DNA of 64,000 nt from Candidatus Rokuibacteriota bacterium (lineage in GTDB: Bacteria; Methylomirabilota; Methylomirabilia; Rokubacteriales; CSP1-6). The DNA lies in assembly GCA_016866775.1 (NCBI GenBank), contig VGLJ01000005.1:1-64000 (forward strand), read 5' to 3'. The notes beneath the pieces were generated by a model. It was not told where the DNA came from. It did not search any database and saw only the letters and a list, made by a program, of their open reading frames with translations. A program made the position numbers and the translations under genes. This document shows, piece after piece, positions 1 to 64,000 of this stretch (positions are counted from its first letter, which is position 1; each line of letters opens with the position of its first letter).

Positions 1-69
1 GGCGGGCGTGGCCTCCGCCCCCGCGCCGCCGACTGGCGGGGGTCAGAGGGGGCGGAGGCCACGCCCGCC
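1..69. repeat. Long perfect GC-rich inverted repeat
   Basis: Positions 1-22 are the exact reverse complement of 48-69, a 22-bp perfect stem, and a smaller CCGCC/GGCGG stem (26-30 with 35-39) lies inside the loop. It sits just upstream of the arsR promoter, so it could be the terminator of a gene outside the window or a palindromic repeat unit. There is no T-run, so a classical intrinsic terminator is not proven. Confidence 0.6.
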
Positions 70-96
70 CCGGCCGCCCGCCCCGCGCACAGCCGC

Positions 97-124
97 TTGA
101 CATTCAGATCGATACTTCTATAAT
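97..124 (+). promoter_or_regulatory. Sigma-70-type promoter of arsR
   Basis: A consensus -35 TTGACA (97-102) and a consensus -10 TATAAT (119-124) are separated by 16 bp. The arsR ATG follows only 9 nt after the -10 box, so transcription would start at or within a few bases of the start codon and the mRNA should be leaderless or nearly so. No Shine-Dalgarno sequence is seen. An ArsR-type repressor would probably bind across this region, but I could not define a clear operator. Confidence 0.8.
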
Positions 125-133
125 CCTCGAAAT

Positions 134-433
134 ATGAAGACACTACCGCTCGCGAAGCTCCAGGCGCGGGAGAGCCACGTCGAAGCGTTCAAGGCGCTCG
201 CCCATCTGTCGCGGTTGCAGATCGTCTTCTTCCTCGTGCGGGCGGGGCGTGAAGTCTCCGTCGGGGAGATTCAGGCCGAGCTCGAGATTCCGGGGCCGAC
301 CCTGTCGCATCACCTCGATCTGCTGCGCCGGGCCGGACTGATCTCCTCCCGCAAGGAAGAGCGGTACGTCTACTACGCGAGCCGGCCGGATACGGCGTCG
401 GAGCTCGTGCGATTGCTCACGGCCTGTTGTTGA
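134..433 (+). CDS. arsR: ArsR/SmtB-family transcriptional repressor
   Basis: This is a 99-aa winged-helix protein. Its body (about residues 15-90) reads as the ArsR fold: LAHLSRLQIVFFLV, then a recognition-helix region PGPTLSHHLDLLRRAGLI and a wing KEERYVYYASR. It ends in a Cys-Cys pair, LLTACC, which may help sense metalloid, although the classical ELCVCDL metal motif is absent. The next gene encodes an ArsI-type lyase 20 bp downstream, which supports arsenic or organoarsenical control. It is probably autoregulated from the consensus promoter just upstream. The start is fixed by the -10 box 9 nt before the ATG. Confidence 0.85.
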   Translation: MKTLPLAKLQARESHVEAFKALAHLSRLQIVFFLVRAGREVSVGEIQAELEIPGPTLSHHLDLLRRAGLISSRKEERYVYYASRPDTASELVRLLTACC

Positions 434-453
434 GACCTGAAAGGAGAAGTGAC

Positions 454-930
454 ATGAACGATCTGCCGCGTGTGCACGTGCACATGACCGTGTCCGACCT
501 CGAGAAGAGCCGCGAGTTCTACACGCGCTTCTTCGGTGTCGAGCCCGTGAAGGTCAAGCCGGGGTACGTGAAGTTCCTGCCCGCGTTCGGACCGCTCAAC
601 CTCGCGATGTCGCAGTCCAGGCCGCACGAAGGGCGCGGGCACGTCGATCACATGGGGATCCAGGTCGACTCCGCCGACATCGTCATGCGCGAGCTCGCGC
701 GCGTGAAGGCGGCGGGACTGCCGGTGCGCGAAGAGATGAGCGTGAACTGCTGCCACGCCAACCAGGACAAGTTCTGGGTCCAGGATCCGGACGGCGTCGA
801 GTGGGAAGTCTACGTCCTCAACCACGATATCGACGAGCCGACGACGGCGGGATGCGCGACCGATGCGACCGCCGCGACGGCGAAGGGCCTACGGGTGGTG
901 TCGTCCGGAGGTTGCTGCGCATCGTCGTAA
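454..930 (+). CDS. arsI: ArsI/CadI-type glyoxalase-fold lyase
   Basis: The protein has 158 aa and the vicinal oxygen chelate fold. Candidate metal ligands are His8 or His10, His66 in GHVDHMGIQV and Glu118 in DPDGVEWEVYV. The Cys99-Cys100 pair in NCCHANQDKF is the substrate-thiol pair typical of ArsI, the Fe(II) dioxygenase that breaks the C-As bond of trivalent organoarsenicals. The C-terminus carries another Cys pair (GGCCASS). I chose the ATG at 454 over an in-frame start at 427 because AAGGAG (441-446) is placed correctly for it. It shares a transcript with arsR. CadI-type cadmium-induced proteins are close relatives, so the substrate is inferred. Confidence 0.8.
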   Translation: MNDLPRVHVHMTVSDLEKSREFYTRFFGVEPVKVKPGYVKFLPAFGPLNLAMSQSRPHEGRGHVDHMGIQVDSADIVMRELARVKAAGLPVREEMSVNCCHANQDKFWVQDPDGVEWEVYVLNHDIDEPTTAGCATDATAATAKGLRVVSSGGCCASS

Positions 931-950
931 GCCGGGCGACAATGGGCGCC

Positions 951-1256
951 ATGACGGCGGAGACGATCCCGGTCGAAGTCGTGGCGTGGGTGACGAAGTT
1001 CGTCGGCGGTAACGGATCGCAACGGCGCGTGTTCGACGAGCCCGCGACGCCCGAGGCTACCGTGCGCTCGGTGCTGCGCGGGCTCTCGGCGCGCTATCCG
1101 GAGCTGCACCACGCGCTGTGGAGCGACGGCGAGATCGGTCCGCACGTCGAAGTCCTCGTCAACGACGCGGTGCTCGGCGTCAGCCACGAGCTCGACTCGA
1201 AGCTGAAATCTGGCGATCGCATCGCGCTCGTCGGCGCATACCTGGGGGGCCTGTGA
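951..1256 (+). CDS. MoaD/ThiS-family ubiquitin-like protein
   Basis: A 101-aa beta-grasp-type protein ending in ...LVGAYLGGL. Middle motifs HVEVLVNDAVLG and LKSGDRIALVGAYLGG match sulfur-carrier proteins of the MoaD/ThiS family, which are activated at a C-terminal Gly-Gly by a MoeB/ThiF enzyme. Here one Leu follows the Gly-Gly, so either the tail must be processed or the protein works differently. An in-frame ATG at 942 is an alternative start. Its stop overlaps the start of the formate dehydrogenase gene, which suggests translational coupling and a link to molybdopterin supply. A MoeB-rhodanese gene that could activate it lies at 39508-40695. Confidence 0.65.
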   Translation: MTAETIPVEVVAWVTKFVGGNGSQRRVFDEPATPEATVRSVLRGLSARYPELHHALWSDGEIGPHVEVLVNDAVLGVSHELDSKLKSGDRIALVGAYLGGL

Positions 1257-3967
1257 ACGTCAACGTGGCTGCTGAGCGCATGAAACTCACCGTCGACGGC
1301 CGCACCGTCGAAGTGCGCCCCGGCGCCACCGTGCTCGACGCCGTCAACCGGCTCGAGATCGCGCTCCCGCAGCTCTGCAAGGATCACGATCGCGCGCCAC
1401 TCGGCGCGTGCCGCACGTGTCTGGTCCACGTCGAGGGCGTCCGCGGCGTGCCCGCGGCGTGTCATCTGCCGGCCCGCGACGGCATGGTCGTCTCGACCGA
1501 GCATCCGGACGCGGTGCGCGTCCGTCGCGGTGTCCTCGACCTGACGCTGTCGATGCTGACGCCGAGCGCCGAGCGCGACGGCTTCGGCCAGCTCGGCGGC
1601 GCGGCGGAGCGTCACGAGCTGGCGCGGCCCACGTGGACGCCGCTGCACCAGGCGCCGATCGACGGCAGCAAGTCGTTCTTCGTCCTCGATCGCGAAGCGT
1701 GCATCCTCTGCGGGCGCTGCGCCGTCGCGTGCGACGACGTGCAGCACATCGGCGCGATCGCGCTCCTCGGCCGCGGCCACGCGATGAAGGTCGGCGTCGC
1801 GCGTGGCGGCGCGATGGCCACGTCCGTGTGCACGTCGTGCGGGCAGTGCGTGGCGACGTGTCCCACCGGCGCGCTGCGGCCGAAGGACGCCGCGGCGCCG
1901 ATCGCGCGGCGCGTGGAGACGACGTGCCCGTACTGCGGCGTCGGCTGCGGCATCGAGCTCGGCGTCCGCACCGACCACCGCCTCGCCGTCATGGCGGACG
2001 ACGTGCCCGTCAACCGTTCGAGCGAGGGCATGCTCTGCGTGAAGGGCCGCTTCGGCACGGGCTTCGTCCACGCGCGCGATCGCATCCGCACGCCGCGCGT
2101 CCGGCGCGACGGGCGCTGGCACGAGGTGGGCTGGGACGAGGCGCTCGACGCGGCGGCCGACGGGCTCGCACGTCACCACGGCCGGTTCGGCGCCCTCGCG
2201 TCCGCGAAGGCGACCAACGAGGACGCGTACGTCATCCAGAAGTTCGTCCGCGCGGTGATGGGCACCAACAACGTCGACCACTGCACGCGGCTCTGCCACT
2301 CGCCGTCGGTGGAGGCGATGCTCGTGTCGATGGGCTCCGGCGCGACGTCGAACTCGTACCAGGACTACGAGGAAGCCGGCTGCCTGATGGTCGTCGGCGC
2401 CGACGCCTCCGCCAACCACCCCGTGATCGCGATCCGCTTCCGCCGCGCGATGAAGCGCGGGGCGAAGCTCGTTGTCGTCAATCCCAAGCGCGTCGAGCTC
2501 TGCGATCAAGCCGACCTGTGGCTGCAGCCGCGCCCCGGCACCGACGTGATGCTCTTCAACGCGATGGCGCGCGTCATCGTCGACGAAGGGCTCGCCGACG
2601 CCGATTTCATCGCGCGACGCACGGAAGGCGTGGGCGCCTGGCACACGTCGCTGTCGGAGGCCACGCTCGAGCGCGCCGCCGCCGTCACGGGCGTGTCCGC
2701 CGAGCACATCGCGCAGGCGGCGCGCTGGTACGCGCGGCCACCGGTTTCTGGCTCGTGCCTCATCTGGGGCATGGGCATCACGCAGCACACGAACGGGATC
2801 CACAACGCGCACGCGCTGCTCAACCTCTCGCTCGTCGCGGGACAGCTCGGGCGCGCGGGCTCGGGCATCTCGCCGCTGCGCGGTCAGAACAACGTGCAGG
2901 GCTGCGGCGACTCGGGATGCATTCCCACGAACCTGCCGGGCTATCAGAAGTACGACGAGCCGACGCTGAGGCACTTCGAGCGCGAGTGGGGTCTGAGGCC
3001 GCCCGCGATGACCGGCAAGGTCGTGACCGAGATGGTCGAGGCGTTCCTCTCCGGCGAGATCCAGGCGATGTACGTCGTCGGCGAGAACCCGCTGCTCTCC
3101 GAGCCGGACCTCCACCACGCCGAGAAGGCGTTCGACCAGCTCGACGTCCTCGTCGTGCAGGACCTGTTCATGCACGAGACGGCCGAGCAGGCGGACGTCT
3201 TCCTGCCCGCCGCGGCCTTCGCCGAGAAGGAGGGGACGTTCACCAACTCCGAGCGGCGCGTGCAGCGCGTGCGCAAGGCGATCGATCCCGCGGGCGACGC
3301 GCGGCCGGACTGGTGGATCACCGCCGAGCTCGCGAAGCGCGTCGCGCGCCGCCTGGGGCGCGACGTGAGCACGCAGTTCGCGTGGCGCTCGGCGTCCGAG
3401 GTCTTCGACGAGCTCGCGCGGCTGACGCCGTTCCTCGGCGGTCTCTCGCACGCGCGTCTCGATCGCGAGGGCGGGCTGCAGTGGCCGTGTCCGACGGCCG
3501 ATCACCCCGGCACGCGCTTCCTCTACGGAGAGACCTTCCCGCTCGGCAAGGCACGCTTCATTCCGGCGCTGCAGACGGCCGAGGCCGCGGAGCTTCCGGA
3601 TCCGGACTTCCCGTTCCTCCTCAACACGGGCCGCCTGCTCTATCACTGGCACGGCGGCACGCTCACGCGTCGCGTGGAAGGCTTGATGGAGCTCGCGCCG
3701 CGGCTCGAAGTGGCGATTCATCCCTCGGACGCGCGCCGTCTCGGCGTCGACACCGGCGCTCCGTTGCGGGTCTCGTCGCGCCGCGGTGAGCTGACGGGCT
3801 ACGCGCGCGTCACCGAGGCCGTGCGGCCCGGCGCGCTCTTCGTGCCGTTCGTGAAGCTCGCGGACTCCGCCGCGAACTTCCTCACGAACCCGGCGTTCGA
3901 CCCCGCCTCGAAGATCCCCGAATACAAGGTCTGCGCGGTCCGCGTGGAGCGCCTGACGGCCGCTTGA
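1253..3967 (+). CDS. fdhA: Formate dehydrogenase alpha subunit (Mo, Cys type)
   Basis: A 904-aa molybdopterin oxidoreductase with an N-terminal NuoG-like iron-sulfur arm. The [2Fe-2S] cysteines are Cys42, 53, 56 and 70. A ferredoxin-like double [4Fe-4S] region follows (CILCGRCAVAC near 148-158, CTSCGQCVATCPTG near 191-204), then the Mo-domain cluster motif CPYCGVGCG near 223. The Mo ligand is Cys348 in RLCHSPSV, where E. coli FdhF has selenocysteine, so this is the Cys form. The GTG at 1253 overlaps the previous stop and follows a G-run; ATG at 1280 is an alternative. No diaphorase (FdhB/NuoF-like) gene is in the window, so the electron acceptor is unknown. Downstream folate genes suggest it works on formate for one-carbon metabolism. 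Confidence 0.88.
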   Translation: MNVNVAAERMKLTVDGRTVEVRPGATVLDAVNRLEIALPQLCKDHDRAPLGACRTCLVHVEGVRGVPAACHLPARDGMVVSTEHPDAVRVRRGVLDLTLSMLTPSAERDGFGQLGGAAERHELARPTWTPLHQAPIDGSKSFFVLDREACILCGRCAVACDDVQHIGAIALLGRGHAMKVGVARGGAMATSVCTSCGQCVATCPTGALRPKDAAAPIARRVETTCPYCGVGCGIELGVRTDHRLAVMADDVPVNRSSEGMLCVKGRFGTGFVHARDRIRTPRVRRDGRWHEVGWDEALDAAADGLARHHGRFGALASAKATNEDAYVIQKFVRAVMGTNNVDHCTRLCHSPSVEAMLVSMGSGATSNSYQDYEEAGCLMVVGADASANHPVIAIRFRRAMKRGAKLVVVNPKRVELCDQADLWLQPRPGTDVMLFNAMARVIVDEGLADADFIARRTEGVGAWHTSLSEATLERAAAVTGVSAEHIAQAARWYARPPVSGSCLIWGMGITQHTNGIHNAHALLNLSLVAGQLGRAGSGISPLRGQNNVQGCGDSGCIPTNLPGYQKYDEPTLRHFEREWGLRPPAMTGKVVTEMVEAFLSGEIQAMYVVGENPLLSEPDLHHAEKAFDQLDVLVVQDLFMHETAEQADVFLPAAAFAEKEGTFTNSERRVQRVRKAIDPAGDARPDWWITAELAKRVARRLGRDVSTQFAWRSASEVFDELARLTPFLGGLSHARLDREGGLQWPCPTADHPGTRFLYGETFPLGKARFIPALQTAEAAELPDPDFPFLLNTGRLLYHWHGGTLTRRVEGLMELAPRLEVAIHPSDARRLGVDTGAPLRVSSRRGELTGYARVTEAVRPGALFVPFVKLADSAANFLTNPAFDPASKIPEYKVCAVRVERLTAA

Positions 3968-4759
3968 CCGCAGCCCCCGTCGATCGGCTCCGCGCCCGGC
4001 TCGGGCGCGAGTGGGCGATCACCGTCGAAGTCGTCACGCCCGCCACGGATGACGACGCCGCGCGCGCGCGCATCCTCACGCTCGCGGACGCGCTGCGCGA
4101 CGACGACCGCATCGCCGCGCTGACGCTGACCGACCGCACGACGTCGCTCACCGCGGATCCCGCGTCGTTCGCCGCCGACGTGATCGCGCGCGCCGTCGGC
4201 GCCGCTCGTTCACCTCGCGGGCAAGGCGCGCGACGCGCGCGATCTCGAACACGCGTTGCGGCGCTGCGAGGCCGCGGGGGTCGGCAGCGTGCTGCTCACC
4301 GGCGGCGACCGATTGAACTCGCGGGCACCCGGGCTCACGCCCGCCCGGCTCGGGCGCCCCGCCCGCTCCGGTGCCTCACTCCGCCGGGCTCGACGCGGTC
4401 GAGATGCTTCGCGTCGCGGCGGCTGCGACGCCGGCGCTCACGCGGATCGCCGTCGCCACGCTGCCCCGGAACGTGCGCGGTCCCGTCTCGTGGGAGCGTG
4501 TCGCGGCCAAGCGTGCCGCCGGCGCCGACGCGTTCATCGCCCAGGTGAGCTGGGATCTGTCGGAGCGCGAGATCGTCGCCGAGTGGCAGGCGCGGCTGAA
4601 CGCGCCGATCCTCGGCGCCGTCGTGCTGGTGACGCCGGGGCGCCTCGCGTATCTCGCCGCGCATCACATCACCGGGATCCTCGACGAAGCCGCCGGCTGG
4701 ACGCGGCGCTCGGTGACGACTCGCGGCCGGTCTGGCGCGGGGCCATGGGCCTCGCGTAA
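3964..4759 (+). pseudogene. Methylenetetrahydrofolate-reductase-like gene, broken by indels
   Basis: Family-like protein sequence continues here but jumps frame. The first part runs in one frame from the TTG at 3964 to about 4195 (ITVEVVTPATDDD, LTLTDRTTS). The next frame carries PLVHLAGKARD and GVGSVLLTGGDRL to about 4315. The third carries [20 protein letters not shown] and [13 protein letters not shown] to about 4690. The last returns to the second frame, [14 protein letters not shown], with a TAA at 4757-4759. The break near 4320-4380 coincides with a hairpin-rich insertion. The gene sits between fdhA and fhs, where a MetF-like enzyme would fit. Either it is a true pseudogene or the sequence has errors. 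The MetF assignment rests on motif resemblance only. Confidence 0.55.
4322..4372 (+). repeat. Palindromic repeat inside the metF-like pseudogene
   Basis: A dense palindromic patch contains a stem CGGGC/GCCCG closed by a TCAC loop, followed by a second G+C hairpin. This is the architecture of the better conserved copies at 6458-6523 and 52246-52345 (first hairpin with a TTCAC loop). The encoded peptide here ([15 protein letters not shown]) does not look like enzyme sequence and coincides with one of the frame breaks, so an inserted repeat is likely. Its stem sequence differs from the other copies. Confidence 0.4.
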
Positions 4760-4769
4760 CCTCACGGCC

Positions 4770-6437
4770 ATGAAATCCGACATCGAGATCGCGCGCGAGG
4801 CCACGCTACGCCCCATCCAGGACATCGCGGCCGGGCTCGGGCTCGGGACCGGCGACATCGATCTCTACGGCGAGACGAAGGCGAAGATCCGCACCGCCGC
4901 GATCCAGCGGCTGCGCGACAAGACGGACGGGAAGCTCGTCCTCGTGACCGCGATGACGCCCACGCCTGCGGGCGAGGGGAAGTCGACGAACACCGTCGGC
5001 CTCGGTGACGCGTTTCGCACGCTCGGCAAGCGCGCGATCGTCGCCATCCGTGAGCCGTCGCTCGGCCCGTGCTTCGGCATCAAGGGCGGCGCGGCGGGCG
5101 GCGGCTACGCGCAGGTCGTGCCGATGGAGGACATCAACCTCCACTTCACGGGCGACTTCCACGCGATCACCGCCGCGCACAACCTGCTCTCGGCGGTGCT
5201 CGACAACCACGTCTTCCAGGGCAACGCGCTCGGGATCGATCCGCGCCGCATCGTGTGGAAGCGCGTGCTCGACATGAACGACCGCGCGCTCCGGAACATC
5301 GTCCTCGGGCTCGGCGGCACCGCACACGGCATTCCGCGCGAGTCCGGCTTCGAGATCACCGTCGCGTCCGAGATCATGGCCATTCTCTGCCTGTCGGCCG
5401 ATCTCGCCGATCTCAAGGCACGGCTGGCGCGGATCATCGTCGCCGACACCGCCGACGGGAAGGCGGTGACGGCCGGCGAGCTGAAGGTGGTGGGCTCGCT
5501 CGCCGTGCTGCTGAAGGACGCGATCCGTCCGAACCTCGTGCAGACGATCGCGGGCACACCGGCGTTCGTGCACGGCGGCCCGTTCGGCAACATCGCGCAC
5601 GGCTGCAACAGCCTCGCGGCGACGCGGCTCGCGCTGAAGCTCGGCGAGATCGTGGTCACGGAGGCGGGGTTCGGGAGCGATCTCGGCGCCGAGAAGTTCT
5701 TCGACATCAAGTGCCGGGCGGGCGGGCTCACGCCGTCGGCGGCGGCCATCGTCGCGACCGTGCGCGCCTTGAAGATGCACGGCGGCGTCCCCCGGGACGC
5801 GCTCGGCAAGGAAGACGTCGGCGCCGTCGAGCGCGGGCTGCCGAACCTCGAGAAGCACGTGGAGAACGTCCGGCAGTTCGGCGTGCCGGCCGTCGTCGCG
5901 CTCAATCACTTCACCGCGGACACGGACGCCGAGGTCACGGTGGTGATGGACGCGTGCGCGCGGCTCGGCATCCCCGCGCGGATCTCACGCGTGTGGGCGG
6001 ACGGCGGGCCGGGCGGCGCGGAGGTCGCCAAGGCGCTGCTCGACGTGATGGAGAAGCCGGCGCCGTTCTCGGTGCTCTATCCGGACGACCTGCCGCTCGA
6101 GAAGAAGATCGAGACGATCGCGGCGCGCATGTACGGGGCGAGCGGCGTCTCCATCCTTCCCGCGGCGGCGACGAAGCTGAAGCGCTTCGCCGAGCTCGGC
6201 TACGGGCGGCTCCCCGTCTGCATGGCGAAGACGCAAAGCTCGCTGTCCGACGACGCGCGCAAGCTCGGCCGCCCACGTGACTTCACGGTGACCGTCCGTG
6301 ACGCGAAGGTCGCCGCGGGCGCGGGCTTCGTCGTGGCGTACGCGGGCGACATCCTCACGATGCCGGGGCTGCCGAAGGTGCCCGCCGCCGAGGCGATCGA
6401 CCTCGACGAGCACGGCAACGTCGTCGGGTTGTTCTAG
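4770..6437 (+). CDS. fhs: Formate-tetrahydrofolate ligase
   Basis: A 555-aa enzyme that makes 10-formyl-tetrahydrofolate from formate, ATP and tetrahydrofolate in the cytoplasm. Length and sequence fit the bacterial monofunctional family. The nucleotide-binding loop [11 protein letters not shown] is at residues 63-73 and the family stretch [20 protein letters not shown] follows near residue 93. The ATG at 4770 gives the expected N-terminus; an open frame continues upstream but belongs to the broken metF-like gene. Together with the formate dehydrogenase upstream and the formiminotransferase downstream it forms a one-carbon/folate cluster. All conserved segments seen are intact. Confidence 0.95.
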
Positions 6438-6443
6438 AGAGTC

Positions 6444-7418
6444 ATGGCACTCGCGGAGGGCTCGGATTCACTCCGAGCCCGAAGCGCAGGGGGGCTTGGG
6501 GGGCCGCCTCCAGCGGCCCCCCATCTTCAAGTCGTTCCCAACGTCAGCGAGGGGCGCGATCGGGGTGTGATCCGCGCGCTCGGCGACGCGGTCGAAGCCG
6601 CCGGCGTCCGCCTCCTCGACGTCCACGCCGACGTCGACCATCACCGCTCGGTCTTCACCTATCTCGGCGCGCCGGATGCCGTCGAGCGCGCGACGCTCGC
6701 GCTCGCGCGGGTCGCCGTCGAGCGCATCGACCTCCGCCGTCACCAGGGCGTGCATCCGCGCGTCGGCGCGGTGGACGTGGTGCCGTTCATTCCGCTTCGG
6801 GGCACGTCGATGGCCGAGGCGGTGCAGTGCGCGCGGCGTGTCGGCCGGGCGTTCAGCGAGGCGACGGGCGTGCCGGTCTTCTTCTACGCGGAGGCCGCGG
6901 CGAATCCCGCGCGCCGGGAGCTGCCCGTCATCCGCTGGGGAGGCTTCGAAGGTCTCGCGGAACGTCTCGTCGACCCCGCGTGGTATCCCGACTGTGGCGC
7001 GGCGGCGCCGCACCCGCGCGCCGGCGTGACCGTCGTCGGCGCGCGCGGCCCGCTCATCGCGTTCAACGCGATGCTCGACACGCCGGACGTCGCGACCGCC
7101 AAGTCGATCGCCGCGGTCGTCCGCCAATCCGCGCCCGGTGGGCTGCCGGCGGTACGCGCGCTCGGGGTGTCCCTCGCGAGCCGCGGCATCGCGCAGGTGG
7201 CGATGAACCTGCTCGACCATCGCCGGACGTCGCCCGCGGCGGTCGCGGATCGCGTGGAGCGGGAAGCGCAGGCGCGCGGGGTGGCAGTCCGTGAGTGGGA
7301 GCTGGTCGGCTGCGCGCCCGCCGACGCGTGGACCGACTGGACCACCACGAGCCGCGTGCTCGACGCCCGCCCCGAGCAGATCCTCGACGCGGCGCTCTTC
7401 ACGATCCCGGGGGACTGA
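6444..7418 (+). CDS. Glutamate formiminotransferase (FTCD N-domain type)
   Basis: A 324-aa protein. From residue 31 on (VVPNVSEGRD) it matches the formiminotransferase domain that moves a formimino group between N-formiminoglutamate and tetrahydrofolate. The segment HQGVHPRVGAVDVVPFIPL holds the histidine conserved at the active site. The usual protein begins almost directly with the PNVSEGR motif; here about 30 residues of repeat-derived sequence precede it, because a two-hairpin repeat lies at 6458-6523. The original start may therefore have been replaced, and the ATG at 6444 is only the first available one. There is no cyclodeaminase domain. It lies 6 bp after fhs and is probably co-transcribed with it. 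Confidence 0.82.
   Translation: MALAEGSDSLRARSAGGLGGPPPAAPHLQVVPNVSEGRDRGVIRALGDAVEAAGVRLLDVHADVDHHRSVFTYLGAPDAVERATLALARVAVERIDLRRHQGVHPRVGAVDVVPFIPLRGTSMAEAVQCARRVGRAFSEATGVPVFFYAEAAANPARRELPVIRWGGFEGLAERLVDPAWYPDCGAAAPHPRAGVTVVGARGPLIAFNAMLDTPDVATAKSIAAVVRQSAPGGLPAVRALGVSLASRGIAQVAMNLLDHRRTSPAAVADRVEREAQARGVAVREWELVGCAPADAWTDWTTTSRVLDARPEQILDAALFTIPGD
6458..6523 (+). repeat. Two-hairpin dispersed repeat, type copy
   Basis: Hairpin 1 has a perfect 9-bp stem (6458-6466 with 6472-6480) and loop TTCAC. A linker GAAGCGCAGGGGGGCT follows. Hairpin 2 has a perfect 11-bp stem (6497-6507 with 6513-6523) preceded by GGGGGGCT. The 52246 copy shares the TTCAC loop, the 9-bp stem length and the linker; the 62948 copy shares the linker and G6-CTT-G6 core. 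The element occupies the start region of the formiminotransferase gene. It looks like a REP-type palindromic element. Confidence 0.75.
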
Positions 7419-7532
7419 TCAGCCGCGCCGGCGCGCGGCGAGCACCGGGCCCGTGACCGAGAGCAGCGCCCGCACGACGACGATCGTGATGACCGCGCGG
7501 TTGAGCCCGACGCGCCGGTCCACCGCGCGTGC
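7419..7532. other. Short gap, no gene recognised
   Basis: Between the formiminotransferase stop and the MFS stop there is a minus-strand open stretch reading LNRAVITIVVVRALLSVTGP and ending at 7419. It could be the tail of a lost membrane protein, but it has no start and I do not recognise it. No terminator hairpin is obvious. Confidence 0.3.
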
Positions 7533-8783
7533 CTACGCGCGCACCGCGCGTGCCGACGCCCGCGCGCGCGGCAACGTCCACGCGCACACGGTCGCGATGA
7601 GCCCGCCGGCGCCGAGCGCGACGAACGCCCAGCCCCACTCGCTCGCCGTCGCGCGCGCCGGATTCGTGGCGTCGAGGATCGCGCCGAACGTCAGCGGCGC
7701 GATCGCCCCGGCACCGAAGCCGAGGAGCGAGCGGATCGCGAGGGCTGAGCCGAGATACGTCGCCGGCACCGCTTCGGTCATCGCCGTCGAGAGCACCGGC
7801 GAGTCGCCGATGGCCGTGAACGCGTAGATCGCGCCGACGATCAGCACGAGGGCCGCGGGCGCCGCGACGAGCCACCCGAACGTGAACGAGCACGCGGCGG
7901 CGATCGCGGCGCAGCCGATGAGAACCGCGCGGCGCCCGAGCCGATCCGAGAGGCGTCCCATCGACGACGACGCCACGAGACCGACGAGGTGGAACGCCGC
8001 CGCGGCGTACGCGCCGAGCTGCGTCGCCTCGAGCGCCTGCGAGCCCGACAACACCAGGGTGGCCGCGATGAAGGCTGGCACCCACGCCCACATGCCGAGC
8101 AGCTCCCAGCTGTGCGCGGTGTAGCCGGCCATCAGCAGCATCGCGTGACGGTTCGTCAGCACGTCGCCCCCGAAGCCGCGCGTGGCGCTGCGCGCGTGCA
8201 CGACGTTCGGTGTGTCGCGCAGCGCCGCGATCGCGATGACGGCGCCGACGACGCAGCCTGCGGACGTCACGATGAACGCGGCCGGATACCCGCCGAACGG
8301 CAGCATGAGGCCGGTCACCGCGAGCGACAGCGCGTAGCCGAGCGACAGCGCCGCGATCAGCCACCCGACCGCGGTGCCGCGGCGCTCCGGCGGATAGCGA
8401 TCGGCGAAGAGCATGATCAGCGTCGTGTACGTCCCGCCTTGCGCCATCGACGCCAGGGTGTGCAGGACGATGGCCGACGCGTACGAGCGCGCGAACAGCG
8501 CGAACGCGATCGCGGCGACGCCGCTCACGACGCTCGACACGACGAACACGCGCCGCGCGCCGACGCGATCGGCGAGCCACGACAGCGCGAGGAGCGAGAC
8601 GGCGTAGCCGAGCTGCGAGCTCGTCGAAATCGAGCCGGCGGCGGTCGCGGACATCGACCACTCGGTGCGGAGCAGCGGCAGCGCGCCCGCGTAGCTCATC
8701 GCGGGCAGCATCATCAGCGCGCGCGCGAGGCACAGTCGAACGAGCCACCCGTCGCGGAGCAGGGAGTTGGGGGCGGGTGACAC
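7533..8783 (-). CDS. MFS transporter
   Basis: A 416-aa integral membrane protein with about 12 hydrophobic segments. The MFS loop motif appears after TM2 as LADRVGARRVFV and again in the second half as RLSDRLGRRAVLIG. The substrate is not apparent. The GTG at 8783 is preferred over an upstream ATG at 8936, because the first 51 codons would lie inside acsA and a -10-like TATTCT (8791-8796) sits 7 nt before this GTG. It is divergent from acsA. It shares wording in TM7-8 (HSWELLGMWAWVPAFIA) with the MFS gene at 20236, so the two are paralogues. Confidence 0.8.
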   Translation of the reverse strand: MSPAPNSLLRDGWLVRLCLARALMMLPAMSYAGALPLLRTEWSMSATAAGSISTSSQLGYAVSLLALSWLADRVGARRVFVVSSVVSGVAAIAFALFARSYASAIVLHTLASMAQGGTYTTLIMLFADRYPPERRGTAVGWLIAALSLGYALSLAVTGLMLPFGGYPAAFIVTSAGCVVGAVIAIAALRDTPNVVHARSATRGFGGDVLTNRHAMLLMAGYTAHSWELLGMWAWVPAFIAATLVLSGSQALEATQLGAYAAAAFHLVGLVASSSMGRLSDRLGRRAVLIGCAAIAAACSFTFGWLVAAPAALVLIVGAIYAFTAIGDSPVLSTAMTEAVPATYLGSALAIRSLLGFGAGAIAPLTFGAILDATNPARATASEWGWAFVALGAGGLIATVCAWTLPRARASARAVRA

Positions 8784-8853
8784 GTGGCATAGAATACGGC
8801 CGCGACGGGCCGAGCGGCCCGCGTGAACCATACGCACACGCCGAGGTGTCTTC
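8784..8853. promoter_or_regulatory. Divergent promoter region MFS/acsA
   Basis: Plus-strand TAGAAT at 8790-8795 is a -10 candidate for acsA with a leader of about 50 nt. The overlapping minus-strand TATTCT (8791-8796) lies 7 nt before the MFS GTG. No clear -35 boxes are visible. Confidence 0.45.
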
Positions 8854-10800
8854 ATGGCCAAAGCCGGACAGACCGAGCCGATCGAGGCGCTGCTCAAGGA
8901 AGGGCGAAAGTTTCCGCCGTCGAAAGACTTCGTCAAGCAGGCTCAGGTCAAGTCCGCGTCGATCTACAAGGACGCCGGTGGCGATCTCGTCCGCTTCTGG
9001 GAGAAGCAGGCGAAGCGGCTCCGCTGGATGAGGCCGTGGAAGAAGGCGCTCGAGTGGAAGCTGCCGTACGCGAAGTGGTTCGTCGGTGGCAAACTGAACG
9101 TCTCCGACAACTGCCTCGATCGGCACGTCGAGGGCCCGCACAAGAACAAGGCCGCCTTCATCTGGGAAGGCGAGCCCGGCGACAGCCGCGTGCTCACGTA
9201 TCGCGACCTCTGGCGCGAGGTCAACCGCTTCGCCTCCGCGCTCAGCAAGCACGGCGTGAAGAAGGGCGATGCCGTCACCATCTACATGCCGATGATTCCC
9301 GAGTTGCCGATCGCGATGCTGGCGTGCGCCCGGATCGGCGCGCCGCACAGCGTCGTCTTCGGCGGCTTCTCGCCGGAGTCGCTCAGCGACCGGATCAACG
9401 ACTGCAAGTCACGGATCGTGATCACCTCCGACGGCGGGTATCGCCGCGGCGGCACCGTGCCGCTGAAGAAGAACACCGACGGGGCACTGAAAGCGTGCAG
9501 CTTCGTGTCGACCGTCATCGTCTACAGGCGGACGGGACAGGAGATCGCGTGGCAGGACGGGCGCGACGTCTGGTGGCACGACTTCATCAAGACCGGCGAC
9601 GCCTACATCAAGCCCGAGCCGATGGACGCCGAGGACATGCTGTACCTCCTCTACACGTCCGGCTCGACCGGCAAGCCGAAGGGCATCATCCACACGACCG
9701 GCGGCTACCTGACCGGGATCACCGCGACCCACCGGATGATCTTCGACCTCCGCGAAGACGACGTGTACTGGTGCACGGCGGACATCGGATGGGTGACCGG
9801 TCACTCGTACATCGTGTACGGCCCGCTCGCCAACGGCGCGACGAGCGTGATGTACGAAGGGACGCCCGACTATCCGGACAAGGATCGCTTCTGGCGCATC
9901 GTCGAGAAGTACGGCGTCACGATCCTCTATACCGCCCCGACGGCGATCCGGACGTTCGTGCGCTGGGGCGAACAGTTCCCGAACCGGTGCGATCTCTCGT
10001 CACTCCGGCTGCTCGGCACTGTCGGCGAGCCGATCAACCCCGAGGCGTGGGTCTGGTACTGGCAGGTGATCGGCAGGCGCAAGTGCCCGATCGTCGACAC
10101 GTGGTGGCAGACCGAGACCGGACAGATCCTCATCACGCCGCTGCCCGGGATCACCGTCGCGAAGCCCGGCTCGGCGACGAGGCCGTTCCCCGGCGTCAGC
10201 GCGGATGTCGTCAACGACAAGGGCGAGTCCGTGGACGCCGGCTATCTCGTCCTCAAGAAGCCGTGGCCGGCCATGTTGCGCGGCATCTACGGCGATCCCG
10301 AGCGCTTCGTGAAGCAGTACTGGAGCCAGGTGCCCGGCGTGTACTTCACCGGCGACGGCGCCAAGCGCGACGAGGACGGCTACTTCTGGTTGCTGGGCCG
10401 CATCGACGACGTGATGAACATCTCCGGCCATCGGGTGTCGACGATGGAGGTCGAGTCCGCGCTCGTCGATCACCCGGCTGTCGCCGAGGCCGCGGTCATC
10501 GGCCGCACGCACGACATCAAGGGCCAGGCGATCGCCGCGTTCGTGACGATCAAGAGCAGTGTCACCGCGACGGATCCACTGAAGGACGAGATCAAGGCGC
10601 ACGTCGCGAAGAAGATCGGCGCGCTCGCGCGTCCCGACGACGTGATCTACGCCGCGGAGCTGCCGAAGACCCGCAGCGGCAAGATCATGCGTCGGCTCTT
10701 GCGTGACGTCGCCGAGGGACGTGCCCTCGGCGACACCACCACGCTGGCCGATCCGGCCGTGGTCGCGGACCTGAAGCAGAAGTACGAGGATGCCGAGTAG
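8854..10800 (+). CDS. acsA: Acetyl-CoA synthetase (AMP-forming)
   Basis: A 648-aa adenylate-forming enzyme that activates acetate (or another short acyl acid) to acyl-CoA in the cytoplasm. Motifs in order: P-loop [12 protein letters not shown] near residues 267-278, WWQTETG near 425, the hinge region [18 protein letters not shown] near 510-526, and the catalytic lysine in [13 protein letters not shown] near 608-619, the site that Pat-type acetyltransferases can modify. Length is typical of Acs. It is transcribed divergently from an MFS transporter that might import the acid; this link is inference. Propionyl-CoA synthetase is the main alternative. Confidence 0.9.
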
Positions 10801-10803
10801 GCG

Positions 10804-10986
10804 CTAGGCCACGCGGCGCACCGCATCGGGCCTCACCTCGACGCGGTCGTCGATCTCGAACTCGCCGCCCATGCGCGACGCCTCGTCGCGCACGATGCGG
10901 AGCGCTGCATCGCGGACGGCCGGCGAGGGCGCCTGCCCGGTCATCTCGATCGTCATCGGCGCGCCGCGGCGCATCCCCGCGTGCAC
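10804..10986 (-). CDS. Small BON-domain-like protein or remnant
   Basis: A 60-aa open frame. The stretch MTIEMTGQAPSPAVRDAALR followed by IVRDEASRMGGEFEIDDRV resembles one BON domain, a small lipid- or ligand-binding module of periplasmic proteins. In-frame coding-like sequence (LREQDFFGLAITPTV) continues upstream of the first ATG to about 11045, where it overlaps the next gene, so the real start is unclear and the gene may be N-terminally truncated. It lies directly downstream of the small membrane gene at 11036. Confidence 0.35.
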   Translation of the reverse strand: MHAGMRRGAPMTIEMTGQAPSPAVRDAALRIVRDEASRMGGEFEIDDRVEVRPDAVRRVA

Positions 10987-11035
10987 CGTCGGCGTGATCG
11001 CCAGGCCGAAGAAGTCCTGCTCGCGCAGCAGCGCG

Positions 11036-11293
11036 TCAAGAGATCTGCGACTGCAGGTGAACCGCGTCCGCTTCGCGCTTGCGCCGGTAGTCCCAGAGCT
11101 TCACGCCGATGCCGACGAGCAGGAGCATCGCGCCCATCAGCGCGAGCGCGATCAGGATCCCGCTGTTGTCCCCCGCGGGCGCGGCGGACGCCGGCGGCGA
11201 GATCGGCGTGGCGGGCGGTCTGGCCTGCGCGGCGGCGTCTTGGACCCACGTGGCGACCGCGAACAGCCCCGACACCATGACGGCTGGTTTCAT
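11036..11293 (-). CDS. Small secreted/membrane protein, unknown function
   Basis: An 85-aa protein with an N-terminal hydrophobic signal-like segment (KPAVMVSGLFAVATWVQDA), a Pro/Ala-rich linker, one membrane helix (ILIALALMGAMLLLVGIGV) and a short basic tail. A strong AGGAGGT ribosome site (11301-11307 on the minus strand) sits 7 nt before the ATG and fixes the start. I do not recognise a family. It could be a small regulatory or assembly membrane protein. Confidence 0.6.
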   Translation of the reverse strand: MKPAVMVSGLFAVATWVQDAAAQARPPATPISPPASAAPAGDNSGILIALALMGAMLLLVGIGVKLWDYRRKREADAVHLQSQIS

Positions 11294-11413
11294 GGCGCGT
11301 ACCTCCTGTTCCGGACAGCCGAGGCAACCCGGGTGCCGTGGAACGACGCGCGGTCCGTCCGCGAGGTACAAACGACACGCGCCACGACATCGCGGGTCTA
11401 CGAGGAGGCGGAG

Positions 11414-11779
11414 ATGGAGCGAGTGTTCGTCGGGCTCGGGGCTGTGGCGGGATTGACCGCGGTCGCGCTCGGCGCGTTCGCCGCGCACGGCCTCAAGGGA
11501 AAGCTGCCGCCGGATCTCTTCGACGTCTTCGAGGTCGGCGCGCGGTACCACATGTACCACGCGCTCGCGCTGCTCGCGGTCGCGTGGGCCACCACGCGGT
11601 GGCCCGGCGGCGCCACGACGGCCGCCGGCTGGTTCTTCGTCGCGGGCATCGTGCTCTTCTCGGGCAGCCTCTACGCGCTCGCGGTCACCGGCATTCGCCC
11701 GCTCGGCGCGATCACGCCGCTCGGCGGCGTGTGCTTCCTCGTGGGCTGGAGCTTGCTCGTCTGGGCGGTGTGGCGCTGA
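11414..11779 (+). CDS. DUF423 family membrane protein
   Basis: A 121-aa protein with four hydrophobic segments. The family signature is clear: LGAFAAHGLKGKL near the N-terminus, then RYHMYHALALLAVAW and the C-terminal GIRPLGAITPLGGVCFLVGW. These are inner-membrane proteins of unknown biochemical role. A good ribosome site (GAGGAGG) precedes the ATG. Its stop overlaps the GTG start of the next gene (RibD-like) by 10 nt, so the two are probably translated together. Confidence 0.88.
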   Translation: MERVFVGLGAVAGLTAVALGAFAAHGLKGKLPPDLFDVFEVGARYHMYHALALLAVAWATTRWPGGATTAAGWFFVAGIVLFSGSLYALAVTGIRPLGAITPLGGVCFLVGWSLLVWAVWR

Positions 11780-12624
11780 TTCACTGGCATCACAACGCGG
11801 AGACGCGCTACCCGTTCGGCGAGCGGTCGCCTGATCCGGACAGGTTCGAGCCGATCGGCTTTCCGGCGCCGTGGCCCGATCGCCCGTGGATCTTCGGCGT
11901 GATGGTCGCCTCGGCGAACGACGTCGTCGCGTGGAAGCGCGCGGGACCGGACGACGATCCCGTGCGCGCCGTGCTCGGCGGCGACGACACGCGTCCCGAG
12001 CGCATCGCCGATCGTCGCCACATGCGCCACCTCCGCTGCTTCGGCGACGTCGGGATCGGCGCGCAGACGCTCCGCGCGCAGCCGGACCTCGTCCAGACAC
12101 CGCAGGAGCCGGGCGAAGAGCCCGTGCCGGAGCTCTACGACTTCCGGCTCGCGCACGGGTTGCCGTATCACCCGCGCGCCGTCATTTACTCGCTCTTCGG
12201 CCGTCTCGACGTCGCGCATCCCGTCTTCAACACGCCCGGCCTGGACGTGATGGTGGTCGGCACGCCGGTCGCGGAGGCGACGCTCACCGCGCGCGGCGCG
12301 CGCGAGAAGGGCGTCGCGTTCGTCACCGAGCACGTGATCGATCCGGAAGCGCTGCGCCGCGCGCACGCGCGGCTCTTCGCGGATCACGGCGTGCGTTACC
12401 TCGCGTGCGAGGGCGGCGAGACGATCCTGCGCGCGCTCCACGCGGCCGGCGTTCTCGACGAGGTCTTCGTGACCGTGACCGACGCGGTCATCGACGAGTC
12501 GGCGCACGAGGACGTCCTGAGGATCGTGGACTTCGACGCGGACGGCGCTCAGCTCGTGGCGGAAGGTGCGACGAGCCCGGACAGCGCCTGGCGTTTTCGC
12601 CGCTGGCGGTTCAACGCGCGATGA
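11770..12624 (+). CDS. RibD C-terminal domain reductase-like protein
   Basis: A 284-aa cytoplasmic protein of the dihydrofolate-reductase-like RibD C-domain group. Visible features are PWIFGVMVASANDVVAW near residue 38, HMRHLRCFGDVGIGAQTLR, a strand-rich core LDVMVVGTPVAEATL, and the nucleotide-binding region RYLACEGGETILRALHAAGV near 215-234. There is no deaminase domain, so it is not a full RibD; stand-alone members have unknown substrates. The GTG at 11770 overlaps the DUF423 gene. A strong hairpin follows 9 bp after the stop. Confidence 0.75.
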   Translation: MALIHWHHNAETRYPFGERSPDPDRFEPIGFPAPWPDRPWIFGVMVASANDVVAWKRAGPDDDPVRAVLGGDDTRPERIADRRHMRHLRCFGDVGIGAQTLRAQPDLVQTPQEPGEEPVPELYDFRLAHGLPYHPRAVIYSLFGRLDVAHPVFNTPGLDVMVVGTPVAEATLTARGAREKGVAFVTEHVIDPEALRRAHARLFADHGVRYLACEGGETILRALHAAGVLDEVFVTVTDAVIDESAHEDVLRIVDFDADGAQLVAEGATSPDSAWRFRRWRFNAR

Positions 12625-12632
12625 CAGGGGGG

Positions 12633-12660
12633 TGGGGGGAGCGCCGAGACGCTCCCCCCA
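12633..12660. terminator. Bidirectional hairpin between convergent genes
   Basis: An 11-bp perfect stem (12633-12643 with 12650-12660) with a 6-nt loop lies between the RibD-like stop (12624) and the end of the peptide-binding-protein gene (12683). It has no T-run. The run GGGGGGTGGGGGGAGCG and the CCCCCCAT end also resemble hairpin 2 of the dispersed repeat, so it may be half of such an element acting as a terminator. Confidence 0.6.
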
Positions 12661-12682
12661 TGTGCATCACGCTGGCCGGGTC

Positions 12683-14416
12683 TTAGGCTTTCTCCACCAC
12701 GTAGAGCTTCGTCAGCATGTCCATGTAGATGTTGCCGTCGACCAGCTGCTCGCCCGCCTTGTTCCTCTCGAAGCCCTTCACCTTCGCCTTCGCCGCGGCG
12801 TAGCGCGCGACCCACGCGATCGGCACGTAGCCGACGTCGGTCTGCATGATCTCCTCGGCCTTCGCGTAGTGCTCCATGCGCTTCTTCGCGTCGCGCGTGT
12901 CGCGCCCGGCCTCGAGCTCCTTGTCGAAGGCGTCGTTGACCCACGCCTGCCGCTTGCCCGTCGTCTTCTTGCCGTAGAAGGTGTCGAAGTACTCGTTGTG
13001 CGGGTCCGGGTAGTCCATGAACCAGCGGATCCACACGAACTGGAGGTCCTGCTTCCACAGCCGCTCGCGGAACACGCGCGGCTCCAGCACTTCCAGGTCC
13101 GTCTTCATGTTGAGGTGCTCGAGCAGCACGGCCTGGACGGCCTCGGCGAGCTGCCGGGAGCCGAGCGCCTCGTCGCGCATCGAGAGGACGATCCTCGGCC
13201 AGTTCTTGCCGCCCTCGAACGGCGTGCCCTTGAGGTGCGCGATGGCGGCCTTCGGGTCGAACTTCTGGATCGCGCGGATCTTCGGGGTGTCGACCGCGCC
13301 CGGGAACCCCGGCGGGATCATCGAGTGCGCGGGGAACGCGAAGCCCTGCGACACCTTCACGACGTTCTCGCGGTCGACGGCCTGCGACACCGCCCGCCGC
13401 ACCTTGATGTTGTCGAACGGCGGCTTCGTCACCTGCGGCAGCAGGTACCACGTGCCCGGGAACGGATAGCGGAACACTTCCTTGCTCGCGGCCCCGCTCT
13501 GCAGCCGGCGCAGGTCGCCCGACTGGAGCGCCGTGACGTCGAGCTCGTTGTTCTCGTACGGCAGCGCGCCCGACGCCACGGGGATGATCGGGATCACGAT
13601 GCGCTCGAGCGTCACGTCCTTCGCGCCGAAGAAGTGCGGGTTCTTCCTGAGCACCATCTCCTTGCCGTGGTCCCACTTCTCGAGCGTGAACGGTCCGTTG
13701 CACACGAGGTTGCCGGCTTCCGTCCACTTGTCCTTGTACTTCTCGACGGACGGCTGGTGCGCGGGCAGCGCCGCCAGGTACGCGGCGAGCACGGCGAAGT
13801 AGCCGCGCGGTCCCTCCAGCGTCACTTCCAGCGTCCAGTCGCCCTTGGCCTTCACGCCGACGTCGCCGGCGTTCGACATCTGCTTCTTGTTGAACGCTTC
13901 ACCGTTCTTGATGTCGTAGAGGAACGACGCGTACGGCGCGGCCGTCGCGGGATCGAGCTGGCGCTTGAACGCCCACTCGAACGCGTGCGCCGTGCACGCG
14001 GTGCCGTCCGACCAGCGCGAGTCCTTGCGGATCTCGAACGTCCACACCGAGCCGTCCTTGTTCGCGCTGACCTTGCTCGCCACGTACGGCACGGCCTGGA
14101 AGTCGGCCGTGAACTTCATGAGGCCGGCCCACAGCGCCGGCACGCCCGAGCAGTACAGGTCCTTGTTGTAGTCGTGGCTGGACGGATCGCTCTGCCACCA
14201 GCCGCCGCCGCCGATGCGGATGATCTGGTCCTTGGCGAGCTTCTCGCCGGCGGCGAGCTTCGGCGCCGCGGCGGCCGGCGTCGCGTTGAAGCCGAGCGCG
14301 CCCATCGCCGCGAAGCCGCCGGCGATCTGGAGGAACGCGCGGCGGCCGAGACCGGCCGAGGCGAGACGCTGCTCGAGCAGCGCCATCTGCTGGTCCGAGA
14401 TCGGGGGTCGATTCAT
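12683..14416 (-). CDS. ABC transporter peptide-type substrate-binding protein
   Basis: A 577-aa family-5 (OppA/DppA-like) extracytoplasmic binding protein. The N-terminus has a twin-arginine-like signal, GRRAFLQIAGGFAAMGALGF, followed by an Ala-rich cleavage region, so export is probably by Tat. The mature part holds family features: GLMKFTADFQAVPYVASKV, FEIRKDSRWSDGTACTAHAF, and VRRAVSQAVDRENVV. The likely ligand is an oligopeptide or similar large solute. It is the first-listed partner of two permease genes transcribed just before it on the minus strand. No ATPase gene is adjacent. Confidence 0.88.
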   Translation of the reverse strand: MNRPPISDQQMALLEQRLASAGLGRRAFLQIAGGFAAMGALGFNATPAAAAPKLAAGEKLAKDQIIRIGGGGWWQSDPSSHDYNKDLYCSGVPALWAGLMKFTADFQAVPYVASKVSANKDGSVWTFEIRKDSRWSDGTACTAHAFEWAFKRQLDPATAAPYASFLYDIKNGEAFNKKQMSNAGDVGVKAKGDWTLEVTLEGPRGYFAVLAAYLAALPAHQPSVEKYKDKWTEAGNLVCNGPFTLEKWDHGKEMVLRKNPHFFGAKDVTLERIVIPIIPVASGALPYENNELDVTALQSGDLRRLQSGAASKEVFRYPFPGTWYLLPQVTKPPFDNIKVRRAVSQAVDRENVVKVSQGFAFPAHSMIPPGFPGAVDTPKIRAIQKFDPKAAIAHLKGTPFEGGKNWPRIVLSMRDEALGSRQLAEAVQAVLLEHLNMKTDLEVLEPRVFRERLWKQDLQFVWIRWFMDYPDPHNEYFDTFYGKKTTGKRQAWVNDAFDKELEAGRDTRDAKKRMEHYAKAEEIMQTDVGYVPIAWVARYAAAKAKVKGFERNKAGEQLVDGNIYMDMLTKLYVVEKA

Positions 14417-14434
14417 GACGGCCTCCTCATGAGC

Positions 14435-15337
14435 TCAGTTCTGCTTGGGATCGAGCGCGTCGCGCACGCCGTCGCCGAAGAACGTGAAGGCGAGCATCGT
14501 GACGGCGATCGCGATGGACGGGAAGACGCACAGGTGCCAGTACGAGCGCAGGTACTGCTGCCCCTCGCCCACCATCTGGCCCCAGGATGGCGTGGGAGGA
14601 TTGATGCCGACGCCGATGAACGACAGCGCGGCCTCGGTGAAGATCGCTTCCGGAATGCCGAAGGTCACGACGACGACGATCGGGGTGAGCGCGTTCGGCA
14701 GGACGTGACGGCCGAGCAGGCGCGTGAAGCCCGCGCCGATCGCGCGCGCGCCGTCCACGAACTCCTTCTCCTTGATCGCCAGCACCTGCGCGCGGGTCTG
14801 GCGCGCGATGCCGACCCAGCCCGTGAGCCCGATCGCGATGAAGATGTTCATGAGGCCGGCGCCGAGCATCGACATCACGAGGATGACGAAGAGGAGCCGG
14901 GGGAACGCGTACATCACGTCGATGAAGCGGGTGAGGAGCAGGTCGGTGCGGCCGCCGACGTAGCCCGAGAGCGCGCCGATCGGCACGCCGATCGAGACCA
15001 CGATGATCTGCGCGCCGAGCCCGACCAGCATCGACACGCGCGCGCCGTAGATCATGCGCGAGAGAAGATCGCGTCCGATGAGGTCGGTGCCGAGCGGATA
15101 GTCGCGCGACGGCCCCTCGTTGAGCCGGCTGAAGTTCGTCTTGGTGTACGGGTACGGCGCGAGCACGTCGGCGAAGATCGCGAGCAGCGCGAGGAAGAGC
15201 ACCACGAGGAGGCCCGCCATCGCCAGGCGGTTGCGGCGCAGGCGCCGCAGGGCATCGCGCGTGAGGCTCGTGCCCTTCTCTCGCGGCGCGGCGCCGAGCC
15301 GGACAGCGGACGCCGCGGTGGGTGACACCGACGCCAT
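14435..15337 (-). CDS. ABC transporter permease, DppC/OppC type
   Basis: A 300-aa inner-membrane permease with six hydrophobic segments after a cytoplasmic N-tail. The N-terminal OppC-type helix is AMAGLLVVLFLALLAIFADV, then YPLGTDLIGRDLLSRMIYGA, and the coupling-loop motif REFVxGARA appears as KEFVDGARAIGAG, which contacts the ATPase. The ATG at 15337 lies 2 nt after the stop of the upstream permease, so the two are co-translated. It transports the ligand of the binding protein encoded downstream. Confidence 0.9.
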   Translation of the reverse strand: MASVSPTAASAVRLGAAPREKGTSLTRDALRRLRRNRLAMAGLLVVLFLALLAIFADVLAPYPYTKTNFSRLNEGPSRDYPLGTDLIGRDLLSRMIYGARVSMLVGLGAQIIVVSIGVPIGALSGYVGGRTDLLLTRFIDVMYAFPRLLFVILVMSMLGAGLMNIFIAIGLTGWVGIARQTRAQVLAIKEKEFVDGARAIGAGFTRLLGRHVLPNALTPIVVVVTFGIPEAIFTEAALSFIGVGINPPTPSWGQMVGEGQQYLRSYWHLCVFPSIAIAVTMLAFTFFGDGVRDALDPKQN

Positions 15338-15339
15338 GC

Positions 15340-16266
15340 TCAGTACCGGATCCGCGGATCGATGAAGCCGTAGGCGAGGTCGACGACGAGGTTCATCAGC
15401 GCGAGGAAGGCGCCGTAGGTGAGGACGACCGCCATGATCATCGGGTAGTCGCGGCCGGTCATCGATTCGACGAAGAACTTGCCCATCCCCGGCACGCGAA
15501 AGATCGCCTCGACGAAGAACGAGCCGGTGCCGACGGCGGCGAACATCGGGCCGAGGAGCGTGACGATGGGGATGAACGCGTTCTTCAGCGCGTGCCGGAA
15601 GATGACCGCGCGCTCGCCCAGGCCCTTCGCGCGCGCGGTGCGCGTGTAGTCCGCGCGGATGACCTCGAGCATGCTCGCCCGCGTGAAGCGCGCGACGACG
15701 CCCATGGGCCCCAGCGCGAGCGTCACGGTCGGCAGCACCCAGTTGCGCCAGTGGCCCCAGCCGCCCGTCGGGAACAGCGGGATCACGAACGAGAACAGGA
15801 TGATGAGGAAGACCGCGAGCACGAAGTTCGGGACGGCGACGCCGACCGTGGCGAGGCTCACCGACACGTAGTCCCACCCGCGATTCTGGTACGTGGCGGC
15901 GAGGATGCCGAACGTCAGCCCGCCCACCACCGCGAGCGCGAAGGCCATGGTGCCGAGGAAGAGCGAGATGGGGAACGTGGTCACGATGATCTCGGCGACC
16001 GTGCGCGACTTGTAGACGAACGAGTTGCCGAAGTCGAAGCGCAGCGCCTTCCACAGGAAGATGCCGAACTGGTGATAGAGCGGCTTGTCGAGGCCGTAGT
16101 GCTCCGCGAGGTTCTTCTGCGCCTCCGGCGACAGCGGATTCGCGCCCTCGGCGACCGGATCCAGGGGGCTGCCGGGCGTGGCGTGCATGATCGTGAACGT
16201 CACGAGCGCCATGGCGAGGAGGGTCGGGACCAGCCACAGAAGGCGCCGGATCGCGTAATGCAACAT
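15340..16266 (-). CDS. ABC transporter permease, DppB/OppB type
   Basis: A 308-aa membrane protein. Typical OppB features: the N-terminal helix YAIRRLLWLVPTLLAMALV, the extracytoplasmic DPLSPEA-like loop, and the coupling-loop stretch RADYTRTARAKGLGE. It is the promoter-proximal gene of a binding protein/permease operon. A minus-strand -10 candidate TATACT (16277-16282) lies 10 nt before its ATG, so the transcript should have almost no leader. No dppD/dppF ATPase genes are present on this strand here, so the ATPases must be encoded elsewhere. Confidence 0.9.
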   Translation of the reverse strand: MLHYAIRRLLWLVPTLLAMALVTFTIMHATPGSPLDPVAEGANPLSPEAQKNLAEHYGLDKPLYHQFGIFLWKALRFDFGNSFVYKSRTVAEIIVTTFPISLFLGTMAFALAVVGGLTFGILAATYQNRGWDYVSVSLATVGVAVPNFVLAVFLIILFSFVIPLFPTGGWGHWRNWVLPTVTLALGPMGVVARFTRASMLEVIRADYTRTARAKGLGERAVIFRHALKNAFIPIVTLLGPMFAAVGTGSFFVEAIFRVPGMGKFFVESMTGRDYPMIMAVVLTYGAFLALMNLVVDLAYGFIDPRIRY

Positions 16267-16291
16267 GAGTCCGGGTAGTATACGAGACTCC
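16267..16291. promoter_or_regulatory. Overlapping divergent promoters, dppB / CoA-transferase
   Basis: Only 25 bp separate the two start codons. The minus-strand TATACT (16277-16282) and plus-strand TAGTAT (16276-16281) occupy nearly the same bases and each lies 10 nt from its own start codon. Both -35 regions must lie inside the opposite gene. Simultaneous occupancy by two polymerases looks impossible. Confidence 0.55.
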
Positions 16292-17212
16292 ATGATTCCC
16301 TCGAAAATCACGTCGATGGCCGACGCGATCGCGCGCGTCGTCCCGTCCGGCGCGTCGGTGTGCATGGGGACGGCGCTCGAAGCGGCGATCCCCTTCGCGG
16401 CGGGCCACGAGATCATTCGCCAGCGTCTCCAGAACCTGACGCTGATCGGCCCGATCTCCGACATGCTCTTCGACCAGCTCATCGGCGCCGGCTGTGTGGC
16501 GCGGTTCATCGGGGCGTGGGTCGGCAACGTGTCGTCGGGGCTCGGCCACAACTACCGGCGGGCGTTCGAGCAGGGCATTCCGCGCCCGATCGCCGTCGAA
16601 GACCAGTCGAACTTCACGATCGCGCTGTCGCTGCTCGCGGCGACGCTCGGCGCGCCCTACATCCCGACGCGCGCGCTGCTCGGCACCGGGTTCCTCGACT
16701 CGAACCCCGCGTTCAAGCGCGCGGAGGATCCCTATTCCGGCGATCCGATCGTGCTCGTGCCGGCGCTCGTGCCCGACGTGACGATCCTGCAGGTGCAGCG
16801 CGCGGACGCGTACGGCCGCTGCCACCTCTGGGGGACCGTCGGGATCTCGCGCGAGGCGGCCTTCGCGGCGCGCCGGGTCATCGTGGTCGCCGAAGAGATC
16901 TGGCCGACGGAGCGCATCGTCGCGGATCCGAATCTCATCCTGGTCCCGGACGTGAAGGTGGCGGCGGTCGTCCACGAGCCGTTCGGCGCGCTGCCGGCGC
17001 CGCTGCAGGGCTTCTACGGCCGGTACACCGAATTCTTCACGCGGTACCACGAGGCCTCCCGCACGCCGGAGGGCTTCGCGCGCTGGCTCGACGAGTGGGT
17101 GCTCGGCGTCGTCGACTGGAAAGGCTTCCTCGACAAGCTCGGCACCGACGCGCTGAAGGCGCTCGTGCCCAGGCGCGTCCTCCTGTCGGAGCCGCTGGAT
17201 TACGGAGCGTAG
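16292..17212 (+). CDS. CoA-transferase subunit A
   Basis: A 306-aa family I CoA-transferase alpha-type subunit. The Rossmann-like N-half carries GASVCMGTALEAAIPFAAG and LTLIGPISDMLFDQLIGAG; the middle has SSGLGHNYRRAFEQG and the C-half RADAYGRCHLWGTVGISREA. Relatives include glutaconate CoA-transferase and IpdA-type subunits for ring-derived acids, so the substrate cannot be fixed. I use the ATG at 16292 because a -10 box lies 10 nt before it and the earlier in-frame ATG at 16265 overlaps dppB's start. Subunit B follows after 4 nt. Confidence 0.82.
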   Translation: MIPSKITSMADAIARVVPSGASVCMGTALEAAIPFAAGHEIIRQRLQNLTLIGPISDMLFDQLIGAGCVARFIGAWVGNVSSGLGHNYRRAFEQGIPRPIAVEDQSNFTIALSLLAATLGAPYIPTRALLGTGFLDSNPAFKRAEDPYSGDPIVLVPALVPDVTILQVQRADAYGRCHLWGTVGISREAAFAARRVIVVAEEIWPTERIVADPNLILVPDVKVAAVVHEPFGALPAPLQGFYGRYTEFFTRYHEASRTPEGFARWLDEWVLGVVDWKGFLDKLGTDALKALVPRRVLLSEPLDYGA

Positions 17213-17216
17213 GCCG

Positions 17217-17975
17217 GTGGATTACACCGACCGGGAGCTGATGGTCATCGCCGCCGCGCGCGAGATCCGCGACGGCGACGTGACGTTCGTCGGCATGCGG
17301 CTGCCGCTGCTCGCGTTCGCGCTCGCGAAGCGCACGCACGCGCCGGCGGCGCTCGGCTACTTCGAGAACGGCATCGTGCGCGAGACGCCGTCGGACGAGA
17401 TGCTGTTCACGATGTCCGATCCGCCGAATCTCGTCGGCGCCACGTGGTCCACGAGCACCGCGAACATGATGGGGATGCTCGCGCAGGGGCTCGTCGATCT
17501 CGGGTTCATCGGCGGCGCCGAGGTCGATCGCTTCGGCAACCTCAACACGTCTTACGTCGGGGACTGGCGCGCGCCGAAGGTGAAGCTGCCGGGCTCGGGC
17601 GGCGCGCCCGACATCGCGTGCTACGCGAAGCGCTTCGTGATCGTGATGCCGCAGGAGCGGCACCGCTTCGTCGAGCGCGTGAGCTACATCACGTCCGTCG
17701 GCCACGGCGACGGCGGCGACTGGCGCCGCCGTCATCGCCTGCCCGGCGGGGGGCCGGTCGCGCTCATCACCACGCTCGGCGTATTCCGCTTCGACGCGGA
17801 GACGCGCGAGGCGTACCTCGCGTCGTGGCACCCGGGGCAGAGCGTGGAGACCGTGCGCGCGGCGACGGGCTGGAACCTGCGCGTGGCGCCGGACGCCACG
17901 GAGACGGCGACCCCCACCGCGCACGAGCTGGCGATCGTGCGCGACTGCGACCCGCGAGGATTCTGGACCCGATGA
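17217..17975 (+). CDS. CoA-transferase subunit B
   Basis: A 252-aa beta-type subunit. Family features are GDVTFVGMRLPLLAFALAK, the GYFENGIV segment that aligns with the region of the catalytic glutamate, GFIGGAEVDRFGNLNTSYVG, and KLPGSGGAPDIACYAKR. It would carry the covalent glutamyl-CoA intermediate and pairs with subunit A just upstream. The GTG at 17217 is 4 nt after that stop, and its own TGA overlaps the ATG of the transketolase-like gene, so all genes of this operon are tightly coupled. The acyl substrate is unknown. Confidence 0.82.
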   Translation: MDYTDRELMVIAAAREIRDGDVTFVGMRLPLLAFALAKRTHAPAALGYFENGIVRETPSDEMLFTMSDPPNLVGATWSTSTANMMGMLAQGLVDLGFIGGAEVDRFGNLNTSYVGDWRAPKVKLPGSGGAPDIACYAKRFVIVMPQERHRFVERVSYITSVGHGDGGDWRRRHRLPGGGPVALITTLGVFRFDAETREAYLASWHPGQSVETVRAATGWNLRVAPDATETATPTAHELAIVRDCDPRGFWTR

Positions 17976-20235
17976 TGTCGCTCGAGACGCTGCGGTCGAT
18001 CGAGAAGCGCGTGCTGTGGCTCGCGAGCTTCATGGTTCACCACGCGAACAACGTCCGCCCGAATCCGGACGGCACGAAGGTGGGCGGGCATCAGGCGTCG
18101 TCCGCGTCGCTCGTGAGCGTGCTCACCGCGCTCTACTTCGGCGGCGTGCTGCGCGCCGACGACCTCGTCGCGCTCAAGGCGCACGCGTCGCCCGCGTTCT
18201 ACGCGATCCAGTACCTGCGCGGGCGCCTCGACGCGGACGATCTCCGTGCGCTCCGGAGCTTCGGCGGGCTGCAGGCGTATCCGAGCCGGCGCAAGAACCC
18301 GGAGATCGTGGAGCTGTCGACGGGGTCGATGGGGCTCGGCGCCGTGGCCGCGACGTTCGCCGCGCTGGCGGGCCGCTATCTGGACGATCGTTTTGGCGTC
18401 GGATCACCCGCGCACGTGTGGGTGATGGTGGGCGACGCCGAGCTCGACGAAGGCAACGTGTGGGAGGCGCTGCTCGAGGAAGTCGTGCCCTGCGTGCCGA
18501 ACGTCACGTGGATCGTCGACCTCAACCGTCAGAGCCTCGATCGCATCACGCCCGACGCGCGCCCGCGCCAGCTCGCCGCGCTCTTCGAGGCGAACGGCTG
18601 GGACGTCATCGACCTGCGCTGGGGCTCCGGCGTCGCGTCGCACGACCGCCTGCGCGCGCGGCTCGAGGCGCTGCCGCACACGGACTACCACCGCCTGCTG
18701 CGTCGCCCGGCGGGCGAGCTGCGCAAGGCGCTCGTCACGGGCGCGGACGGCGGCATCGACCGCGCGCTCGACGCCGCGCTCGCCGCGCTCTCCGACGCCA
18801 CGCTCGCCGCGCTCGTCGCCGATGTGGGCGGCCACGATCTCGCGCGCGTCCTCGACGCGCTCGCTCGCGCGCGGGCGAACGCGGATCGGCCGACGATGAT
18901 CCTCGCGCACACCGTGAAAGGCTGGGGCACGCCGCTCGCCGCCGATCCGCTCAACCACACGGCGCTCATGACGACGGCCCAGATCGAGGCCGTGCGCGAC
19001 ACGCTCGGCGTGACGGCCGGCGACGAGTGGGCGCGGTTCGCCGACGACAGCGCCGAGGCACGGCTCATCGGCGCGCTGCCGCCGCTCTTCAGCGCACCGC
19101 CCGCGCGCCGGCCCGATCCCGAGATTCCCGATGCGCTCGGCGAGCGATTCGCGGGCGAGACGTCGACGCAGGAAGCGTTCGGGCGCGTCCTCGGCGCCCT
19201 CGGCCGCCTGCCCGCCGCGGACCACATCGTCACCGTCTCCGCCGACGTCTCCGTCACGACGCACATCGCGGGCTGGATCACGCGCAAGGGCGTCTGGTTT
19301 CCGCGCGCGAAGACCGACGCGTTCGCCGACCTCCCGCAGCCGGTGCAGTGGAAGGAGTCGCCGCGCGGGCAGCACATCGAGCTCGGCATCGCCGAGCACA
19401 ACCTCTTCCTGCTGCTGGGCGCGCTCGGTCTGATGCGCGAGCTCTCCGGCGTGACGCTGCTGCCGATCGGCACGCTGTACGATCCGTTCGTCACGCGCGG
19501 GCTCGACGCGCTCTATCACGCGCTCTATGCTGGCGGGCGATTCATCGTGGCCGCCACACCGTCGGGCGTGAGCCTGTCTCCCGAAGGTGGTGCGCATCAG
19601 TCGGTGATCACGCCGGGGATCGGCGTCACGCTGCCCGCGATCGCGTTCTACGAGCCGGTCTTCGCCCAGGACGTCGAGTGGATCCTGCTGCACGGCCTGC
19701 GAGCACTGGTCGACCGCCGCGACGGCGAGAGTCTCTACCTCCGTCTCTCGACGCGGCCGATCTCGCAGGCGCTCGCGCCACCGCCGAGCGAAGGGCTGCG
19801 CGCCGCCGCCGTCCGCGGCGCGTACCGGCTGATCGACGCGCGCACGAGCGCGGGCTACGCTCCGGACCGCGCCGTGAACATCTTCGCCGCCGGCGTGATG
19901 GTGCCGGAGGCGGTGGCGGCCGCGCGGCGGCTCGCGGACGACGGCGTCTTCGCGAGCGTGATCGCCGTGACGAGCTCCGATCGGCTCTATCGCGATCTCC
20001 GCAACCCGCGCCCCTACCTCCACGAGCTCGTGACGGCGGACGAAGAGGACGTCCCGGTCGTCTCCGCCCTCGATGGACACTCGCACGCGCTCGCCTTCCT
20101 CGGTGGCGCGCTCGGCGTCACGCAGATCGCGCTCGGCGCGGACGACTTCGGCCAGTCGGGCACGCGCGCTGATCTCTACCGCCAGTACGGCATCGACGCC
20201 GACGCGCTCGCGGCCGCGGCCCACACCCTTCTCGG

Positions 20236-20239
<4 letters not shown>
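17972..20239 (+). CDS. AceE/transketolase-like thiamine diphosphate enzyme
   Basis: A 755-aa fused-type ThDP enzyme. The N-half resembles the homodimeric pyruvate dehydrogenase E1 (AceE): GGHQASSASLVSVLTALYFG near residue 30 and the ThDP/Mg motif GDAELDEGNVWEALLEEVV followed by VDLNRQSLDR. The middle has the transketolase pyrimidine domain (GIAEHNLFLLLGALG, residues about 470-485), and a C-terminal domain ends the protein. It is shorter than E. coli AceE (887 aa), and no E2 or E3 gene is nearby. It may act on a 2-oxo acid or ketose; its pairing with a CoA-transferase and an MFS transporter suggests a specialised acid pathway. This is inference. Confidence 0.75.
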
Positions 20240-21432
<1,193 letters not shown>

Positions 21433-21489
21433 GCAAGCTGGTCGCTCCGGGTACCATGGAGGCAACGAGGCCTCCGTGATCCTTCACGT

Positions 21490-21998
21490 CACCTCTGGCA
21501 GCGCGGCACGCAGACCGTGTTCGGCGAAGGCGATCGCCACGCGAAGGTGATGCTCGTCGGCGAGCAGCCGGGGAACGACGAAGACCTCGCGGGCTCGAGG
21601 CGGCCGGCATCGACCGCCGCAGGGTCTACGTCACGAACGTCGTGAAGCACTTCAAGTGGGAGCCGCGCGGCAAGCGCCGCATTCACGCCACGCCGAACGC
21701 GGGCGAGATCGCGGCGTGCCGGCCGTGGCTCGACGCGGAGCTCGGCCTCATCAAGCCCGACGTGCTGATCTGCCTCGGCGCGACGGCCGCGCAGACGCTG
21801 CTCGGCCGACAGTTCCGCGTGAGCAAGGAGCGCGGACGCTTCGTCGTCTCGGCGCTCGCGACGTACGTGATCGCGACCGTCCGCCCCTCGTCGATCCTCC
21901 GCGCCCCGGACGAAGGGGCCCGTCGTGCCGAGATGGACCGCTTCATCGCGGATCTCAAGCCCGTGGGCGCGGTCCTTCGTCGCCGTCGCGCCGCCTGA
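21490..21998 (+). pseudogene. UdgX-type uracil-DNA glycosylase, damaged
   Basis: Two frames together spell a UdgX-like family 4 uracil-DNA glycosylase. The first gives LWQRGTQTVFGEG and VMLVGEQPGNDEDLAG to about 21592. The second gives EAAGIDRRRVYVTNVVKHFK and WEPRGKRRIH to the stop at 21998. The KRRIH loop is the UdgX hallmark, carrying the histidine that bonds covalently to the uracil site. Between the halves the expected PFVGPAGR...L segment is missing together with a frame change, a deletion of roughly 40 nt. The N-terminal Fe-S cysteine region also seems absent. As read, no active protein can be made. Confidence 0.65.
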
Positions 21999-22005
21999 GA
22001 TCGCG

Positions 22006-22442
22006 TCACGCGCGCGGACGCAGCTCGCCCGTGTAGCGGATGAAGGCGAGCGTGGTCTCCAGATCGGGCGCTCTCCCGGCGGAGAACGCGAGCGCGTCGT
22101 CGATCACGGGTCGCCACCGTGGGTCGTGCGACGCCTGCACCCACTGCGCGGCGCTCGTTTTCGACACGATCGCACCGTGCTCGAACGTGTAGAGCATGCG
22201 GCACATCGTCAGCACCGCGTAGCAGCGATAGCCGAACACGGAGCGCCGGATATGCGCGGGGTCGGCCAGCATCGGCGCCCACCACTCGTCGAAGACGCTC
22301 CGCACGGCGTGTCGTCGCTCATCTCCGCGAGCGAGTCGTCGAGGTACAGACCGACGAAGCGGTGCGCGAGGATCGCGCGCGCGCCGTCGAGCAGCCGGCG
22401 CAGGAGCGCGCCGACTTCGGGCGGGGCCACCGCGTGATTCAT
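22006..22442 (-). pseudogene. Aminoglycoside-nucleotidyltransferase-like gene, internally deleted
   Basis: The minus strand begins with an N-terminal segment (LLRRLLDGARAILAHRFVGL, YLDDSL), then shifts frame near 22340 into RHAVRSVFDEWWAPMLADP and VFGYRCYAVLTMCRMLYTFE, ending GELRPRA. The second part fits the C-terminal four-helix domain (DUF4111-like) of ANT(3'')-type nucleotidyltransferases. The catalytic core (GS...DxD) that should lie between is missing. It therefore looks like a remnant with a large internal deletion. The ANT comparison rests on motif memory. Confidence 0.5.
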
Positions 22443-22465
22443 CGCGCTATACTCTGCCTGACGCC
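22443..22465. promoter_or_regulatory. glcD promoter, leaderless type
   Basis: TATACT at 22448-22453 lies 12 nt before the glcD ATG, and no ribosome site is present. The surrounding GCTATACTC is repeated at 27129-27137 and 40719-40727, upstream of other genes. The interval is shared with the divergent nucleotidyltransferase remnant. Confidence 0.6.
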
Positions 22466-23941
22466 ATGGCCACGCTGACCGCCGATCGAAAGCGCGCGCT
22501 CCGCACCGAGCTCGAAGGGATGCTCGGGCGCGGCGCCGTGCTCTCCGACCCCGACGAGCTGCTCGTCTACGAGTCCGACGGGCTGACGCTCTTCCGCGCG
22601 CTCGCCGACTTCGTCGTCTTCCCGCAGTCCGCCGAGCACGTGTCCGCCGTGGTCAAGCTCGCCCATCGCGAAGGGTTGCCGTTCGTCGCGCGCGGGGCCG
22701 GCACCGGGCTGTCGGGCGGCTGTCTCCCCGCCGAGGGCGGCATCGTGCTCTCGCTGATGCGGATGAACCGCGTGCTCGAGGTCGATTACGACAACCAGCT
22801 CGCGGTCGTCGAGCCCGGGCTCGTGAACCTGCACCTCTCGTGGAAGGTCGGGCCGAAGGGCTACTACTACGCGCCCGATCCCTCGAGCCAGCAGGCGTGC
22901 ACCATCGGCGGCAACATCGCGAACAACTCGGGCGGGCCGCACACGCTGAAGTACGGCGTCACCACCAATCACGTCCTCGGGCTCGAGGTCGTGATGCCCG
23001 ACGGCGAGATCGTGTGGCTGGGCGGCAAGACCCGCGAGAGCCAGGGCTACGACCTCATCGGCGTCTTCGTCGGCTCCGAGGGCACGTTCGGCATCGCCAC
23101 GAAGATCGTCGTGCGCATCCTGAAGAAGCCGCAGGCGGTGAAGACCGTGCTCGCGGTGTTCGACGAGGTCGACCAGGCCTCGGCCGCGGTGTCCGAGATC
23201 ATCGCGCGCGGGCTGGTGCCGGCGGCGGTCGAGATGATCGACCAGCTCACGATCGGCGCCGTCGAGGACGCGTTCGGCTGCGGCTACCCGCGCGACGCGG
23301 CCGCCGCGCTGCTCGTCGAGCTCGACGGCCTCGCCATCGGCATCGAGACGCAAGCCGAGCGCATCGTGGCCGCGTGCCGCGACAGCGGTGCCCGCGAGGT
23401 CCGCACGGCGAAGGACGAAGCCGAGCGGCAGCTCCTCTGGAAGGGCCGCAAGTCCGCGTTCGGCGCGTACGGCCGCGTCTCGCCCGCGTACATGGTGATG
23501 GACGGCGTGATCCCGCGCACGCGGCTGCCGTACGTGCTCCGGCGCGTGAACGAGATCGTCGACGCGCACGGGCTGCGCGTGGGCAACGTGTTCCACGCGG
23601 GCGACGGCAACCTGCACCCGAACATCCTCTACGATCCGCGCAAGCCCGGCGAAGAGGCGCGCGTCGTCGCCGCGGGCGCCGAGATCATGAAGGTGTGCGC
23701 GGAGGTGGGCGGCTCGATCTCCGGCGAGCACGGCATCGGGCTGGAGAAGGCGGACTTCATGCCGTTCATCTTCTCCGCGGCCGACCTCGCGCTGATGCAG
23801 CGCCTGAAGCACGCCTTCAACCCGCAGGGCCTCTGCAACCCGGGCAAGGTGTTCCCGACGCGGAAGTCGTGCGGCGAGGCGGGCGCCGTCGCGTACCGGC
23901 CGCACGCGATCGAAGAGCAGGGCCTGGCCCAGCGGTTCTGA
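22466..23941 (+). CDS. glcD: Glycolate oxidase FAD subunit GlcD
   Basis: A 491-aa FAD-linked oxidase of the VAO/PCMH fold. FAD-binding features are VARGAGTGLSGGCLP near residues 71-85 and CTIGGNIANNSGGPHTLKYG near 146-165, and the C-terminal cap ends SISGEHGIGLEKADFM and FNPQGLCNPGKVFPT. It oxidises glycolate to glyoxylate with GlcE and GlcF, passing electrons to the membrane quinone pool. glcE starts 11 nt downstream. Expression is probably from the leaderless promoter just upstream. D-lactate dehydrogenases are close relatives, but the D-E-F gene order favours glycolate oxidase. Confidence 0.93.
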   Translation: MATLTADRKRALRTELEGMLGRGAVLSDPDELLVYESDGLTLFRALADFVVFPQSAEHVSAVVKLAHREGLPFVARGAGTGLSGGCLPAEGGIVLSLMRMNRVLEVDYDNQLAVVEPGLVNLHLSWKVGPKGYYYAPDPSSQQACTIGGNIANNSGGPHTLKYGVTTNHVLGLEVVMPDGEIVWLGGKTRESQGYDLIGVFVGSEGTFGIATKIVVRILKKPQAVKTVLAVFDEVDQASAAVSEIIARGLVPAAVEMIDQLTIGAVEDAFGCGYPRDAAAALLVELDGLAIGIETQAERIVAACRDSGAREVRTAKDEAERQLLWKGRKSAFGAYGRVSPAYMVMDGVIPRTRLPYVLRRVNEIVDAHGLRVGNVFHAGDGNLHPNILYDPRKPGEEARVVAAGAEIMKVCAEVGGSISGEHGIGLEKADFMPFIFSAADLALMQRLKHAFNPQGLCNPGKVFPTRKSCGEAGAVAYRPHAIEEQGLAQRF

Positions 23942-23951
23942 AGCGCCGCGC

Positions 23952-25289
23952 GTGCAGCCCGCTGTCCTCGAAAAGCTGCGCAGCATCGTCGGCGCTCCTC
24001 ACGTCCTGACCGGCGTGGATCTCTCGCCCTATGTCGTCGAAGGCCGCACGCCCGAAGCCGCGGTGTTCCCCGGCACCGTCGACGAAGTGCGCGCGGTCGT
24101 CACGCTCGCGGCGGAGTCCGAGATTCCGGTCATCGCGTGGGGCGGCGGCACCGCCGCGGCGGCGGGCGTGGCCGCGGCGCGCGCGGGGCTCGTCCTCGGG
24201 CTCACGCGTCTCGACCGCGTCGTCGAGCACGAGCCCGGCGACCTCACGGCCACCGTCGAGGCCGGACGCACGGTCGCCGCGCTGCAGGCGACCCTCCGCG
24301 AGCGCGGGCAGTGGCTGTCGCTCGACCCGCCCGACGAGACGCGCGCGACGATCGGCGGCGTGTTCGCCGCGAATGCCTCGGGCCCGCGCCGGCAGCTCTA
24401 CGGCACCGCGCGCGATCTCCTCATCGGCCTCACGGTCGTGACCGCCGAGGGCGCCGTCGTGCGCGGCGGCGGCAAGGTCGTGAAGAACGTCGCGGGCTAC
24501 GACCTGCCGAAGCTCTTCGTCGGCTCGTACGGCACGCTCGGGATCATCGTGGAATGCACGGTCAAGCTGCGTCCGCGCCCGGACGACGAGCGCCTCGTCG
24601 CCGTGTCGTTCGATCGGATGAAGGACGCGGGCGCCACCGTGCGCGCGCTGATGGCGTCCGATCTCATTCCGAACGCGATCGAGCTGCTCGACGGCGCGTC
24701 GCTGCGCGCGCTCACCGCGAGCGCCCCGCCGGCGCCCGGCGCGGGCGCGTCCGCGGCGCTCCTCGTCGGCTTCGACGGCGTCCCCGATCAGGTCGCGTGG
24801 CAGGTGAGCGAGCTCGGACGTCTCGTCGCGGCGACCGGCGGCCGCGACGTTCGCGAAGTTCCCGCCGAGACGTGGCCGCGCCTCGCACGCGCGGCGGCGG
24901 CGGCGTTTCCGGCGTGCGCCGTCATGCGCCTCTCGGTGCTTCCGACGCAGGTCGCCGACGCGATGGAGCAGGGCGGCGAGCTCGCGCGCGGACGCGGCAT
25001 GGCGTCCGCGTGGAGCGCGCACGCCGGCGTCGGCGTCGTCACGGCGTCGCTGGCGCTTGCCGACGGGCGGCAGGATCTCGGCGTGGTCGCCGCCGTCCTG
25101 CGCGAGTGGCGCGGCATCGCGCGCGGCTGCTCCGGGTTCGCGGTGCTCGATACGGCACCGCTCGCCGTGAAGGAAGCGGTCGGTGTCTGGGACGATGCCG
25201 GCGCGGCCGGGCGGATCATGCGGCGGATCAAGGAGGAGCTCGACCCGAAGAACGTGCTCAACCCCGGCCGCTTCGTGGACAGCATCTGA
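23952..25289 (+). CDS. glcE: Glycolate oxidase FAD-binding subunit GlcE
   Basis: A 445-aa protein with the same FAD-binding fold as GlcD. FAD motifs are IAWGGGTAAAAGV, ATIGGVFAANASGPRRQLYG and VKNVAGYDLPKLFVGSYGTL; the C-terminus carries the usual ...LDPKNVLNPGRFVDSI tail. It is part of the GlcDEF complex. The GTG at 23952 is the only start compatible with the short gap after glcD. The stop TGA overlaps the ATG of glcF, so the three subunits are translationally coupled. Confidence 0.92.
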   Translation: MQPAVLEKLRSIVGAPHVLTGVDLSPYVVEGRTPEAAVFPGTVDEVRAVVTLAAESEIPVIAWGGGTAAAAGVAAARAGLVLGLTRLDRVVEHEPGDLTATVEAGRTVAALQATLRERGQWLSLDPPDETRATIGGVFAANASGPRRQLYGTARDLLIGLTVVTAEGAVVRGGGKVVKNVAGYDLPKLFVGSYGTLGIIVECTVKLRPRPDDERLVAVSFDRMKDAGATVRALMASDLIPNAIELLDGASLRALTASAPPAPGAGASAALLVGFDGVPDQVAWQVSELGRLVAATGGRDVREVPAETWPRLARAAAAAFPACAVMRLSVLPTQVADAMEQGGELARGRGMASAWSAHAGVGVVTASLALADGRQDLGVVAAVLREWRGIARGCSGFAVLDTAPLAVKEAVGVWDDAGAAGRIMRRIKEELDPKNVLNPGRFVDSI

Positions 25290-26578
25290 TGGCGCACACG
25301 CCGCTCACGCTCCGCGGCCTCTCGGTCGAAGGCGTCAATCAATGCGTCCACTGCGGGCTCTGCCTCGCGTACTGTCCGACGTTCTCCGAGCTCGGCACCG
25401 AGATGGACTCGCCGCGCGGCCGGATCTTCATGATCAAGGCGCTCGCGGAGGGGCGCATGTCGCTGACCGATCCGGCCGTCGAGCATCTGTCGCTCTGTCT
25501 CGACTGTCGCGCGTGCGAGACGGCCTGTCCGTCCGGCGTCCCGTACGGACGATTGATCGAAGCGGCCAAGGCCGAGATCGAGCGCCAGCGTCCGGGCGGC
25601 GCCGTGCGTCGCGCGTTCCGCTGGCTGAACTTCGGGGTGTTGCTGGGTCACCCGAAGATGCTTCGCGCCGCCGCCGCCGGCCTTCGCCTCTATCAGGCGA
25701 GCGGCCTGCAAGCCCTCGTGCGTCGCAGCGGGCTGGTGAGCCGCCTGCCGGGAACGCTGTCCGCGTGGGAAGCGCTCTTGCCGTCGCTGCCGCGCGCGGT
25801 CGATCGCGCGCCGCTGCCCGCGCACATTCCCGCCGAAGGCGAGCGGCGCGGGCGCGTCGCGCTGCTGACCGGCTGCGTGCAGTCGGTCGTGTTCGGCGCG
25901 CACAACCGCGCGACCGCGCGGATCCTCGCGAAGAACGGGTACGAGCTCGTCGTGCCGCAGGCGCAAGGCTGCTGCGGCGCGCTCAACGCGCACGGCGGCG
26001 ACCACGCGCGCGCGCTCTCGATGGCGAAGGAGACGATCGGGGTGTTCGAGGCCGCGCGCGCCGACGCGGTCGTCGTGAACACGTCGGGGTGCGGCGCCCA
26101 CATGAAGGCGTACGGCGCGCTGCTGGCCGACGATCCCGCGTGGGCCGGGCGCGCGCGGCGCTTCGCCGCGGGCGTGCAGGACATCAGCGAGCTGCTCGCG
26201 AAGGCGCCGCTCCGCGGTCCGCTGCGCCCGGCGCCGATGACGGTGACGTATCACGACCCCTGTCACGTCGTGCACGGCCAGAAGATCCGCAAGGAGCCGC
26301 GCCAGCTCCTCGCGCAGGTGCCGGGCCTCACGCTCGTCGAGCTGCCGGAGGCCGACTGGTGCTGCGGCTCCGCCGGGATCTACAACCTCACGCAGCCGGA
26401 GATGGCGGCGCGCCTGCTCGCGCGCAAGGTCGGTCACGTCGAGAGCACCGGCGCGCAGGCGGTCGTCACCGCGAATCCGGGCTGCATCCTTCAGATCCAG
26501 CAGGGGCTGCGCGAGCGCGGACGCGACGTGGCGGTCCTCCACCTCGTCGAGATCCTCGAGAAGGCTTACGGCGGATGA
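25289..26578 (+). CDS. glcF: Glycolate oxidase iron-sulfur subunit GlcF
   Basis: A 429-aa protein. Two [4Fe-4S] motifs lie at the N-terminus: CVHCGLCLAYCPTF near residues 17-30 and CLDCRACETACPSG near 69-82. Two CCG domains follow (QGCCGALNAHGG, then WCCGSAGIYN), each with the paired cysteines that bind a further cluster or substrate. It conducts electrons from the FAD subunits towards quinone. The ATG overlaps the glcE stop. The moaB start overlaps its own stop. Confidence 0.93.
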   Translation: MAHTPLTLRGLSVEGVNQCVHCGLCLAYCPTFSELGTEMDSPRGRIFMIKALAEGRMSLTDPAVEHLSLCLDCRACETACPSGVPYGRLIEAAKAEIERQRPGGAVRRAFRWLNFGVLLGHPKMLRAAAAGLRLYQASGLQALVRRSGLVSRLPGTLSAWEALLPSLPRAVDRAPLPAHIPAEGERRGRVALLTGCVQSVVFGAHNRATARILAKNGYELVVPQAQGCCGALNAHGGDHARALSMAKETIGVFEAARADAVVVNTSGCGAHMKAYGALLADDPAWAGRARRFAAGVQDISELLAKAPLRGPLRPAPMTVTYHDPCHVVHGQKIRKEPRQLLAQVPGLTLVELPEADWCCGSAGIYNLTQPEMAARLLARKVGHVESTGAQAVVTANPGCILQIQQGLRERGRDVAVLHLVEILEKAYGG

Positions 26579-27093
26579 TGGACCCCGCGTCGACGCCGAA
26601 AGAGCACAAGGCGACCGCGCCGAAGTCGATCGGATGCTGGGTGCTGACCGTGTCCGACTCGAAGACGCCTGAGACCGACACCTCGGGCAAGCTCATCCGC
26701 GAGCTGCTGAGCGGGGCCGGCCATCAGGTGGTCGGCTCGGAGATCGTCCGCGACGAGCCGACCGAGGTGCAGCGCGTGATCCGCGAGGCGTGTGCCAACG
26801 ACGCGGTCCGCGCGGTCGTGATGACCGGCGGCACCGGCATCACGTCGCGCGACTCCACGTTCGAAGCGGTCGAGGCCATGCTCGACAAGCGGCTGCCCGG
26901 GTTCGGCGAGCTCTTCCGGATGCTCTCCTACCAGGAAGTCGGCGGGGCCGCGATGCTCTCCCGGGCCCAGCTCGGCATCGCCCGGGGCCGGATCATCGTC
27001 TCCCTCCCGGGCTCCCCCAACGCCTGCCGCCTGGCCCTCGAAAAGCTCCTCCTCCCCGAGCTCGGCCACCTGGTCAGGGAGCTCAGTCGCTAA
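26575..27093 (+). CDS. moaB: Molybdenum cofactor biosynthesis protein B
   Basis: A 172-aa MoaB/Mog-family protein that adenylylates molybdopterin during cofactor assembly. The signature VVMTGGTGITSRDSTFEAV near residues 82-100 and the C-terminal SLPGSPNACRLALEKLLLPE are typical. The start at 26575 (a second ATG lies at 26578) overlaps the glcF stop, so it belongs to the glcDEF transcript although it serves a different pathway, probably supplying cofactor to enzymes like the formate dehydrogenase at 1253. No terminator precedes the htrA promoter. Confidence 0.92.
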   Translation: MMDPASTPKEHKATAPKSIGCWVLTVSDSKTPETDTSGKLIRELLSGAGHQVVGSEIVRDEPTEVQRVIREACANDAVRAVVMTGGTGITSRDSTFEAVEAMLDKRLPGFGELFRMLSYQEVGGAAMLSRAQLGIARGRIIVSLPGSPNACRLALEKLLLPELGHLVRELSR

Positions 27094-27130
27094 CGCGGCG
27101 CCAGGACGTGGCCGAGTAAACGGTTGGCGC

Positions 27131-27136
27131 TATACT
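27131..27136 (+). promoter_or_regulatory. -10 box of the HtrA gene
   Basis: TATACT within GCTATACTCGG lies 32 nt before the ATG. Unlike most promoters in this window, this one leaves room for a leader with a strong AAGGAGG ribosome site (27155-27161). Confidence 0.55.
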
Positions 27137-27168
27137 CGGTCCGCTCCGTGTCCGAAGGAGGTTGATTG

Positions 27169-28266
27169 ATGCGGCGGTCGATGAATTCTGTGATCGGGCT
27201 CGTCCTCGCGCTCTCACTTTTCGGGTGCGCTGCGCCCGCCACGGCCTCTGATCCGGGCGGGGTGACGTTCAGCTGGCAGGAGTCGCCGACGGTCCTGACA
27301 GCGCCCCCCGAGCTGGCTCGCTTCAACGATCTGCTCGCCGACCTGGCGGATCGGTTGAAGCCCGCGCTCGTGCACGTGCGCGTGCGCCGGCCGGCGACCA
27401 AGGACAAGGACGACTCCGAGACGCCGACCGAGCCGCGGCGCTCGAGCGGGTCCGGGTTCGTCATCACGCCCGATGGGCTCATCGTCACCAACGCGCACGT
27501 CGTCGAAGGCGCGGACTGGATCCAGGTGCGCCTGTTCGACGGCCGCCGCTTTCAAGGCAAGGTGATCGGGCGCGACAACCGGGTCGACGTGGCGCTGGTG
27601 AAGATCGACGGCGTCGAGAAGCTGCCCACCCTCCGGTTCGCCGACTCCAACAAGGTGCGCGTCGGCGAGTTCGTGCTGGCCCTCGGTCACCCCTTCGGTC
27701 TCGAGCAGACCGTGAGCTTCGGCATCGTCAGCCGCAAGGGCACACCGCTCAGCGCGGCGGCGGCGGGCTTCGACTTCATCCAGACCGACGCGGCGATCAA
27801 TCCCGGCAACTCCGGCGGCCCGCTCGTGAACATGGCCGGCGAAGTGGTCGGCGTGAACAGCATGGCCGCGCGCAACGGCTCGATCGGGTTCGCGATCCCG
27901 TCGAACCTCTTCAAGGTCCTGGTGCCGCAGCTCGCGTCGAAGGGCAAGGTCGAGTGGGGCTGGCTCGGCGTCAGCATCGCCGAGATCACCGACGACGACC
28001 TCGCCCGGCTGAAGCTCACCGAAGCGCGCGGCGTCCTCATTCGCTCGGTGGTGCCCGGCGAGCCCGCGGAGAAGGGCGGCATCAAGGCCAACGACGTCAT
28101 CACCGCCATCGACGGCACCACGCTCAACACGCCGCGCGACCTGCAGCGGATCGTCTCGGCGTCGCCGGTCGGCAAGCGCGTCCGTGTGGTCGTCCTGAGG
28201 GACGGCAAGCCGAGCGAGGTGGAAGTGGAGATCGGCCGCTACCGGGAGCCGGACGACAAGAAGTAG
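27169..28266 (+). CDS. HtrA/DegP-type periplasmic serine protease (lipoprotein)
   Basis: A 365-aa envelope protease/chaperone. The N-terminus has a signal peptide with a lipobox, LALSLFGC, so the mature protein should be lipidated. The trypsin domain shows all three catalytic residues: His in VTNAHVVEGAD, Asp in NRVDVALVKID and Ser in NPGNSGGPLVN. One PDZ domain follows (LGVSIAEITDDDL to VEVEIGRY). The ATG at 27169 is favoured by the AAGGAGG site. It probably degrades misfolded envelope proteins. Compare the catalytically dead relative at 43169-44182. Confidence 0.92.
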   Translation: MRRSMNSVIGLVLALSLFGCAAPATASDPGGVTFSWQESPTVLTAPPELARFNDLLADLADRLKPALVHVRVRRPATKDKDDSETPTEPRRSSGSGFVITPDGLIVTNAHVVEGADWIQVRLFDGRRFQGKVIGRDNRVDVALVKIDGVEKLPTLRFADSNKVRVGEFVLALGHPFGLEQTVSFGIVSRKGTPLSAAAAGFDFIQTDAAINPGNSGGPLVNMAGEVVGVNSMAARNGSIGFAIPSNLFKVLVPQLASKGKVEWGWLGVSIAEITDDDLARLKLTEARGVLIRSVVPGEPAEKGGIKANDVITAIDGTTLNTPRDLQRIVSASPVGKRVRVVVLRDGKPSEVEVEIGRYREPDDKK

Positions 28267-28287
28267 CTCCGCGCCGCGGGCGCGCGC

Positions 28288-28782
28288 CTACACGCGCGCC
28301 CGCGGCCTTGCCACCGCCGCGAGCGTCACCCGCGCCCACGCCGAGTCGAGCGGCACCACCGGCGCGAAGCGCAGCCCGGCCACGATCCGCGCGCTTCCTT
28401 CCTCCGGCGACGCCGCGTCTTCGCGCACCTCCTCCACGCCGAGCAGGAAGTAGGCGAGCCGCGGGTCCTCCACGACCGGCAACGGACCGTCGACGCGGCG
28501 CAGCTTCACGTACGCGACCACGTCCGGCTCGACGATGAGCAACGTCGCGACGTCACGCGCTTCGAGATTCCGCGCGCTGTCGCTCGCGGCGTGGATCACG
28601 AGGCCCACCGTCGTGGCGTCGTACGCGCGCAGCTCGAGGTACGACACCATCATCGGGTGCGGCCGGCCGTCACCGTCGACCGTGACGAGGGGCAGCGCCG
28701 CACCCACCCGGCTCGCGAGATCCTCCTGCGACAAGCGGCCCACCAGCGACGGCGTCAGCGCGCGTCCCACCACCCGGCTCAT
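28288..28782 (-). CDS. Pyridoxamine 5'-phosphate oxidase-like FMN-binding protein
   Basis: A 164-aa split-barrel protein. The segment VGAALPLVTVDGDGRPHPMM followed by LVIHAASDSARNLEARD and ATLLIVEPDVVAYVKLRRV fits flavin-reductase/PNPOx-like proteins, which bind FMN or F420 at a dimer interface. The substrate is unknown. The ATG at 28782 is chosen because TATAGT (minus strand, 28789-28794) lies 6 nt upstream, giving a leaderless transcript. Three tandem 17-bp palindromic repeats cover its -35 region. Confidence 0.7.
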   Translation of the reverse strand: MSRVVGRALTPSLVGRLSQEDLASRVGAALPLVTVDGDGRPHPMMVSYLELRAYDATTVGLVIHAASDSARNLEARDVATLLIVEPDVVAYVKLRRVDGPLPVVEDPRLAYFLLGVEEVREDAASPEEGSARIVAGLRFAPVVPLDSAWARVTLAAVARPRARV

Positions 28783-28799
28783 GCCCGGACTATACGTTG

Positions 28800-28850
28800 G
28801 TGACCACGTCACGCCAGTGACCACGTCACGCCAGTGACCACGTCACGCCA
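28800..28850. repeat. Three tandem 17-bp palindromic repeats (operator candidate)
   Basis: The unit GTGACCACGTCACGCCA is repeated exactly three times (28800-28816, 28817-28833, 28834-28850). Each contains the inverted repeat GTGAC-CAC-GTCAC. They lie immediately upstream of the minus-strand -10 box of the FMN-binding protein and about 45 bp before the sigma-54 enhancer palindrome of the plus-strand gene. A regulator binding cooperatively to the array is likely. Confidence 0.75.
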
Positions 28851-28894
28851 GTGCCCCCTGTCCAGCGGGGTGGTCCGAGCTATTCAGACCTTGA

Positions 28895-28972
28895 CCACCT
28901 GAGCGGTGGGCAGGGCGAGCGTGACTCATAACTATCTGATTTCATGAATCCCTGGTCTGGCTCGCCCCTTGC
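28895..28972 (+). promoter_or_regulatory. Sigma-54 promoter with upstream palindrome
   Basis: TGGC at 28958-28961 and TTGC at 28969-28972 give the -24 GG (28959-28960) and -12 GC (28971-28972) separated by exactly 10 nt, the sigma-54 architecture. The palindrome CCACC-TGAGC-GGTGG (28895-28909) is centred 57 bp upstream of the GG, a suitable position for an enhancer-binding protein. The same arrangement precedes the paralogous gene at 37890. Confidence 0.75.
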
Positions 28973-29000
28973 GCTAGAGACGGCGCAGGAGGACGACTGA

Positions 29001-29369
29001 ATGATGACCAAGGAACTCGATCCGCAGGCACCGTGGGTGTACCGGCTGACCCTCGTCGACCACGCGCTCGCCGCCGGCACCATGAGCCAGGCCTTCTACG
29101 AGTGGCACGAGGCGCACGGCGAAGCGTTCAGGAGCGGCCGGTGGGAAGCGTTGCTCGCCGTCGGAGACGCCGCCGCACGGATCGACGCGGCGATGGGCTC
29201 GGCCGTGGACTTCCGTGCGGACGCGCGGCGCGTGTACCTCGCGGCCCTGGTCCGCGCGCGCGCCGAGTACTCGGCGGCCGGCGTTCGCCGGATCGCGGAG
29301 GCGTTCGCTCGCCTCGGCGACCACGAGCTCGCCGAGCGTGCGTTCCGCGTCGCTCAGGATCTGTGCTGA
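29001..29369 (+). CDS. Small protein, paralogue of 37890-38324, sigma-54 controlled
   Basis: A 122-aa soluble protein of unknown function. It shares the line W-x-x-RL-x-x-x-D-x-A with the 37890 protein, followed by SQAFYEWHEAHGEAF (there SRATYEWREAYGAAL) and an Ala-rich helical second half. It has no signal peptide, unlike its paralogue. All predicted structure is helical. GGAGG lies 12 nt before the ATG at 29001; 29004 is an equivalent start. The sigma-54 promoter upstream implies dependence on an activator responding to a specific signal such as nitrogen or envelope stress. I recognise no named domain. Confidence 0.75.
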   Translation: MMTKELDPQAPWVYRLTLVDHALAAGTMSQAFYEWHEAHGEAFRSGRWEALLAVGDAAARIDAAMGSAVDFRADARRVYLAALVRARAEYSAAGVRRIAEAFARLGDHELAERAFRVAQDLC

Positions 29370-30307
29370 AGCTGATGGTCGACCCCGACGAGGACCTGGG
29401 CTGGCGTCGTGAGCGCCGGGTCCGCGAAGGGTTCCGACTGCGCGACCACCTCGACCCGGGGCCCCCGGGCAGCACAGGACTCCGGCGGAAATCCAAGGTG
29501 AATGGCGACCGTCGCCGTCCCGAGCGCGCCGGCGACGTGCGTGAGCCCGGTGTCGGGGCCGATGAAGAGCCGCGCGCGTCCGACGGCGGCGCACGCGGGC
29601 AGGATCCCGAGCCGACCGAGCGGCCGGCAGAAGGGCGGTAGCGCCGTCTCGTCCGAGCCGGTCGTGTCGACGACGATCGGCAGATCCGTTCGCGCGCGCA
29701 GCGCTTCGTACAGCGCGTGATAGTGCGCGAGCGGCCACGAGCGGAACGCGCGGCGCCCGCGCACGAGCTGCACGACGTAGATGAACTCGCGCACGCCCAG
29801 CCGCTCGAGGTGATCGTCGGCCTCGCGGCGATGCGCGTCGGTCAGGTGGATGCGTCCCTCCCGCGGCGGCGTCACGCCGCACGCTTCAGCGTAGACGGCT
29901 GTGAGGTGCTTGCCGCGCGTCCACCAGCGCGCGTCGCCGCTGTCGAGCAGGACGACGCGCTCGTAGAAGCGGCCGAGGACGCGCGTGATGAGCGCGCGAT
30001 GCGCGCGCCGCGCCGGCTTGTAGACGAACGGGGCGTAGACGGTCGCGACGTGCGGGTTCGCTTCGACCAGCGTGCGATAGGGCGGCGCGCCCGTGCCCAT
30101 GTCGACCGCGTGCGCGGCGGCGAGCGCGTCGATGCTGGGAAACGCGTTGACGAGGTCGCCGATCCCGCCCATCAGCGACACGAAGACGCCGCGCCGCGGG
30201 TGGCGCGCGCGCGCGAGCGCGATGCGCGCGAGCTCGAGGTAGAAGCGGCGCCGGAAGACGAGCCGCTCGAGGGGCGGCCGCGCCGAGCGCGTGCCTTTGA
30301 AGATCAT
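29354..30307 (-). CDS. Glycosyltransferase family 9 (heptosyltransferase-like)
   Basis: A 317-aa GT-B fold enzyme that would add a heptose or related sugar to lipopolysaccharide at the cytoplasmic face. Features are VFVSLMGGIGDLVNAFPSI near residue 41, where the acceptor domain binds, and the donor-site motif ARLFIGPDTGLTHVAGALGT near 257-276. Length fits small GT9 members. Its last 16 nt overlap the convergent small gene. A CAGAAT -10 candidate lies 5 nt before the ATG. The substrate is not deducible. Confidence 0.75.
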   Translation of the reverse strand: MIFKGTRSARPPLERLVFRRRFYLELARIALARARHPRRGVFVSLMGGIGDLVNAFPSIDALAAAHAVDMGTGAPPYRTLVEANPHVATVYAPFVYKPARRAHRALITRVLGRFYERVVLLDSGDARWWTRGKHLTAVYAEACGVTPPREGRIHLTDAHRREADDHLERLGVREFIYVVQLVRGRRAFRSWPLAHYHALYEALRARTDLPIVVDTTGSDETALPPFCRPLGRLGILPACAAVGRARLFIGPDTGLTHVAGALGTATVAIHLGFPPESCAARGPRVEVVAQSEPFADPALTTPAQVLVGVDHQLQHRS

Positions 30308-30334
30308 GCCGTATTCTGGCCCGGGAGGGCTCAA

Positions 30335-31111
30335 ATGAGAGCTGTCGACGCCGGAGATCTCGTGGTCGAACGCACGGGCCAGGTCGCCTGGGTGACGTTC
30401 AATCGCCCGGACGCCCGCAACGCGATGACCTTCGACATGTACGACGACCTGCACGACCTCTGCGACCGGCTCGACGGGGACGCCGAGGTCCGTGTGGTCG
30501 TCGTCCGCGGCGCGGGCGACAAGTCCTTCGCGGCCGGCACCGACATCCGGCAGTTCCTCGCGTTCGAGACGCGCGAGGACGCGCTCGGTTACGAGGCGCG
30601 CATCGGCCGCGTGCTCCGCCGGCTCTCGGCGCTGAAGAAGCCCACGCTCGCGCTGGTGCAGGGCGACGCCGTGGGCGGCGGCCTCTTCCTCTCGCTGGCG
30701 TGCGATCTCCGCTTCGCCGCGGAGCACGCGCGCTTCGGCGCGCCGGTCGCGCGCACGCTCGGCAACTGCACCGCGCCGTTCAGCTTCACGCTGCTCGCGA
30801 GCACGGTGGGCATGGTCCGCGCGCGCGAGATCCTGCTGCGCGCGCGGCTCGTGGGCGCCGCGGAGGCGCGGCAGATCGGCCTCGTGGACGAGGTCCATCC
30901 GGCCGCGGAGCTCGAGGCGAAAGTGCGCGAGCAGGCCGAGACGCTCACCGGCCACGCGCCGCTCACGATGGCCGCGGTGAAGGAAGCGACCCGCCACGTG
31001 CGCGACCACTTCGCGCTCGACGACGCGGAGGACATCATCCTGTCGTGCTATCTGAGCCAGGACTTCAAGGAGGGCGCGCGCGCCTTCCTCGCGAAGCGCC
31101 GCCCGAACTGA
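30335..31111 (+). CDS. Enoyl-CoA hydratase/isomerase family protein
   Basis: A 258-aa crotonase-fold protein. The oxyanion-hole segments are DKSFAAGTDIRQF near residues 65-78 and VQGDAVGGGLFLSLACDLRF near 107-126. At the positions of the two classical hydratase glutamates (Glu144 and Glu164 of rat ECH) the region RTLGNCTAPFSFTLLAS does not show an obvious glutamate, so it may be an isomerase, hydrolase or lyase instead. GGGAGG precedes the ATG at 30335. An amidase gene follows after 11 nt, suggesting a joint operon. Confidence 0.8.
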   Translation: MRAVDAGDLVVERTGQVAWVTFNRPDARNAMTFDMYDDLHDLCDRLDGDAEVRVVVVRGAGDKSFAAGTDIRQFLAFETREDALGYEARIGRVLRRLSALKKPTLALVQGDAVGGGLFLSLACDLRFAAEHARFGAPVARTLGNCTAPFSFTLLASTVGMVRAREILLRARLVGAAEARQIGLVDEVHPAAELEAKVREQAETLTGHAPLTMAAVKEATRHVRDHFALDDAEDIILSCYLSQDFKEGARAFLAKRRPN

Positions 31112-31122
31112 AAGGGAGTCTA

Positions 31123-32565
31123 ATGAGCGGATTCGCCGAGTACGAGCGATACGACGCGCTGGGGCTCGCCGAGCTCGTGCGGCGGCGCGACGTGACGCCC
31201 CACGAGCTGCTCGACGCGGCGCTGGCCCGCGTCGCGGCGCGGAATCCCGCCGTCAACGCCGTCGTGATGCCGCTCGAGGACTACGCGCGCAAGGCGATCG
31301 CGGACGGTCTGCCCGCCGGCCCCTTCCGCGGGGTGCCGTACCTGATGAAGGACCTCACGGCCTCCCTTGCGGGCGTGCGCATGACCCGTGGCTCGAGGTT
31401 CTTCGCCGACAGCCCGCCCGCCGCGGGGGACAGCGAGCACGTCACCCGGCTCAAGCGCGCGGGGCTGGTGATCTTCGGGCGCACGAACACCTGCGAGCTC
31501 GGGCTGAGCCTGACCTGCGAGCCGCAGCTCTACGGCCCCACGAAGAACCCGTGGAATCTCTCCCGCATCTCCGGCGGCTCGAGCGGCGGCGCCGCCGCTG
31601 CGACGGCCGCGCGCATCGTTCCCATGGCCCACGCGACCGACGGCTTCGGCTCGATCCGCGCGCCGGCGGCGTGCTGCGGCCTCGTCGGACTGAAGCCGAC
31701 GCGCGCCCGCAACACGATGACGCCGTTCACGGGCGAAGGTCTCGGCGGCCTCGCGGCGGAGCACGCGGTCACGCTGAGCGTCCGCGACTGCGCCGCGCTG
31801 CTCGATGCCACCGCCGGTCCGGGCGCCGGCGATCCGTACGCGGCGCCGCCACCCACGCGCCCGTATCTCGGCGAGGTGGGCACGGATCCCGGCCGGCTCA
31901 GGATCGCGTTCACGCGCCGCGCGCCGAACGGCGCGAAGGTCGGCGCCGACAGTCTCGGCCTGCTCGACGCGACCGCGCGCGTGTGCGCGGAGCTCGGCCA
32001 TCACGTCGAAGAGGCGGATCCGCAGGTCGACGGCGACGCGATCGTGCCGACGTTCCTCACGCTGATCGCGGCAAACACCGTCGTGAACGTCGAGGGACAT
32101 CCGGGCGGCAAGCGGCCGCGCGCGGACGAGATGGAGAGGGTGACGTGGGCGATGTACGAGCGCGGGCAGCGCGTGAGCGGGCCCGACTACGTGCGGGCGA
32201 CGCAGGCCGCGCACCGCCTGGGCCGGCAGATGGCGGCGTTCCACGCGACGCACGACGTGCTGCTCACGCCGGGCCTCGCGGCGCCGGCGGTGAAGCTCGG
32301 GTGGATCGACATGATGCTCGACGACGCGGCGGAGTACTGGCGCCGCGTGTTCACGTTCTCGCCGTTCACCGTGTGGTTCAACCTGACCGGGCAGCCGGCG
32401 ATGATGCTGCCGCTCGGGACGAGCGAGGCGGGGCTGCCGCTCGCGACGCAGCTCGTGGGACGCTTCGGCGACGAGGCGACGCTGTTCCGGCTGGCCGCGC
32501 AGCTCGAGGCCGCGCGGCCGTGGTTCGATCGGAAGCCGGCGCTTATTTCGGCAGCATCGCGATGA
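31123..32565 (+). CDS. Amidase (amidase-signature family)
   Basis: A 480-aa amidase-signature hydrolase. The Lys-Ser-Ser triad can be placed: Lys in VPYLMKDLTASLAG near residue 71, the cis-Ser in ISGGSSGGAAAATAA near 152, and the nucleophile in DGFGSIRAPAACCGLVGLKP near 171-190. The usual GGSIR is FGSIR here. It hydrolyses an amide, perhaps an aryl or acyl amide; the substrate is unknown. It is 11 nt downstream of the enoyl-CoA hydratase-like gene. Its 3' end overlaps the convergent reductase gene by 23 nt. A second amidase lies at 59592. Confidence 0.85.
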   Translation: MSGFAEYERYDALGLAELVRRRDVTPHELLDAALARVAARNPAVNAVVMPLEDYARKAIADGLPAGPFRGVPYLMKDLTASLAGVRMTRGSRFFADSPPAAGDSEHVTRLKRAGLVIFGRTNTCELGLSLTCEPQLYGPTKNPWNLSRISGGSSGGAAAATAARIVPMAHATDGFGSIRAPAACCGLVGLKPTRARNTMTPFTGEGLGGLAAEHAVTLSVRDCAALLDATAGPGAGDPYAAPPPTRPYLGEVGTDPGRLRIAFTRRAPNGAKVGADSLGLLDATARVCAELGHHVEEADPQVDGDAIVPTFLTLIAANTVVNVEGHPGGKRPRADEMERVTWAMYERGQRVSGPDYVRATQAAHRLGRQMAAFHATHDVLLTPGLAAPAVKLGWIDMMLDDAAEYWRRVFTFSPFTVWFNLTGQPAMMLPLGTSEAGLPLATQLVGRFGDEATLFRLAAQLEAARPWFDRKPALISAASR

Positions 32566-33574
32566 CGGGATCGAGGTGCTTGGGGTCGGGCGTGAACCCG
32601 ACGCCGAGCGCCTTGATCGTCGCGACCACCGCGTCGTTGTAGGGCGTCTTCACGCCGCGCTGCTTGCCCTGCGCGCAGACGTAGCCGTTCAGGTCGTCGA
32701 TCTCCGTGCGGCGCTTCTTGATCACGTCCTGGAGCAGGGATGGCTGGCCGCCGCCGCGCTTGCGCGCGATGTCCGCGATCTCCTCGAGCAGCGGCGCCAG
32801 GCCCTTGCCGTTGTAGGCGTCGACGTAACGCTGCGTGGGGATGCCGTAGATCGGCTCGACCTCGTGGCCGACGGCGCGCCCGACCAGGATCGCCTCGGCG
32901 CCGACGTGCACGCCCACCGCGGAGATCTTCGGATCGGTGCGGACCTGCAGCGTCCCGTAGCCCGTCAGTCCCGCGATCGGGTTGGCCATGCAGTTGATCG
33001 CGAGCTTCGACCACCGCTCGCCGAAGAGGTTGGTCGTCACCTTCGTGCCCGCGACCGCGCCCATGATCTCGGCCAGCTCCTTCGCGCGCGCGGTCTCCCT
33101 GCCGTCGTGCTCGCCGATCTTGAACCCGATGTCGCCGCTGTCCGTGCGCATCGCGTGGCCGGCCTCGTACATCCCGGCGCTGATCGTGATCACGCACCCG
33201 AGCGTGCGGTGCTTGCCCGCGACCGCGGCCACGCGCTCGTCGTTGATCCCGTTCTGGAAGTCGACGACCACGCCGTCGGGTGTCAGATAGTTCAGCGCCA
33301 TCGCCGTCGCCCACTCGGTGTCGTACGACTTCACCGCGATGAACACGGCGTCGAACGGCTCGCGCACGCTCTGCAGCTCGTGGATGTGCAGGGCCTTCAC
33401 GGGGACGACGAAGTCGCCCGGCGTGCCGGAGAGGTGCAGGCCTTTGTTCCTGATCGTCTCGATGTGCTCCGGCCACTGGTCGATCAGCGTGACGTCGCGT
33501 CCCGCCTTCGTGAGAAAGCCGCCCACCACGCTCCCGATCGCGCCCGCGCCGATGATCCCGATGCGCTTGATCAC
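32543..33574 (-). CDS. 2-dehydropantoate 2-reductase-like (ApbA/PanE family)
   Basis: A 343-aa NADPH-dependent reductase. The Rossmann motif IGIIGAGAIGSVVGGFL is at the N-terminus, and the catalytic-lysine region is ERWSKLAINCMANPIAGLTG near residue 190. The C-terminal domain includes QPSLLQDVIKKRRTEIDDLN, typical of the family (lysine/arginine and the terminal Ser/Glu site). It may make pantoate or act on another 2-oxo acid. The GTG at 33574 has a GGAGGG site 7 nt upstream and gives the proper N-terminus. Confidence 0.82.
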   Translation of the reverse strand: MIKRIGIIGAGAIGSVVGGFLTKAGRDVTLIDQWPEHIETIRNKGLHLSGTPGDFVVPVKALHIHELQSVREPFDAVFIAVKSYDTEWATAMALNYLTPDGVVVDFQNGINDERVAAVAGKHRTLGCVITISAGMYEAGHAMRTDSGDIGFKIGEHDGRETARAKELAEIMGAVAGTKVTTNLFGERWSKLAINCMANPIAGLTGYGTLQVRTDPKISAVGVHVGAEAILVGRAVGHEVEPIYGIPTQRYVDAYNGKGLAPLLEEIADIARKRGGGQPSLLQDVIKKRRTEIDDLNGYVCAQGKQRGVKTPYNDAVVATIKALGVGFTPDPKHLDPVIAMLPK

Positions 33575-33664
33575 GTCGTCCCTCCACTCACGTGTTGATG
33601 TCTGAAGAGTCTCACACTTGACGGCCGTCTCGACCTCGCGTCTGATCACGCTGGGAGGGCGTCG

Positions 33665-34039
33665 ATGGGTGTGTTCAAGGTGCCGATCGAGGTGAGCGAT
33701 CTGCAGTGGAGCCGCGTCGAGCGGCTCACCGCGTGGGTCGATACGGGCGCGTTCTATACGAACGTTCCCCGCCCACTCCTGGAGTCGCTCGGCATCAGGC
33801 CACACAAGCGCGAGCGGTTCATGCTCGCCGATGGGCGTGTGGGCGAGAACGACATCGGCCACATGTGGGTCCGCGTCGGCGACCGAACGGAAATCACGCT
33901 CGTGCTGTTCGCGGAGCCGGACACCGAACCACTGCTCGGCGCATACACGCTCGAAGGCCTGGCGCTGAACGTCGATCCACTCCACCGCAAGCTCGTGCCG
34001 ATGGAGTGGCTGCCGCGATTCGAGGTCCTGCCGGCCTAG
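33665..34039 (+). CDS. Clan AA aspartic-protease-like protein
   Basis: A 124-aa single-domain retropepsin-like protein. The active-site motif appears as AWVDTGAFYTNVPRPLLESLG near residue 26 (DTG-A), followed by a flap-like segment (FMLADGRV) and the second conserved hydrophobic-hydrophobic-Gly, EPLLGAYTLEGLAL. Such stand-alone proteins probably dimerise to make one active site; their substrates are unknown. GGAGGG precedes the ATG. The final 4 nt overlap the convergent thiamine-diphosphate enzyme gene. Confidence 0.78.
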   Translation: MGVFKVPIEVSDLQWSRVERLTAWVDTGAFYTNVPRPLLESLGIRPHKRERFMLADGRVGENDIGHMWVRVGDRTEITLVLFAEPDTEPLLGAYTLEGLALNVDPLHRKLVPMEWLPRFEVLPA

Positions 34040-35670
34040 CTCTTCCGGTATTTCGCCGGCGCGCGGAGCTGCATGAAGAACGGCGGGCGCGGCATCCGGC
34101 CCACCGGCACGTCGATCAGCACCGGACGGTCGAGCTGGATCGCGTCGCGCACGAGCGTGCCGACGTCCGTCGGCTTCTTCGCGCGCATCCCCGTCACGCC
34201 GAACGACTCCGCGAACTTCACGAAGTCGGGGTTCTTCAGGTCGGCCTTCCAGGCGCCGCCCCACGTCTCGTCGAGGTCGCGCGCGACGTTGCCGAACGCG
34301 TTGTCGTTGAAGACGACGGTGACGACGTTGATCTTCTCGCTCACCGCGGTCGACAGCTCCTGGCAGTTGTACATGAAGCCGCCGTCGCCGACCGACGCGA
34401 CGACCGCCTTGTCGGGGCGCGCCACCTTCGCGCCGAGCGCGAACGGGAACTCGTACCCGAGGTTGCCGGAGTAGGACGAGGTGAAGAACGTCCGCGCGCG
34501 CGTCACCGGCCAGAACGGCCGCGAGTAGTAGCCGATCTGCGTCATGCCCGACACGTACACGCCGTCTTCGGGCACGCCCGCGCGCAGCGACCTGAGGATC
34601 TGCGACTGCGGCTGCAGCGTGTCGTCGAGGACGATCTCCTCGCGCAGCGTCGAGTGCTCGTCCTTGCGCGTCGCGCGCGGCGGCGCCCCCTTGCGCAGCC
34701 GCTCCATGAGCGCCTCGAGCGTCTTCTTCGCGTCGCCCACGAGGCCGAAGCTCTTCTTGTGGTTGCGGCCGATCTCCTCGGGATCGACGTCGAGGTGGAT
34801 CACCTGCTGGTCGGGCTGGAAGCCCGCGACCGCGAGCCGCGAGCCGACGGCCAGGACGACGTCCGCGCGGTCGAGGTACGCGCGCAGCTTGCTGTTCTTC
34901 CACAGCGCCGCGCCGAGCGACAGGTCGTTGTCGTCGCTGACCGCGCCCTTGCCCTCCGCCGAGGTCGCGACGCCCGCTTGCAGATAGTCCGCGATGGCCG
35001 CGAGCGCCTCCTGCGCGCCCGACAGCAGCACGCCGCCGCCGGCGTAGATGGCCGGGCGGTGCGCGGCGAGGAGCATCTCGGCGGCGCGCTCGATGTCCGA
35101 TGCGGACGCGGCCTTCCGCTCGGCGGTGCTGGGCGGCAGCAGCTCCGCGTCGCCTTCCTCTTCCATCGTGTCGGGCGGCATCTCGATGTGCACCGGACGC
35201 GGCCGGCCGGTGCGGAGCTGCTCGAACGCCTCGTGCACGAGCCCGGGCACCTCGTGCGCCTGCAGCACGCGCTTGCGCCACTTGGTGACCGGCTTGATCG
35301 CGTCGAGCTGCTCGTTGATCTCGTGCAGCACGCCGATGTCCTTGCCGATCTGCGCGCGGGGCACCTGGCCGCAGATCATCAGCACGGGTGAGGACGCGGA
35401 GTAGGCGGTCGAGAGCCCGGCGCCGGCGTTGTAGAGGCCGGGGCCCGGGACGACCAGCGCGACGCCGATGCCGCCGCCCGCCCGCGCATAGCCGTCCGCC
35501 ATGTAGCTCGTGGCTTGCTCGTGGCGCGTGGTGATGAAGCGGATCTTGCCTTCGTCGCGGAGCCCGGCCAGCGCGCCGTAGAGCTGCACGCCGGGGACTC
35601 CGAATATCACCTTGACGCCTTCGATCGCGAGCTGTTTCGCGAGCGCTTCGCCACCGGTCATCCGTGCCAT
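34036..35670 (-). CDS. Thiamine diphosphate-dependent acetolactate-synthase-like enzyme
   Basis: A 544-aa ThDP enzyme with three domains. The N-terminal pyrimidine domain has VIFGVPGVQLYGAL and the catalytic Glu in TTRHEQATSYMADGYARA near residue 49. The central domain is DHS-like. The C-terminal domain has GDGGFMYNCQELSTAVS with the NDNAFG second ThDP/Mg half. It resembles acetolactate synthase, sulfoacetaldehyde acetyltransferase and benzoylformate decarboxylase, so the reaction is unsure. Its ATG overlaps the stop of the amidohydrolase gene, and the two should be co-translated. Confidence 0.82.
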   Translation of the reverse strand: MARMTGGEALAKQLAIEGVKVIFGVPGVQLYGALAGLRDEGKIRFITTRHEQATSYMADGYARAGGGIGVALVVPGPGLYNAGAGLSTAYSASSPVLMICGQVPRAQIGKDIGVLHEINEQLDAIKPVTKWRKRVLQAHEVPGLVHEAFEQLRTGRPRPVHIEMPPDTMEEEGDAELLPPSTAERKAASASDIERAAEMLLAAHRPAIYAGGGVLLSGAQEALAAIADYLQAGVATSAEGKGAVSDDNDLSLGAALWKNSKLRAYLDRADVVLAVGSRLAVAGFQPDQQVIHLDVDPEEIGRNHKKSFGLVGDAKKTLEALMERLRKGAPPRATRKDEHSTLREEIVLDDTLQPQSQILRSLRAGVPEDGVYVSGMTQIGYYSRPFWPVTRARTFFTSSYSGNLGYEFPFALGAKVARPDKAVVASVGDGGFMYNCQELSTAVSEKINVVTVVFNDNAFGNVARDLDETWGGAWKADLKNPDFVKFAESFGVTGMRAKKPTDVGTLVRDAIQLDRPVLIDVPVGRMPRPPFFMQLRAPAKYRKS

Positions 35671-37241
35671 TACGAGAACTCCTCTCTCGAAAATACGGTC
35701 GCGCCGCCGACCAGCGTCATGACCGGCGCGATCGTCTTGATCTTCGCTTCGTCGCACGTCATCACGTCGTCCGAGAGCACCACGAGATCCGCCCGCTTGC
35801 CGCGCTCGAGCGAGCCGAGCTCGGCCTCCTGTCCCGCCGCCCACGCGTTCCAGCTCGTGAAGCTGCGCACCGCCTCGACGCGCGTCATGCGCTGCTCGGG
35901 CTGCCAGCCCGGATGATCGCCGTCGAGCGGACGCCGCGTCACCGCCGCGTGCAGGCCGTGGAACGGATTCGCGTCCTCCACGGGGAAGTCCGAGCCGCCG
36001 GCGATGATCGTACCGGTCTCGAGCAGCGAGCGCCACGCGTACGCGCCGGGCAGGCGCTCGGCGCCGAGCCGCTCGGCGGCCCATCGCATGTCGGACGTGC
36101 AGTGCGTCTGCTGCATGCTCGGGAGCACGCCGAGCCGTGCGAAGCGCGGGATGTCGGCGGGCATCAGCACTTGCGCATGCTCGATCCGGAACCGACGTCC
36201 GGCCACGCCCGTCTTTTCCATCGCGTCGAGCGCGAGCGTGTTCGCGCGATCGCCGATCGCGTGGACGCACGCCTGGAATCCGGCGTCGCGCGCTTCGCCG
36301 AGCAGACGCAGCAGCTCGTCGGGCGGGATCAGCACGAGGCCGAGGTTGCCGGGCGCATCACAGTACGGCGAGTGCAGCGCGGCGCCGCGCGAGCCGAGGG
36401 CGCCGTCGAGCCAGAGCTTGAGCGCGCCGACGACGACGCGGCCGTCGCCGATCGTCTCGCGCCCGCGCTCGCGATACTCCGCCCACGCCTTCCTGCCGCT
36501 GACCGCGACGTAGTTGCGGAGCGCAAAGCGGCCGCGTTCGACGAGCCGCCGGTACGCGCCGAGCGTCGTGAGATCGACGCCCATCTCGTGAATGCCGGTC
36601 AGCCCCTTCGCGACACACTCGGCGAGCGCGTCCAGCACCGCGCGCTCGAAGCGCTCTTCGGACGGCGCGGGGATCACGGCGCGCACGAGATCCTGCGCCG
36701 CGTCGACGAGGATGCCCGTCGGCTCGCCGGCCGCGTCCTTCACGACGAGCCCGCCGGCCGGATCACCGGCATGGCGGTCGATGCCGGCCGCGCGCAGCGC
36801 CGCGGAGTTCGCCCACGTCGCGTGCCCGTCCACGCGCGTCAGCGCGACCGGATTGCCGGGCGCCGCGCGATCGAGCGTTGCGCGTGTGGGACGCGCGCGA
36901 CCCGGCCACAGCGTTTCGTCCCATCCGCGCCCGATCAGCCACTCACCGGCGCTCGCCGTGCGGGCGCCGTGGGCGACGACGGCCGCGGCGGCGTCTTCCG
37001 ACGGCAGATGCGCCACGCGCAGCTCGAGCCGCGTCTTCGCGAGCATCGCGAGATGCGCGTGCGCGTCGACGAGCCCGGGGAGGACCGCGCGGCCGCCGAG
37101 ATCGAGCACCGGCTCGCCGGGCACCGCGTTGACCTCGGTGCCGCGCCCCGCGAACGCGACGCGCCCGTCGCGGATGACGAGGGTATCGACGACGGTGTCC
37201 TCGGCGTCGAGGGTGTGGATTCGGCCGTTGGTCAGGAGCAC
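35670..37241 (-). CDS. YtcJ-type amidohydrolase
   Basis: A 523-aa metal-dependent hydrolase of the amidohydrolase superfamily (YtcJ/Exoenzyme-regulatory AepA-like). Features are VLPGLVDAHAHLAMLAKTRL near residue 55 with the HxH metal pair, VDGHATWANSAALRAAGI, VHAIGDRANTLALDAME near 325 and AGGSDFPVEDANPFHG near 420. It starts with GTG (37241), with a -10 TACAAT 8 nt upstream. It probably removes an acyl or carbamoyl-type group from a small molecule whose product feeds the ThDP enzyme downstream. That link is inference. Confidence 0.82.
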   Translation of the reverse strand: MLLTNGRIHTLDAEDTVVDTLVIRDGRVAFAGRGTEVNAVPGEPVLDLGGRAVLPGLVDAHAHLAMLAKTRLELRVAHLPSEDAAAAVVAHGARTASAGEWLIGRGWDETLWPGRARPTRATLDRAAPGNPVALTRVDGHATWANSAALRAAGIDRHAGDPAGGLVVKDAAGEPTGILVDAAQDLVRAVIPAPSEERFERAVLDALAECVAKGLTGIHEMGVDLTTLGAYRRLVERGRFALRNYVAVSGRKAWAEYRERGRETIGDGRVVVGALKLWLDGALGSRGAALHSPYCDAPGNLGLVLIPPDELLRLLGEARDAGFQACVHAIGDRANTLALDAMEKTGVAGRRFRIEHAQVLMPADIPRFARLGVLPSMQQTHCTSDMRWAAERLGAERLPGAYAWRSLLETGTIIAGGSDFPVEDANPFHGLHAAVTRRPLDGDHPGWQPEQRMTRVEAVRSFTSWNAWAAGQEAELGSLERGKRADLVVLSDDVMTCDEAKIKTIAPVMTLVGGATVFSREEFS

Positions 37242-37262
37242 GGGCGGCTATTGTAGTCCTGC
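37242..37262. promoter_or_regulatory. 21-bp divergent leaderless promoter, amidohydrolase/sixA
   Basis: The minus-strand TACAAT (37250-37255) and plus-strand TATTGT (37249-37254) share five bases, and each -10 is 8 nt from its own start codon. There is no room for a Shine-Dalgarno sequence on either side. Only one direction can be transcribed at a time. Confidence 0.6.
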
Positions 37263-37751
37263 ATGCGCCTGCTCATCGTGCGCCACGCGGAAGCGATGCC
37301 CGCGGCCGCCGGCGGGAGCGATCGCGGCCGCGCGCTCACCGCCGAGGGAGAGCGCCGGTTCGGTGCCGCCGCGCGCGGCCTCGCGCGCCTGGTGCCGGTG
37401 CCCGAGGTCGTCCTCTCGAGCCCGCTGCTCCGCGCGCGCCAGACCGCCGCGCTCCTCGCCGCCGCGTGGGGCGACCTCAGCGTGACGCCGGAGAACGCGC
37501 TCGCCTCGGGCAGCGTCGAGGTGATTCTCGACGCGCTGTCGCTGCACGAGCACGCGACGACGGTCGCGCTCGTGGGCCACGAGCCGACGATGTCCGGCCT
37601 CCTGGCCGAGCTGATCCGCGGAAGCTCGAGCGACCCGCTCTCGTTCAGCCCGGGCGCCGCCGCGTTCGTCGACGTGGTCTCGCTCGCGCGGCGCGACGGG
37701 CACCTGCTGTGGTTCCTGCCCCCGGCCGTCGCCGCGGCGTCCGGGCCCTGA
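37263..37751 (+). CDS. sixA: Phosphohistidine phosphatase SixA-like
   Basis: A 162-aa histidine phosphatase. The RHG-type motif is LLIVRHAEAM at the N-terminus with the nucleophilic His, then EVVLSSPLLRARQTAALLA near residue 50 and the second catalytic histidine in TVALVGHEPTMSGLLAELI near 100. The typical SixA acts on phosphohistidine in signalling proteins; other small family members work on phosphosugars. The ATG lies 8 nt after the -10 box of an overlapping divergent promoter, so the mRNA is predicted leaderless. Confidence 0.82.
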   Translation: MRLLIVRHAEAMPAAAGGSDRGRALTAEGERRFGAAARGLARLVPVPEVVLSSPLLRARQTAALLAAAWGDLSVTPENALASGSVEVILDALSLHEHATTVALVGHEPTMSGLLAELIRGSSSDPLSFSPGAAAFVDVVSLARRDGHLLWFLPPAVAAASGP

Positions 37752-37779
37752 CCGGCTGGTCAGCGCTGTTCAAGGACGA

Positions 37780-37857
37780 ACCACCTCCGGGTGGTCCGCC
37801 CGATTTCGGCGTCTAAGTGGCTGATTCTCCGAGCGTTCGGTTTGGCCCCCGCTTTGC
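37780..37857 (+). promoter_or_regulatory. Sigma-54 promoter with upstream palindrome, second copy
   Basis: The -24 GG (37844-37845) and -12 GC (37856-37857) are separated by 10 nt. The palindrome ACCACC-TCCG-GGTGGT (37780-37795) is centred 57 bp upstream of the GG, the same offset as before the paralogous gene at 29001. The 9-mer GGTGGTCCG also occurs upstream of both genes. Confidence 0.78.
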
Positions 37858-37889
37858 GCTCATCTCCCGCTCGCAAGGAGGAGATGATC

Positions 37890-38324
37890 ATGTTCTCCCG
37901 GACACGACGAATCGCTCTGATCACGGTGGCGGCGGTCGCGGCGCTCGGCATGGCGCTCGAAGCGAGCCCGCAGACGGTGGCGCGCCTGAGCCGCATCGTC
38001 ATCGTCGAGCCGCCCGCGGCCGGTCTCTGGGCCGAGCGCCTGCAGACGCTCGACGAGGCGATCGCCGCGCGCTCGCTCAGTCGCGCGACGTACGAGTGGC
38101 GCGAAGCCTACGGCGCCGCGCTGGGGACGATGAAGTGGCAGCCGCTTGCCGACGTCGCCGATCGCGCGCTCGTGATCGACGCCATGGCAGGCGGGCGCAC
38201 GCGGTATCCGGACGAGGCGGAGCGGATCTATCGCTTCGCTCTCGCCCGTGCGCGCGCCGCCCAGGCGACGGAGGGCATCGAACATCTGACCGCCACGCTG
38301 GCGACGACGCACGCCGCGCGATGA
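37890..38324 (+). CDS. Secreted paralogue of the 29001 protein, sigma-54 controlled
   Basis: A 144-aa protein with a signal peptide (RRIALITVAAVAALGMALEA) followed by a helical domain with LWAERLQTLDEAIAARSLSR and ATYEWREAYGAAL, which matches the small protein at 29001. AAGGAGG (37875-37881) gives the best spacing to the ATG at 37890; 37884 is an alternative. The protein is probably periplasmic. The shared sigma-54 promoter and upstream palindrome imply regulation by the same activator as the 29001 gene. I recognise no named family. Confidence 0.75.
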   Translation: MFSRTRRIALITVAAVAALGMALEASPQTVARLSRIVIVEPPAAGLWAERLQTLDEAIAARSLSRATYEWREAYGAALGTMKWQPLADVADRALVIDAMAGGRTRYPDEAERIYRFALARARAAQATEGIEHLTATLATTHAAR

Positions 38325-38552
38325 AGACGCAGAGGCGCATGCACCCGTGCCGCCGCTGTCCCAACGCCCCCGTGGTTCGCGACATGGTGCTCGGCTGGCG
38401 TGAGCAGCTCCTGCGCGCCGTCACGGGGGCGACGTCCGTACCGCTGCCTCGACTGCGGACGCCGATTCTTCGAGCGCCCGATCCGGAATTCGGCGTCGCC
38501 GCTGCGCGCCGATCTCGCGCGGCCGGCGGCCGCGCTGGCCGGCGCGCGCTAG
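38321..38552 (+). pseudogene. Small zinc-ribbon protein with a frameshift
   Basis: The start (ATG 38321, overlapping the previous stop) reads MHPCRRCPNAP then GWREQLLRAVTG. Removing one G from the five-G run near 38428 restores RRPYRCLDCGRRFFERP and a tail ending at the TAG 38550-38552. Together the two halves form a common small protein with two CxxC knuckles (CRRC and CLDC) that bind one zinc. As written, the frame is lost after AVTGA. The extra G could be a sequencing slip or a real mutation. Confidence 0.55.
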
Positions 38553-38553
38553 G

Positions 38554-39363
38554 TCAGTACCCCCGCGCGCGGTCGACGACTTCGCGGAGCGGCTGGCCGG
38601 CTGCGAAGCGCTTCAGGTTCTCGACGAACAGCGCGGCGACGAAGCGGTCGCGTGTCGGGTGGAGACCACCGACGTGCGGCAGCACCACGATCCCCTCGGT
38701 CGTCCAGAACGGATGCTCGGACGGGAGCGGCTCCTTGCGGAAGACGTCGAGCACCGCGCCGGCGATCGTCTTCCCCTTCACCGCCGCGATGAGGTCATCG
38801 TCCACCACGAGGTCGCCCCGCCCGAAGTTGAGGAGCCATGCCGAGCGCTTCATGCGCGCGAGGTGCCAGCGGTTCATGAGATCGCGCGTCTCGGCGGTCG
38901 ACGGCAGGAGCAGGAGCACGAAGTCCGCCTCGCGCAGCACCTCGTCGGTCCCGTCCGGTCCGTACACACGCTCGACGCCGGGCACCTTCGCCGCGTCGCG
39001 CTTGGTGCCGATGACGCGGATGTCGAGCGCGCTCGCCTTGCGCGCCACCTCGGCGCCGATCGCGCCGAGCCCGAGGACGCCGAGCGTCATCCCGCCCAGC
39101 GTCGGATTGATCCGCCGCGTCCATTTGCGCGCGCGCTGATCGAGCACGATCGGGCCGAACTGCTTGGTGATCAGGAAGAGCGCGCCCAGGATGTGCTCCG
39201 GCATCTGCAGCCGGTGCGTCCCTCGCGCGCAGGTCAGCGTCACCTTTGGCGGGACGTCGGGTGACGCGAGCCACTGATCCATGCCGCCCGTGAGCGACTG
39301 CACCCAGGTGAGGCGCGGCGCGCGCGTCGCCATCGCTTTCGGCGGGCGCCACGCGAGCAGCAC
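38554..39363 (-). CDS. D-2-hydroxyacid dehydrogenase family protein
   Basis: A 269-aa NAD-binding protein. The Rossmann motif LGVLGLGAIGAEVARKASAL is near residue 95, the Arg-containing loop is LLNFGRGDLVVDDDLIAAV, and the His of the catalytic relay is VLPHVGGLHPTRDRFVAAL. Family members have about 310 aa. Here family-like sequence (TTVLLWNDEPQPYLAAAEA) continues upstream in frame to 39507, right after the moeB stop, but without a standard start codon. The first is GTG at 39363, which would lose the N-terminal lobe. A missing or unusual start is therefore likely. Confidence 0.7.
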   Translation of the reverse strand: MLLAWRPPKAMATRAPRLTWVQSLTGGMDQWLASPDVPPKVTLTCARGTHRLQMPEHILGALFLITKQFGPIVLDQRARKWTRRINPTLGGMTLGVLGLGAIGAEVARKASALDIRVIGTKRDAAKVPGVERVYGPDGTDEVLREADFVLLLLPSTAETRDLMNRWHLARMKRSAWLLNFGRGDLVVDDDLIAAVKGKTIAGAVLDVFRKEPLPSEHPFWTTEGIVVLPHVGGLHPTRDRFVAALFVENLKRFAAGQPLREVVDRARGY

Positions 39364-39507
39364 GTCGGCCCGCGCGAGCAGCGCGTCGTCGGGCTCGGCC
39401 GGGAAGGGGGCGACGACGAACTCGAGCTCGCGCGTGAGGCCCGCCGCCTCAGCGGCGGCGAGATACGGCTGCGGCTCGTCGTTCCACAGCAGGACGGTGG
39501 TTATCGA

Positions 39508-40695
39508 CTAGCCTCTCGCGCCGGCCGGCTCGGTGGCGCAGGTGTCGCTCGTCGCGTGGTGGATCGAGAGATCCTTGATCGTCGGCGACGTGCCGCACAG
39601 CGGGCACTTCGGATCGCGACGGAGCTTCACCTCGCGGAAGCGCATGCCGAGCGCGTCGTAGGTGAGCAGGCGGCCGATCAGCGGCTCGCCGAGCCCGAGG
39701 ACGAGCTTCACCGTTTCCGTCGCCTGCACCAGCCCGATCACTCCTGGGAGCACGCCCAGGACACCGGCCTCGCTTCAGGAGGGGACGAGGCCCGGCGGCG
39801 GCGGCGACGGATAGAGGCAGCGGTAGCACGGGCCCTGGTTCGGGGCGAAGACGGTGGCCATGCCCTCGAACTGGAAGATCGAGCCGTGCACGTTCGTCTT
39901 GCCCGCGAGGTAGCACGCGTCGTTGACGAGGTAGCGCGTCTCGAAGTTGTCCGAGCCATCGACGACGAGGTCGTAGTCCTTGATCACGTCCATCACGTTG
40001 TCGACCGTGATGCGGTACGGCAACGAGATCACGTTGACGTCGGGGTTCAGCGCCTTCAGCGTGCGCGTGCCGGATTCGACTTTCGGCTTGCCGACGTCCG
40101 CCGTGGTGTGGAGCACCTGCCGCTGCAGGTTCGTGATGTCGACGGTGTCGCCGTCCATCAGCCCGATCGTGCCGACGCCGACCGCGCCGAGATAGAGCGC
40201 CGTCGGTGAGCCGAGGCCGCCCGCGCCGATGAGCAGCACCTTGCTCCGCATGAGCTTCCCCTGGCCCTTCTCGCCGACCTGGTTCAGGAGGAAGTGACGG
40301 CTGTAGCGCTGGATCTGGTCGGGCGTGAGCGGGATCTCCTTCACGACGGGAAGCCCCGACTGCGCCCATTTCGCGTAGCCGCCCTGGAGGTTGATCACCG
40401 TCTCGTAGCCGAGCTCCTTGAGCTGCTTGGCCGCGAGCACGGAGCGCAGACCGGTCTGGCAGTAGAGCACGATCGGTGTCTTCTGATCGGCCACCGTCCC
40501 CGCGATGCGGAACTCGAGGAAGCCGCGGCTGATGTTCGTCGCCGCTTCGATGTGGCCGTCGCGATACTCGTCGGGGTCGCGCACGTCGATGACGGCGACC
40601 GGCTCGCCGTTCTTCAGGCGCTTCTCGAGCTGGTCCGGCCCCTCTTCGGGGACGACCTGCCGCGCCTCCGCGATCATCTCCTTCAGCGTCTTCAT
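39508..40695 (-). CDS. moeB: MoeB/ThiF-rhodanese fusion, candidate selenoprotein
   Basis: A sulfur-carrier-activating enzyme (395 codons). An N-terminal rhodanese domain with active loop YCQTGLRS (Cys79) precedes an E1-like adenylyltransferase: GAGGLGSP at 158-165, DGSDNFETR, and a zinc site of CYRC (Cys290, 293) and CPLC (Cys364, 367). At codon 307, in [23 protein letters not shown], the family has its conserved cysteine ([12 protein letters not shown]; the acceptor Cys of Uba4/MOCS3). The frame stays open and family-like for 88 more codons. A SECIS-type hairpin lies 13 nt after the TGA (39742-39761). I infer selenocysteine; a nonsense mutation is the alternative. A -10 TAAGAT (40703-40708) lies 7 nt before the ATG. 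Confidence 0.72.
39742..39761 (-). promoter_or_regulatory. Candidate bacterial SECIS hairpin in moeB
   Basis: In the mRNA, UCCUGGG (39761-39755) pairs perfectly with CCCAGGA (39748-39742) around the 6-nt loop CGUGCU. The loop begins 20 nt after the UGA, has a G in its first two positions and contains GU, and the stem has 7 bp, which all fit the published bacterial SECIS pattern. The pairing depends on CCA and GGA codons, which are uncommon in this GC-rich coding style, so the hairpin may be selected. Confidence 0.6.
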
Positions 40696-40739
40696 GTACG
40701 CGATCTTACTATGCCGCTGCTATACTCGAACACCGTCTC
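40696..40739. promoter_or_regulatory. Divergent promoters moeB / rfbA
   Basis: The 44-bp interval holds TAAGAT (minus, 40703-40708) 7 nt before moeB and TATACT (plus, 40721-40726) 13 nt before rfbA. Both transcripts should be nearly leaderless. Confidence 0.55.
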
Positions 40740-41609
40740 ATGAAGGGCATCATCCTCGCCGGAGGCTCCGGGACCCGCCTCTATCCGCTGACGCTGGCCA
40801 TGAGCAAGCAGCTCGTCCCTGTCTACAACAAGCCGATGATCTACTACCCGCTCTCGACGCTGATGCTGGCCGGCATCCGCGAGATCCTCGTCATTACGAC
40901 GCCGGAAGACCAGGCATCGTTTCAGCGTCTGCTCGGCGACGGCCGCCAGCTCGGCCTCGACGTCGCGTACGACGTCCAGCCGCGGCCCGAGGGGCTCGCG
41001 CAGGCGTTCATCATCGGCCGGCGCTTCATCGGCCGCGATCACGTGGCGCTCGCACTTGGCGACAACATCTTCTACGGCGCCGGATTTCCGCTGATCCTCC
41101 GGCGCGCGGCGCGCGAAGAGCGCGGCGCGACGGTGTTCGCGTACTGGGTCCGCGATCCCGAGCGCTACGGCGTGGTGGAGTTCGACGCGGAAGGGCAGGC
41201 GGTCAGCCTCGAAGAGAAGCCGGCGAAGCCGCGCTCGCCGTGGGCGGTGACCGGCCTCTACTTCTACGACAACCGCGTCGTCGACATCGCGACGGGTCTC
41301 ACCCCGTCGGGGCGCGGCGAGCTCGAGATCACCGACGTGAACGCGGCGTATCTCGCGGCCGGCGACCTGCACGTCGAGCGGCTCGGCCGCGGCATCGCGT
41401 GGCTCGACACCGGCACGCACGAGGCGCTGCTGCAGGCGTCGACGTTCATCCAGACCATCGAGGAGCGGCAGGGCCTCATGGTGGCGTGCCTCGAAGAGAT
41501 CGCGTTCAAGATGGGCTACATCACGGCGCTCGACGTGCTGCGCATCGCCGAGCCGATGCGCAAGAACTCCTACGGGCAGTATCTGCTGCGCCTCGTCGAG
41601 GCGAACTAG
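40740..41609 (+). CDS. rfbA: Glucose-1-phosphate thymidylyltransferase
   Basis: A 289-aa nucleotidyltransferase making dTDP-glucose from dTTP and glucose-1-phosphate, the first step to dTDP-rhamnose. The signature is [16 protein letters not shown] at the N-terminus, followed by [20 protein letters not shown] and FALG-type metal loop [10 protein letters not shown]. Length is exactly that of RmlA. It opens the rfbA-rfbC-rfbB operon; the 3 nt before rfbC indicate coupling. rfbD is not in the window. Confidence 0.95.
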
Positions 41610-41611
41610 CG

Positions 41612-42148
41612 ATGGACCTCTCGCCGCAGGCCAAGCGCGTCTTCGAGATGCAGTCGTACGCGCCGCGCCCGGCGATCGAGGGCGTGCAGATCGTCGAGCT
41701 CAAGCGCTTCCACGACGACGGCGGCTCGATGACCGAGCTCGCGCGTCTCGTCGACGGCGCGCCCGAGGGGCTGTCCGGATTCACGCTGCGGCAGATCAAC
41801 TTCAGCGAGATCGAGCCGGGCGCGATCAAGGCGTTCCACCTCCACACGCGCCAGACGGACGTGTGGTTCGTGCCGCCGAGCGACCGCGTGCTGCTCGTCC
41901 TCGTCGACGTGCGGAAGGGCTCACGCACCGAGGGCGCGACGATGCGCCTCGTGCTCGGCAGCGGCGCGGCGCGCCTCGTGCGCATCCCGCCCGGCGTCGC
42001 GCACGGCGCGCGCAACCTGGGGCCGGCGACGGCCCGCATCATCTACTTCACGGACCTCCACTTCTCGCCGGATCCCTCCGATTGCGACGAGGGGCGGCTG
42101 CCGTGGGACTACCTCGGCGCCGACGTCTGGGACGTGACGCGAGGCTAG
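41612..42148 (+). CDS. rfbC: dTDP-4-dehydrorhamnose 3,5-epimerase-like protein
   Basis: A 178-aa cupin-like epimerase. The features are LRQINFSEIEPGAIKAFHLH, the QTDVWFVPPSDRVLLVLVDV core and IPPGVAHGARNLGPATARII, with the YFT..F.P tail. It is less canonical than textbook RmlC (the catalytic-His segment reads KAFHLHTRQ rather than RGLHYQ), so it could be a related sugar epimerase or isomerase. Its position between rfbA and rfbB supports the dTDP-sugar role. Confidence 0.78.
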   Translation: MDLSPQAKRVFEMQSYAPRPAIEGVQIVELKRFHDDGGSMTELARLVDGAPEGLSGFTLRQINFSEIEPGAIKAFHLHTRQTDVWFVPPSDRVLLVLVDVRKGSRTEGATMRLVLGSGAARLVRIPPGVAHGARNLGPATARIIYFTDLHFSPDPSDCDEGRLPWDYLGADVWDVTRG

Positions 42149-42152
42149 CTCC

Positions 42153-43151
42153 GTGAAGCTGCTCGTCACCGGCGGGGCGGGCTTCATCGGCTCCAACTTC
42201 GTCCGCCACGTGCTGTCGAAGTATCCCGATGACAGCATCCTCACGTTGGACAAGCTGACGTACGCGGGGAATCCGGCGAACCTCGCCGGCCTCGCGGGCG
42301 AGGCCCGTCACACGTTCGTGAAGGGCGACATCTGCGACGCCGCGCTCGTGCGCGAGGTCGCGCGCGGCGTGGACGCGGTGGTCAACTTCGCCGCGGAGTC
42401 GCACGTCGACCGCTCGATCCTCGATCCCGACGCGTTCCTGCGCACGGGCGTCCACGGCGTCTACACGCTGCTCGAGGCCGTCCGCGCGCTGGAGATCGCG
42501 CGCCTGCTCCACATCTCCACCGACGAGGTCTACGGCAGCATCGCGGAGGGCTCGGCGGCGGAGGACGCGCCGCTGGCGCCGACCAGCCCGTACTCCGCGG
42601 CGAAGGCGGCCGGTGATCTGCTGGCCCTCGCATACGTGCACACGCACAAGACGCCCGTGGTGATCACGCGGTCGTCCAACAACTTCGGCCCGTACCAGTA
42701 CCCCGAGAAGGTCATCCCGCTCTTCGTGACGAACGCGCTCGACGGCGAGCCGCTGCCGCTCTACGGCGACGGCAGGAACGTGCGCGACTGGCTCTACGTG
42801 CTCGACAACTGCGAGGCGATCGACCTCGTGCTGCGCCAGGGGCGCGACGGCGAGGTCTACAACATCGGCGGCGGTCACGAGGTGGAGAACGTCGCGGTCA
42901 CGCGCGACATCCTCCGGCTCACCGGCAAGCCCGAGACGCTCATCCGTCCCGTGAAGGACCGGCCCGGGCACGACCGCCGCTACTCGGTGGACACGACGAA
43001 GATTCGAGCGCTCGGCTGGACGCCGCGGCATCGGTTCACGGACGCGCTCGCCGCGACCGTCGACTGGTACAAGCGCAACGAGGCCTGGTGGCGCCCGCTG
43101 AAGTCGGGCCAGTTCCAGGCCTATTATCGTCAGCAGTACGCGCACCGATGA
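42153..43151 (+). CDS. rfbB: dTDP-glucose 4,6-dehydratase
   Basis: A 332-aa extended SDR. The NAD motif is LLVTGGAGFIGSNFVRHVLS, the catalytic Tyr/Lys pair is in PTSPYSAAKAAGDLLALAYV near residue 150, and the substrate region NNFGPYQYPEKVIPLF follows. It converts dTDP-glucose to the 4-keto-6-deoxy sugar. The GTG at 42153 lies 4 nt after rfbC. Its stop overlaps an upstream alternative ATG (43148) of the next gene, so the operon continues. Confidence 0.93.
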   Translation: MKLLVTGGAGFIGSNFVRHVLSKYPDDSILTLDKLTYAGNPANLAGLAGEARHTFVKGDICDAALVREVARGVDAVVNFAAESHVDRSILDPDAFLRTGVHGVYTLLEAVRALEIARLLHISTDEVYGSIAEGSAAEDAPLAPTSPYSAAKAAGDLLALAYVHTHKTPVVITRSSNNFGPYQYPEKVIPLFVTNALDGEPLPLYGDGRNVRDWLYVLDNCEAIDLVLRQGRDGEVYNIGGGHEVENVAVTRDILRLTGKPETLIRPVKDRPGHDRRYSVDTTKIRALGWTPRHRFTDALAATVDWYKRNEAWWRPLKSGQFQAYYRQQYAHR

Positions 43152-43168
43152 GGCTCCGGGGAGGCTCC

Positions 43169-44182
43169 ATGACGCGCAGGCTCGTCCAGGCGCTCGTCGC
43201 TCTCGCGCTGTTGCCCGCCGCCGCGCTCGCCGTGCCGCGCACGCCGGAGCCGCGCGTGCACCCGCGCGACGCTGCGCCGGTGCCGACGTACGTGCGCAAG
43301 ATCGAGTCGGCGATCGTCGGGCTCAAGGTGCGCGCGCGCGCCAACGCGACGTCGTCGGCGCGGCTCGGCGTCCACCGCTTCGCGAGCGGCGTGGTCTTCG
43401 ACCCGCGCGGCTATGCCGTCACGGTGAGCTACGTGCTGATGGACGCGGTCGAGATCGAGGCGTTCCGCCGCGACGGCCGCACGGTGTCCGCGCGCCTGAC
43501 GGGGTTCGACGTCGATTCCGGGCTCGGCGTCGTGAAGCTCGACGGCGAGGGCTGGACGGCGGCGGCGGTGGGGCAGTCGGGTGACATCGCGGTGGGCACG
43601 CTGACGGGCACGGTCGGCGTCGACGAGGACAACGACCTGATCCACATCACCGGCGCCGTCCAGTCGGTGCGGCGCTTCAGCGCGTCGTGGGAGTACATGC
43701 TGGAGCGCGCGTTCATCGTCTCGCCCGCGAGCCCGCAGTGGGGCGGGAGCGCGCTCGTCAACGACCGCGGCGAGGTGGTGGCCATCGGCTCCCTGCGTCT
43801 CGGCGAGCCGCCGTACACGAACATGTTCATCCCGCTCGAGCGCTTCCTGCCCGTGAAGGACGAGATCATCGCGAGCGGCCGCGTGCAGAGCCGCACGCCG
43901 CGCCCGTGGCTCGGCCTCTACACCTCCGCGGATCGCGACGGCATCACGGTCAACGGCTTCTCGCCGATCGGGCCGGCGGCGCAGGCGGGCTTCCAGCGCG
44001 GCGACCGCATCGTCGGCGTCAACGGCGTCGACGTGAAGTCGCAGGAGGAGTTCTACGAGGCGCTGTGGAAGAACCGCGCGGGCGAGGTCATCAAGGTGTC
44101 CGTGCAGCGCGACAACCGCGTGGTGGTGATTCCGGTGCAGTCGATGGATCGCCATCGCGCGCTGACCGGCCCGCGCCCCTGA
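43169..44182 (+). CDS. HtrA-like PDZ protein lacking catalytic residues
   Basis: A 337-aa secreted protein with a signal peptide (LVQALVALALLPAAALA) and a trypsin-like body plus one PDZ domain (WLGLYTSADRDGITVNGFS). At the catalytic-His position, where HtrA has NAHVV or NHVV, it reads VTVSYVLMDAV, and at the nucleophile GNSGGP it reads PQWGGSALVND, so His and Ser are both missing. The Asp-like DSGLGVVKLD remains. It is probably a scaffold or chaperone rather than a protease. GGGAGG supports the ATG at 43169; 43148 is an alternative. It follows rfbB and may assist envelope polysaccharide work. Confidence 0.75.
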   Translation: MTRRLVQALVALALLPAAALAVPRTPEPRVHPRDAAPVPTYVRKIESAIVGLKVRARANATSSARLGVHRFASGVVFDPRGYAVTVSYVLMDAVEIEAFRRDGRTVSARLTGFDVDSGLGVVKLDGEGWTAAAVGQSGDIAVGTLTGTVGVDEDNDLIHITGAVQSVRRFSASWEYMLERAFIVSPASPQWGGSALVNDRGEVVAIGSLRLGEPPYTNMFIPLERFLPVKDEIIASGRVQSRTPRPWLGLYTSADRDGITVNGFSPIGPAAQAGFQRGDRIVGVNGVDVKSQEEFYEALWKNRAGEVIKVSVQRDNRVVVIPVQSMDRHRALTGPRP

Positions 44183-44205
44183 GCAGTCACGGCCGCCGCG
44201 GAGGC

Positions 44206-45612
44206 ATGAAGGGCGCCGCGGACACGTATGGCGGCCGCGCGCTCATCGCCGATCCGATCCATCGCTACATCCTCTATACGCGGCCCGGCGCGGTCCCCGG
44301 TGAGGCGACCGAGCAGGACGTCATCGACACGGCGTGGGTGCAGCGCCTGCGCCGCATCCCGCAGCTCCAGTCGGCGCGGTGGGTGTTTCCCGCCGCGGAG
44401 CACAGCCGGTTCCAGCACTCGCTCGGCGCGATGCACCTCGCGGGCCGCCTCGCGACTCAGCTCTATCCCTCGCTGAAGGCGATCTTCCCGGACGGGCCGT
44501 CGGCGCCGCTGCTCGAGGAGCTGCTGCGCATGACCGGGCTGCTGCACGACATCGGGCACGGCCCGTTCGGCCACTTCTTCGACGACAACTTCCTCGTCGA
44601 CTACGACCTCACGCACGAGCTCGTCGGCCAGCGGATCATCCGCGAGGCGCTCGGCGACGTGCTGCGCGGGCTGCGTCGGAGCCCGAACGGCGCGTTCGAG
44701 GCGAACGAGGCGATCGATCCCGAGTGGATCTGCTACCTGATGGGCAAGAGCTACACGACGCCGCTGGAATCGCATCCGCGGTGGCTGCCGTTCCTCAAGC
44801 CGCTGCTGTCGGGCGTGTACACCGCCGACAACATGGACTACGTGCTGCGCGACTCGTACATGTGCGGGGTCGCGATCGGCCCGATCGACATCGAGCGGAT
44901 CATCTACTACTCGTTCTTCTCGGAGAAGGGGCTGACGCTCGACCGCAGCGGGCTGCAGGCGTTCATCATGTTCCTCAACGCCCGCTTCTACATGTACACG
45001 AACGTGTACTACCACCGGACCACGCGCGGGATCGACCTGCACCTCAAGGAGATCTTCCGCGACACGATGAAGCTCGCGTTCCCCTTCGATCTGCGCCAGG
45101 ACCTGCATCCCTACCTGCACGTGACCGAGTGGACGCTGCTGGAGGAGGTCGGCCGCTGGCACGACGCGAGCGAGCCGGAGAAGAAAGCGCTCGGCGCGGA
45201 GTGGGCGCAGATCCTGGAGCGCAAGCTCAAGTGGCGGATGTCGCACGAGGTGGTGTTGCCGATGTTCGAGCAGCAGCGCGGGCAGGGGTTCCTCAAGACC
45301 GAGGAGGTCGAGTCGCGCGTGCGTCACTTCCTCCCCGCGCGCCTGAAAGAGTTCCCGTTCCGCATCGACATGGCGCTGCAGGACCCGCGCCCGCTCAACA
45401 TCCTCAAGATGGGCGACCGCCAGATCTACGTCTACGACGAGCGCAAGAACGAAGTCACCGCCGAGCCGCTCACCGAGCTCTTGAAGTACCTCCCGGGCAA
45501 GGTCGCGCAGTGCCGCATCTTCGCGATGTCGCACGAGCACGACAGCGCCCTCGCGGTCGCGCTCGAGCGCGCGCTGAGCGAAGAGCCCGCGTCGATCGTC
45601 ACGAACGTGTGA
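44206..45612 (+). CDS. HD-domain phosphohydrolase (dGTPase/SAMHD1-like)
   Basis: A 468-aa HD hydrolase. The metal motif is spread as EHSRFQHSLGAMHLAG near residue 66 (first His) and MTGLLHDIGHGPFGHFF near 110 (HD), then the family Asp in GVYTADNMDYVLRDSYMC. This set resembles dNTP triphosphohydrolases and YdhJ-type HD proteins. It would hydrolyse a nucleotide in the cytoplasm; the exact nucleotide is unknown. The GAGG before the ATG is weak. A strong hairpin terminates the cluster after its stop. Confidence 0.82.
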   Translation: MKGAADTYGGRALIADPIHRYILYTRPGAVPGEATEQDVIDTAWVQRLRRIPQLQSARWVFPAAEHSRFQHSLGAMHLAGRLATQLYPSLKAIFPDGPSAPLLEELLRMTGLLHDIGHGPFGHFFDDNFLVDYDLTHELVGQRIIREALGDVLRGLRRSPNGAFEANEAIDPEWICYLMGKSYTTPLESHPRWLPFLKPLLSGVYTADNMDYVLRDSYMCGVAIGPIDIERIIYYSFFSEKGLTLDRSGLQAFIMFLNARFYMYTNVYYHRTTRGIDLHLKEIFRDTMKLAFPFDLRQDLHPYLHVTEWTLLEEVGRWHDASEPEKKALGAEWAQILERKLKWRMSHEVVLPMFEQQRGQGFLKTEEVESRVRHFLPARLKEFPFRIDMALQDPRPLNILKMGDRQIYVYDERKNEVTAEPLTELLKYLPGKVAQCRIFAMSHEHDSALAVALERALSEEPASIVTNV

Positions 45613-45618
45613 CTCGGG

Positions 45619-45647
45619 GGAGGGCCCCGAGTGCATCGAGGCCCTCC
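45619..45647. terminator. Hairpin between convergent genes
   Basis: GGAGGGCC (45619-45626) pairs with GGCCCTCC (45640-45647) around a 13-nt loop in the 47-bp gap between the HD gene and the minus-strand secreted protein gene. It probably terminates both transcripts; there is no T-run. Confidence 0.55.
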
Positions 45648-45659
45648 GCGAGTGCCGCG

Positions 45660-46142
45660 CTACTCGAGCTTCGGGATTCCGGCGGCGAACCAGTTGCCCT
45701 CGCCGCCGCCGCCCCGGATCAACAGCACGGGATTGGTGCAAGGAACTGGTGGCGCCGGCGAGAGCGCGCCATCGATCCGGAAGTCCCCATTGGGCTCGAG
45801 AGGGACGGCGGGAGACTTGTGCTGGATGTTGCCGTCGTTGACGCAGAACAGCGTGGCCCCGACGATCTGGTTGCCCGTCGTCCCGATGTTGTCGCCACCG
45901 CCCAGGAGCACGCCGCGGCCATCGACCGAGATGCGGCCATCGGTCTTGACGTCGGCGCTCAGGTCCGCGATCACCCACGGCTGACCGCCGGGGTTGATGC
46001 CTCTGACGGTGTTGGCGGCCGGGCCTGCCCGGACGGGGACGACGCCGATCCCTCCCTCGAATCTCGCGAGGCTGTCCTCGGCGAGCGCCGACACGGGGAA
46101 GAGGACGCCAAGGAACACCACGAAGAGCCAACGCTTGCTCAT
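45660..46142 (-). CDS. Secreted glycine-rich hypothetical protein
   Basis: A 160-aa protein with a signal peptide (RWLFVVFLGVLFPVSALA, cleavage before EDS) and a compact mature domain with repeated Gly/Asp/Asn turns (GVLLGGGDNIGTTGNQIVGA, IRGGGGEGNWFAAGIPKLE). One Cys pair (FCVND, VPCTN) may form a disulfide. I recognise no family. It could be a small extracellular or periplasmic beta-rich protein. The ATG at 46142 is preferred because it starts the signal peptide. Confidence 0.6.
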   Translation of the reverse strand: MSKRWLFVVFLGVLFPVSALAEDSLARFEGGIGVVPVRAGPAANTVRGINPGGQPWVIADLSADVKTDGRISVDGRGVLLGGGDNIGTTGNQIVGATLFCVNDGNIQHKSPAVPLEPNGDFRIDGALSPAPPVPCTNPVLLIRGGGGEGNWFAAGIPKLE

Positions 46143-46255
46143 GGGACGCCTCCCTCTGCGAGACCGGTGGCGGAACGTGAACGGTGGGGACATCCCACGA
46201 ACGGTCAGACGTGGCCGGCGGTTCCCGAGGAAACGCTTCTCTTGTTGCGTGAGGC

Positions 46256-47245
46256 TTACGGGAGGCGTGTGAAGAGGCTTCGCGGATTTGATTCTGCGAT
46301 GCGCCGCGCCTCGTCGTCGGTGAAGCCCGCGCGGCGGAGACTGCCCAGCGGATCGTAGTCTGCCGGCGGGAAGCCCTCGTCGGTGCCGATCACCAGGCGA
46401 TCGACGCCGACCCGGCTCGTGAGGTAGCGCAGCGCCGCCGCGTCGTGCAGCAGGGTGTCGTAGAAGAGCCGGTCCAGATACGCCGACGGCGGCGACGCCG
46501 TCCGGATCTTCGTGCGCTCGAACATGCAGTCGAAGCGTCCCGCCAGGTACGGGAACGTGCCGCCGCCGTGCGCGAGGATCAGGCGGAGCGCGGGGAACCG
46601 GTCCAGCACACCCGCGCCGATCAGCGAGCCCACCGCGAGCGTCGTGTCGAAGGTGTACTGCGCGATCGTGTTGAGCGCGAAGCCGCGCGTGCGCGGCGTC
46701 GGGTTCGGCTGCGTCGGGTGTACGAAGACCGGAACGCCGAGCTGGACGGCCGCCGCCCAGAACTCGTCGAGCGGCTGCTCGCCGAGGTTCGTCCCCTCGA
46801 CGTTCGACGAGACGATCGCGCCCACGGCGCCGAGGGTCGTGACCGCGTGCTCCAGCTCACGCGCGGCGGCGGCGGCGTCCGGAAGGAACGCGGACGCCAG
46901 CAGCGAGAAGCGCGACGGGTGCCGCTGCACGAATGCGGCGAGGGTCTCGTTCAGCGCGCGATGCCACGCGATGCCGTGGGCCTTGTCGAGCCCGTAGCCG
47001 AAGACGTCGCACCACGTGGACAGCAGCTGGCGATCGATGCCCGCGGCGTCCATGCTCGCGAGCCTGCGCGCCGGCTCTTCGGTGAGCTTCGCGAAGAACG
47101 GCCGCAGCGTGACGCCGTACCCGAAGCGCACGACGCGACAGGCCGGCTCGGTCTCGACCATCGAGATCCCGAACCGTGCGCCGTCCTGCTCGAGCCGATC
47201 GAGGAGCGTCGCGGGGACGTAGTGGGCGTGCACGTCGATCGGCAT
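46256..47245 (-). CDS. Amidohydrolase 2 family (ACMSD-like) hydrolase
   Basis: A 329-aa TIM-barrel enzyme. The metal motif HAHY is at the N-terminus (IDVHAHYVPATL), the barrel His is in VFVHPTQPNPTPR and RLILAHGGGTFPYLAGRFD, and the catalytic Asp region is RLVIGTDEGFPPADYD. Relatives decarboxylate aromatic acids (ACMSD, gamma-resorcylate decarboxylase) or hydrolyse lactones. The start is fixed by GGAG 6 nt upstream. It is divergent from an SDR gene with 42 bp between the starts. Confidence 0.8.
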   Translation of the reverse strand: MPIDVHAHYVPATLLDRLEQDGARFGISMVETEPACRVVRFGYGVTLRPFFAKLTEEPARRLASMDAAGIDRQLLSTWCDVFGYGLDKAHGIAWHRALNETLAAFVQRHPSRFSLLASAFLPDAAAAARELEHAVTTLGAVGAIVSSNVEGTNLGEQPLDEFWAAAVQLGVPVFVHPTQPNPTPRTRGFALNTIAQYTFDTTLAVGSLIGAGVLDRFPALRLILAHGGGTFPYLAGRFDCMFERTKIRTASPPSAYLDRLFYDTLLHDAAALRYLTSRVGVDRLVIGTDEGFPPADYDPLGSLRRAGFTDDEARRIAESNPRSLFTRLP

Positions 47246-47287
47246 CAGCGCTCCTTTCGGTAGAATCTCGCACGAAAGGGGTGACGC

Positions 47288-48094
47288 ATGGACCTGCAAC
47301 TCAAGGGCAAGACGGCGGTGGTGACCGGCGGCAGCATGGGCATCGGCAGAGGCATCGCGCGCGGGCTCGCGCTCGAAGGCGTCGACGTCGCGATCTGCGC
47401 GCGGCACAAGGAGGCGCTGGAGGTCGCGGCCGAGGAGATCCGCAAGGAGTCCGGCCGGCGCGTGCTCGCGATTCCCGCCGACCTCACCAGGGCCGCCGAC
47501 GCGCACACCTTCGTCGAGACGGCGGCGCGCCAGCTGGGCCGCCTCGACATCCTCGTCAACAACGCCGGGTCCGCGCCCGGCGGGGTGATCGAGTCGCTGA
47601 ACGAGGACGCGTGGCAGCAGGGCCTGCAGCTCAAGTTCATGGGCTACGTGCGCTGCCTGCAGAAGGCGCTGCCGATCATGAAGGCGCAGGGCGGCGGCCG
47701 CGTGCTGAACCTGATCGGCAACGACGGCGTGAAGGACTCGTACTGGGAGATCGTGCCGGGCGCGTGCAACGCCGCCGGCCAGAACCTGACGAAGGCGCTC
47801 GCGGGACAGTACGGCAAGCACCACATCACGTTCGTCGCCGTCAATCCCGGCCCCGTGCGGACCGAGCGGTGGGATGGTCTCGTGAAGGCCATGGCGCGCG
47901 ACATGAAGCTCACCTACGAGCAGGCCGATCAGCTCGCGCCGCGCAGCATCCCGCTCGGCCGGATCGCGGAAGTGGACGAGGTCGCGAACCTCTGCGTCTA
48001 TCTCGCGTCGCCCCTCGCGCACTTCGTGAACGGCACGATGATCGAGATCGACGGGGGCCAGCAGAAGCCGCTGATGGACGCGGCGCGCGGGTAG
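47288..48094 (+). CDS. Short-chain dehydrogenase/reductase
   Basis: A 268-aa NAD(P)-binding enzyme. It shows TGGSMGIGRGIARGLALEG for cofactor binding and NNAGSAPGG. At the usual YxxxK site the sequence reads CNAAGQNLTKALAGQYG, with no Tyr, and SYWEIVPGACNAAG before it, so the catalytic tyrosine appears missing or shifted. The C-terminus has the typical FVNGTMIEIDGGQQKPL. The reaction is unknown and may not be classical oxidoreduction. TAGAAT at 47261-47266 is a -10 candidate 21 nt before the ATG with AAAGGGG as a ribosome site. Confidence 0.82.
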   Translation: MDLQLKGKTAVVTGGSMGIGRGIARGLALEGVDVAICARHKEALEVAAEEIRKESGRRVLAIPADLTRAADAHTFVETAARQLGRLDILVNNAGSAPGGVIESLNEDAWQQGLQLKFMGYVRCLQKALPIMKAQGGGRVLNLIGNDGVKDSYWEIVPGACNAAGQNLTKALAGQYGKHHITFVAVNPGPVRTERWDGLVKAMARDMKLTYEQADQLAPRSIPLGRIAEVDEVANLCVYLASPLAHFVNGTMIEIDGGQQKPLMDAARG

Positions 48095-48183
48095 CGCACC
48101 CGGAAAACCTTTCCGCGCGCGGAACGAAGTACCCAGTGACCCGCGTCGTGACGATTCGTGCTTGGTGGTCCGCGCGGCGGCGT

Positions 48184-49583
48184 GTGAGCATCGAAGTACC
48201 ATGGCCAACGACGCGCGCCCCACCGACGACACCGTTTCAGGAAACGACGCACATCGCCGAGACGCTCGCGCGCATGGCGTGCGGCGAGGCGACGCTGAGC
48301 GATCTCGGCGAGGTCTTGCGCGAGACGGATCATCTCGTGCTCGTGATGCCCCCCGCCGAGGCGACGCGCTATCTCCAGGACATGGACGCGATCGCGAAGA
48401 CCGGGGCCATCGTCAACGCGCGCGACCTGGATGCGCCGCGCGTCGCCGGCTCGACGGAAGACGGCGGCTTCGTCCCGCGCGTGTTCTCGACGAGCGCCGC
48501 GGCACACGAATGGGCCACCACCAGCGGCCTCATCGAGCCGGGCACGATGATGATCACCAACACGCGCGATCCCTTCGGGTTCCTCATCGACAGCGTGAAC
48601 GGGCAATACGGCGGCTGGGTCATCGACGCGGGGACGGCGCACGAGACGAGGCTCGACGCGCCGTCGATGCGCCGCCTCTACGCGTTGCTCGCGCTCGAGG
48701 ACTTCGCGCAGCTTCCCGTGCTCCACCTCGTCGGCGTCGGCGCGCAGTTCACCGAGCGCGTCGAGGGCGAGGTGCGCGCGCTGGTCTTCGATTCCGAGCG
48801 CACCGCGACGCTCGGCACCGAGCAGCTTCGCGCGCGCATTCCCGGCGTGGCGGCACAGACGCTGCCCACCCGCGAGGTGCTCGGCAAGCTCATCGCGGCC
48901 GGCGTCACGCGCCTCAACGTCAACAACGGCTTCACCACCGAGCGCTGGTACGAGCGTGAAGAGCTGACACGCATGCTCGCGTCGCTCGGCGGCCCGGACC
49001 CCGCGCTCCAGCCGTTGCCTGGCGGCGAAGTCGCGGGCGCGGTTCGCCCGCCGGTCACCGAGGATCCCGTCACGTGGGCCCGACGCCATCCCGCGCGGCC
49101 GATGGTGCCGCCGCCCGGTCGATCCGACGCGGAGTCCGAGCGCGTCTTCGGCGCCCTGCGGGCGCGCCTCGAGAAGCAAGAGGTGTCGATCCACGAATAC
49201 GTGCGCGCCTTCGGCCACGACCTCGACCTCTACGTGCAGCCGCAGCCGAAGCCCGTCCAGGGCCTCGTCTGGCCGCAGCGATTCGAGAACCACCTGGAGA
49301 AGGGGACGACCGCGCTGCACACGTACACGCGCGAGGCAACGATGATCGCCCAGGTGCGTGCGGAGCCGCCGGAGCGCCGCGCCTACCTCCGCCTCTCCGG
49401 AGTCGAGGTGATCCGGTGGGCGTGGGCGGCGCCGATGCTGCCGGACTTCGTTCACGTCGACGGGTACTCGGGCACGGCGGGCGCGTTCAGCATCCCGATC
49501 GAGCTCGCGCTGCAGTTTCTCTATCCGCTGTTCCGGGACGTCGAGCGTCTCGAATCCGTGCCGGGCGTCGGACGCGCGCGTGA
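48184..49583 (+). CDS. Large SseB-like protein, frame uncertain at the end
   Basis: One frame carries a clear protein of about 465 aa. It opens with PFQETTHIAETLARMACGEA and LRETDHLVLVMPPAEATRYL, the SseB N-domain pattern, then SseB-like VFSTSAAAHEWATTSGL and a long C-part ending in AFSIPIELALQFLYPLFRDV. Its start is GTG 48184 or, with an indel, ATG 48201. In this frame no stop occurs until 50280, but deleting one CG-run base near 49575 places TGA at 49581-49583, overlapping the GTG of the next gene. I therefore end it there. SseB was described as an enhancer of serine sensitivity and as a type III-secretion-linked domain; the role here is unknown. Confidence 0.5.
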
Positions 49584-50392
49584 CGTCACTGCCGGGGGCC
49601 CACGGCCTGCGCCCCGAGGTCGCGCGCGCGCTGCTGAGCGGCTTCAAGCATCTCCTCGGCGCGAAGGCTCGCGCGGGCGACACGCCACCGCTCGTCGAGC
49701 ACGACGGCGGGCGCTGGCTCCCCGCGTTCACGACGGACGACCAGTTCTTCGACTACGGACGCAGGAACCGGGCGTTCGACGGCGTGCCCGTCCGCGCCGA
49801 CGCGCAGGCGCCGTTCGGGCGCCGGCTCGCGGCGGTGCGGGACGTCGACGGCGTCGTGCTCGACCCCGCGGCGGCGCATCCACTGACGCTCGACCACACC
49901 ACGCTGCTCGCGCTCGATCTCTGGAGCCGCGACGGACGCCAGCCGCGCGCGGCCGACCTCGTCACCGGCGCGGCGGCACGGCTCGCGGATGGCACGCTCA
50001 CCCCACGCGCGGCCGCGCGCGCCGTCGCGGACTGGCCGCGCTGGTTCATCGCCGTCCAGCGCACCGCGAACGGCGGCTTCATGGGGCTTCGGATGCAACA
50101 GGTCGACGCCTTGCCGGTCTTCCCGAACGAGCTCTCCTGCAGGGAGTTCGTGGGATTCCATACGCTCGCGGGCATCGTGAAAGGCGAGTGGGAACCGGTC
50201 CCCATATCGCACCGCTGGCAATCGTCGGTCTTCCACCAGAACGCCGCCGTCTACGCCGACGGTGTGTGGCTCGCGCCTGACGCCGACGGGTCGAAGGGCT
50301 TCCACGTGCACGGAGCCTTGCTCGACGCGGCGATCGAGCGCCTCCACGAACAGCTCACTCCGCGCGTTCCCGGCTTCATCGCCGCGGCCTGA
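49580..50392 (+). CDS. Second SseB-like hypothetical protein
   Basis: A 270-aa soluble protein. The stretch GGRWLPAFTTDDQFFDYGRR and LDPAAAHPLTLDHTTLLALD resembles the SseB N-domain; the rest (LADGTLTPRAAARAVADWPR, GFMGLRMQQVDALPVFPNEL) is not recognised. It overlaps the end of the large SseB-like gene and is followed after 5 nt by a TPR-AAA+ gene, so the three form one transcription unit. It might bind the same partner as the first SseB-like protein. Confidence 0.6.
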   Translation: MTSLPGAHGLRPEVARALLSGFKHLLGAKARAGDTPPLVEHDGGRWLPAFTTDDQFFDYGRRNRAFDGVPVRADAQAPFGRRLAAVRDVDGVVLDPAAAHPLTLDHTTLLALDLWSRDGRQPRAADLVTGAAARLADGTLTPRAAARAVADWPRWFIAVQRTANGGFMGLRMQQVDALPVFPNELSCREFVGFHTLAGIVKGEWEPVPISHRWQSSVFHQNAAVYADGVWLAPDADGSKGFHVHGALLDAAIERLHEQLTPRVPGFIAAA

Positions 50393-50397
50393 GCGTC

Positions 50398-51705
50398 GTG
50401 CCGAACGCCACGCTCGCACAGCTCGTCCGCGATGGACGTGCCGCATTCGACCGCGGTGACTTTCGCGCGGCGCGGACGCACTTCGAGCAGTCCGCTCGCA
50501 AGACGCCCGACGACACCGGCGCGCGCTTCTGGCTGGCCGCGGCGCAGTACCACCTGGGGAACGTCCACCTCGCGCGGCCGGTCTTCGAGGAGCTCGTGGC
50601 AGCGGGCGCTCCACCGGTGCCCGATCGCGCCGCCGCGGTCCACGAGTATCTCGCGCGGTGCATGCTCACCAACGATCCCGTCCTCGCCGCCGCCGTCGCG
50701 GAAACCGGCAGCGATCGAGATCCACAGGATGCGCGCGTGCGCTTCGTGCTCGGCAATGCCCTCCTGCGCCAGGGACGGCCCGACGAAGCGCTCCGCCGGC
50801 TCGACGAGGCGCTCGCGCGCGAGCCGGAGAGCGCGGCCTATCACAACCGACGCGGCGTCATCCTCTTCGAAGGGCTCGAGGACGCGGCGGGCGCCGTGCG
50901 CTCCGCGCGCCGCGCGGTGGAGCTGGATCCGGACACGAACTCCACGGGCCGCGACGGCGCCGCGCATCGCAATCTCGCCGTCTACCTCGAGCGGATGGGA
51001 GATCATCGCGAAGCGCTCGCGGCCGTCGAGCGCGCGCTCGCCATCTCGCCGCAGCGCGAGTACAAGGCCCTGCGCGATCGCCGGCGAAACGGCGTGCCGA
51101 CCGCGCCCGCCGCGGCGCCGTTCTCGGGGCCGGCGTCCCCCTCCGCGGCGCTCACGTTCGCCGGCGTCGGCGGCATGCAGGCGCTCAAGGAACAGGTCCG
51201 GCGGATCATGGACGTGATCCTCACGAAGCGCGACGACGCCCGGCGCTACGGCATCGAGCGCAACGGCGTGCTCCTCTACGGGCCGCCCGGATGCGGCAAG
51301 ACGTTCTTCGCCGAGGCGATCGCCGGCGAATTCGGGCTGGCCTTCATTCGCGTCAGCCTCGGTGACGCGCAGACGCAATGGGTGGGCGGCGCCGCCGCGA
51401 AGCTCGAGACCGTCTTCCGCGAGGCGCGCGAGCGCGCGCCCGCGATGCTCTTCCTCGACGAGCTGGACGCGATCGCGGAGCGCCGCGACGGACTGTCGAC
51501 GGGCCACGAGCGCCAGCACGTCGCGGCCCTCCTCCAGCAGCTCGACGCCGCGCGCCGGGTGCCGCGGCTCGGCGCGGATCAGAATTCAGCAATCTCGACC
51601 TCGCCCGTGTCCGCCACGGCGCGCGTGCGGACCTCCACCCGTCCGCCGGTCGGCGTCGCGTCGATCGCGTTCGTCAAGAGATTCAGGATCACCTGCTGGA
51701 GCTGA
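50398..51705 (+). CDS. TPR-AAA+ ATPase, 3' end replaced
   Basis: The N-half carries TPR-like helical repeats (LVRDGRAAFDRGDFRAARTH, then FVLGNALLRQGRPDEALRRL and RRGVILFEGLEDAAGAVRSA). The C-half is a classical AAA+ domain beginning GVGGMQALKEQVRRIMDVIL with Walker A GPPGCGKT near residue 300 and Walker B MLFLDELDAIAERRDG near 357-370. After LLQQLDAARRV (about 51575) the reading frame runs into the opposite-strand kinase and stops at 51705. Sensor 1, the arginine finger and sensor 2 are missing. It is truncated or joined. Third gene of the SseB-like cassette. Confidence 0.75.
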   Translation: MPNATLAQLVRDGRAAFDRGDFRAARTHFEQSARKTPDDTGARFWLAAAQYHLGNVHLARPVFEELVAAGAPPVPDRAAAVHEYLARCMLTNDPVLAAAVAETGSDRDPQDARVRFVLGNALLRQGRPDEALRRLDEALAREPESAAYHNRRGVILFEGLEDAAGAVRSARRAVELDPDTNSTGRDGAAHRNLAVYLERMGDHREALAAVERALAISPQREYKALRDRRRNGVPTAPAAAPFSGPASPSAALTFAGVGGMQALKEQVRRIMDVILTKRDDARRYGIERNGVLLYGPPGCGKTFFAEAIAGEFGLAFIRVSLGDAQTQWVGGAAAKLETVFREARERAPAMLFLDELDAIAERRDGLSTGHERQHVAALLQQLDAARRVPRLGADQNSAISTSPVSATARVRTSTRPPVGVASIAFVKRFRITCWS

Positions 51706-52970
51706 TCGCGCCGCCCTTGCACGTGCGCGGATCCTGCGCCCGTGCGCACGTCGAGCGCGACACCGGCCCTCGTCACGCCGGGACGCACGAGCTCGACCGT
51801 GTCGCGCGCGAGGCGCTCGACGTCGACGGGCCCGGGCTCGCCCGGCGCCCGCCGCGTCACGTCGAGCAGGCCGGCGATGATGGTGTTCACGCGATGGAGC
51901 TGGGCGTCGATGATCCCGAGCCGTCGCGCCGCCTCGTCGGGGGCGCCGCTCGGGCCGAAGTCCTTGCGGAGCAGCTCGAGGTGGCCGGCGACGGAGTGGA
52001 GCGGCGTGCCGATCTCGTGCGCGACCTCGGCCATCACGCGGCCCGAGAGCGCGAGCCGTTCGGCGTGGCTCAGACGGCGCTGCATCGCGAAGAGCAGGCC
52101 GTTCAACCGCTCGAGCTCACCGGTCGCCTCGGCCACGCGCGTCTGGAGCTCCTCGTTGAAGCGCCCGATGCGCGAGACCATCTCGTTGAACTGCCGCGCG
52201 AGGACGCCGAACTCGTCGCCCGTCTTGACGTCGACCAGAGGCGGAGGGCCGGGATTCACTCCCGGCCCGGAGCGCTGGGGGGCTGAGAGGTTTGGGGTCC
52301 GCCAGTTGTGGGGCCCCGTGTCCGACGGCGCGCTCTGAGCCCCCCAATCAGAGATCGCCCGCATGAACTTCCCGATCGGGCGATCGACGACGAAGTGGAT
52401 CGCGACGCCGATCAGGACGCCGATCACGATCACCGACGCCGCGGCCAGCGTCACGGCCCAGAAGCGGATGCGCGAGGTCAGCTCGTCCGCGCGCTGCGCC
52501 GAGACTTTCACCGCGACCGCGCCGACGACCGATCCGTCGAGCGCGATCGGCGCCATGACTTCCCAGTGACGGTCGGCCCCGCTCGTCACGGCGCGCGTGA
52601 CGACGGTGCCCTGACGCACCTCGGGGGTATCCCGCTCGACGAGCGGCAGCGTCTTGCCCGCGTGACTGGTGGCCACGACCACTGGCCCGTCCGGGGTGAA
52701 GGACACGACGTCGAGCTGGAGGACGCTGCTGCGGATGTCGCGGAGGCGCACGATCAGCCGCTCCACCTCGCTCCCGCCCTCCAGGCGGTGGCCTTCGCCC
52801 AGGGTGACGGCGACTTCGCGCGCGTACACGGTGGCCCGCCGCCGCAGATCCTCCTCGATCGCGACCTGGGTGAGGGCCAGGCTGAGCCACGTGAAACCGG
52901 TGGAGACGGCGAGCACGACCAGCGCGCCGAGGAGAATCAGCTTGTGCCGGACGCGGATCATGCGGGTCAT
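51579..52970 (-). CDS. HAMP sensor histidine kinase, 3' end missing
   Basis: A 463-aa fragment. TM1 is near residues 10-30 and a periplasmic domain runs to TM2 (about 175-200), then HAMP, coiled coil, and the HisKA H-box EVAHEIGTPLHSVAGHLELL. An N-box start LLTNAIDATP follows. The G1/G2 nucleotide boxes (DTGxGI) are absent because the frame breaks at VEIAEF*, at the junction with the AAA+ gene. The HAMP linker holds an inserted repeat (residues about 208-243). A -10 TATAAG lies 9 nt before the ATG. It cannot be active as read. Confidence 0.75.
   Translation of the reverse strand: MTRMIRVRHKLILLGALVVLAVSTGFTWLSLALTQVAIEEDLRRRATVYAREVAVTLGEGHRLEGGSEVERLIVRLRDIRSSVLQLDVVSFTPDGPVVVATSHAGKTLPLVERDTPEVRQGTVVTRAVTSGADRHWEVMAPIALDGSVVGAVAVKVSAQRADELTSRIRFWAVTLAAASVIVIGVLIGVAIHFVVDRPIGKFMRAISDWGAQSAPSDTGPHNWRTPNLSAPQRSGPGVNPGPPPLVDVKTGDEFGVLARQFNEMVSRIGRFNEELQTRVAEATGELERLNGLLFAMQRRLSHAERLALSGRVMAEVAHEIGTPLHSVAGHLELLRKDFGPSGAPDEAARRLGIIDAQLHRVNTIIAGLLDVTRRAPGEPGPVDVERLARDTVELVRPGVTRAGVALDVRTGAGSAHVQGRRDQLQQVILNLLTNAIDATPTGGRVEVRTRAVADTGEVEIAEF
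52246..52345 (+). repeat. Two-hairpin repeat inserted in the HAMP region
   Basis: Hairpin 1 has a perfect 9-bp stem (52246-52254 with 52260-52268) and the same TTCAC loop as 6458-6480. The linker GGAGCGCTGGGGGGCT (52269-52284) matches GAAGCGCAGGGGGGCT there. The distal part ends AGCCCCCC at 52345. The element lies antisense to the kinase and adds about 36 codons in frame (e.g. PHNWRTPNLSAPQRSGPG on the kinase strand) between the two HAMP helices. Confidence 0.75.
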
Positions 52971-52996
52971 CTTACTTCGCTTATACTCGGCAGGCC
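52971..52996. promoter_or_regulatory. Overlapping divergent promoters kinase / livG
   Basis: Only 26 bp separate the start codons. TATAAG (minus, 52980-52985) and TATACT (plus, 52982-52987) overlap; each is 9 nt from its own start. Both transcripts should be leaderless, and only one can be initiated at a time. Confidence 0.55.
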
Positions 52997-53764
52997 GTGG
53001 CCATCCTGAGCGTGCAGGACGTCTCCGTACGGTTCGGTGGAATCATCGCGCTCGACCAGGTGTCGTTCGACATCGAGCCGCGACAGATCGTCGGACTCAT
53101 CGGCCCGAACGGCGCGGGGAAGACCACGCTCTTCAACTGCGTGAGCCGGCTCTACGAGGCGTCCGCGGGCGCCATCACCTTCGACGGCAGCCCGCTGCTC
53201 GCGGTGCCGCCGCACCGCATCGCGGGGCTCGGCATCGGGCGGACGTTCCAGAACCTGGCGCTCTTTCCCACGCAGACCGTCCGGCAGAACGTGATGATCG
53301 GCGCCCACAGCCGCACGCGCAGCGACTTCCTCTCGAACGCGCTGAAGCTGCCGTGGGTGGCGCGCGAAGAGGACGAGTGCCGCGCGCACGCCGACGACCT
53401 GCTGCGCTTCCTCGACCTGCGCGCGGTGGCCGATCACCCCGCGGCGGGGCTGCCGTTCGCGACGCTGAAGCGCGTGGAGCTCGCGCGCGCGCTCGCGAGC
53501 CGTCCGCGCCTGCTCCTGCTCGACGAGCCCGCGGGCGGCCTGAACCACGAGGAGGTCGAGGCGCTCGGCGCGATCATCCGCCGCATCCGCGACGAGCTCG
53601 GCCTCACCCTCCTCCTCGTCGAGCACCACATGAGCCTCGTGATGCAGGTCTCCGACAAGGTCGTGGTGCTCGACTTCGGCCGCAAGATCGCGGAAGGCTC
53701 GCCGGCCGAGGTGCAGCGCGACCCCGAGGTCATCAAGGCCTACCTCGGCACGGAGGCCGCGTGA
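52997..53764 (+). CDS. livG: Branched-chain amino acid-type ABC ATPase LivG
   Basis: A 255-aa ABC ATPase. Walker A is LIGPNGAGKTTLFNC near residue 35; the signature motif is unusual (LPFATLKRVELARALA), with ATL in place of LSxGQ; Walker B is RLLLLDEPAGGLNHEE. The LivG C-tail ends GSPAEVQRDPEVIKAYLG. It powers uptake by LivHM of leucine/isoleucine/valine or, in many environmental bacteria, of amides and aromatic acids. GTG at 52997 lies 9 nt after the -10 box. Confidence 0.9.
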   Translation: MAILSVQDVSVRFGGIIALDQVSFDIEPRQIVGLIGPNGAGKTTLFNCVSRLYEASAGAITFDGSPLLAVPPHRIAGLGIGRTFQNLALFPTQTVRQNVMIGAHSRTRSDFLSNALKLPWVAREEDECRAHADDLLRFLDLRAVADHPAAGLPFATLKRVELARALASRPRLLLLDEPAGGLNHEEVEALGAIIRRIRDELGLTLLLVEHHMSLVMQVSDKVVVLDFGRKIAEGSPAEVQRDPEVIKAYLGTEAA

Positions 53765-54474
53765 CCGCGCTTCTGGAGGTGCGCGACCTCGAGGCCTACT
53801 ACGGCCGGACGAAGGCGCTGCACGGGGTGAGCTTCTCGATGACCGCGGGCGGAATCACGACCATCCTCGGCGCCAACGGCGCGGGGAAGACGACCACGCT
53901 GCGCGCGATCTCGCGCATGGTGCGCACCGCCGGATCGATCGTCTTCGACGGCACGTCGCTCGAGCCGCGCGTGACCGAGGACGTCGTGCGGCTCGGCATC
54001 GCGCACGCGCCGGAAGGGCGCGGCACGTTCGTGCACCTCACGGTCGAGGAGAACTTGCGGCTCGGCGCGTGGGGCCGGCGCGAGCGCGGGAGCCTCGAGG
54101 AAGACTTCGCGCGCGTGTTCGCGTACTTCCCGGTGCTCGCCTCGCGGCGGCGGCAAGCGGCGGGCACGCTCTCCGGCGGCGAGCAGCAGATGCTCGCCGT
54201 GGCGCGCGCGCTGATGCTGCGGCCGCGCCTGCTCCTGCTCGACGAGCCGTCGCTCGGCCTCGCGCCGATGGTGGTGCGCGAGATCTTCCGGATCCTGCGC
54301 GCCGTGAACCAGGACGCGGGCGTCACCATTCTCCTCGTCGAGCAGAACGCGGCGCTCGCGCTCGACCTCGCCGACCACGTCTTCCTCCTCGAGACCGGCC
54401 GCGTGGTGATGGAGGGACCGTCGGAGGTCCTTCGCAAGGACGACGCGATCCGGCGCGCGTACCTCGGGTACTAG
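53761..54474 (+). CDS. livF: Branched-chain amino acid-type ABC ATPase LivF
   Basis: A 237-aa ABC ATPase. Walker A is ILGANGAGKTTTLRAI, the signature is GTLSGGEQQMLAVARALM, and Walker B is RLLLLDEPSLGLAPM with catalytic Glu. LivF-specific are APEGRGTFVHLTVEENLRLG and the short C-terminal end without extension. It pairs with LivG. Its GTG overlaps the livG stop (GTGA), and livH follows after 1 nt. Confidence 0.92.
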   Translation: MTALLEVRDLEAYYGRTKALHGVSFSMTAGGITTILGANGAGKTTTLRAISRMVRTAGSIVFDGTSLEPRVTEDVVRLGIAHAPEGRGTFVHLTVEENLRLGAWGRRERGSLEEDFARVFAYFPVLASRRRQAAGTLSGGEQQMLAVARALMLRPRLLLLDEPSLGLAPMVVREIFRILRAVNQDAGVTILLVEQNAALALDLADHVFLLETGRVVMEGPSEVLRKDDAIRRAYLGY

Positions 54475-54475
54475 C

Positions 54476-55357
54476 GTGGAAGTCTTCATCCAGCAGGTCG
54501 TCTCGGGGCTCGCGACGGGCGGGATCTACGCGGCGCTCGCGCTCGCGCTGGTGATGATCTACCAGGCGACCGACGTCGTGAACTTCGCGCAGGGCGAGAT
54601 GGCGATGTTCGCGACGTACATCTGCTGGTCGATGCTGAACGCGGGCGTGCCGTACTGGGGCGCGTTCCTCGGCACGCTGGTGCTCGCCTTCCTCGGCGGC
54701 ATCGTCGTCGAGCGCGTGGTGATCCGCCCGGTCGAGAACGCGCCGATCCTCTCGATCGTCATCGTCACGCTCGGGCTGCTCGTCATCTTCAACAGCGTCG
54801 CGGGCTGGATCTGGACCTACGTGCAGAAGCCATTCCCGAGCCCGTTCCCGTCGAAGCCGCTGAAGGCCGGGAACGTCTTCTTCAGCGCCCATGACATCGG
54901 GGAGATCGTGGTCACGCTGCTCGTCCTCCTCTGCATCTGGCTCTTCTTCAAGTTCACGCCGCTCGGGCTGGCGATGCGCGCCGCCGCGCACAACCCCGTC
55001 TCGAGCCGGCTCGTCGGCATCCGCGTCGGCTGGATGCTCGCGCTCGGATGGGGACTGGCCGCAGTCTTCGGCGCCGTTGCCGGGATGATGATCGCGCCCG
55101 TGCTCACGCTGGAGCCGAACCTCATGGGCGGCGTCCAGATCTACGCGTTCGCCGGCGCCACGCTCGGCGGCTTCACGAGCCCGGGCGGGGCGGTGCTCGG
55201 CGGCTTCATCGTCGGCGTCGTCGAGAACCTCGTCGGCACCTACGTGAGCTTCATCGGGACGGAGCTGAAGTTCACCGTGGCGCTGGCGATGATCATCGTG
55301 GTCCTGCTCGTGAAGCCGACGGGTCTCTTCGGCATCTCGGTCGTGAAGCGCGTCTGA
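54476..55357 (+). CDS. livH: Branched-chain amino acid-type permease LivH
   Basis: A 293-aa integral membrane permease with about eight hydrophobic segments. Family features are QQVVSGLATGGIYAALALAL, VVNFAQGEMAMFATYI, and the coupling-loop stretch GLAMRAAAHNPVSSRLVGIR. It forms the pore with LivM. The GTG start follows livF by 1 nt and its TGA overlaps the ATG of livM, so translation is coupled. Confidence 0.92.
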   Translation: MEVFIQQVVSGLATGGIYAALALALVMIYQATDVVNFAQGEMAMFATYICWSMLNAGVPYWGAFLGTLVLAFLGGIVVERVVIRPVENAPILSIVIVTLGLLVIFNSVAGWIWTYVQKPFPSPFPSKPLKAGNVFFSAHDIGEIVVTLLVLLCIWLFFKFTPLGLAMRAAAHNPVSSRLVGIRVGWMLALGWGLAAVFGAVAGMMIAPVLTLEPNLMGGVQIYAFAGATLGGFTSPGGAVLGGFIVGVVENLVGTYVSFIGTELKFTVALAMIIVVLLVKPTGLFGISVVKRV

Positions 55358-56364
55358 TGATGTCGCGCGGGACGCGCCTCGTCGTGGTGCTGCTGGCGCT
55401 CGCGGTGGCGTGCGCGCTCCCGTTCACGCTCAGCAACTTCCGCCTGTTCCAGTTCACGCAGGTCTACATCTACGCGATCGCCATCCTCGGCCTGAACATG
55501 CTCACGGGCTACAACGGGCAGTTCTCGCTCGGCCACGGCGCGTTCTACGCGATCGGCGCGTACATCTCGGCGATCATGATGGACCGGTGGAACGTGCACT
55601 ACGGCTGGACGATTCCGGTCGCGGGCGTGCTCTGCCTCGTCGTCGGTTTTCTCTTCGGCCTGCCCGCGCTGCGCCTGGAGGGCCTCTACCTCGCGCTCGC
55701 GACGTTCTCGCTCGCGCTCGCCGTGCCGCAAATCCTGAAATATTTCGAGCACTGGACGGGCGGCTCGCAGGGCCTCGTGCTGTCGAAGCCGAGCGCGCCG
55801 TTCGGCCTGCCGCTCAATCCCGACCAGTGGCTCTACTTCGTCACGCTCGCCGTGCTCGTCGTGCTCTTCTGGCTCGGGGCGAACCTCCTGCGCGGCCGGG
55901 TCGGGCGCGCGATCGTGGCGATCCGCGACAACCACATCGCGGCCGAGGCGATGGGCGTCAACAGCGCGCTCTACAAGTCGCTGACGTTCGGCGTGAGCGC
56001 GGCGTACACCGGCGTGGCGGGCGCGCTGTCGGCCTCCGCGATCGCCTACGTGGCGCCGGACTCGTTCAACGTGTTCCTGTCGATCACGCTGCTGATCGGC
56101 AGCGTCATCGGCGGGCTCGCGTCGATCTCGGGCGCCATCTTCGGCGCCTTCTTCATCCAGTTCGTCCCGAACTGGGCGCAGGACATCTCGAAGGCGGCGC
56201 CGTGGGCCATCTTCGGCGTCTTCCTGATCGTGTTCATGTACGTGATGCCGTTCGGCATCGCCGGAGCGATCCGGCTGCTCTGGATCCGCGCGCGCCGCTC
56301 GCGCGTTGCGCAGGTACCGGAGTCGCGGGAGACTGCTCCCACGCAGGCCCCTACCTCGAGTTGA
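55357..56364 (+). CDS. livM: Branched-chain amino acid-type permease LivM
   Basis: A 335-aa permease. Diagnostic segments are LNMLTGYNGQFSLGHGAFYA near residues 47-66 and the coupling loop GRAIVAIRDNHIAAEAMGVN. The C-tail is long and polar (VPESRETAPTQAPTSS). It is the second membrane subunit. ATG at 55357 (or 55360) overlaps the livH stop. Confidence 0.92.
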   Translation: MMSRGTRLVVVLLALAVACALPFTLSNFRLFQFTQVYIYAIAILGLNMLTGYNGQFSLGHGAFYAIGAYISAIMMDRWNVHYGWTIPVAGVLCLVVGFLFGLPALRLEGLYLALATFSLALAVPQILKYFEHWTGGSQGLVLSKPSAPFGLPLNPDQWLYFVTLAVLVVLFWLGANLLRGRVGRAIVAIRDNHIAAEAMGVNSALYKSLTFGVSAAYTGVAGALSASAIAYVAPDSFNVFLSITLLIGSVIGGLASISGAIFGAFFIQFVPNWAQDISKAAPWAIFGVFLIVFMYVMPFGIAGAIRLLWIRARRSRVAQVPESRETAPTQAPTSS

Positions 56365-56375
56365 AGGAGGCTCTC

Positions 56376-57599
56376 ATGACGTTCGCACGGAAGTTCCTGG
56401 CGGTCGTGGCGGCTGTCGGCGTCGTCGGCATGGCACTGGCGCCGGCGGTGTCCGCACAAACGGTGGTCGGCGTGACCGCCACCGAGATCAAGATCGGCAA
56501 CACCAACCCGTACAGCGGTCCGGCCTCGGCCTACGGCACCATCGGCAAGGTCATCGGCGCCTACTTCAAGAAGGTGAACGACGAGGGCGGGATCAACGGG
56601 CGCAAGATCAACTACATCACCTACGACGACGGCTACGCGCCGCCCAAGACCGTCGAGATGGTGCGCAAGCTGGTCGAGGCGGACCAGGTCGCGCTCCTCT
56701 TCCAGACGCTCGGCACGCCGCCCAACAGCGCCATCCACAAGTACATGAACCAGCAGAAGGTGCCGCACCTCTTCGTGGCGACCGGCGCCACCAAGTGGAA
56801 CGACCCGAAGAACTTCCCGTGGACGATGGGCTTCCAGCCGAACTATCAGACGGAAGGCCGGGTGTACGCGGCCGACGTGCTGAAGAACCATCCGAACGCG
56901 AAGGTCGGCATCCTCTACCAGAACGACGACTACGGGAAGGACTACCTGAAGGGCTTCGAGGACGGCATGGGCGAGGCCGGCAAGAAGCTCATCGTGATGA
57001 AGCAGAGCTACGAGGTCACCGATCCCACGATCGACTCGCAGATCGTTAATCTAAAAAACAGCGGCGCGACCGTGTTCTTCAACATCACGATCCCGAAGTT
57101 CGCGGTGCAGGCGATCAAGAAGGCGCACGACATCGGCTGGAAGCCCGTGCACTACCTCAACAACGTGTCGAGCTCGCTCGCGACGGTGCTGAAGCCGGCC
57201 GGTCTCGAAGCGTCGAAGGGCCTGATCACGGCGCTCTACATGAAGGAAGTCACCGACCCGCAGTGGCGCAACGACAAGGGCTTCACCGACTGGGTCGCGT
57301 TCATGAAGAAGTACTACCCGGAAGGCGCGCTGGACGACCAGGCGAACGCGTACGGCTACAACGTCGCGATCCTGATGACGATCGTGCTCAAGCAGGCCGG
57401 CAACGACCCGTCGCGCGAGAACCTCATGAAGCAGGCGGCGAGCCTGAAGAACGTGGAGCTGCCGCTGCTGCTGCCCGGCATCAAGGTCAACACGAGCCCG
57501 ACGGACTTCGCGCCGATCGAGCAGGAGCAGCTCGCCCGGTTCAACGGCGAGAAGTGGGAGCTCTACGGCGACATGTTCGACGCGTTCCGGAAGAACTAA
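56376..57599 (+). CDS. Branched-chain amino acid-type substrate-binding protein
   Basis: A 407-aa periplasmic binding protein with a signal peptide ([21 protein letters not shown]). The mature protein shows the LivK-type start [20 protein letters not shown] and [20 protein letters not shown]. It ends the livGFHMK operon, 11 nt after livM, with AAGGAGG before the ATG. Relatives bind amino acids, amides, urea, or aromatic acids, so the ligand is not fixed. This five-gene order is complete. Confidence 0.9.
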
Positions 57600-57629
57600 G
57601 CGGAAGCGCCGGGAAGGCTGTAACGCGGG

Positions 57630-58285
57630 TCAGGCGTAGCGGAGCGGGTCGGTGAGGCCGGCTTCCGCGAAGCCGCGGCGCCGTCGGCCGCGGGCTCGTA
57701 GCAGGACCACGTCAGCCCGAGCGGCACGTCGCGGCGGACCGCCGTCTCGACGATCTCCGCCTTGGTCATGCGGATCAGCGGCGTGTGGATGGTGAGCCGC
57801 TGCGTGCCCTCGACGCCCGCCTTCGTCGCGAGGTTCGCCATGCGCTCGAAGGCCTCGATGTATTCGGGGCGGCAGTCGGGGTAGCCGCTGTAATCGAGAC
57901 TGTTGACGCCGATGTAGATGTCGCTGGAGCCGAGCGTCTCCGCCCACGCGAGCGCGAACGACAGGAAGATCGTGTTGCGCGCGGGGACGTAGGTGACCGG
58001 GATGCCGTGCGCGATCTCGTCGCTCGGCCGATCCTTCGGCACCGCGATGTCGGCGGTGAGCGCGGAGCCGCCGAAGCGGCGCAGGTCGAACGTCACGATC
58101 TCGTGGCGCGCGGCGCCGAGCGCCTTGGCGACGGCGGCGGCCGCGTCGAGCTCGCGCCGGTGGCGCTGGCCGTAGTCGAAAGAGAGCGCGTAGCACTCGA
58201 AGCCGGTGCCCTGCGCGAGCGCCAGCGTCGTCGACGAGCCGAGACCGCCGCTGAGCAGGACCACCGCGCGGAGCCGGCCGCTCAT
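57630..58285 (-). pseudogene. queC: 7-cyano-7-deazaguanine synthase QueC, damaged
   Basis: The frame from the ATG at 58285 carries most of Que[41 protein letters not shown] and [20 protein letters not shown]. Two problems are visible. The PP-loop reads SGGLGSST where the family has SGGLDS, so the ATP/metal Asp is Gly. Near 57680 the frame jumps; the other frame continues [15 protein letters not shown] to 57630, but the CGxCDSC zinc-binding cysteines expected between are gone. As read (frame to 57596) the tail is [15 protein letters not shown]. It should no longer make preQ0. Confidence 0.7.
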
Positions 58286-58311
58286 GACCCCCAGTGTATG
58301 ATCGGGCGGCC
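58286..58311. promoter_or_regulatory. Divergent promoters queC / queuosine precursor transporter
   Basis: A 26-bp interval. Plus-strand TATGAT (58297-58302) is 9 nt before the transporter ATG. Minus-strand TACACT (58293-58298) is 7 nt before the queC ATG. There is no space for a preQ1 riboswitch. Confidence 0.45.
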
Positions 58312-58971
58312 ATGAGCTGGCGCTTCGTCACCTGCGCCGCGCTGTTCGTCACGTGCCTCCTCACGGCGAACGTCATCGCCGCGAAGCTCATCGTCGTCGC
58401 CGGCGTCGTCTTGACCGCCGGCATCGTGATCTTCCCGCTCTCGTACGTCCTCGGCGACGTCCTCACCGAGGTCTGGGGCTATGCCGCCGCCCGCCGCGTG
58501 ATCTGGCTCGGCTTCGCGTGCAATGCCGTGATGGTGGCGGCGATCTGGATCGGCGGCGAAGTGCCGGCCGCGCCGTTCGGCGCCTCGCAGTTCGCGTACG
58601 ACGAGGTGCTGGGTCTCGCGCCGCGCCTCCTCTTCGCTTCGTTCGTCGCCTACCTCGTCGGCGAGTTCGCGAACGCCTTCGTGCTCGCGAAGCTGAAGAT
58701 CGCGACGCAGGGCCGCTGGCTCTGGCTGCGCACGATCGGCTCGACGATCGTGGGGCAGGCGCTCGATAGCGCCGTGTTCGTCACGCTCGCGTTCGCCGGC
58801 ACGATGCCGGGGCCCGTGCTCGGCGGCGTCGTCGTCGGGCAGTGGCTGGCGAAGGTCCTGTACGAAGCGGCGGGGACGCCGCTCGTGTACGCGGTGGTGG
58901 GCTGGCTGAAGGCGCGCGAGGGCGTCGATGCCTACGACCGCCAGACCGACTTCAACCCGATCCGCCTCTAG
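58312..58971 (+). CDS. Queuosine precursor transporter (YhhQ/DUF165)
   Basis: A 219-aa inner-membrane protein with six hydrophobic segments. The family line [20 protein letters not shown] followed by [20 protein letters not shown] and [16 protein letters not shown] and [19 protein letters not shown] is diagnostic. It imports preQ0/preQ1 or queuine-type bases for tRNA modification. Its placement beside a damaged queC suggests precursor salvage instead of synthesis. An in-frame alternative ATG at 58294 lies before the -10 box. Confidence 0.88.
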
Positions 58972-58984
58972 GAAGGAGCAGGTC

Positions 58985-59629
58985 ATGGACGCGCTCGGGT
59001 TCTTCCTCGACCAGCACGCGCGGTTCCACGCCGCCGACGTCGGCGGCGGCTCGCCGGCCTCGTTCTCCGAACGGGTCTTCGGGGGTCTCGACGCCAAGAC
59101 GCTGCGCGCGCGCCCGCGGCCCAGCGTGAACTCGGTCGCGTGGCTCGTGTGGCACATGGCGCGTGTCGAGGACGTCGTCGTCAACCACGTCATCGTCGCC
59201 GGCGCGCAAGTGCTGGACGACGGCTGGCTCCGTCGCCTCGCGATCGAGCGCCGCGACATCGGCACCGCGATGACGTCGGAGGAAGTCACCGCGCTCAGCG
59301 GACGGATCGATCTCGACGCCCTGGCGGCGTATCGCTCGGCCGTCGGCTGGCGCACGCGCGAGGTCGTGCGATCACTCGCGGCCTCGGCGTGGGACGAAGA
59401 GATCGTGGAGGGCGACACCGCGCGCGCGGCGGGCGTGATCTCGGCCAACGTCGCCGGTGGTGGCGGATCCTCGTACCACAATGCCGCGCAGGTGGTGGGC
59501 CAGCACGTCAAGGGCGCCAAGGCCGGCGACGGACTGGTGATCCTCGCGAGCGTGTGGAGTGCTCCGCCGCTTTCCTGTGCGGCGCCGCGTTTCAGCCGAG
59601 CGCGGGGCGGCGCGTGTGCCAGTCGGTGA
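58985..59629 (+). CDS. DinB-like family protein
   Basis: A 214-aa helical-bundle protein. The N-half fits DinB/DUF664 proteins, with a metal-type histidine in SVNSVAWLVWHMARVEDVVV near residue 46 and others later (NHVIV, SYHNAAQVVGQHV). The C-terminal end (VWSAPPLSCAAPRFSRARGG) looks unlike the family and overlaps the convergent amidase by 38 nt, so the true end may be earlier or the 3' region damaged. Function unknown; possible thiol transferase. Confidence 0.65.
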   Translation: MDALGFFLDQHARFHAADVGGGSPASFSERVFGGLDAKTLRARPRPSVNSVAWLVWHMARVEDVVVNHVIVAGAQVLDDGWLRRLAIERRDIGTAMTSEEVTALSGRIDLDALAAYRSAVGWRTREVVRSLAASAWDEEIVEGDTARAAGVISANVAGGGGSSYHNAAQVVGQHVKGAKAGDGLVILASVWSAPPLSCAAPRFSRARGGACASR

Positions 59630-60995
59630 CGCGCTGGTACGCATGACCGACGCGCAGCACGGTGCTCTCGGCGAACGGCCGTCCCACGAGCTGCATCGCC
59701 AACGGCCGCCCATCCGCTGAGAAGCCGCAGGGCACGGAGAGCGCGGGCAGGCCGAGCCCGTTGAACGGCCGCGTGAGCCGCGAGAACGTGCCCATGCGCG
59801 CGACGACGTCCTCCGCCGTGCCGGCCTTCGCGTTCGCGAGCGCCGGCGCGGCCTCGGGAATCGTCGGCGCGACGAGCACGTCCACCTCTGCGAACACGTC
59901 CGCCACGAACTGACGCGCGAGCTGCGCCCGCAGCCGCCCGGCCTGCAGGTAGTCGTGCGCGGAAATCTGGAAGCCGACCTCGAGCCGCGTGCGAACCGCC
60001 GGCTGCAGCTCGTGCGGGCGCTCGCGCACCACGCGCTCGTGGATCACGGCGCTCTCGGCGCGCGCGAGCACGTTCGCGATGCCGCTCTGCACCGCGGGAT
60101 CGGGGACGCGGACGGGACGGGTCGCGATCCCGAGCGTGCCGAGCGTGCGGAGCGCTTCGCGCACGGCGGCGTCGACGCCGGGCGCGAGCCCCTCGAAGTA
60201 GTAGCTCTCCGGAACGCCGACGCGCAGCGCTCTCACCGGCGCGTCGAGCGCGGCGGCGTAGTCCGGGACCCGTCGATGGCTGCTGGTGGCGTCGCCGGGA
60301 TCGTGACCCGCGATGATCGCGAGCATCACGGCGGCGTCGTGCACGGTCCGCGTCATCGGACCGATGTGGTCGAGCGACCATGAGAGCGGCATCGCGCCGG
60401 CGCGGCTCACGCGCCCGTACGTCGGCTTGAGCCCGACGATGCCGCACACGGCGGCGGGCAGGCGGATCGAGCCACCGGTGTCGCTGCCGAGCGTGCCCGG
60501 TGCGAATCCCGCGGCGACGGCGGCGGCGCTGCCGCTCGACGAGCCGCCGGAGACGTGGCCGAGGCGCCACGGATTCTGCACGTCGCCGTGGTGCGCGTTG
60601 TCTCCGAACGGCCCGAGCGCGAGCTCGCTCATGTTGAGCTTGCCGAGCGTGATCGCGCCCGCTTCCCGAAGGCGCACGACGGCCGTGCATTCGCGGGGGC
60701 TCGTGAAGTACTCGGCCGTCTTCGTCCCGCACGACGTCGGCAGCCCGGCGACGTGGCAAAGGTCCTTGTAGGCGAGCGGCACGCCGTGGAGCGGGCCCCG
60801 CCACCGGCCGGCCGCCGCGTCGGTATCCAGCGCACGCGCGGCCGCGAGCGCGCCGTCGCCGTCCACCGTGATGAAGCTGCGGATCTTCGGATCGAGCCGC
60901 GCGATGCGGTCGAGGTACTCCCGCGTCGCCTCCGTCGCGGAGATCTTCTTCGTCCTGATCGCCTCCGCGAGCCCGACGATCGTCCAGTCAGTCAC
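59592..60995 (-). CDS. Amidase (GatA/AtzE-like)
   Basis: A 467-aa amidase-signature enzyme. The triad is complete: Lys in VPLAYKDLCHVAGL near residue 77, cis-Ser in VSGGSSSGSAAAVAAGF near 150, and the nucleophile in LGSDTGGSIRLPAAVCGIVG near 172. It resembles GatA and AtzE amidases. The GTG at 60995 lies inside the last codons of a 55-aa ORF, an arrangement like atzG-atzE or gatC-gatA pairs where a small partner is encoded just upstream. The substrate is unknown. Confidence 0.87.
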   Translation of the reverse strand: MTDWTIVGLAEAIRTKKISATEATREYLDRIARLDPKIRSFITVDGDGALAAARALDTDAAAGRWRGPLHGVPLAYKDLCHVAGLPTSCGTKTAEYFTSPRECTAVVRLREAGAITLGKLNMSELALGPFGDNAHHGDVQNPWRLGHVSGGSSSGSAAAVAAGFAPGTLGSDTGGSIRLPAAVCGIVGLKPTYGRVSRAGAMPLSWSLDHIGPMTRTVHDAAVMLAIIAGHDPGDATSSHRRVPDYAAALDAPVRALRVGVPESYYFEGLAPGVDAAVREALRTLGTLGIATRPVRVPDPAVQSGIANVLARAESAVIHERVVRERPHELQPAVRTRLEVGFQISAHDYLQAGRLRAQLARQFVADVFAEVDVLVAPTIPEAAPALANAKAGTAEDVVARMGTFSRLTRPFNGLGLPALSVPCGFSADGRPLAMQLVGRPFAESTVLRVGHAYQRVTDWHTRRPALG

Positions 60996-61155
60996 GCTCG
61001 GGCTCCGCGCCGCTCTCGAGCGCCGCGGCGAAGTTCGACGGCTCCTCGCCGAGCGCGATCGCGGCGCCGGCGCGCTCGATCAGGCCCGCGAGCGCGGCGA
61101 CGTCCGCGCGCGCCCGCCGTTCGTCCGCGCGAGCGGGCTGCTCGGGCGCTGTCAT
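60988..61155 (-). CDS. Small acidic-tail protein, possible amidase partner
   Basis: A 55-aa ORF whose ATG overlaps the stop of the carboxyltransferase gene and whose stop overlaps the amidase start. The sequence is an Arg/Ala-rich start followed by AALAGLIERAGAAIALGEEP and SNFAAALESGAEPERD, a likely helix pair. Size and position recall AtzG and GatC, small stabilising partners of amidases; I see no diagnostic motif. The tight overlaps argue that it is translated. Confidence 0.55.
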   Translation of the reverse strand: MTAPEQPARADERRARADVAALAGLIERAGAAIALGEEPSNFAAALESGAEPERD

Positions 61156-62936
61156 TTGGCCGGGCGCGCCTTCTTCGGCCGCTCGTGGCCCTTCACGATC
61201 TGCGAGCGGATGAGGCGCGGCAGCATCAGGTGGTGCTGCGGGCAGAGCGACGCGGGATTCTGGTACGCGCTGCCGGCGAACGCGACCATGTAGCGGCGGA
61301 GATCCTCGTAGCGGACGACCTCGTCGACGAAGCCGCGCTTCGCGCAGAAGATCGGACGCGACTGCTCGGCATACTGACGTGCCAGCGCGTTCATCTGGTC
61401 GATCACCGGCTTCAGCGGCCGGCCCGCGTCCTTCTCGCGCACGAGCCGCCGCGCGCACGATGCGACCGCCGCCGTCTCGCCGTGCATGACCACGATCTCG
61501 GTGCTCGGCGTGCCGAGCGTGAACGCGTTGTGGTTGTTCGCCGTCGGTCCGCCCATCACGTAGTGCGCGGCCGCGGTGCCCTTGCGGAGCACGACCAGCA
61601 TCATCGGCACGCCGGTCTGCTCGATCGAGTAGATGAGTGACTGGCCGAGACCGAGCAGCTCCGCCTTCTCCGCCGTGTCGCCCACGTCGATGCCGCTCGT
61701 GTCCTGGAGCCAGATCATCGGCACGCGGTCGCGCCCGCAGTGCGTGACGAACTCGTTCATCTTGATCAGGCCCTGCCGGTAGAGCTTGCCGCCGATGCCG
61801 ATGTAGTCGGTCGCGTACTCCGGATACTGCATGCCGAGCAGGCCCTGGCGATTGCCGACGACGCCGATGAGGAAGCCGTCGACCTTCACGAGGCCGGTGT
61901 AGACCTCGGGGCCGAAGTCCGGACGGAACTCCATGTGCTCGCTGCCGTCGACGAGCCGCGCGAGCACGTCCCCGAGGCTGTACACCGCCTTCGGGTTCAT
62001 CGGCACGATCGACTCGAGATCGGCGAGCGGATACGCGGGCTCGGCCGGCGCGGCGACGCGGAAGAACGTCGGATCGTACCCGGGGAGCTGCGCCATCGCG
62101 CCCTTCAGCGCGTCGAGCACCTGGGTCTCGGTGTCGAACACCGCGCGGAAGAAGCCGGTGACGTCGTGATGGACGCGCACGCTGCCGGGCGGCGCCTCCT
62201 TGAACGCGCGCGTGGCGGTGATGATCTGCTCCGCGCTCTCCTCGTCGAAGCCGCCCTTCGGGCTCATGCCGCTCACGATGCCGGCGCCGCCCACGGCCAT
62301 GTTCGCGTTCTTGTGCGCGAAGAGCATGGTCGGGCTGATGCTCTGGTAGCCGCCGCCCGCCGGGTTGGTGCCGTAGATCCCCGCGAGGATCGGAATGCCG
62401 AGCTTCTCGAGCTCCGCGTGGCGGAAGAACGTGGTGCCGTGGCCGCGACGGTCCGCGTACACCTGGTCCTGCTCCGGCAGCTTCACGCCCGAGCAGTTCA
62501 CGAGCCAGACGAGCGGGACGCGCAGGCGCTGCGCGAGGTCGGTCACGCGGAGCTGGTTCTCGGCCTGCCCCGCGATCCACGCGCCGGCGAGCACCTTGTT
62601 GTCGAAGCCGATCAGCACGCACCACTTGCCGCGGATCCGCGCGAGCCCGTCGACGACGCCCGTGGTGCCTTCCTCGTTCTCCCGCGGGTCGTACAGCGTG
62701 TGCAGCGGGCAGAAGCTGCCGGGATCGACGAGGTACTCGATGCGGTCCCACACCGTCATCTCGCCGCGCTCGCGGATCTTCTCGGCGGGGAGGCCGGCGT
62801 TCTTCACGCGCCCGACCTCGGCGTCGAGCTCCTTCAGCATCGCCGCGACCTGCGCGCGGTTGTCCGCCATCTCGTCGAGCTCGAAGGGCTTGAGCGGCTT
62901 GCCGAGCGCGTCCATCTTCTCGAAGTACTGGCGCAA
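61152..62936 (-). CDS. Acyl-CoA carboxyltransferase, glutaconyl-CoA decarboxylase alpha (GcdA) type
   Basis: A 594-aa carboxyltransferase with two crotonase-fold halves. The family line is VNCSGVKLPEQDQVYADRRG, IYGTNPAGGGYQSISPTMLF and AVGGAGIVSGMSPKGGFDEE in the N-half, and GGKLYRQGLIKMNEFVT and LGLGQSLIYSIEQTG in the C-half. These resemble GcdA from memory of Acidaminococcus. It would move a carboxyl group from glutaconyl-CoA (or a similar acyl-CoA) to biotin; no biotin carrier gene follows here. Start is TTG at 62936 with GGGAG 6 nt upstream, right after a repeat. Confidence 0.8.
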   Translation of the reverse strand: MRQYFEKMDALGKPLKPFELDEMADNRAQVAAMLKELDAEVGRVKNAGLPAEKIRERGEMTVWDRIEYLVDPGSFCPLHTLYDPRENEEGTTGVVDGLARIRGKWCVLIGFDNKVLAGAWIAGQAENQLRVTDLAQRLRVPLVWLVNCSGVKLPEQDQVYADRRGHGTTFFRHAELEKLGIPILAGIYGTNPAGGGYQSISPTMLFAHKNANMAVGGAGIVSGMSPKGGFDEESAEQIITATRAFKEAPPGSVRVHHDVTGFFRAVFDTETQVLDALKGAMAQLPGYDPTFFRVAAPAEPAYPLADLESIVPMNPKAVYSLGDVLARLVDGSEHMEFRPDFGPEVYTGLVKVDGFLIGVVGNRQGLLGMQYPEYATDYIGIGGKLYRQGLIKMNEFVTHCGRDRVPMIWLQDTSGIDVGDTAEKAELLGLGQSLIYSIEQTGVPMMLVVLRKGTAAAHYVMGGPTANNHNAFTLGTPSTEIVVMHGETAAVASCARRLVREKDAGRPLKPVIDQMNALARQYAEQSRPIFCAKRGFVDEVVRYEDLRRYMVAFAGSAYQNPASLCPQHHLMLPRLIRSQIVKGHERPKKARPAK

Positions 62937-62947
62937 TTTGATCTCCC

Positions 62948-63020
62948 TGGGGGGCTCCGGGCGCCCCCCAAGCCCCCCGCGCTCCGCGCCCCGGCAAAGC
63001 CGTGGCGCTCCGCGAGCGCC
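62948..63020 (-). repeat. Two-hairpin repeat between dehydrogenase and carboxyltransferase genes
   Basis: Read on the minus strand it starts with a perfect 7-bp hairpin (63020-63014 with 63010-63004), contains GGCTTTGCC (63001-62993), then GGAGCGCGGGGGGCTTGGGG with a G6-C6 hairpin (62948-62955 with 62963-62970). The linker and G6-CTT-G6 core match the 6481-6503 copy. It abuts the acyl-CoA dehydrogenase stop and lies just before the carboxyltransferase ribosome site. Confidence 0.65.
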
Positions 63021-64000
63021 CTAGCGATTCGCCTTTCTATAGCCGAGCTGGTCGAGCGCGATGATCATCTTGCAGATGTTCGCGGAGCCTTCGACCATGA
63101 AGTACGTCGGCGTGTCCCGGTAGAAGCGCGCGATCGGATACTCGGTCGAGTAGCCGTACGCGCCGAGGATGCGCATCGCGTAGTTCGCGGCCTTGCTGAC
63201 GACCTCGCCCGCGAGGTACTTCGCCTGCGCGACCTCCAGCGCGTTGCCGAGGTGGCCCTGGTCCTTCTGCCACGCCGCCTTGTAGACCAGCATCCGCGCG
63301 GCTTCGATCTCGGTCACCATCTGCGCGACCATGTCCTGGTTCATCTGGAACTGGCCGATCTTCTGGCCGAACTGCTCGCGCTCGTTGCAATACTTCGTCA
63401 CCTCGTCGAGACACGCCTGCGCGAGCCCGACGGCGCCCGCCGCGGCCTGCAGGCGCGTGTTGTTGAGCGAGCCGAACACGATCGCGGCGCCCTCGCCGGG
63501 CTTGCCGAGGATGTTCTCCTTGGGCACGCGCACGTTCTCGAGCGTGATGCCGCCGGTGGGCGAGAGGTACGCGCCGAGCTTGTCCCACTCCTCGGTGATG
63601 ACGCCCTCGGTGTTCTTCAGCTCGAGCACGAACGCGGAGAGGCCCTTGCCACGGGCGCCGCGCTCGGTGTGCGCGTAGTAGATGACGACGTCCGCGACGT
63701 TGGCGTTCGAGATCCAGCCCTTCGCGCCGTTGAGCAGCCAGTGGTCGCCCTTGTCCTCCGCGTGCGACTTCATCGAGATGACGTCCGAGCCCGCGGTCGC
63801 TTCCGTGATCGCGAAGCCGCCGAGGTACTCCCCGTTGACGAGCTTCGGGATGTACTTCTTCCTCAGCGCCTCGGAGCCGTGGCGCAGGATCGGGTGCGCG
63901 CAGCCCACCATCTCCATGTTGATCTGCACGCGCAGCGAGCTGCACGCGCGCGCGATCTCCTCGGTGACGAGCATGGTGGCGAGCCAGCCCATGTCGTTGC
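63021..64000 (-). CDS. Acyl-CoA dehydrogenase, 5' end outside window
   Basis: At least 326 codons of an FAD acyl-CoA dehydrogenase. Visible are FAITEATAGSDVISMKSHAE, WLLNGAKGWISNANVADVVI, and the C-terminal RFYRDTPTYFMVEGSANICK, with the catalytic-base region GSANICKMIIALDQLG where a Glu is usual in VEGS. It resembles glutaryl-CoA and related dehydrogenases. The gene continues past 64000. It lies upstream of the GcdA-like gene, so dehydrogenation and decarboxylation of a dicarboxylic acyl-CoA could be linked. Confidence 0.88.
   Translation of the reverse strand, partial: NDMGWLATMLVTEEIARACSSLRVQINMEMVGCAHPILRHGSEALRKKYIPKLVNGEYLGGFAITEATAGSDVISMKSHAEDKGDHWLLNGAKGWISNANVADVVIYYAHTERGARGKGLSAFVLELKNTEGVITEEWDKLGAYLSPTGGITLENVRVPKENILGKPGEGAAIVFGSLNNTRLQAAAGAVGLAQACLDEVTKYCNEREQFGQKIGQFQMNQDMVAQMVTEIEAARMLVYKAAWQKDQGHLGNALEVAQAKYLAGEVVSKAANYAMRILGAYGYSTEYPIARFYRDTPTYFMVEGSANICKMIIALDQLGYRKANR

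Follow-up and report, generated by a model that had tools for sequence, protein, structure and literature searches.

REPs lie between co-directional and convergent genes and occasionally within genes, and those of the CGTC type have no dedicated transposase (PMC3733652). Rickettsia palindromic elements (RPEs) have in-frame fusion to conserved proteins as their hallmark (PMC2229807). Small palindromic repeats for which no mover is known, such as CGTC REPs and RPEs, are a long-standing puzzle; the large family described here has a sharply defined 5′ end, a loop that hardly varies and a collar of mismatches. A search of one literature collection for Rokubacteria repeats returned no description of it. 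The family was analysed in the window, by which we mean the whole stretch of 64,000 nt of Candidatus Rokuibacteriota DNA under study (contig VGLJ01000005.1, positions 1 to 64,000), in the source genome (5.13 Mb, 159 contigs, 97.5% complete) and in other genomes; all genomes compared are draft metagenome assemblies. We read it, with a probability of roughly 0.7, as a non-autonomous mobile repeat of about 78 nt, REP/RPE-like, that has multiplied across a Rokubacteria family by way of a folded single strand moved in trans.

Anatomy of the repeat and its copies in the window

A covariance model, R1, was made from 29 copies; run over the window with filters off, it gave three clear copies (E-values 5e-13 to 3e-6). 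They are listed here with their parts and with two probable partial copies.

6446..6525, plus strand: full copy (R1 model positions 1-77); R1 82.6 bits
6458..6480, plus strand: hairpin 1, 9-bp stem with TTCAC loop; CGC/GCG pairs close a GGA/GAA internal loop outside the stem; from fold and covariation
6489..6523, plus strand: G6-CTT-G6 core and hairpin 2 (GGGGGGCCGC CTCCA GCGGCCCCCC); from fold and model alignment
12625..12662, plus strand: probable partial copy limited to hairpin 2 (G6-T-G6 ... C6 ATGT); R1 23.8 bits over 12590-12662, fold z −3.7
45620..45655, minus strand: probable partial copy limited to hairpin 1 (GGCACTCGCGGAGGGCC...TGCAC...GGCCC); R1 22.3 bits, R2 21.7 bits
52234..52346, plus strand: copy with a long hairpin-2 variant; R1 46.6 bits over 52234-52306, running on to about 52346
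62946..63020, minus strand: full copy with variant loop CTTTG; R1 44.9 bits, gene calls, Pfam

The hairpins at 6458, 52246 and 62948 all belong to one unit, a two-hairpin DNA repeat of about 78 nt with the layout GGCAcTCGCGGAG-(9-bp stem, loop TTCAY)-CGGAGCG-N-G6-CTT-G6-(variable stem)-C6-ATG. Its anatomy and boundaries were derived from 133 copies with their flanks, in which the 5′ boundary is sharp (GGCA, then CGCGGAG) and the 3′ boundary softer (C6-ATGT, then a weak tail, CRATCA). Hairpin 1 typically has a stem of nine pairs and, in most copies, the loop TTCAC (71) or TTCAT (29); 3′ of it come CGGAGCG, one to three bases, G6-CTT-G6 and then hairpin 2, which has G6:C6 at its base and a variable middle. 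Two pairings of hairpin 2 are possible because two G6 runs stand opposite one C6 run, and the alternative register is the one predicted for the 62946 copy. Among source-genome copies, a GGA/GGA internal loop separates the outer CGC/GCG pairs from hairpin 1, and its G.A and A.G mismatches are near-invariant (58/59 and 56/59 copies). The internal loop of the relatives is CGAG/CGAG or AGAG/CGAA, with G.A and A.G present in 32 of 32 rows across genera. The three true copies have RNA folding z values of −4.2, −4.0 and −3.5. Rfam 15 gave no match in the window at the gathering score, nor over element copies at E ≤ 1; the Rfam scans returned only a group II intron and a tRNA. Three loci, L004, L009 (window 52234-52346) and L048, share the longer hairpin-2 variant (GGGGGGCTGAGAGGTTTGGGG... 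or similar) and form an apparent sub-family.

An earlier sequence-only reading of the window had described the 9-bp hairpin, TTCAC loop and core at 6458-6523 and 52246 exactly as we find them, and the likeness to hairpin 2 that it saw at 12633 is borne out by the probable half copy there. The site at 62948, said to share the linker and core, is indeed a copy of the element, but it lies on the minus strand and its loop is of the CTTTG type rather than TTCAC. The TCAC-loop hairpin assigned to the family at 4322 was rejected as a member: it has no model match and folds no better than shuffles (z −0.5). The half copy at 45620-45655 had been overlooked.

A separate feature of the window is a perfect 12/12 match to the sigma-70 consensus at 97-124 (TTGACA-16-TATAAT), which stands in a very GC-rich genome and is the only promoter-like match in 14 kb.

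Copy number, covariation and spread

The exact core GGATTCACTCC occurs 65 times genome-wide, against 0 for a reversed-pattern control, and R1 finds at least 145 genomic copies at E ≤ 0.01 among 150 scored candidates, well beyond chance, as the proposal of a dispersed repeat family had anticipated. Two contig ends of the source assembly, L089 and L195 (G000 C115 and C59), have a common flank with two slightly differing copies and are probably strain variants or overlapping contigs.

The compensatory covariation first suggested by a few copies holds in two independent alignments. For hairpin 1 in the source genome, 97.2% of cells pair and 48 cells are altered on both sides; the covariation score is 0.174 compared with 0.044 for shuffled alignments, and none of 500 shuffles reaches the observed value. 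Hairpin 2 likewise covaries in its middle. Between genera, both sides change in 9 of 12 hairpin-1 pairs (score 0.223 versus 0.074 shuffled, 0/500). The signal is lost when the partner column is slid by one to three positions, and the TTCAY loop and the flanking G.A/A.G mismatches stay fixed while the stems covary. Since hairpin arms can correct each other at replication, the covariation tells us that the arms stay matched, not what selects for the matching. A joint alignment of the source and relatives' copies placed hairpin 2 one column out of register; separate models were therefore used for the source genome and for the relatives (R2, built from the relatives' copies).

When named genomes were scanned with a sequence pattern, nearly all records recovered were Candidatus Rokuibacteriota, and the host family is accordingly taken to be Rokubacteria. 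R2 matches are found in 45 of 57 genomes of the family and in 19 of its 24 genera, with a patchy distribution: seven family genomes hold at least 83 matches each, 83 being the number of candidates scored, and several genera have none. Four Acidobacteria records (L120, L121, L133 and L147) carry a related form at 39-43 bits, in tandem in L133 and L147; because the pattern used to pick these loci already specifies part of the core, the form may reflect either shared descent or convergence. Viral contigs gave no element match.

Tandem arrays of element-like units, with about 75-100 nt per unit, occur in the Acidobacteria loci L133 and L147 and in the Rokubacteria loci L119, L130 and L177. One further record labelled Acidobacteria (L138, QHVJ01000223.1) has a Rokubacteria element of the type seen in G017 at its contig end and is possibly a mis-binned contig.

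Insertion sites and gene context

At three operon junctions, relatives have the two flanks joined with no element between them: 10 relatives upstream of nuoA, 8 at trpC/trpF and 5 at rplT/pheS (gene names were assigned from reading of the translations). A copy in htpG is missing in the relative G001; the two proteins share 85% identity across the part that aligns. As the same sites are empty in relatives, the copies at these four sites are shown, at the level of sequence comparison, to be insertions. A small number of native bases or residues appear to have given way to the element in htpG, pheS and ligD, where the relatives are too distant to fix the exact ends.

Gene context was taken from gene calls by a simple codon-usage scorer and is approximate. 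With the element set on the plus strand, the flanking genes run (−,−) in 50 cases, (+,+) in 38, (+,−) in 30 and (−,+) in 1. Divergent pairs, at 1 of 119 copies, are far too few, given that such pairs make up about 14% of the background (binomial P about 2e-7), and convergent pairs are enriched, both here (30/119, P 0.003) and in the relatives (17/36, P 5e-6). At least 10 copies lie within open frames that have coding signal on either side, in several frames and both orientations; they include copies in htpG, ligD, an AMP-forming ligase, a penicillin-binding protein, a larC-like gene and others. An ATG in pheS adjoins the element, which is then read as an N-terminal extension.

In the window, the copy at 6446-6525 lies directly downstream of a formate-THF ligase gene (Pfam FTHFS); an ATG at 6444 abuts it, so that the element forms an N-terminal extension of the formiminotransferase ORF 6444-7418, in which the FTCD_N Pfam match begins at residue 29. 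The 52234 copy is antisense and in frame within a histidine-kinase ORF (51579-52970, minus strand), at the HAMP connector; the ORF is open across the element, with coding score present on either side, and Pfam matches HAMP only over profile positions 29-51, followed by HisKA and HATPase_c. The copy at 62946 fills 62937-63020, the interval that separates an acyl-CoA dehydrogenase gene from a carboxyl transferase gene; it is co-directional with both and begins beside the upstream stop codon. Both half copies are in convergent gaps, that at 12625-12662 adjoining an SBP_bac_5 gene and that at 45620-45655 within the gap 45613-45659. Taken together, these placements show that the copies that survive mostly follow a gene, occupy an operon gap, separate convergent genes or are fused in frame into a protein linker. 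Housekeeping proteins have been invaded repeatedly, in frame, by the same peptides of 25-39 residues, and the element can mislead gene-start calls in Rokubacteria annotation.

Such a distribution could also be expected of an RNA element useful to the host (a bidirectional terminator, an mRNA stabiliser or a processing site) and selected at gene 3′ ends, which would fit the convergent enrichment, the near-absence from divergent gaps and the conserved loop with its G.A collar. We consider this unlikely, however, since the element has no U-tract and the terminator scan did not call it in the scanned stretch, copies lie within operon junctions (trpC/trpF, rplT/pheS) and inside genes on either strand, whole genera of the family are without it, and the tested sites are not conserved in relatives.

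The mover and the relation to known repeats

A miniature transposon (a MITE or minimal IS) that depends on a dsDNA or rolling-circle transposase from another locus would be short, dispersed and insertionally polymorphic, as this element is, and the source genome does hold IS91-like Y2 genes. Against it, no target-site duplication was seen at any offset tried (best z 2.7 of 1,440 tests), a check that the sequence-only reading had itself suggested, and no terminal inverted repeats were seen, the ends GGCA and C6-ATGT not being inverted copies of each other. It is the fold rather than the sequence that is kept, which dsDNA recognition does not predict. The IS91-type Y2 genes are patchy: G017 and G035 lack them although both are heavily loaded with the element, and no element copies lie at the ends of those Y2 loci that were examined. 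We therefore regard this explanation as quite improbable. The proposed label of REP/MITE-like stands in its first half, as a REP-like dispersed family with covarying stems; a MITE in the strict sense is not supported because both the target-site duplication and the terminal inverted repeats are lacking.

The sequence-only reading had guessed at a RAYT (Y1 HUH transposase), which would make these true REPs; in favour are the hairpins with covarying stems, the missing target duplication and the REP-like placement at gene ends and within genes (PMC3733652). Y1_Tnp (PF01797) has 0 matches in the source genome, one partial match, in G009, among ten other genomes with the element or a look-alike, and none in five other Rokubacteria carriers, G005, G010, G017, G030 and G035; positive controls were detected. 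The G009 match (L275, on contig C45), which might count in favour of a RAYT, has no element copy nearby. Moreover, the element has no GTAG tag at its stem base, and its two hairpins in about 78 nt contrast with a unit of 20-40 bp. With Y1_Tnp absent from the source genome and the five carriers, the RAYT reading is not supported; it is mostly refuted and very improbable, and in most hosts the mover is not a RAYT. Chance hairpins, common as these are in a very GC-rich genome, are refuted by the 65 exact cores against 0 in controls, the at least 145 model matches and the empty sites.

RVT_1 was also rejected as the mover, its occurrence being patchy and not tracking the element. Model scans around Y1, RVT_1 and Y2 genes found only two copies, one near a group II intron (L296) and one near a weak RT fragment in G009 (L281), and both are incidental neighbours of these RT-type genes. 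The intron, at L296 3865-5983 (G000 contig C4, about 59864-61983; Rfam RF02003 D1-D4 and RF00029, with RT), begins roughly 100 nt from the element copy, and the element hairpins might serve as landing sites for group II introns.

Returning to the preferred reading of a non-autonomous mobile repeat, we infer that what moves is a folded single strand. A trans-acting enzyme would recognise this strand (ssDNA, or RNA that is copied back) via hairpin 1 and its mismatch collar; insertion would proceed without target duplication, sometimes with the loss of a few target bases, and selection would then purge copies that break genes or sit in promoters. Because most genomes of one family carry the element while some genera are devoid of it, candidate movers can be sought directly by comparing which genes carriers and non-carriers possess. 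More tentatively, and with considerable doubt on our part, the family may represent a new class of small mobile element, defined by a folded strand, an enzyme other than the Y1 REP type and recognition of a TTCAY pentaloop with a G.A/A.G collar, found in Rokubacteria and in a related form in some Acidobacteria.

Compared with the GTAG and CGTC REPs (PMC3733652), the family is alike in its dispersed palindromes, varied stems and co-directional or convergent placement, sometimes inside genes. It is a REP in the wide sense of the term: a dispersed palindrome of high copy number that mostly occupies unidirectional and convergent gaps. Unlike REPs, it consists of two dissimilar hairpins with a G6-N3-G6 linker between them, about 78 nt in all, with a TTCAY pentaloop in a G.A/A.G collar and no RAYT found. 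Where GTAG REPs carry an unpaired GTAG tag, the stem base here is CGCGGAG in the source genome and CGAG or AGAG in relatives, with GTAGAG in some relatives only, and no PF01797 gene flanked by repeats accompanies it in the source genome. In CGTC-type REPs, an 8-9 bp stem carries an unpaired CGTC tag at one of its ends; here CGTC is found only inside hairpin 2, at its loop, and never as an end tag. The paired terminal inverted repeats and target-site duplication of MITEs are both absent. TnpA-REP systems, or REPtrons (PMC8266576), in which a folded single strand is recognised by stem and loop, provide a working analogy, but they need a RAYT, which is lacking in most carriers, and they differ in their unit and in the GTAG guide, of which the element has none. 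RPEs (PMC2229807) are likewise small palindromic repeats that lie in frame inside conserved protein genes and also between genes, and the 10 in-frame copies with the empty htpG site in a relative match this behaviour. RPEs differ in being 105-146 bp long, with a long stem-loop and terminal inverted repeats, and in belonging to Rickettsia; the comparison with our element, of about 78 nt with two hairpins and no terminal inverted repeats, was made on their published length and placement. The family lies outside the GTAG REPs, the CGTC REPs and the MITEs as these are defined, and it behaves like REPs and RPEs.

Follow-up and report, generated by a model that had tools for sequence, protein, structure and literature searches.

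The window, i.e., the entire 64,000-nucleotide stretch of DNA that was analyzed, contains a tandem array in the intergenic region between two genes. These flanking genes had been described as divergent in the initial annotation, and their coordinates and strands bear this out. The features of the locus are as follows.

28288-28782, minus strand: gene for a PNPOx-like protein of flavin-binding type (Pfam PF01243, E 3.9e-07)
28789-28794, minus strand: -10-like TATAGT, read from the sequence, 6 nt upstream of the PNPOx ATG
28800-28850, no strand assigned: tandem array of three exact 17-bp units, GTGACCACGTCACGCCA, with a partial fourth copy to 28853
28808-28821, no strand assigned: first perfect GTCA-N6-TGAC dyad, GTCACGCCAGTGAC, 136 bp upstream of the sigma-54 -24 element
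28825-28838, no strand assigned: second perfect GTCA-N6-TGAC dyad, 119 bp upstream of the -24 element
28842-28855, no strand assigned: third, imperfect dyad, GTCACGCCAGTGCC, with one mismatch in its right half-site, 102 bp upstream of the -24 element
28881-28897, plus strand: enhancer-like TATTCA-GACCT-TGACCA, fitting the TGTTCA-N5-TGACCA element of the 122-aa family, at -77 from the sigma-54 promoter
28958-28972, plus strand: sigma-54 (-24/-12) promoter-like TGGCTCGCCCCTTGC, upstream of the 122-aa gene
29001-29369, plus strand: gene for a 122-aa protein with six helices and a TPR-like predicted fold, without a Pfam family

The exact triple array reported at the outset was recovered in full, with GTGACCACGTCACGCCA mismatch-free at 28800-28816, 28817-28833, and 28834-28850, followed by the GTG of a fourth unit. 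Tandem Repeats Finder (TRF) returned 3.2 copies, a 100% match, and a score of 108, the top score both in the 64-kb window and in 464 kb of its own genome (surveyed as the window plus twenty 20-kb stretches). The runner-up in the 464 kb scored 95 with 78% matches; among all TRF arrays scoring ≥40 there, this one alone combined ≥95% matches with ≥3 copies of a unit >3 bp. In the own-genome assembly (159 contigs, 5.13 Mb), the exact 13-mer GTGACCACGTCAC has zero further copies, which answers the proposed genome-wide search for single copies of the unit; variable copies away from promoters, named beforehand as contrary evidence, were seen neither for the 13-mer (5.13 Mb) nor among arrays (464 kb). 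A dispersed repeat or genome-wide minisatellite was rejected on these same two surveys, with no second exact 13-mer and no similar array. Usual reads are longer than the 54-bp array, which makes an assembly artefact unlikely, and the identity of the copies suggests that the array is young.

Beyond this genome, the strict tandem pattern gave two non-own matches in the 57 family genomes, both at places with open frames >750 aa, and no intergenic match in the 56 others. A GTDB scan, which may omit records near the window's genome, returned two Streptomyces doublets of another unit; these tandem GTGAC-N3-GTCAC doublets, with differing units (L074:7198-7227 and L075:806-835), are look-alikes with no sign of kinship. 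A structured RNA leader was also considered and rejected, as neither strand folds better than shuffled sequence (z -0.25 and 0.06); Rfam gave no family at gathering score across 28200-29500.

With TATAGT only 6 nt before the ATG, a leaderless PNPOx transcript is plausible. The proposal of a leaderless gene with its -35 zone covered by the array stands in part: the -35 zone does lie inside the array, but a consensus scan found no sigma-70-type promoter and did not score the TATAGT as part of one. On the other side, the 122-aa gene is preceded by AGGAGG, which reads as ribosome-binding-site-like. The best AlphaFold model of its product is all-helical with a pLDDT of 92.9 (of the five models, two scored low, at 66.6 and 64.6), and among solved structures the model comes nearest to TPR proteins and designed helical-repeat proteins (best E 0.014). 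The window also encodes a paralogue of this protein, at 37884-38321; it is 39% identical, carries an N-terminal hydrophobic stretch, and has its own sigma-54-like match upstream, TGGCCCCCGCTTTGC.

PNPOx homologues were matched in 57 of the 99 genomes searched. From 61 matches, 47 upstream regions were analyzed (46 of them non-own; 30 from loci and 17 fetched), with fetched L099-L101 left out along with 11 matches that were partial, weak, or secondary. A divergent sigma-54-like promoter is present in 20 of the 47, the window included, and GTCA-N6-TGAC occurs in nine of the 19 non-own regions of this kind. This is the inverted spacing strongly enriched in the orthologous upstream regions (shuffle mean 0.03; nine reached in 0 of 300 shuffles), though the nine regions represent two genera (six genomes of one and three of the other) and are not independent, so that the shuffles, being blind to kinship, overstate the case. 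Each of the nine carries a single dyad ≤200 bp from the gene, and all have the divergent sigma-54-like promoter; the dyad was not found in the remaining 10 of the 19, nor within 200 bp in the 27 further regions, one of which (L025) has a dyad at 281 bp. Its position in relatives, at -44 (four cases), -54, -59, -61, -71, and -103 from the PNPOx start, matches that in the window, at -39 and -56. In all nine relatives, the right half of the dyad belongs to a TTGACA, which could serve as a -35 element. Since relatives with a dyad near the PNPOx gene carry one copy, the recent expansion suggested in the initial annotation gains support as a lineage-specific one.

The same dyad is associated with sigma-54-like promoters well beyond the PNPOx gene. 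Across the 57 genomes, GTCA-N6-TGAC is found ahead of TGG-N8-TTGC at a gap of 45-75 bp in 69 cases versus 1 in the reversed control, and at 76-106 bp in 45 versus 3, both counts including orthologous promoters and sites resembling coding sequence; at 110-140 bp, there are 7 non-own cases versus 7 in the control. Ten of the 69 sites are the PNPOx/lipoprotein-like intergenic region itself and 59 lie elsewhere. Loci existed for 30 of the 69, of which 29 were readable after L188 was dropped for its short flank; these amount to at most 25 distinct loci, an upper figure because the similarity cut was ungapped and crude. At one such locus (L178), the frame downstream of the class site is presumably PilZ-like. 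Judged by sequence, GTCA-N6-TGAC is thus a family-wide enhancer-like class tied to sigma-54-like promoters at 45-106 bp.

The array shares with this class its dyads, two perfect and one with a single mismatch, as well as a downstream TGG-N8-TTGC at 28958-28972. Its distances lie outside the class range of 45-106 bp for the perfect dyads (119 and 136 bp) and within it for the imperfect third one (102 bp) only, and its own genome has zero GTCA-N6-TGAC sites 45-106 bp from a sigma-54-like promoter; for these two reasons, we do not file the array as a member of the class. The same results, with no excess seen at 119 and 136 bp, also speak against the array serving the present sigma-54 promoter as an ordinary enhancer. 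In base composition, TGAC is followed by G in 41 of the 69 class sites and by C, as in the array, in four; the arms GTCAC-N4-GTGACCAC of the array recur in two of the 69, both from one genus.

These comparisons bear on which register of the array would be recognized. The initial annotation had taken the palindrome GTGAC-CAC-GTCAC as the unit, and this is probably not so: in a shifted register, the array consists of repeated GTCA-N6-TGAC dyads, and it is this register that recurs in orthologous regions and is coupled to sigma-54-like promoters, with TGAC-N3-GTCA not among the spacings found in at least two orthologous PNPOx upstream regions. Outside the array, GTGAC-N3-GTCAC has 3 perfect sites in 5.13 Mb versus 1 for the backwards pattern; a regulon of this motif was considered and rejected, two of the three outside sites having been inspected, one lying in long frames and the other in frames of ≤144 aa. 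A regulon of GTCAC-N4-GTGAC, with seven sites outside the array versus 1 in the reversed control, was likewise rejected; five of the seven lie in open frames >550 aa, the other two (L107 and L110) lie in frames of up to ~250 aa, and a sigma-54-like promoter was found within 350 bp of none of them. A tripled random 17-mer of the own genome would contain GTCA-N6-TGAC with a probability of 0.00034 and TGACCAC with a probability of 0.0018, values to be taken as guides and not as tests, several motifs having been inspected.

The 122-aa family has an enhancer-like element of its own. TGG-N8-TTGC is present within 300 bp upstream in 18 of 32 family loci (2 own and 16 from relatives) and in reverse orientation in 1 of 32, the 32 being 3 own loci and 29 from relatives, restricted to matches with a locus and with L014 left out because of a contig end. 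Among the 16 relatives with the promoter, a relaxed TGTTCA-N5-TGACCA stands at -76 to -80 in 11, nine of which have TCA-N5-TGACCA; TGACCAC amounts to 14 copies in nine of the 16, all in one orientation, versus a shuffle mean of 0.42 and a maximum of 4 in 1000. The window has four TGACCAC copies in the family orientation, three of them derived from the array. Because a separate copy of the element, TATTCA-GACCT-TGACCA, is present at 28881-28897, the family-type enhancer of the 122-aa gene is not the array. The two share the TGACCA(C) half-site and the same intergenic region; however, the arms of the array are spaced by N6 as opposed to N5, and its half-sites fall between -123 and -157 instead of the expected -76 to -80, i.e., the array is 57-91 bp further upstream.

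The neighborhood of the PNPOx gene also differs between the window and its relatives. Among 29 loci of relatives, 14 (with the query L022 counted) have as the neighbor not the 122-aa gene but a lipoprotein-like gene without a Pfam family, related to that of L022, and in eight genomes a 122-aa homologue lies 30-58 kb from the PNPOx gene on the same contig. Taken together, these two differences indicate that the intergenic region of the window has probably been rebuilt. It looks as though the PNPOx side forms the left of a seam and the 122-aa promoter unit the right, with the array near the seam itself. The lipoprotein-like gene of L022 was unmatched in ~0.5 Mb of own sequence, which is part of the genome.

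Considering these data, the reading that we prefer, although tentatively and at somewhat short of an even chance, is that the array represents a lineage-specific tandem triplication of a GTCA-N6-TGAC operator of the type used by sigma-54 activators (EBPs). The likeliest history would be that one dyad stood at the PNPOx promoter and was subsequently tripled in the lineage of the window. The initial proposal of a multi-site operator thus persists as the best reading, with expansion supported, but the palindrome on which it was built is probably not the unit. Each dyad would be occupied by one dimer bearing a Fis-type HTH, and two perfect dyads and an imperfect one, set at 17-bp spacing, would provide a shared platform for several dimers. 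Because the array covers the PNPOx -35 zone, bound protein would act most directly on the PNPOx gene, probably by occlusion, and this would be the likeliest present effect; looping to the sigma-54 promoter of the divergent 122-aa gene is possible, despite the family-type enhancer at 28881-28897. We consider a more elaborate variant to be a long shot. In it, a rearrangement would have joined the promoter halves of two sigma-54 units, after which the enhancer of the older unit tripled to yield a hybrid switch; the in-line dyads would seed an activator oligomer, repressing the flavin gene and, from farther away than is usual, co-activating the transplanted 122-aa gene.

FleQ belongs to the sigma-54 activators, and NorR half-sites follow the pattern GTCA-N3-TGAC, unlike the GTCA-N6-TGAC of the array. 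The proposed consensus for the FleQ site of Pseudomonas, as quoted in PMC6120874, is GTCaNTAAAtTGAC, which the authors call unreliable in P. fluorescens F113. Its GTCA/TGAC half-sites and six-base spacing are identical to those of the array, a likeness of site sequence alone; however, the center of the quoted FleQ consensus is A+T-rich (NTAAAt), whereas that of the array is G+C-rich (CGCCAG) and so departs from the FleQ type. NorR requires three enhancer sites in front of norVW (PMC2941729); there, as in the array, three sites occupy one intergenic region, and those of NorR serve a sigma-54 activator. Unlike the NorR sites, the array is an exact tandem repeat, with two of its three dyads perfect. 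An activator-type operator is preferred because of the dyad in orthologous regions at similar distances from the PNPOx start, the coupling of the dyad to sigma-54-like promoters, its improbability in a random tripled 17-mer, the longer arms shared with two class sites, the FleQ-like half-sites and spacing, and the three-site NorR precedent. Our literature search for sigma-54 or RpoN in Rokubacteria gave nothing on the subject.

Three other explanations were weighed; as the readings overlap, their likelihoods need not sum to one. The array could instead be an operator through which an ordinary sigma-70-type regulator acts on the PNPOx gene, reading GTGAC-CAC-GTCAC or its half-sites without any link to sigma-54. 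This would fit the placement of the array over the -35 zone beside the -10-like TATAGT, the TTGACA that contains the right half of the dyad in nine relatives and is fit for a -35 element, and the position of the perfect dyads beyond the range of sigma-54 enhancer distances seen here. Even so, we hold it to be unlikely, though by no means remote, since GTGAC-N3-GTCAC has just 3 sites beyond the array and TGAC-N3-GTCA is missing from the spacings shared by at least two orthologous regions, no regulator gene adjoins the array in the window, and the dyad spacing common to the relatives belongs to the sigma-54-coupled class. A neutral tandem expansion, through slippage in replication or end-joining at a rearrangement junction, and now without function, is in our estimate fairly unlikely. 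The probable youth of its identical copies, its location near the seam of a probably rebuilt intergenic region, and the lack of an intergenic match to the strict tandem pattern in 56 other family genomes would all be expected from such an event. The low probability of the dyad arising in a random 17-mer (0.00034) argues against it, as does a promoter-region location for an array unmatched in 464 kb of the own genome; these contrary points have limited force, however, given that a genuine ancestral element may itself have tripled neutrally.

The remaining explanation overlaps the preferred reading without being exclusive of it, and would have the array supply extra TGACCAC half-sites, next to the element at 28881-28897, for the activator of the 122-aa family. 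The recurrence of the TGACCAC core before the sigma-54-like promoters of the family (14 copies in nine of 16 relatives versus 0.42 in shuffles), its probability of 0.0018 in a tripled random 17-mer, the extra copies in L051, L054, L056, and L063, and the presence of two relatives of the large activator in the own genome are consistent with such a role. We nonetheless judge it improbable, as the array pairs the half-site at N6 and the family at N5, the extra copies in relatives are promoter-proximal to the core site, unlike the array with its 57-91 bp further upstream, genome-wide TTGACCA is only weakly specific for positions ahead of sigma-54-like promoters (69 versus 28 in the control), and both own activator relatives end at contig ends.

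Under the preferred triplication of an activator-type operator, the array looks like a freshly multiplied switch and not a new kind of system. If this is right, it would constitute a clear natural example of a bacterial enhancer element multiplying in situ after a promoter rearrangement, and the number of activator sites, their spacing, and their distance would become directly testable. Apart from the array, this work reveals the putative family-wide sigma-54 enhancer class GTCA-N6-TGAC as well as the repeated occurrence of genes of the 122-aa family together with very large sigma-54-activator fusions.

The search for a linked regulator suggested in the initial annotation gave no adjacent one within the window, and no EBP gene was recognized by motif beside GTCA-N6-TGAC or PNPOx loci in the flanks examined. 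Near the 122-aa homologue, however, an ORF with sigma-54-activator motifs occurs in 13 of 29 non-own loci. The four such ORFs that were fully read, all from relatives (L134:1743-5876, L135, L136, and L140), are 1359-1387 aa in length. The one scanned contains a sigma-54 interaction domain, a Fis HTH, an AAA_16 ATPase domain, and TPRs, and has GAFTDA in place of the GAFTGA motif of sigma-54 activators. The own genome has 18 Sigma54_activat matches >180 bits, and two relatives of the large activator, at L137:6018-8702 and L126: one on contig C118 (43% identical over 911 aa) and one on C75 (61% over 259 aa). As both frames reach a contig end, neither is known whole. The C75 frame leaves the contig start, and its 712 upstream bases contain no sigma-54-like promoter, TGACCAC, or GTCA-N6-TGAC. 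The C118 relative, in which no TPR was matched, runs close to its contig end into a stretch that matches a 122-aa paralogue in antisense. By eye, the ends of G000:C56 (L138) and G000:C118 (L137) show an apparent overlap inside another 122-aa paralogue, suggesting that these two contigs adjoin.

What the first reader, a model, noticed from the sequence alone, without database searches (positions are those of the whole stretch)
39742..40695. Candidate selenocysteine MoeB/ThiF-rhodanese with an in-frame UGA and SECIS-type hairpin
Seen: TGA at 39775-39777 interrupts a MoeB-rhodanese gene at codon 307, exactly where relatives have the conserved Cys ([13 protein letters not shown]), the acceptor Cys in Uba4/MOCS3 and ThiF. 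The frame continues for 88 family-like codons including the second zinc CPLC. UCCUGGG/CCCAGGA, loop CGUGCU, lies 13 nt after the TGA. Known: UGA at a Cys site plus a nearby hairpin with loop G is the bacterial Sec signature, and a MoeB-like selenoprotein was reported from an ocean metagenome survey as I recall. The pairing uses CCA and GGA codons, uncommon in this gene style. Inference: U307 replaces the E1-like catalytic Cys.
Basis: partly seen in the sequence, partly recalled or inferred. Interest (0 to 1): 0.9.

Follow-up and report, generated by a model that had tools for sequence, protein, structure and literature searches.

The report
Selenocysteine sulfur-transfer activating enzyme in Rokubacteria
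A soil bacterium's only enzyme for loading sulfur onto its small sulfur-carrier proteins is read through a UGA 'stop' codon, almost certainly inserting selenocysteine at the catalytic cysteine; the enzyme type was already on the list of selenoproteins, but here it is fixed across a whole bacterial order and is usually the only copy in the genome.

Summary
The gene (39508-40695, minus strand, 395 aa) is a MoeB/ThiF-type E1 with an N-terminal rhodanese domain. TGA 39775-39777 is codon 307, aligned with ThiF Cys184 and the Uba4 crossover-loop Cys. The genome (Rokubacteria) has selA, selB, tRNA-Sec and a UGA-containing selD. All 55 non-redundant homologues from this order and one further family carry TGA there. 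Sequence beyond it is under the same purifying selection as upstream. The lowest synonymous diversity of the gene lies on the hairpin. The palindromic stem occurs at five places in the 5.13-Mb genome; only two lie 16-17 nt after a TGA: this gene and selD. Outgroups have Cys, and one nested Rokubacterial clade has reverted to TGC and lost the hairpin. Sec-MoeB has been catalogued since 2005 (Sargasso Sea), so this is a new member of a known kind. Apparently unreported: fixation across an order, and that it is the only MoeB/ThiF-type E1 in the window genome (nine carrier genes) and in 46 of 56 family genomes. The exact chemistry of Sec307 (selenoester versus resolving nucleophile) is inferred, not shown.

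The parts
39508..40695 (-). Read-through CDS, 395 aa, rhodanese-MoeB/ThiF E1 with Sec307 (ATG 40695; TAG 39508-39510)
   Evidence: Pfam ThiF 277.9 bits and Rhodanese 76 bits; NCBIfam NF006444 523.7 bits vs cut-off 449 when read through, 398.7 (below cut-off) if ended at the TGA
39775..39777 (-). UGA codon 307, inferred selenocysteine
   Evidence: TGA in 55/55 non-redundant Methylomirabilota homologues with this architecture and a Sec-type site (the only Cys exceptions in the phylum with this architecture are the G054 pair); aligned with E. coli ThiF Cys184 and the Uba4 crossover-loop Cys
39742..39761 (-). SECIS-type hairpin: stem UCCUGGG/CCCAGGA, 6-nt loop CGUGCU with G at loop position 2
   Evidence: lowest synonymous diversity of the gene at codons 311-319; same TCCTGG/CCAGGA stem in selD of this genome
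40360..40638 (-). N-terminal rhodanese domain (residues 20-112)
   Evidence: PF00581 3.4e-21
40459..40461 (-). Rhodanese active-site Cys79 (TGC), inferred persulfide carrier
   Evidence: Invariant in the 23-sequence alignment
39601..40305 (-). ThiF/MoeB adenylation domain (residues 131-365)
   Evidence: PF00899 6.8e-83; Foldseek best hits E. coli ThiF, MoeB and Uba4
39817..39828 (-). First zinc-ligand pair CYRC (Cys290, Cys293), upstream of the UGA
   Evidence: Invariant; role by homology to MoeB/ThiF
39595..39606 (-). Second zinc-ligand pair CPLC (Cys364, Cys367), only made if the UGA is read through
   Evidence: Invariant; role by homology to MoeB/ThiF

Best explanation
The gene encodes a selenoprotein: SelB with Sec-tRNA reads UGA307 as selenocysteine, guided by the hairpin 13 nt downstream (strongly supported by sequence; no protein evidence). 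The product is an E1-like activating enzyme. Its ThiF domain adenylates the C-terminal Gly of small ThiS/MoaD-type sulfur carriers, and its own rhodanese domain supplies sulfur as a Cys79 persulfide (inferred from homology to Uba4/MOCS3). Sec307 sits in the flexible crossover loop next to the carrier C-terminus. Its most likely job is the exchange step of thiocarboxylation: either it takes the carrier as a reactive selenoester before the Cys79 persulfide attacks, or it resolves the carrier-CO-S-S-Cys79 acyl disulfide by forming a Sec-Cys selenenylsulfide, releasing the thiocarboxylated carrier (inferred; I lean to the second at about 55:45). As the only MoeB/ThiF-type E1 found in this genome, it probably serves the thiamine, molybdopterin and tRNA-thiolation carriers, and perhaps a cysteine-synthase-linked one (inferred).
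For: Sec machinery: SelA 503.9 bits, SelB 380.8 bits and tRNA-Sec 70 bits with UCA anticodon, clustered on contig C43; SelD with its own in-frame TGA. Conservation: every full-length rhodanese-MoeB hit in 95 Methylomirabilota genomes has TGA at this site except one pair of fragments in G054; 55/55 in the non-redundant set. The '2 TGA' listings of family f7 are Sec plus a terminal stop. Downstream constraint: dN/dS 0.20 after the hairpin vs 0.18 upstream, 1431 pairs. Synonymous diversity is lowest in the gene at codons 311-319, e.g. CTG 55/55, and CCA 50/55 at a Pro codon where CCA is otherwise rare. TCCTGG-N4-8-CCAGGA occurs at 5 places in 5.13 Mb; only moeB and selD lie 16-17 nt after a TGA. 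The hairpin loop starts 20 nt after the UGA both in f1-f4 and in the differently built f7 hairpin. TGA is also the true terminator of 37 of 53 of these same genes, so UGA is not globally reassigned. Tree: Sec clade with Cys outgroups; one nested Cys reversion in which the codon is TGC and the hairpin is broken. Fold: residues 312-380 confident, Sec307 block least confident (57), like the disordered crossover loop of apo Uba4 (PMC7527816). Single E1: one PF00899 protein over the cut-off in the window genome, nine PF02597 carriers; 46 of 56 family genomes have only the UGA gene at E<=1e-15.
Against: No protein or ribosome-profiling data. Hairpin folding energy is not distinguishable from GC-rich Cys homologues. 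No Rfam match to the hairpin. f7 uses a different pairing register, so there is no clean covariation proof. E. coli ThiF/MoeB do not make a thioester with this Cys (PMC13139853), and Uba4 can thiocarboxylate Urm1 without it (PMC12954526), so the residue may be helpful rather than essential. A few MAGs lack the gene although SelA is present (G039, G084), possibly assembly gaps.
Confidence: 0.9

Rival explanations
1. The UGA is a genuine stop: the cell makes a 306-aa truncated protein, and the downstream part is a decaying remnant.
For: The standard code says stop; the hairpin energy alone is ordinary.
Against: Downstream codons are under the same purifying selection as upstream; the truncated protein lacks half the zinc site and fails the family cut-off; TGA fixed in 55/55.
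Confidence: 0.02
2. Sequencing or assembly error in one MAG (true codon TGC/TGT).
For: The window comes from a MAG.
Against: Same TGA in dozens of independent MAGs at 63-97% nucleotide identity.
Confidence: 0.005
3. UGA is read as Trp or another amino acid by a genome-wide code change or leaky suppression.
For: Would also give an open frame.
Against: Homologues have Cys, not Trp, at the site; TGA serves as the terminal stop of the same genes; full Sec machinery present.
Confidence: 0.01
4. Selenoprotein, but Sec307 is not catalytic in thiocarboxylation; it mainly protects the enzyme from oxidation or from self-conjugation by its thiocarboxylated product.
For: Uba4 Cys202 protects against Urm1-COSH self-conjugation under oxidants and is not strictly required for thiocarboxylate formation (PMC7527816, PMC12954526).
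Against: Invariance of this residue as Cys or Sec in the homologues aligned fits a direct step as well; nothing here separates the two.
Confidence: 0.2

Closest known systems
Selenoprotein MoeB family (COG0476/pfam05237) from the Sargasso Sea and GOS surveys (PMC1088965, PMC2398784; listed in PMC9312934 and PMC13188914)
   Same: MoeB/ThiF-family E1 with in-frame TGA at a Cys site and a bacterial SECIS-type hairpin
   Different: Here Rokubacteria (soil and groundwater MAGs), fused N-terminal rhodanese, fixed across an order and usually the only MoeB/ThiF-type E1. I could not check the exact Sec residue or domain layout of the marine proteins.
PRK08762/NF006444 MoeB with N-terminal rhodanese (Cys form; e.g. 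Luteibacter and Deltaproteobacteria-labelled relatives)
   Same: Same domain order and 50-58% identity
   Different: Cys (TGC/TGT) at the Sec position
Uba4/MOCS3 (and, from general knowledge, mycobacterial MoeZ)
   Same: E1 fused to rhodanese; Cys in the Uba4 crossover loop aligned with Sec307
   Different: Rhodanese is C-terminal there; Cys instead of Sec
E. coli ThiF and MoeB
   Same: Adenylation fold (TM 0.94 by target length); ThiF Cys184 aligned with Sec307
   Different: No fused rhodanese; separate ThiF and MoeB for separate carriers

Membership tests
Bacterial selenoprotein | In-frame UGA aligned with a conserved Cys of homologues | tested here: met
Bacterial selenoprotein | Hairpin just downstream of the UGA with a G early in the apical loop | tested here: met
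   loop starts 20 nt after the UGA
Bacterial selenoprotein | SelA, SelB, SelD and tRNA-Sec in the genome | tested here: met
Bacterial selenoprotein | Conservation and purifying selection beyond the UGA | tested here: met
Bacterial selenoprotein | Selenium present in the protein | not testable with these tools
   Needs mass spectrometry or 75Se labelling
MoeB/ThiF (PF00899) E1 | ATP-binding adenylation domain with two CxxC zinc pairs | tested here: met
   PF00899 277.9 bits; C290/C293 and C364/C367 invariant; fold match to 1zfn, 1jw9
MoeB/ThiF (PF00899) E1 | Acts on ThiS/MoaD-type carriers | not testable with these tools
   Nine carriers and no other E1 over the cut-off in the genome; activity inferred
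Known marine Sec-MoeB family | Same Sec residue as the marine proteins | not tested
Uba4/MOCS3 | E1 followed by C-terminal rhodanese | tested here: not met
   Rhodanese is N-terminal; it may work like Uba4 but is not a member by architecture

The most novel reading that the evidence does not exclude
In most Rokubacteria a single selenocysteine E1 is the sole gateway for sulfur into all ThiS/MoaD-type carriers, so thiamine, molybdopterin, tRNA thiolation and carrier-dependent cysteine synthesis would depend on selenium; the Sec may form a selenoester with, or resolve the acyl disulfide of, a ubiquitin-like protein, chemistry that I know of for no E1.
Probability: 0.45. Interest if true: 0.75.

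Novelty: new member of a known kind. Interest (0 to 1): 0.55.

Why it matters
Sec-MoeB has been a catalogue entry from metagenomic reads, with no function or genomic setting that I could find. Here it is the only MoeB/ThiF-type E1 in a nearly complete genome and is fixed in a whole order, with Cys outgroups and one nested reversion to Cys. That makes a direct question testable: what does selenium add to ubiquitin-like activation and sulfur transfer? It also means that standard annotation will truncate the sole E1 of these genomes at residue 306.

Tried and rejected
Hairpin free energy as a Sec/Cys discriminator: not significant, so I rely on synonymous conservation and register. The '2 TGA' hits in family f7 as a double-Sec enzyme: rejected, the second TGA is the stop at codon 391. 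Gene neighbourhood as a clue to function: moeB neighbours (dTDP-sugar genes on one side, other conserved genes on the other) say nothing about sulfur carriers. Rfam search of the locus: no match. Other collections: plasmid records gave distant MoeB/MoeZ genes at 60-80% DNA identity, not inspected at the codon; IMG/VR gave one 51% relative, not inspected. One PDB search was in the wrong frame and repeated; two family scans failed on coordinates and were repeated; the selD stretch given was out of frame and its empty result means nothing.

Full report
What is in the sequence. On the minus strand an ATG at 40695 opens a 306-codon frame ending in TGA at 39775-39777. Read through, it continues for 88 codons to TAG at 39508-39510, giving 395 aa. 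Pfam finds Rhodanese at 20-112 and ThiF at 131-365, so the ThiF domain spans the TGA. NCBIfam NF006444 (rhodanese-MoeB) scores 523.7 bits for the read-through protein against a cut-off of 449, but only 398.7 for the piece ending at the TGA.

Position of the UGA. Codon 307 aligns with Cys184 of E. coli ThiF, the equivalent Cys of MoeB, and the Cys of the 'TSCGEAG' loop of Chaetomium Uba4, the crossover-loop Cys202 that forms a thioester in PMC7527816. In a 23-sequence alignment the column is invariant Cys/Sec. An AlphaFold model (mean pLDDT 85.9) puts it in the least certain block of the core (residues 301-310, 57) and gives a confident fold after it (helix 312-333, strands 342-347 and 352-357), so the read-through part is an integral part of the domain. 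Foldseek's nearest solved structures are E. coli ThiF and MoeB and Uba4.

Sec machinery. The window belongs to a 5.13-Mb, 97.5% complete genome whose nearest records are Candidatus Rokubacteria. It has selA (C43:32777-33871), selB (C43:30823-32703), tRNA-Sec with anticodon UCA (C43:34974-35067) and selD (C31:24695-25639), which itself has an in-frame TGA. SelA is found in 84 of 95 and tRNA-Sec in 78 of 94 genomes of the phylum.

Relatives. Of 80 homologues from GTDB contigs, the Rokubacterial ones that cover the site have TGA at this codon except the pair L045/L046. In 95 genomes of the phylum every full-length rhodanese-MoeB hit, in families f1-f4 and f7, carries the TGA, again except that pair in G054. 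The apparent second TGA of f7 is the terminal stop at codon 391. Among 55 Sec-type sequences under 95% nucleotide identity to each other, all have TGA at the aligned codon. In 37 of 53 of these genes with a complete end the real terminator is also TGA, so UGA is an ordinary stop in these organisms and the recoding is local.

Translation beyond the UGA. Median dN/dS over 1431 pairs is 0.18 before the UGA and 0.20 after the hairpin. The nine-codon stretch with the lowest synonymous diversity relative to expectation is codons 311-319, the hairpin: Leu313 is CTG in 55/55 and Pro317 is CCA in 50/55, although CCA makes up only 80 of 1447 Pro codons in these genes. Random synonymous recoding of the peptide gives seven Watson-Crick pairs in this register in 0.05% of trials. 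Folding energy is not informative here: GC-rich Cys homologues fold about as well (p=0.065), so I do not use it. Family f7 keeps a hairpin in a different register whose loop also begins 20 nt after the UGA.

An independent within-genome test. The selD of this genome has TCCTGGA-GATC-TCCAGGA starting 14 nt after its UGA, the same stem core as in moeB. The pattern TCCTGG-N4-8-CCAGGA occurs at only five places in the genome (four for the reversed control pattern). The only two with any TGA in the 40 nt upstream are moeB and selD, at 16 and 17 nt, in frames open on both sides. This suggests a common element read by the same SelB.

Evolution. In a maximum-likelihood tree the Sec sequences form one group with Cys outgroups from Deltaproteobacteria-labelled MAGs and Luteibacter; two Cys sequences from G054 sit inside the Sec group on well supported branches. 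Their codon is TGC and the stem is broken (e.g. GTGCTCGGCGTGCTGCCCGG). G054 has 9% contamination and also carries a Sec copy, so this is a reversion within the Rokubacterial lineage but its host genome is uncertain.

What it probably does. In Uba4 the carrier is adenylated, passes to the crossover-loop Cys as a thioester and is attacked by the rhodanese persulfide (PMC7527816). In MOCS3, Cys239 is described as cleaving the carrier-rhodanese disulfide to release the thiocarboxylate (PMC5372717). E. coli ThiF and MoeB do not form a thioester with this Cys (PMC13139853). The Rokubacterial enzyme has its own rhodanese with an invariant Cys79, so a Uba4-like cycle with Sec307 as selenoester former or resolver is the best-supported reading; it is inferred from homology.

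Which carriers. The window genome has one PF00899 protein over the cut-off, this one (the second hit, 20.9 bits, lies in an ORF that reads like an FAD-dependent oxidoreductase), and nine PF02597 carriers. Their settings: ThiS (TIGR01683 75.2 bits) beside ThiG; a MoaD-MoaE fusion; a MoaD/SAMP-like carrier directly after a cysteine synthase (TIGR01139); a carrier beside a TtuA-like tRNA thiolase; one beside tRNA-Sec; one before a molybdopterin oxidoreductase in this window; others near genes that look by eye like molybdenum or tungsten enzymes. In the family, 46 of 56 genomes have the UGA gene as their only PF00899 match at E<=1e-15; most further matches in the others are much weaker. So one selenoprotein probably feeds all carriers; a second E1 missed in a draft genome cannot be excluded.

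Known or new. A MoeB selenoprotein family was described from 11 Sargasso Sea sequences (PMC1088965) and 19 GOS sequences (PMC2398784) and is listed in recent reviews (PMC9312934, PMC13188914). The 2026 review mentions a Methylomirabilota MAG with 63 predicted selenoproteins. Searches pairing Rokubacteria or Methylomirabilota with selenoprotein terms found no paper on this gene. I file it as a new member of a known kind; whether its rhodanese fusion makes it a distinct variant depends on the marine sequences, which I could not obtain.

Noticed in passing
L134:3-395 (G083:C272, minus strand, contig end): A second rhodanese-MoeB N-terminus (70% identical) has TGA at residue 79, the rhodanese active-site Cys (VLYUQTGLRS). 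Cut by the contig end at residue 131; a single case, so it may be a Sec rhodanese or an error.
   Followed up: partly
G000:C43, L185:5557-5859 (-) next to tRNA-Sec: A ThiS/MoaD-family carrier lies directly upstream of tRNA-Sec near selA-selB; a similar carrier is found beside tRNA-Sec in 5 of 11 other Rokubacteriales loci examined. Function unknown.
   Followed up: partly
window 38554-39510, minus strand: The downstream D-2-hydroxyacid dehydrogenase has a conserved N-terminus (TTVLLW...) with no ATG/GTG/TTG between it and the moeB TAG, in the same frame as moeB; relatives also lack an obvious start right there. Start codon unresolved.
   Followed up: partly
window 1038-1250, plus strand: ThiS-family carrier just before a formate dehydrogenase-like molybdopterin oxidoreductase; one of nine carriers in the genome.
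   Followed up: partly
G054 contigs C209 and C393 (L131, L132): Cys (TGC) versions of the enzyme nested in the Sec clade, with the hairpin lost: a natural Sec-to-Cys reversion.
   Followed up: yes
G039 (100% complete MAG): Has SelA and tRNA-Sec but no PF00899 E1 was found; assembly gap or true absence not resolved.
   Followed up: no
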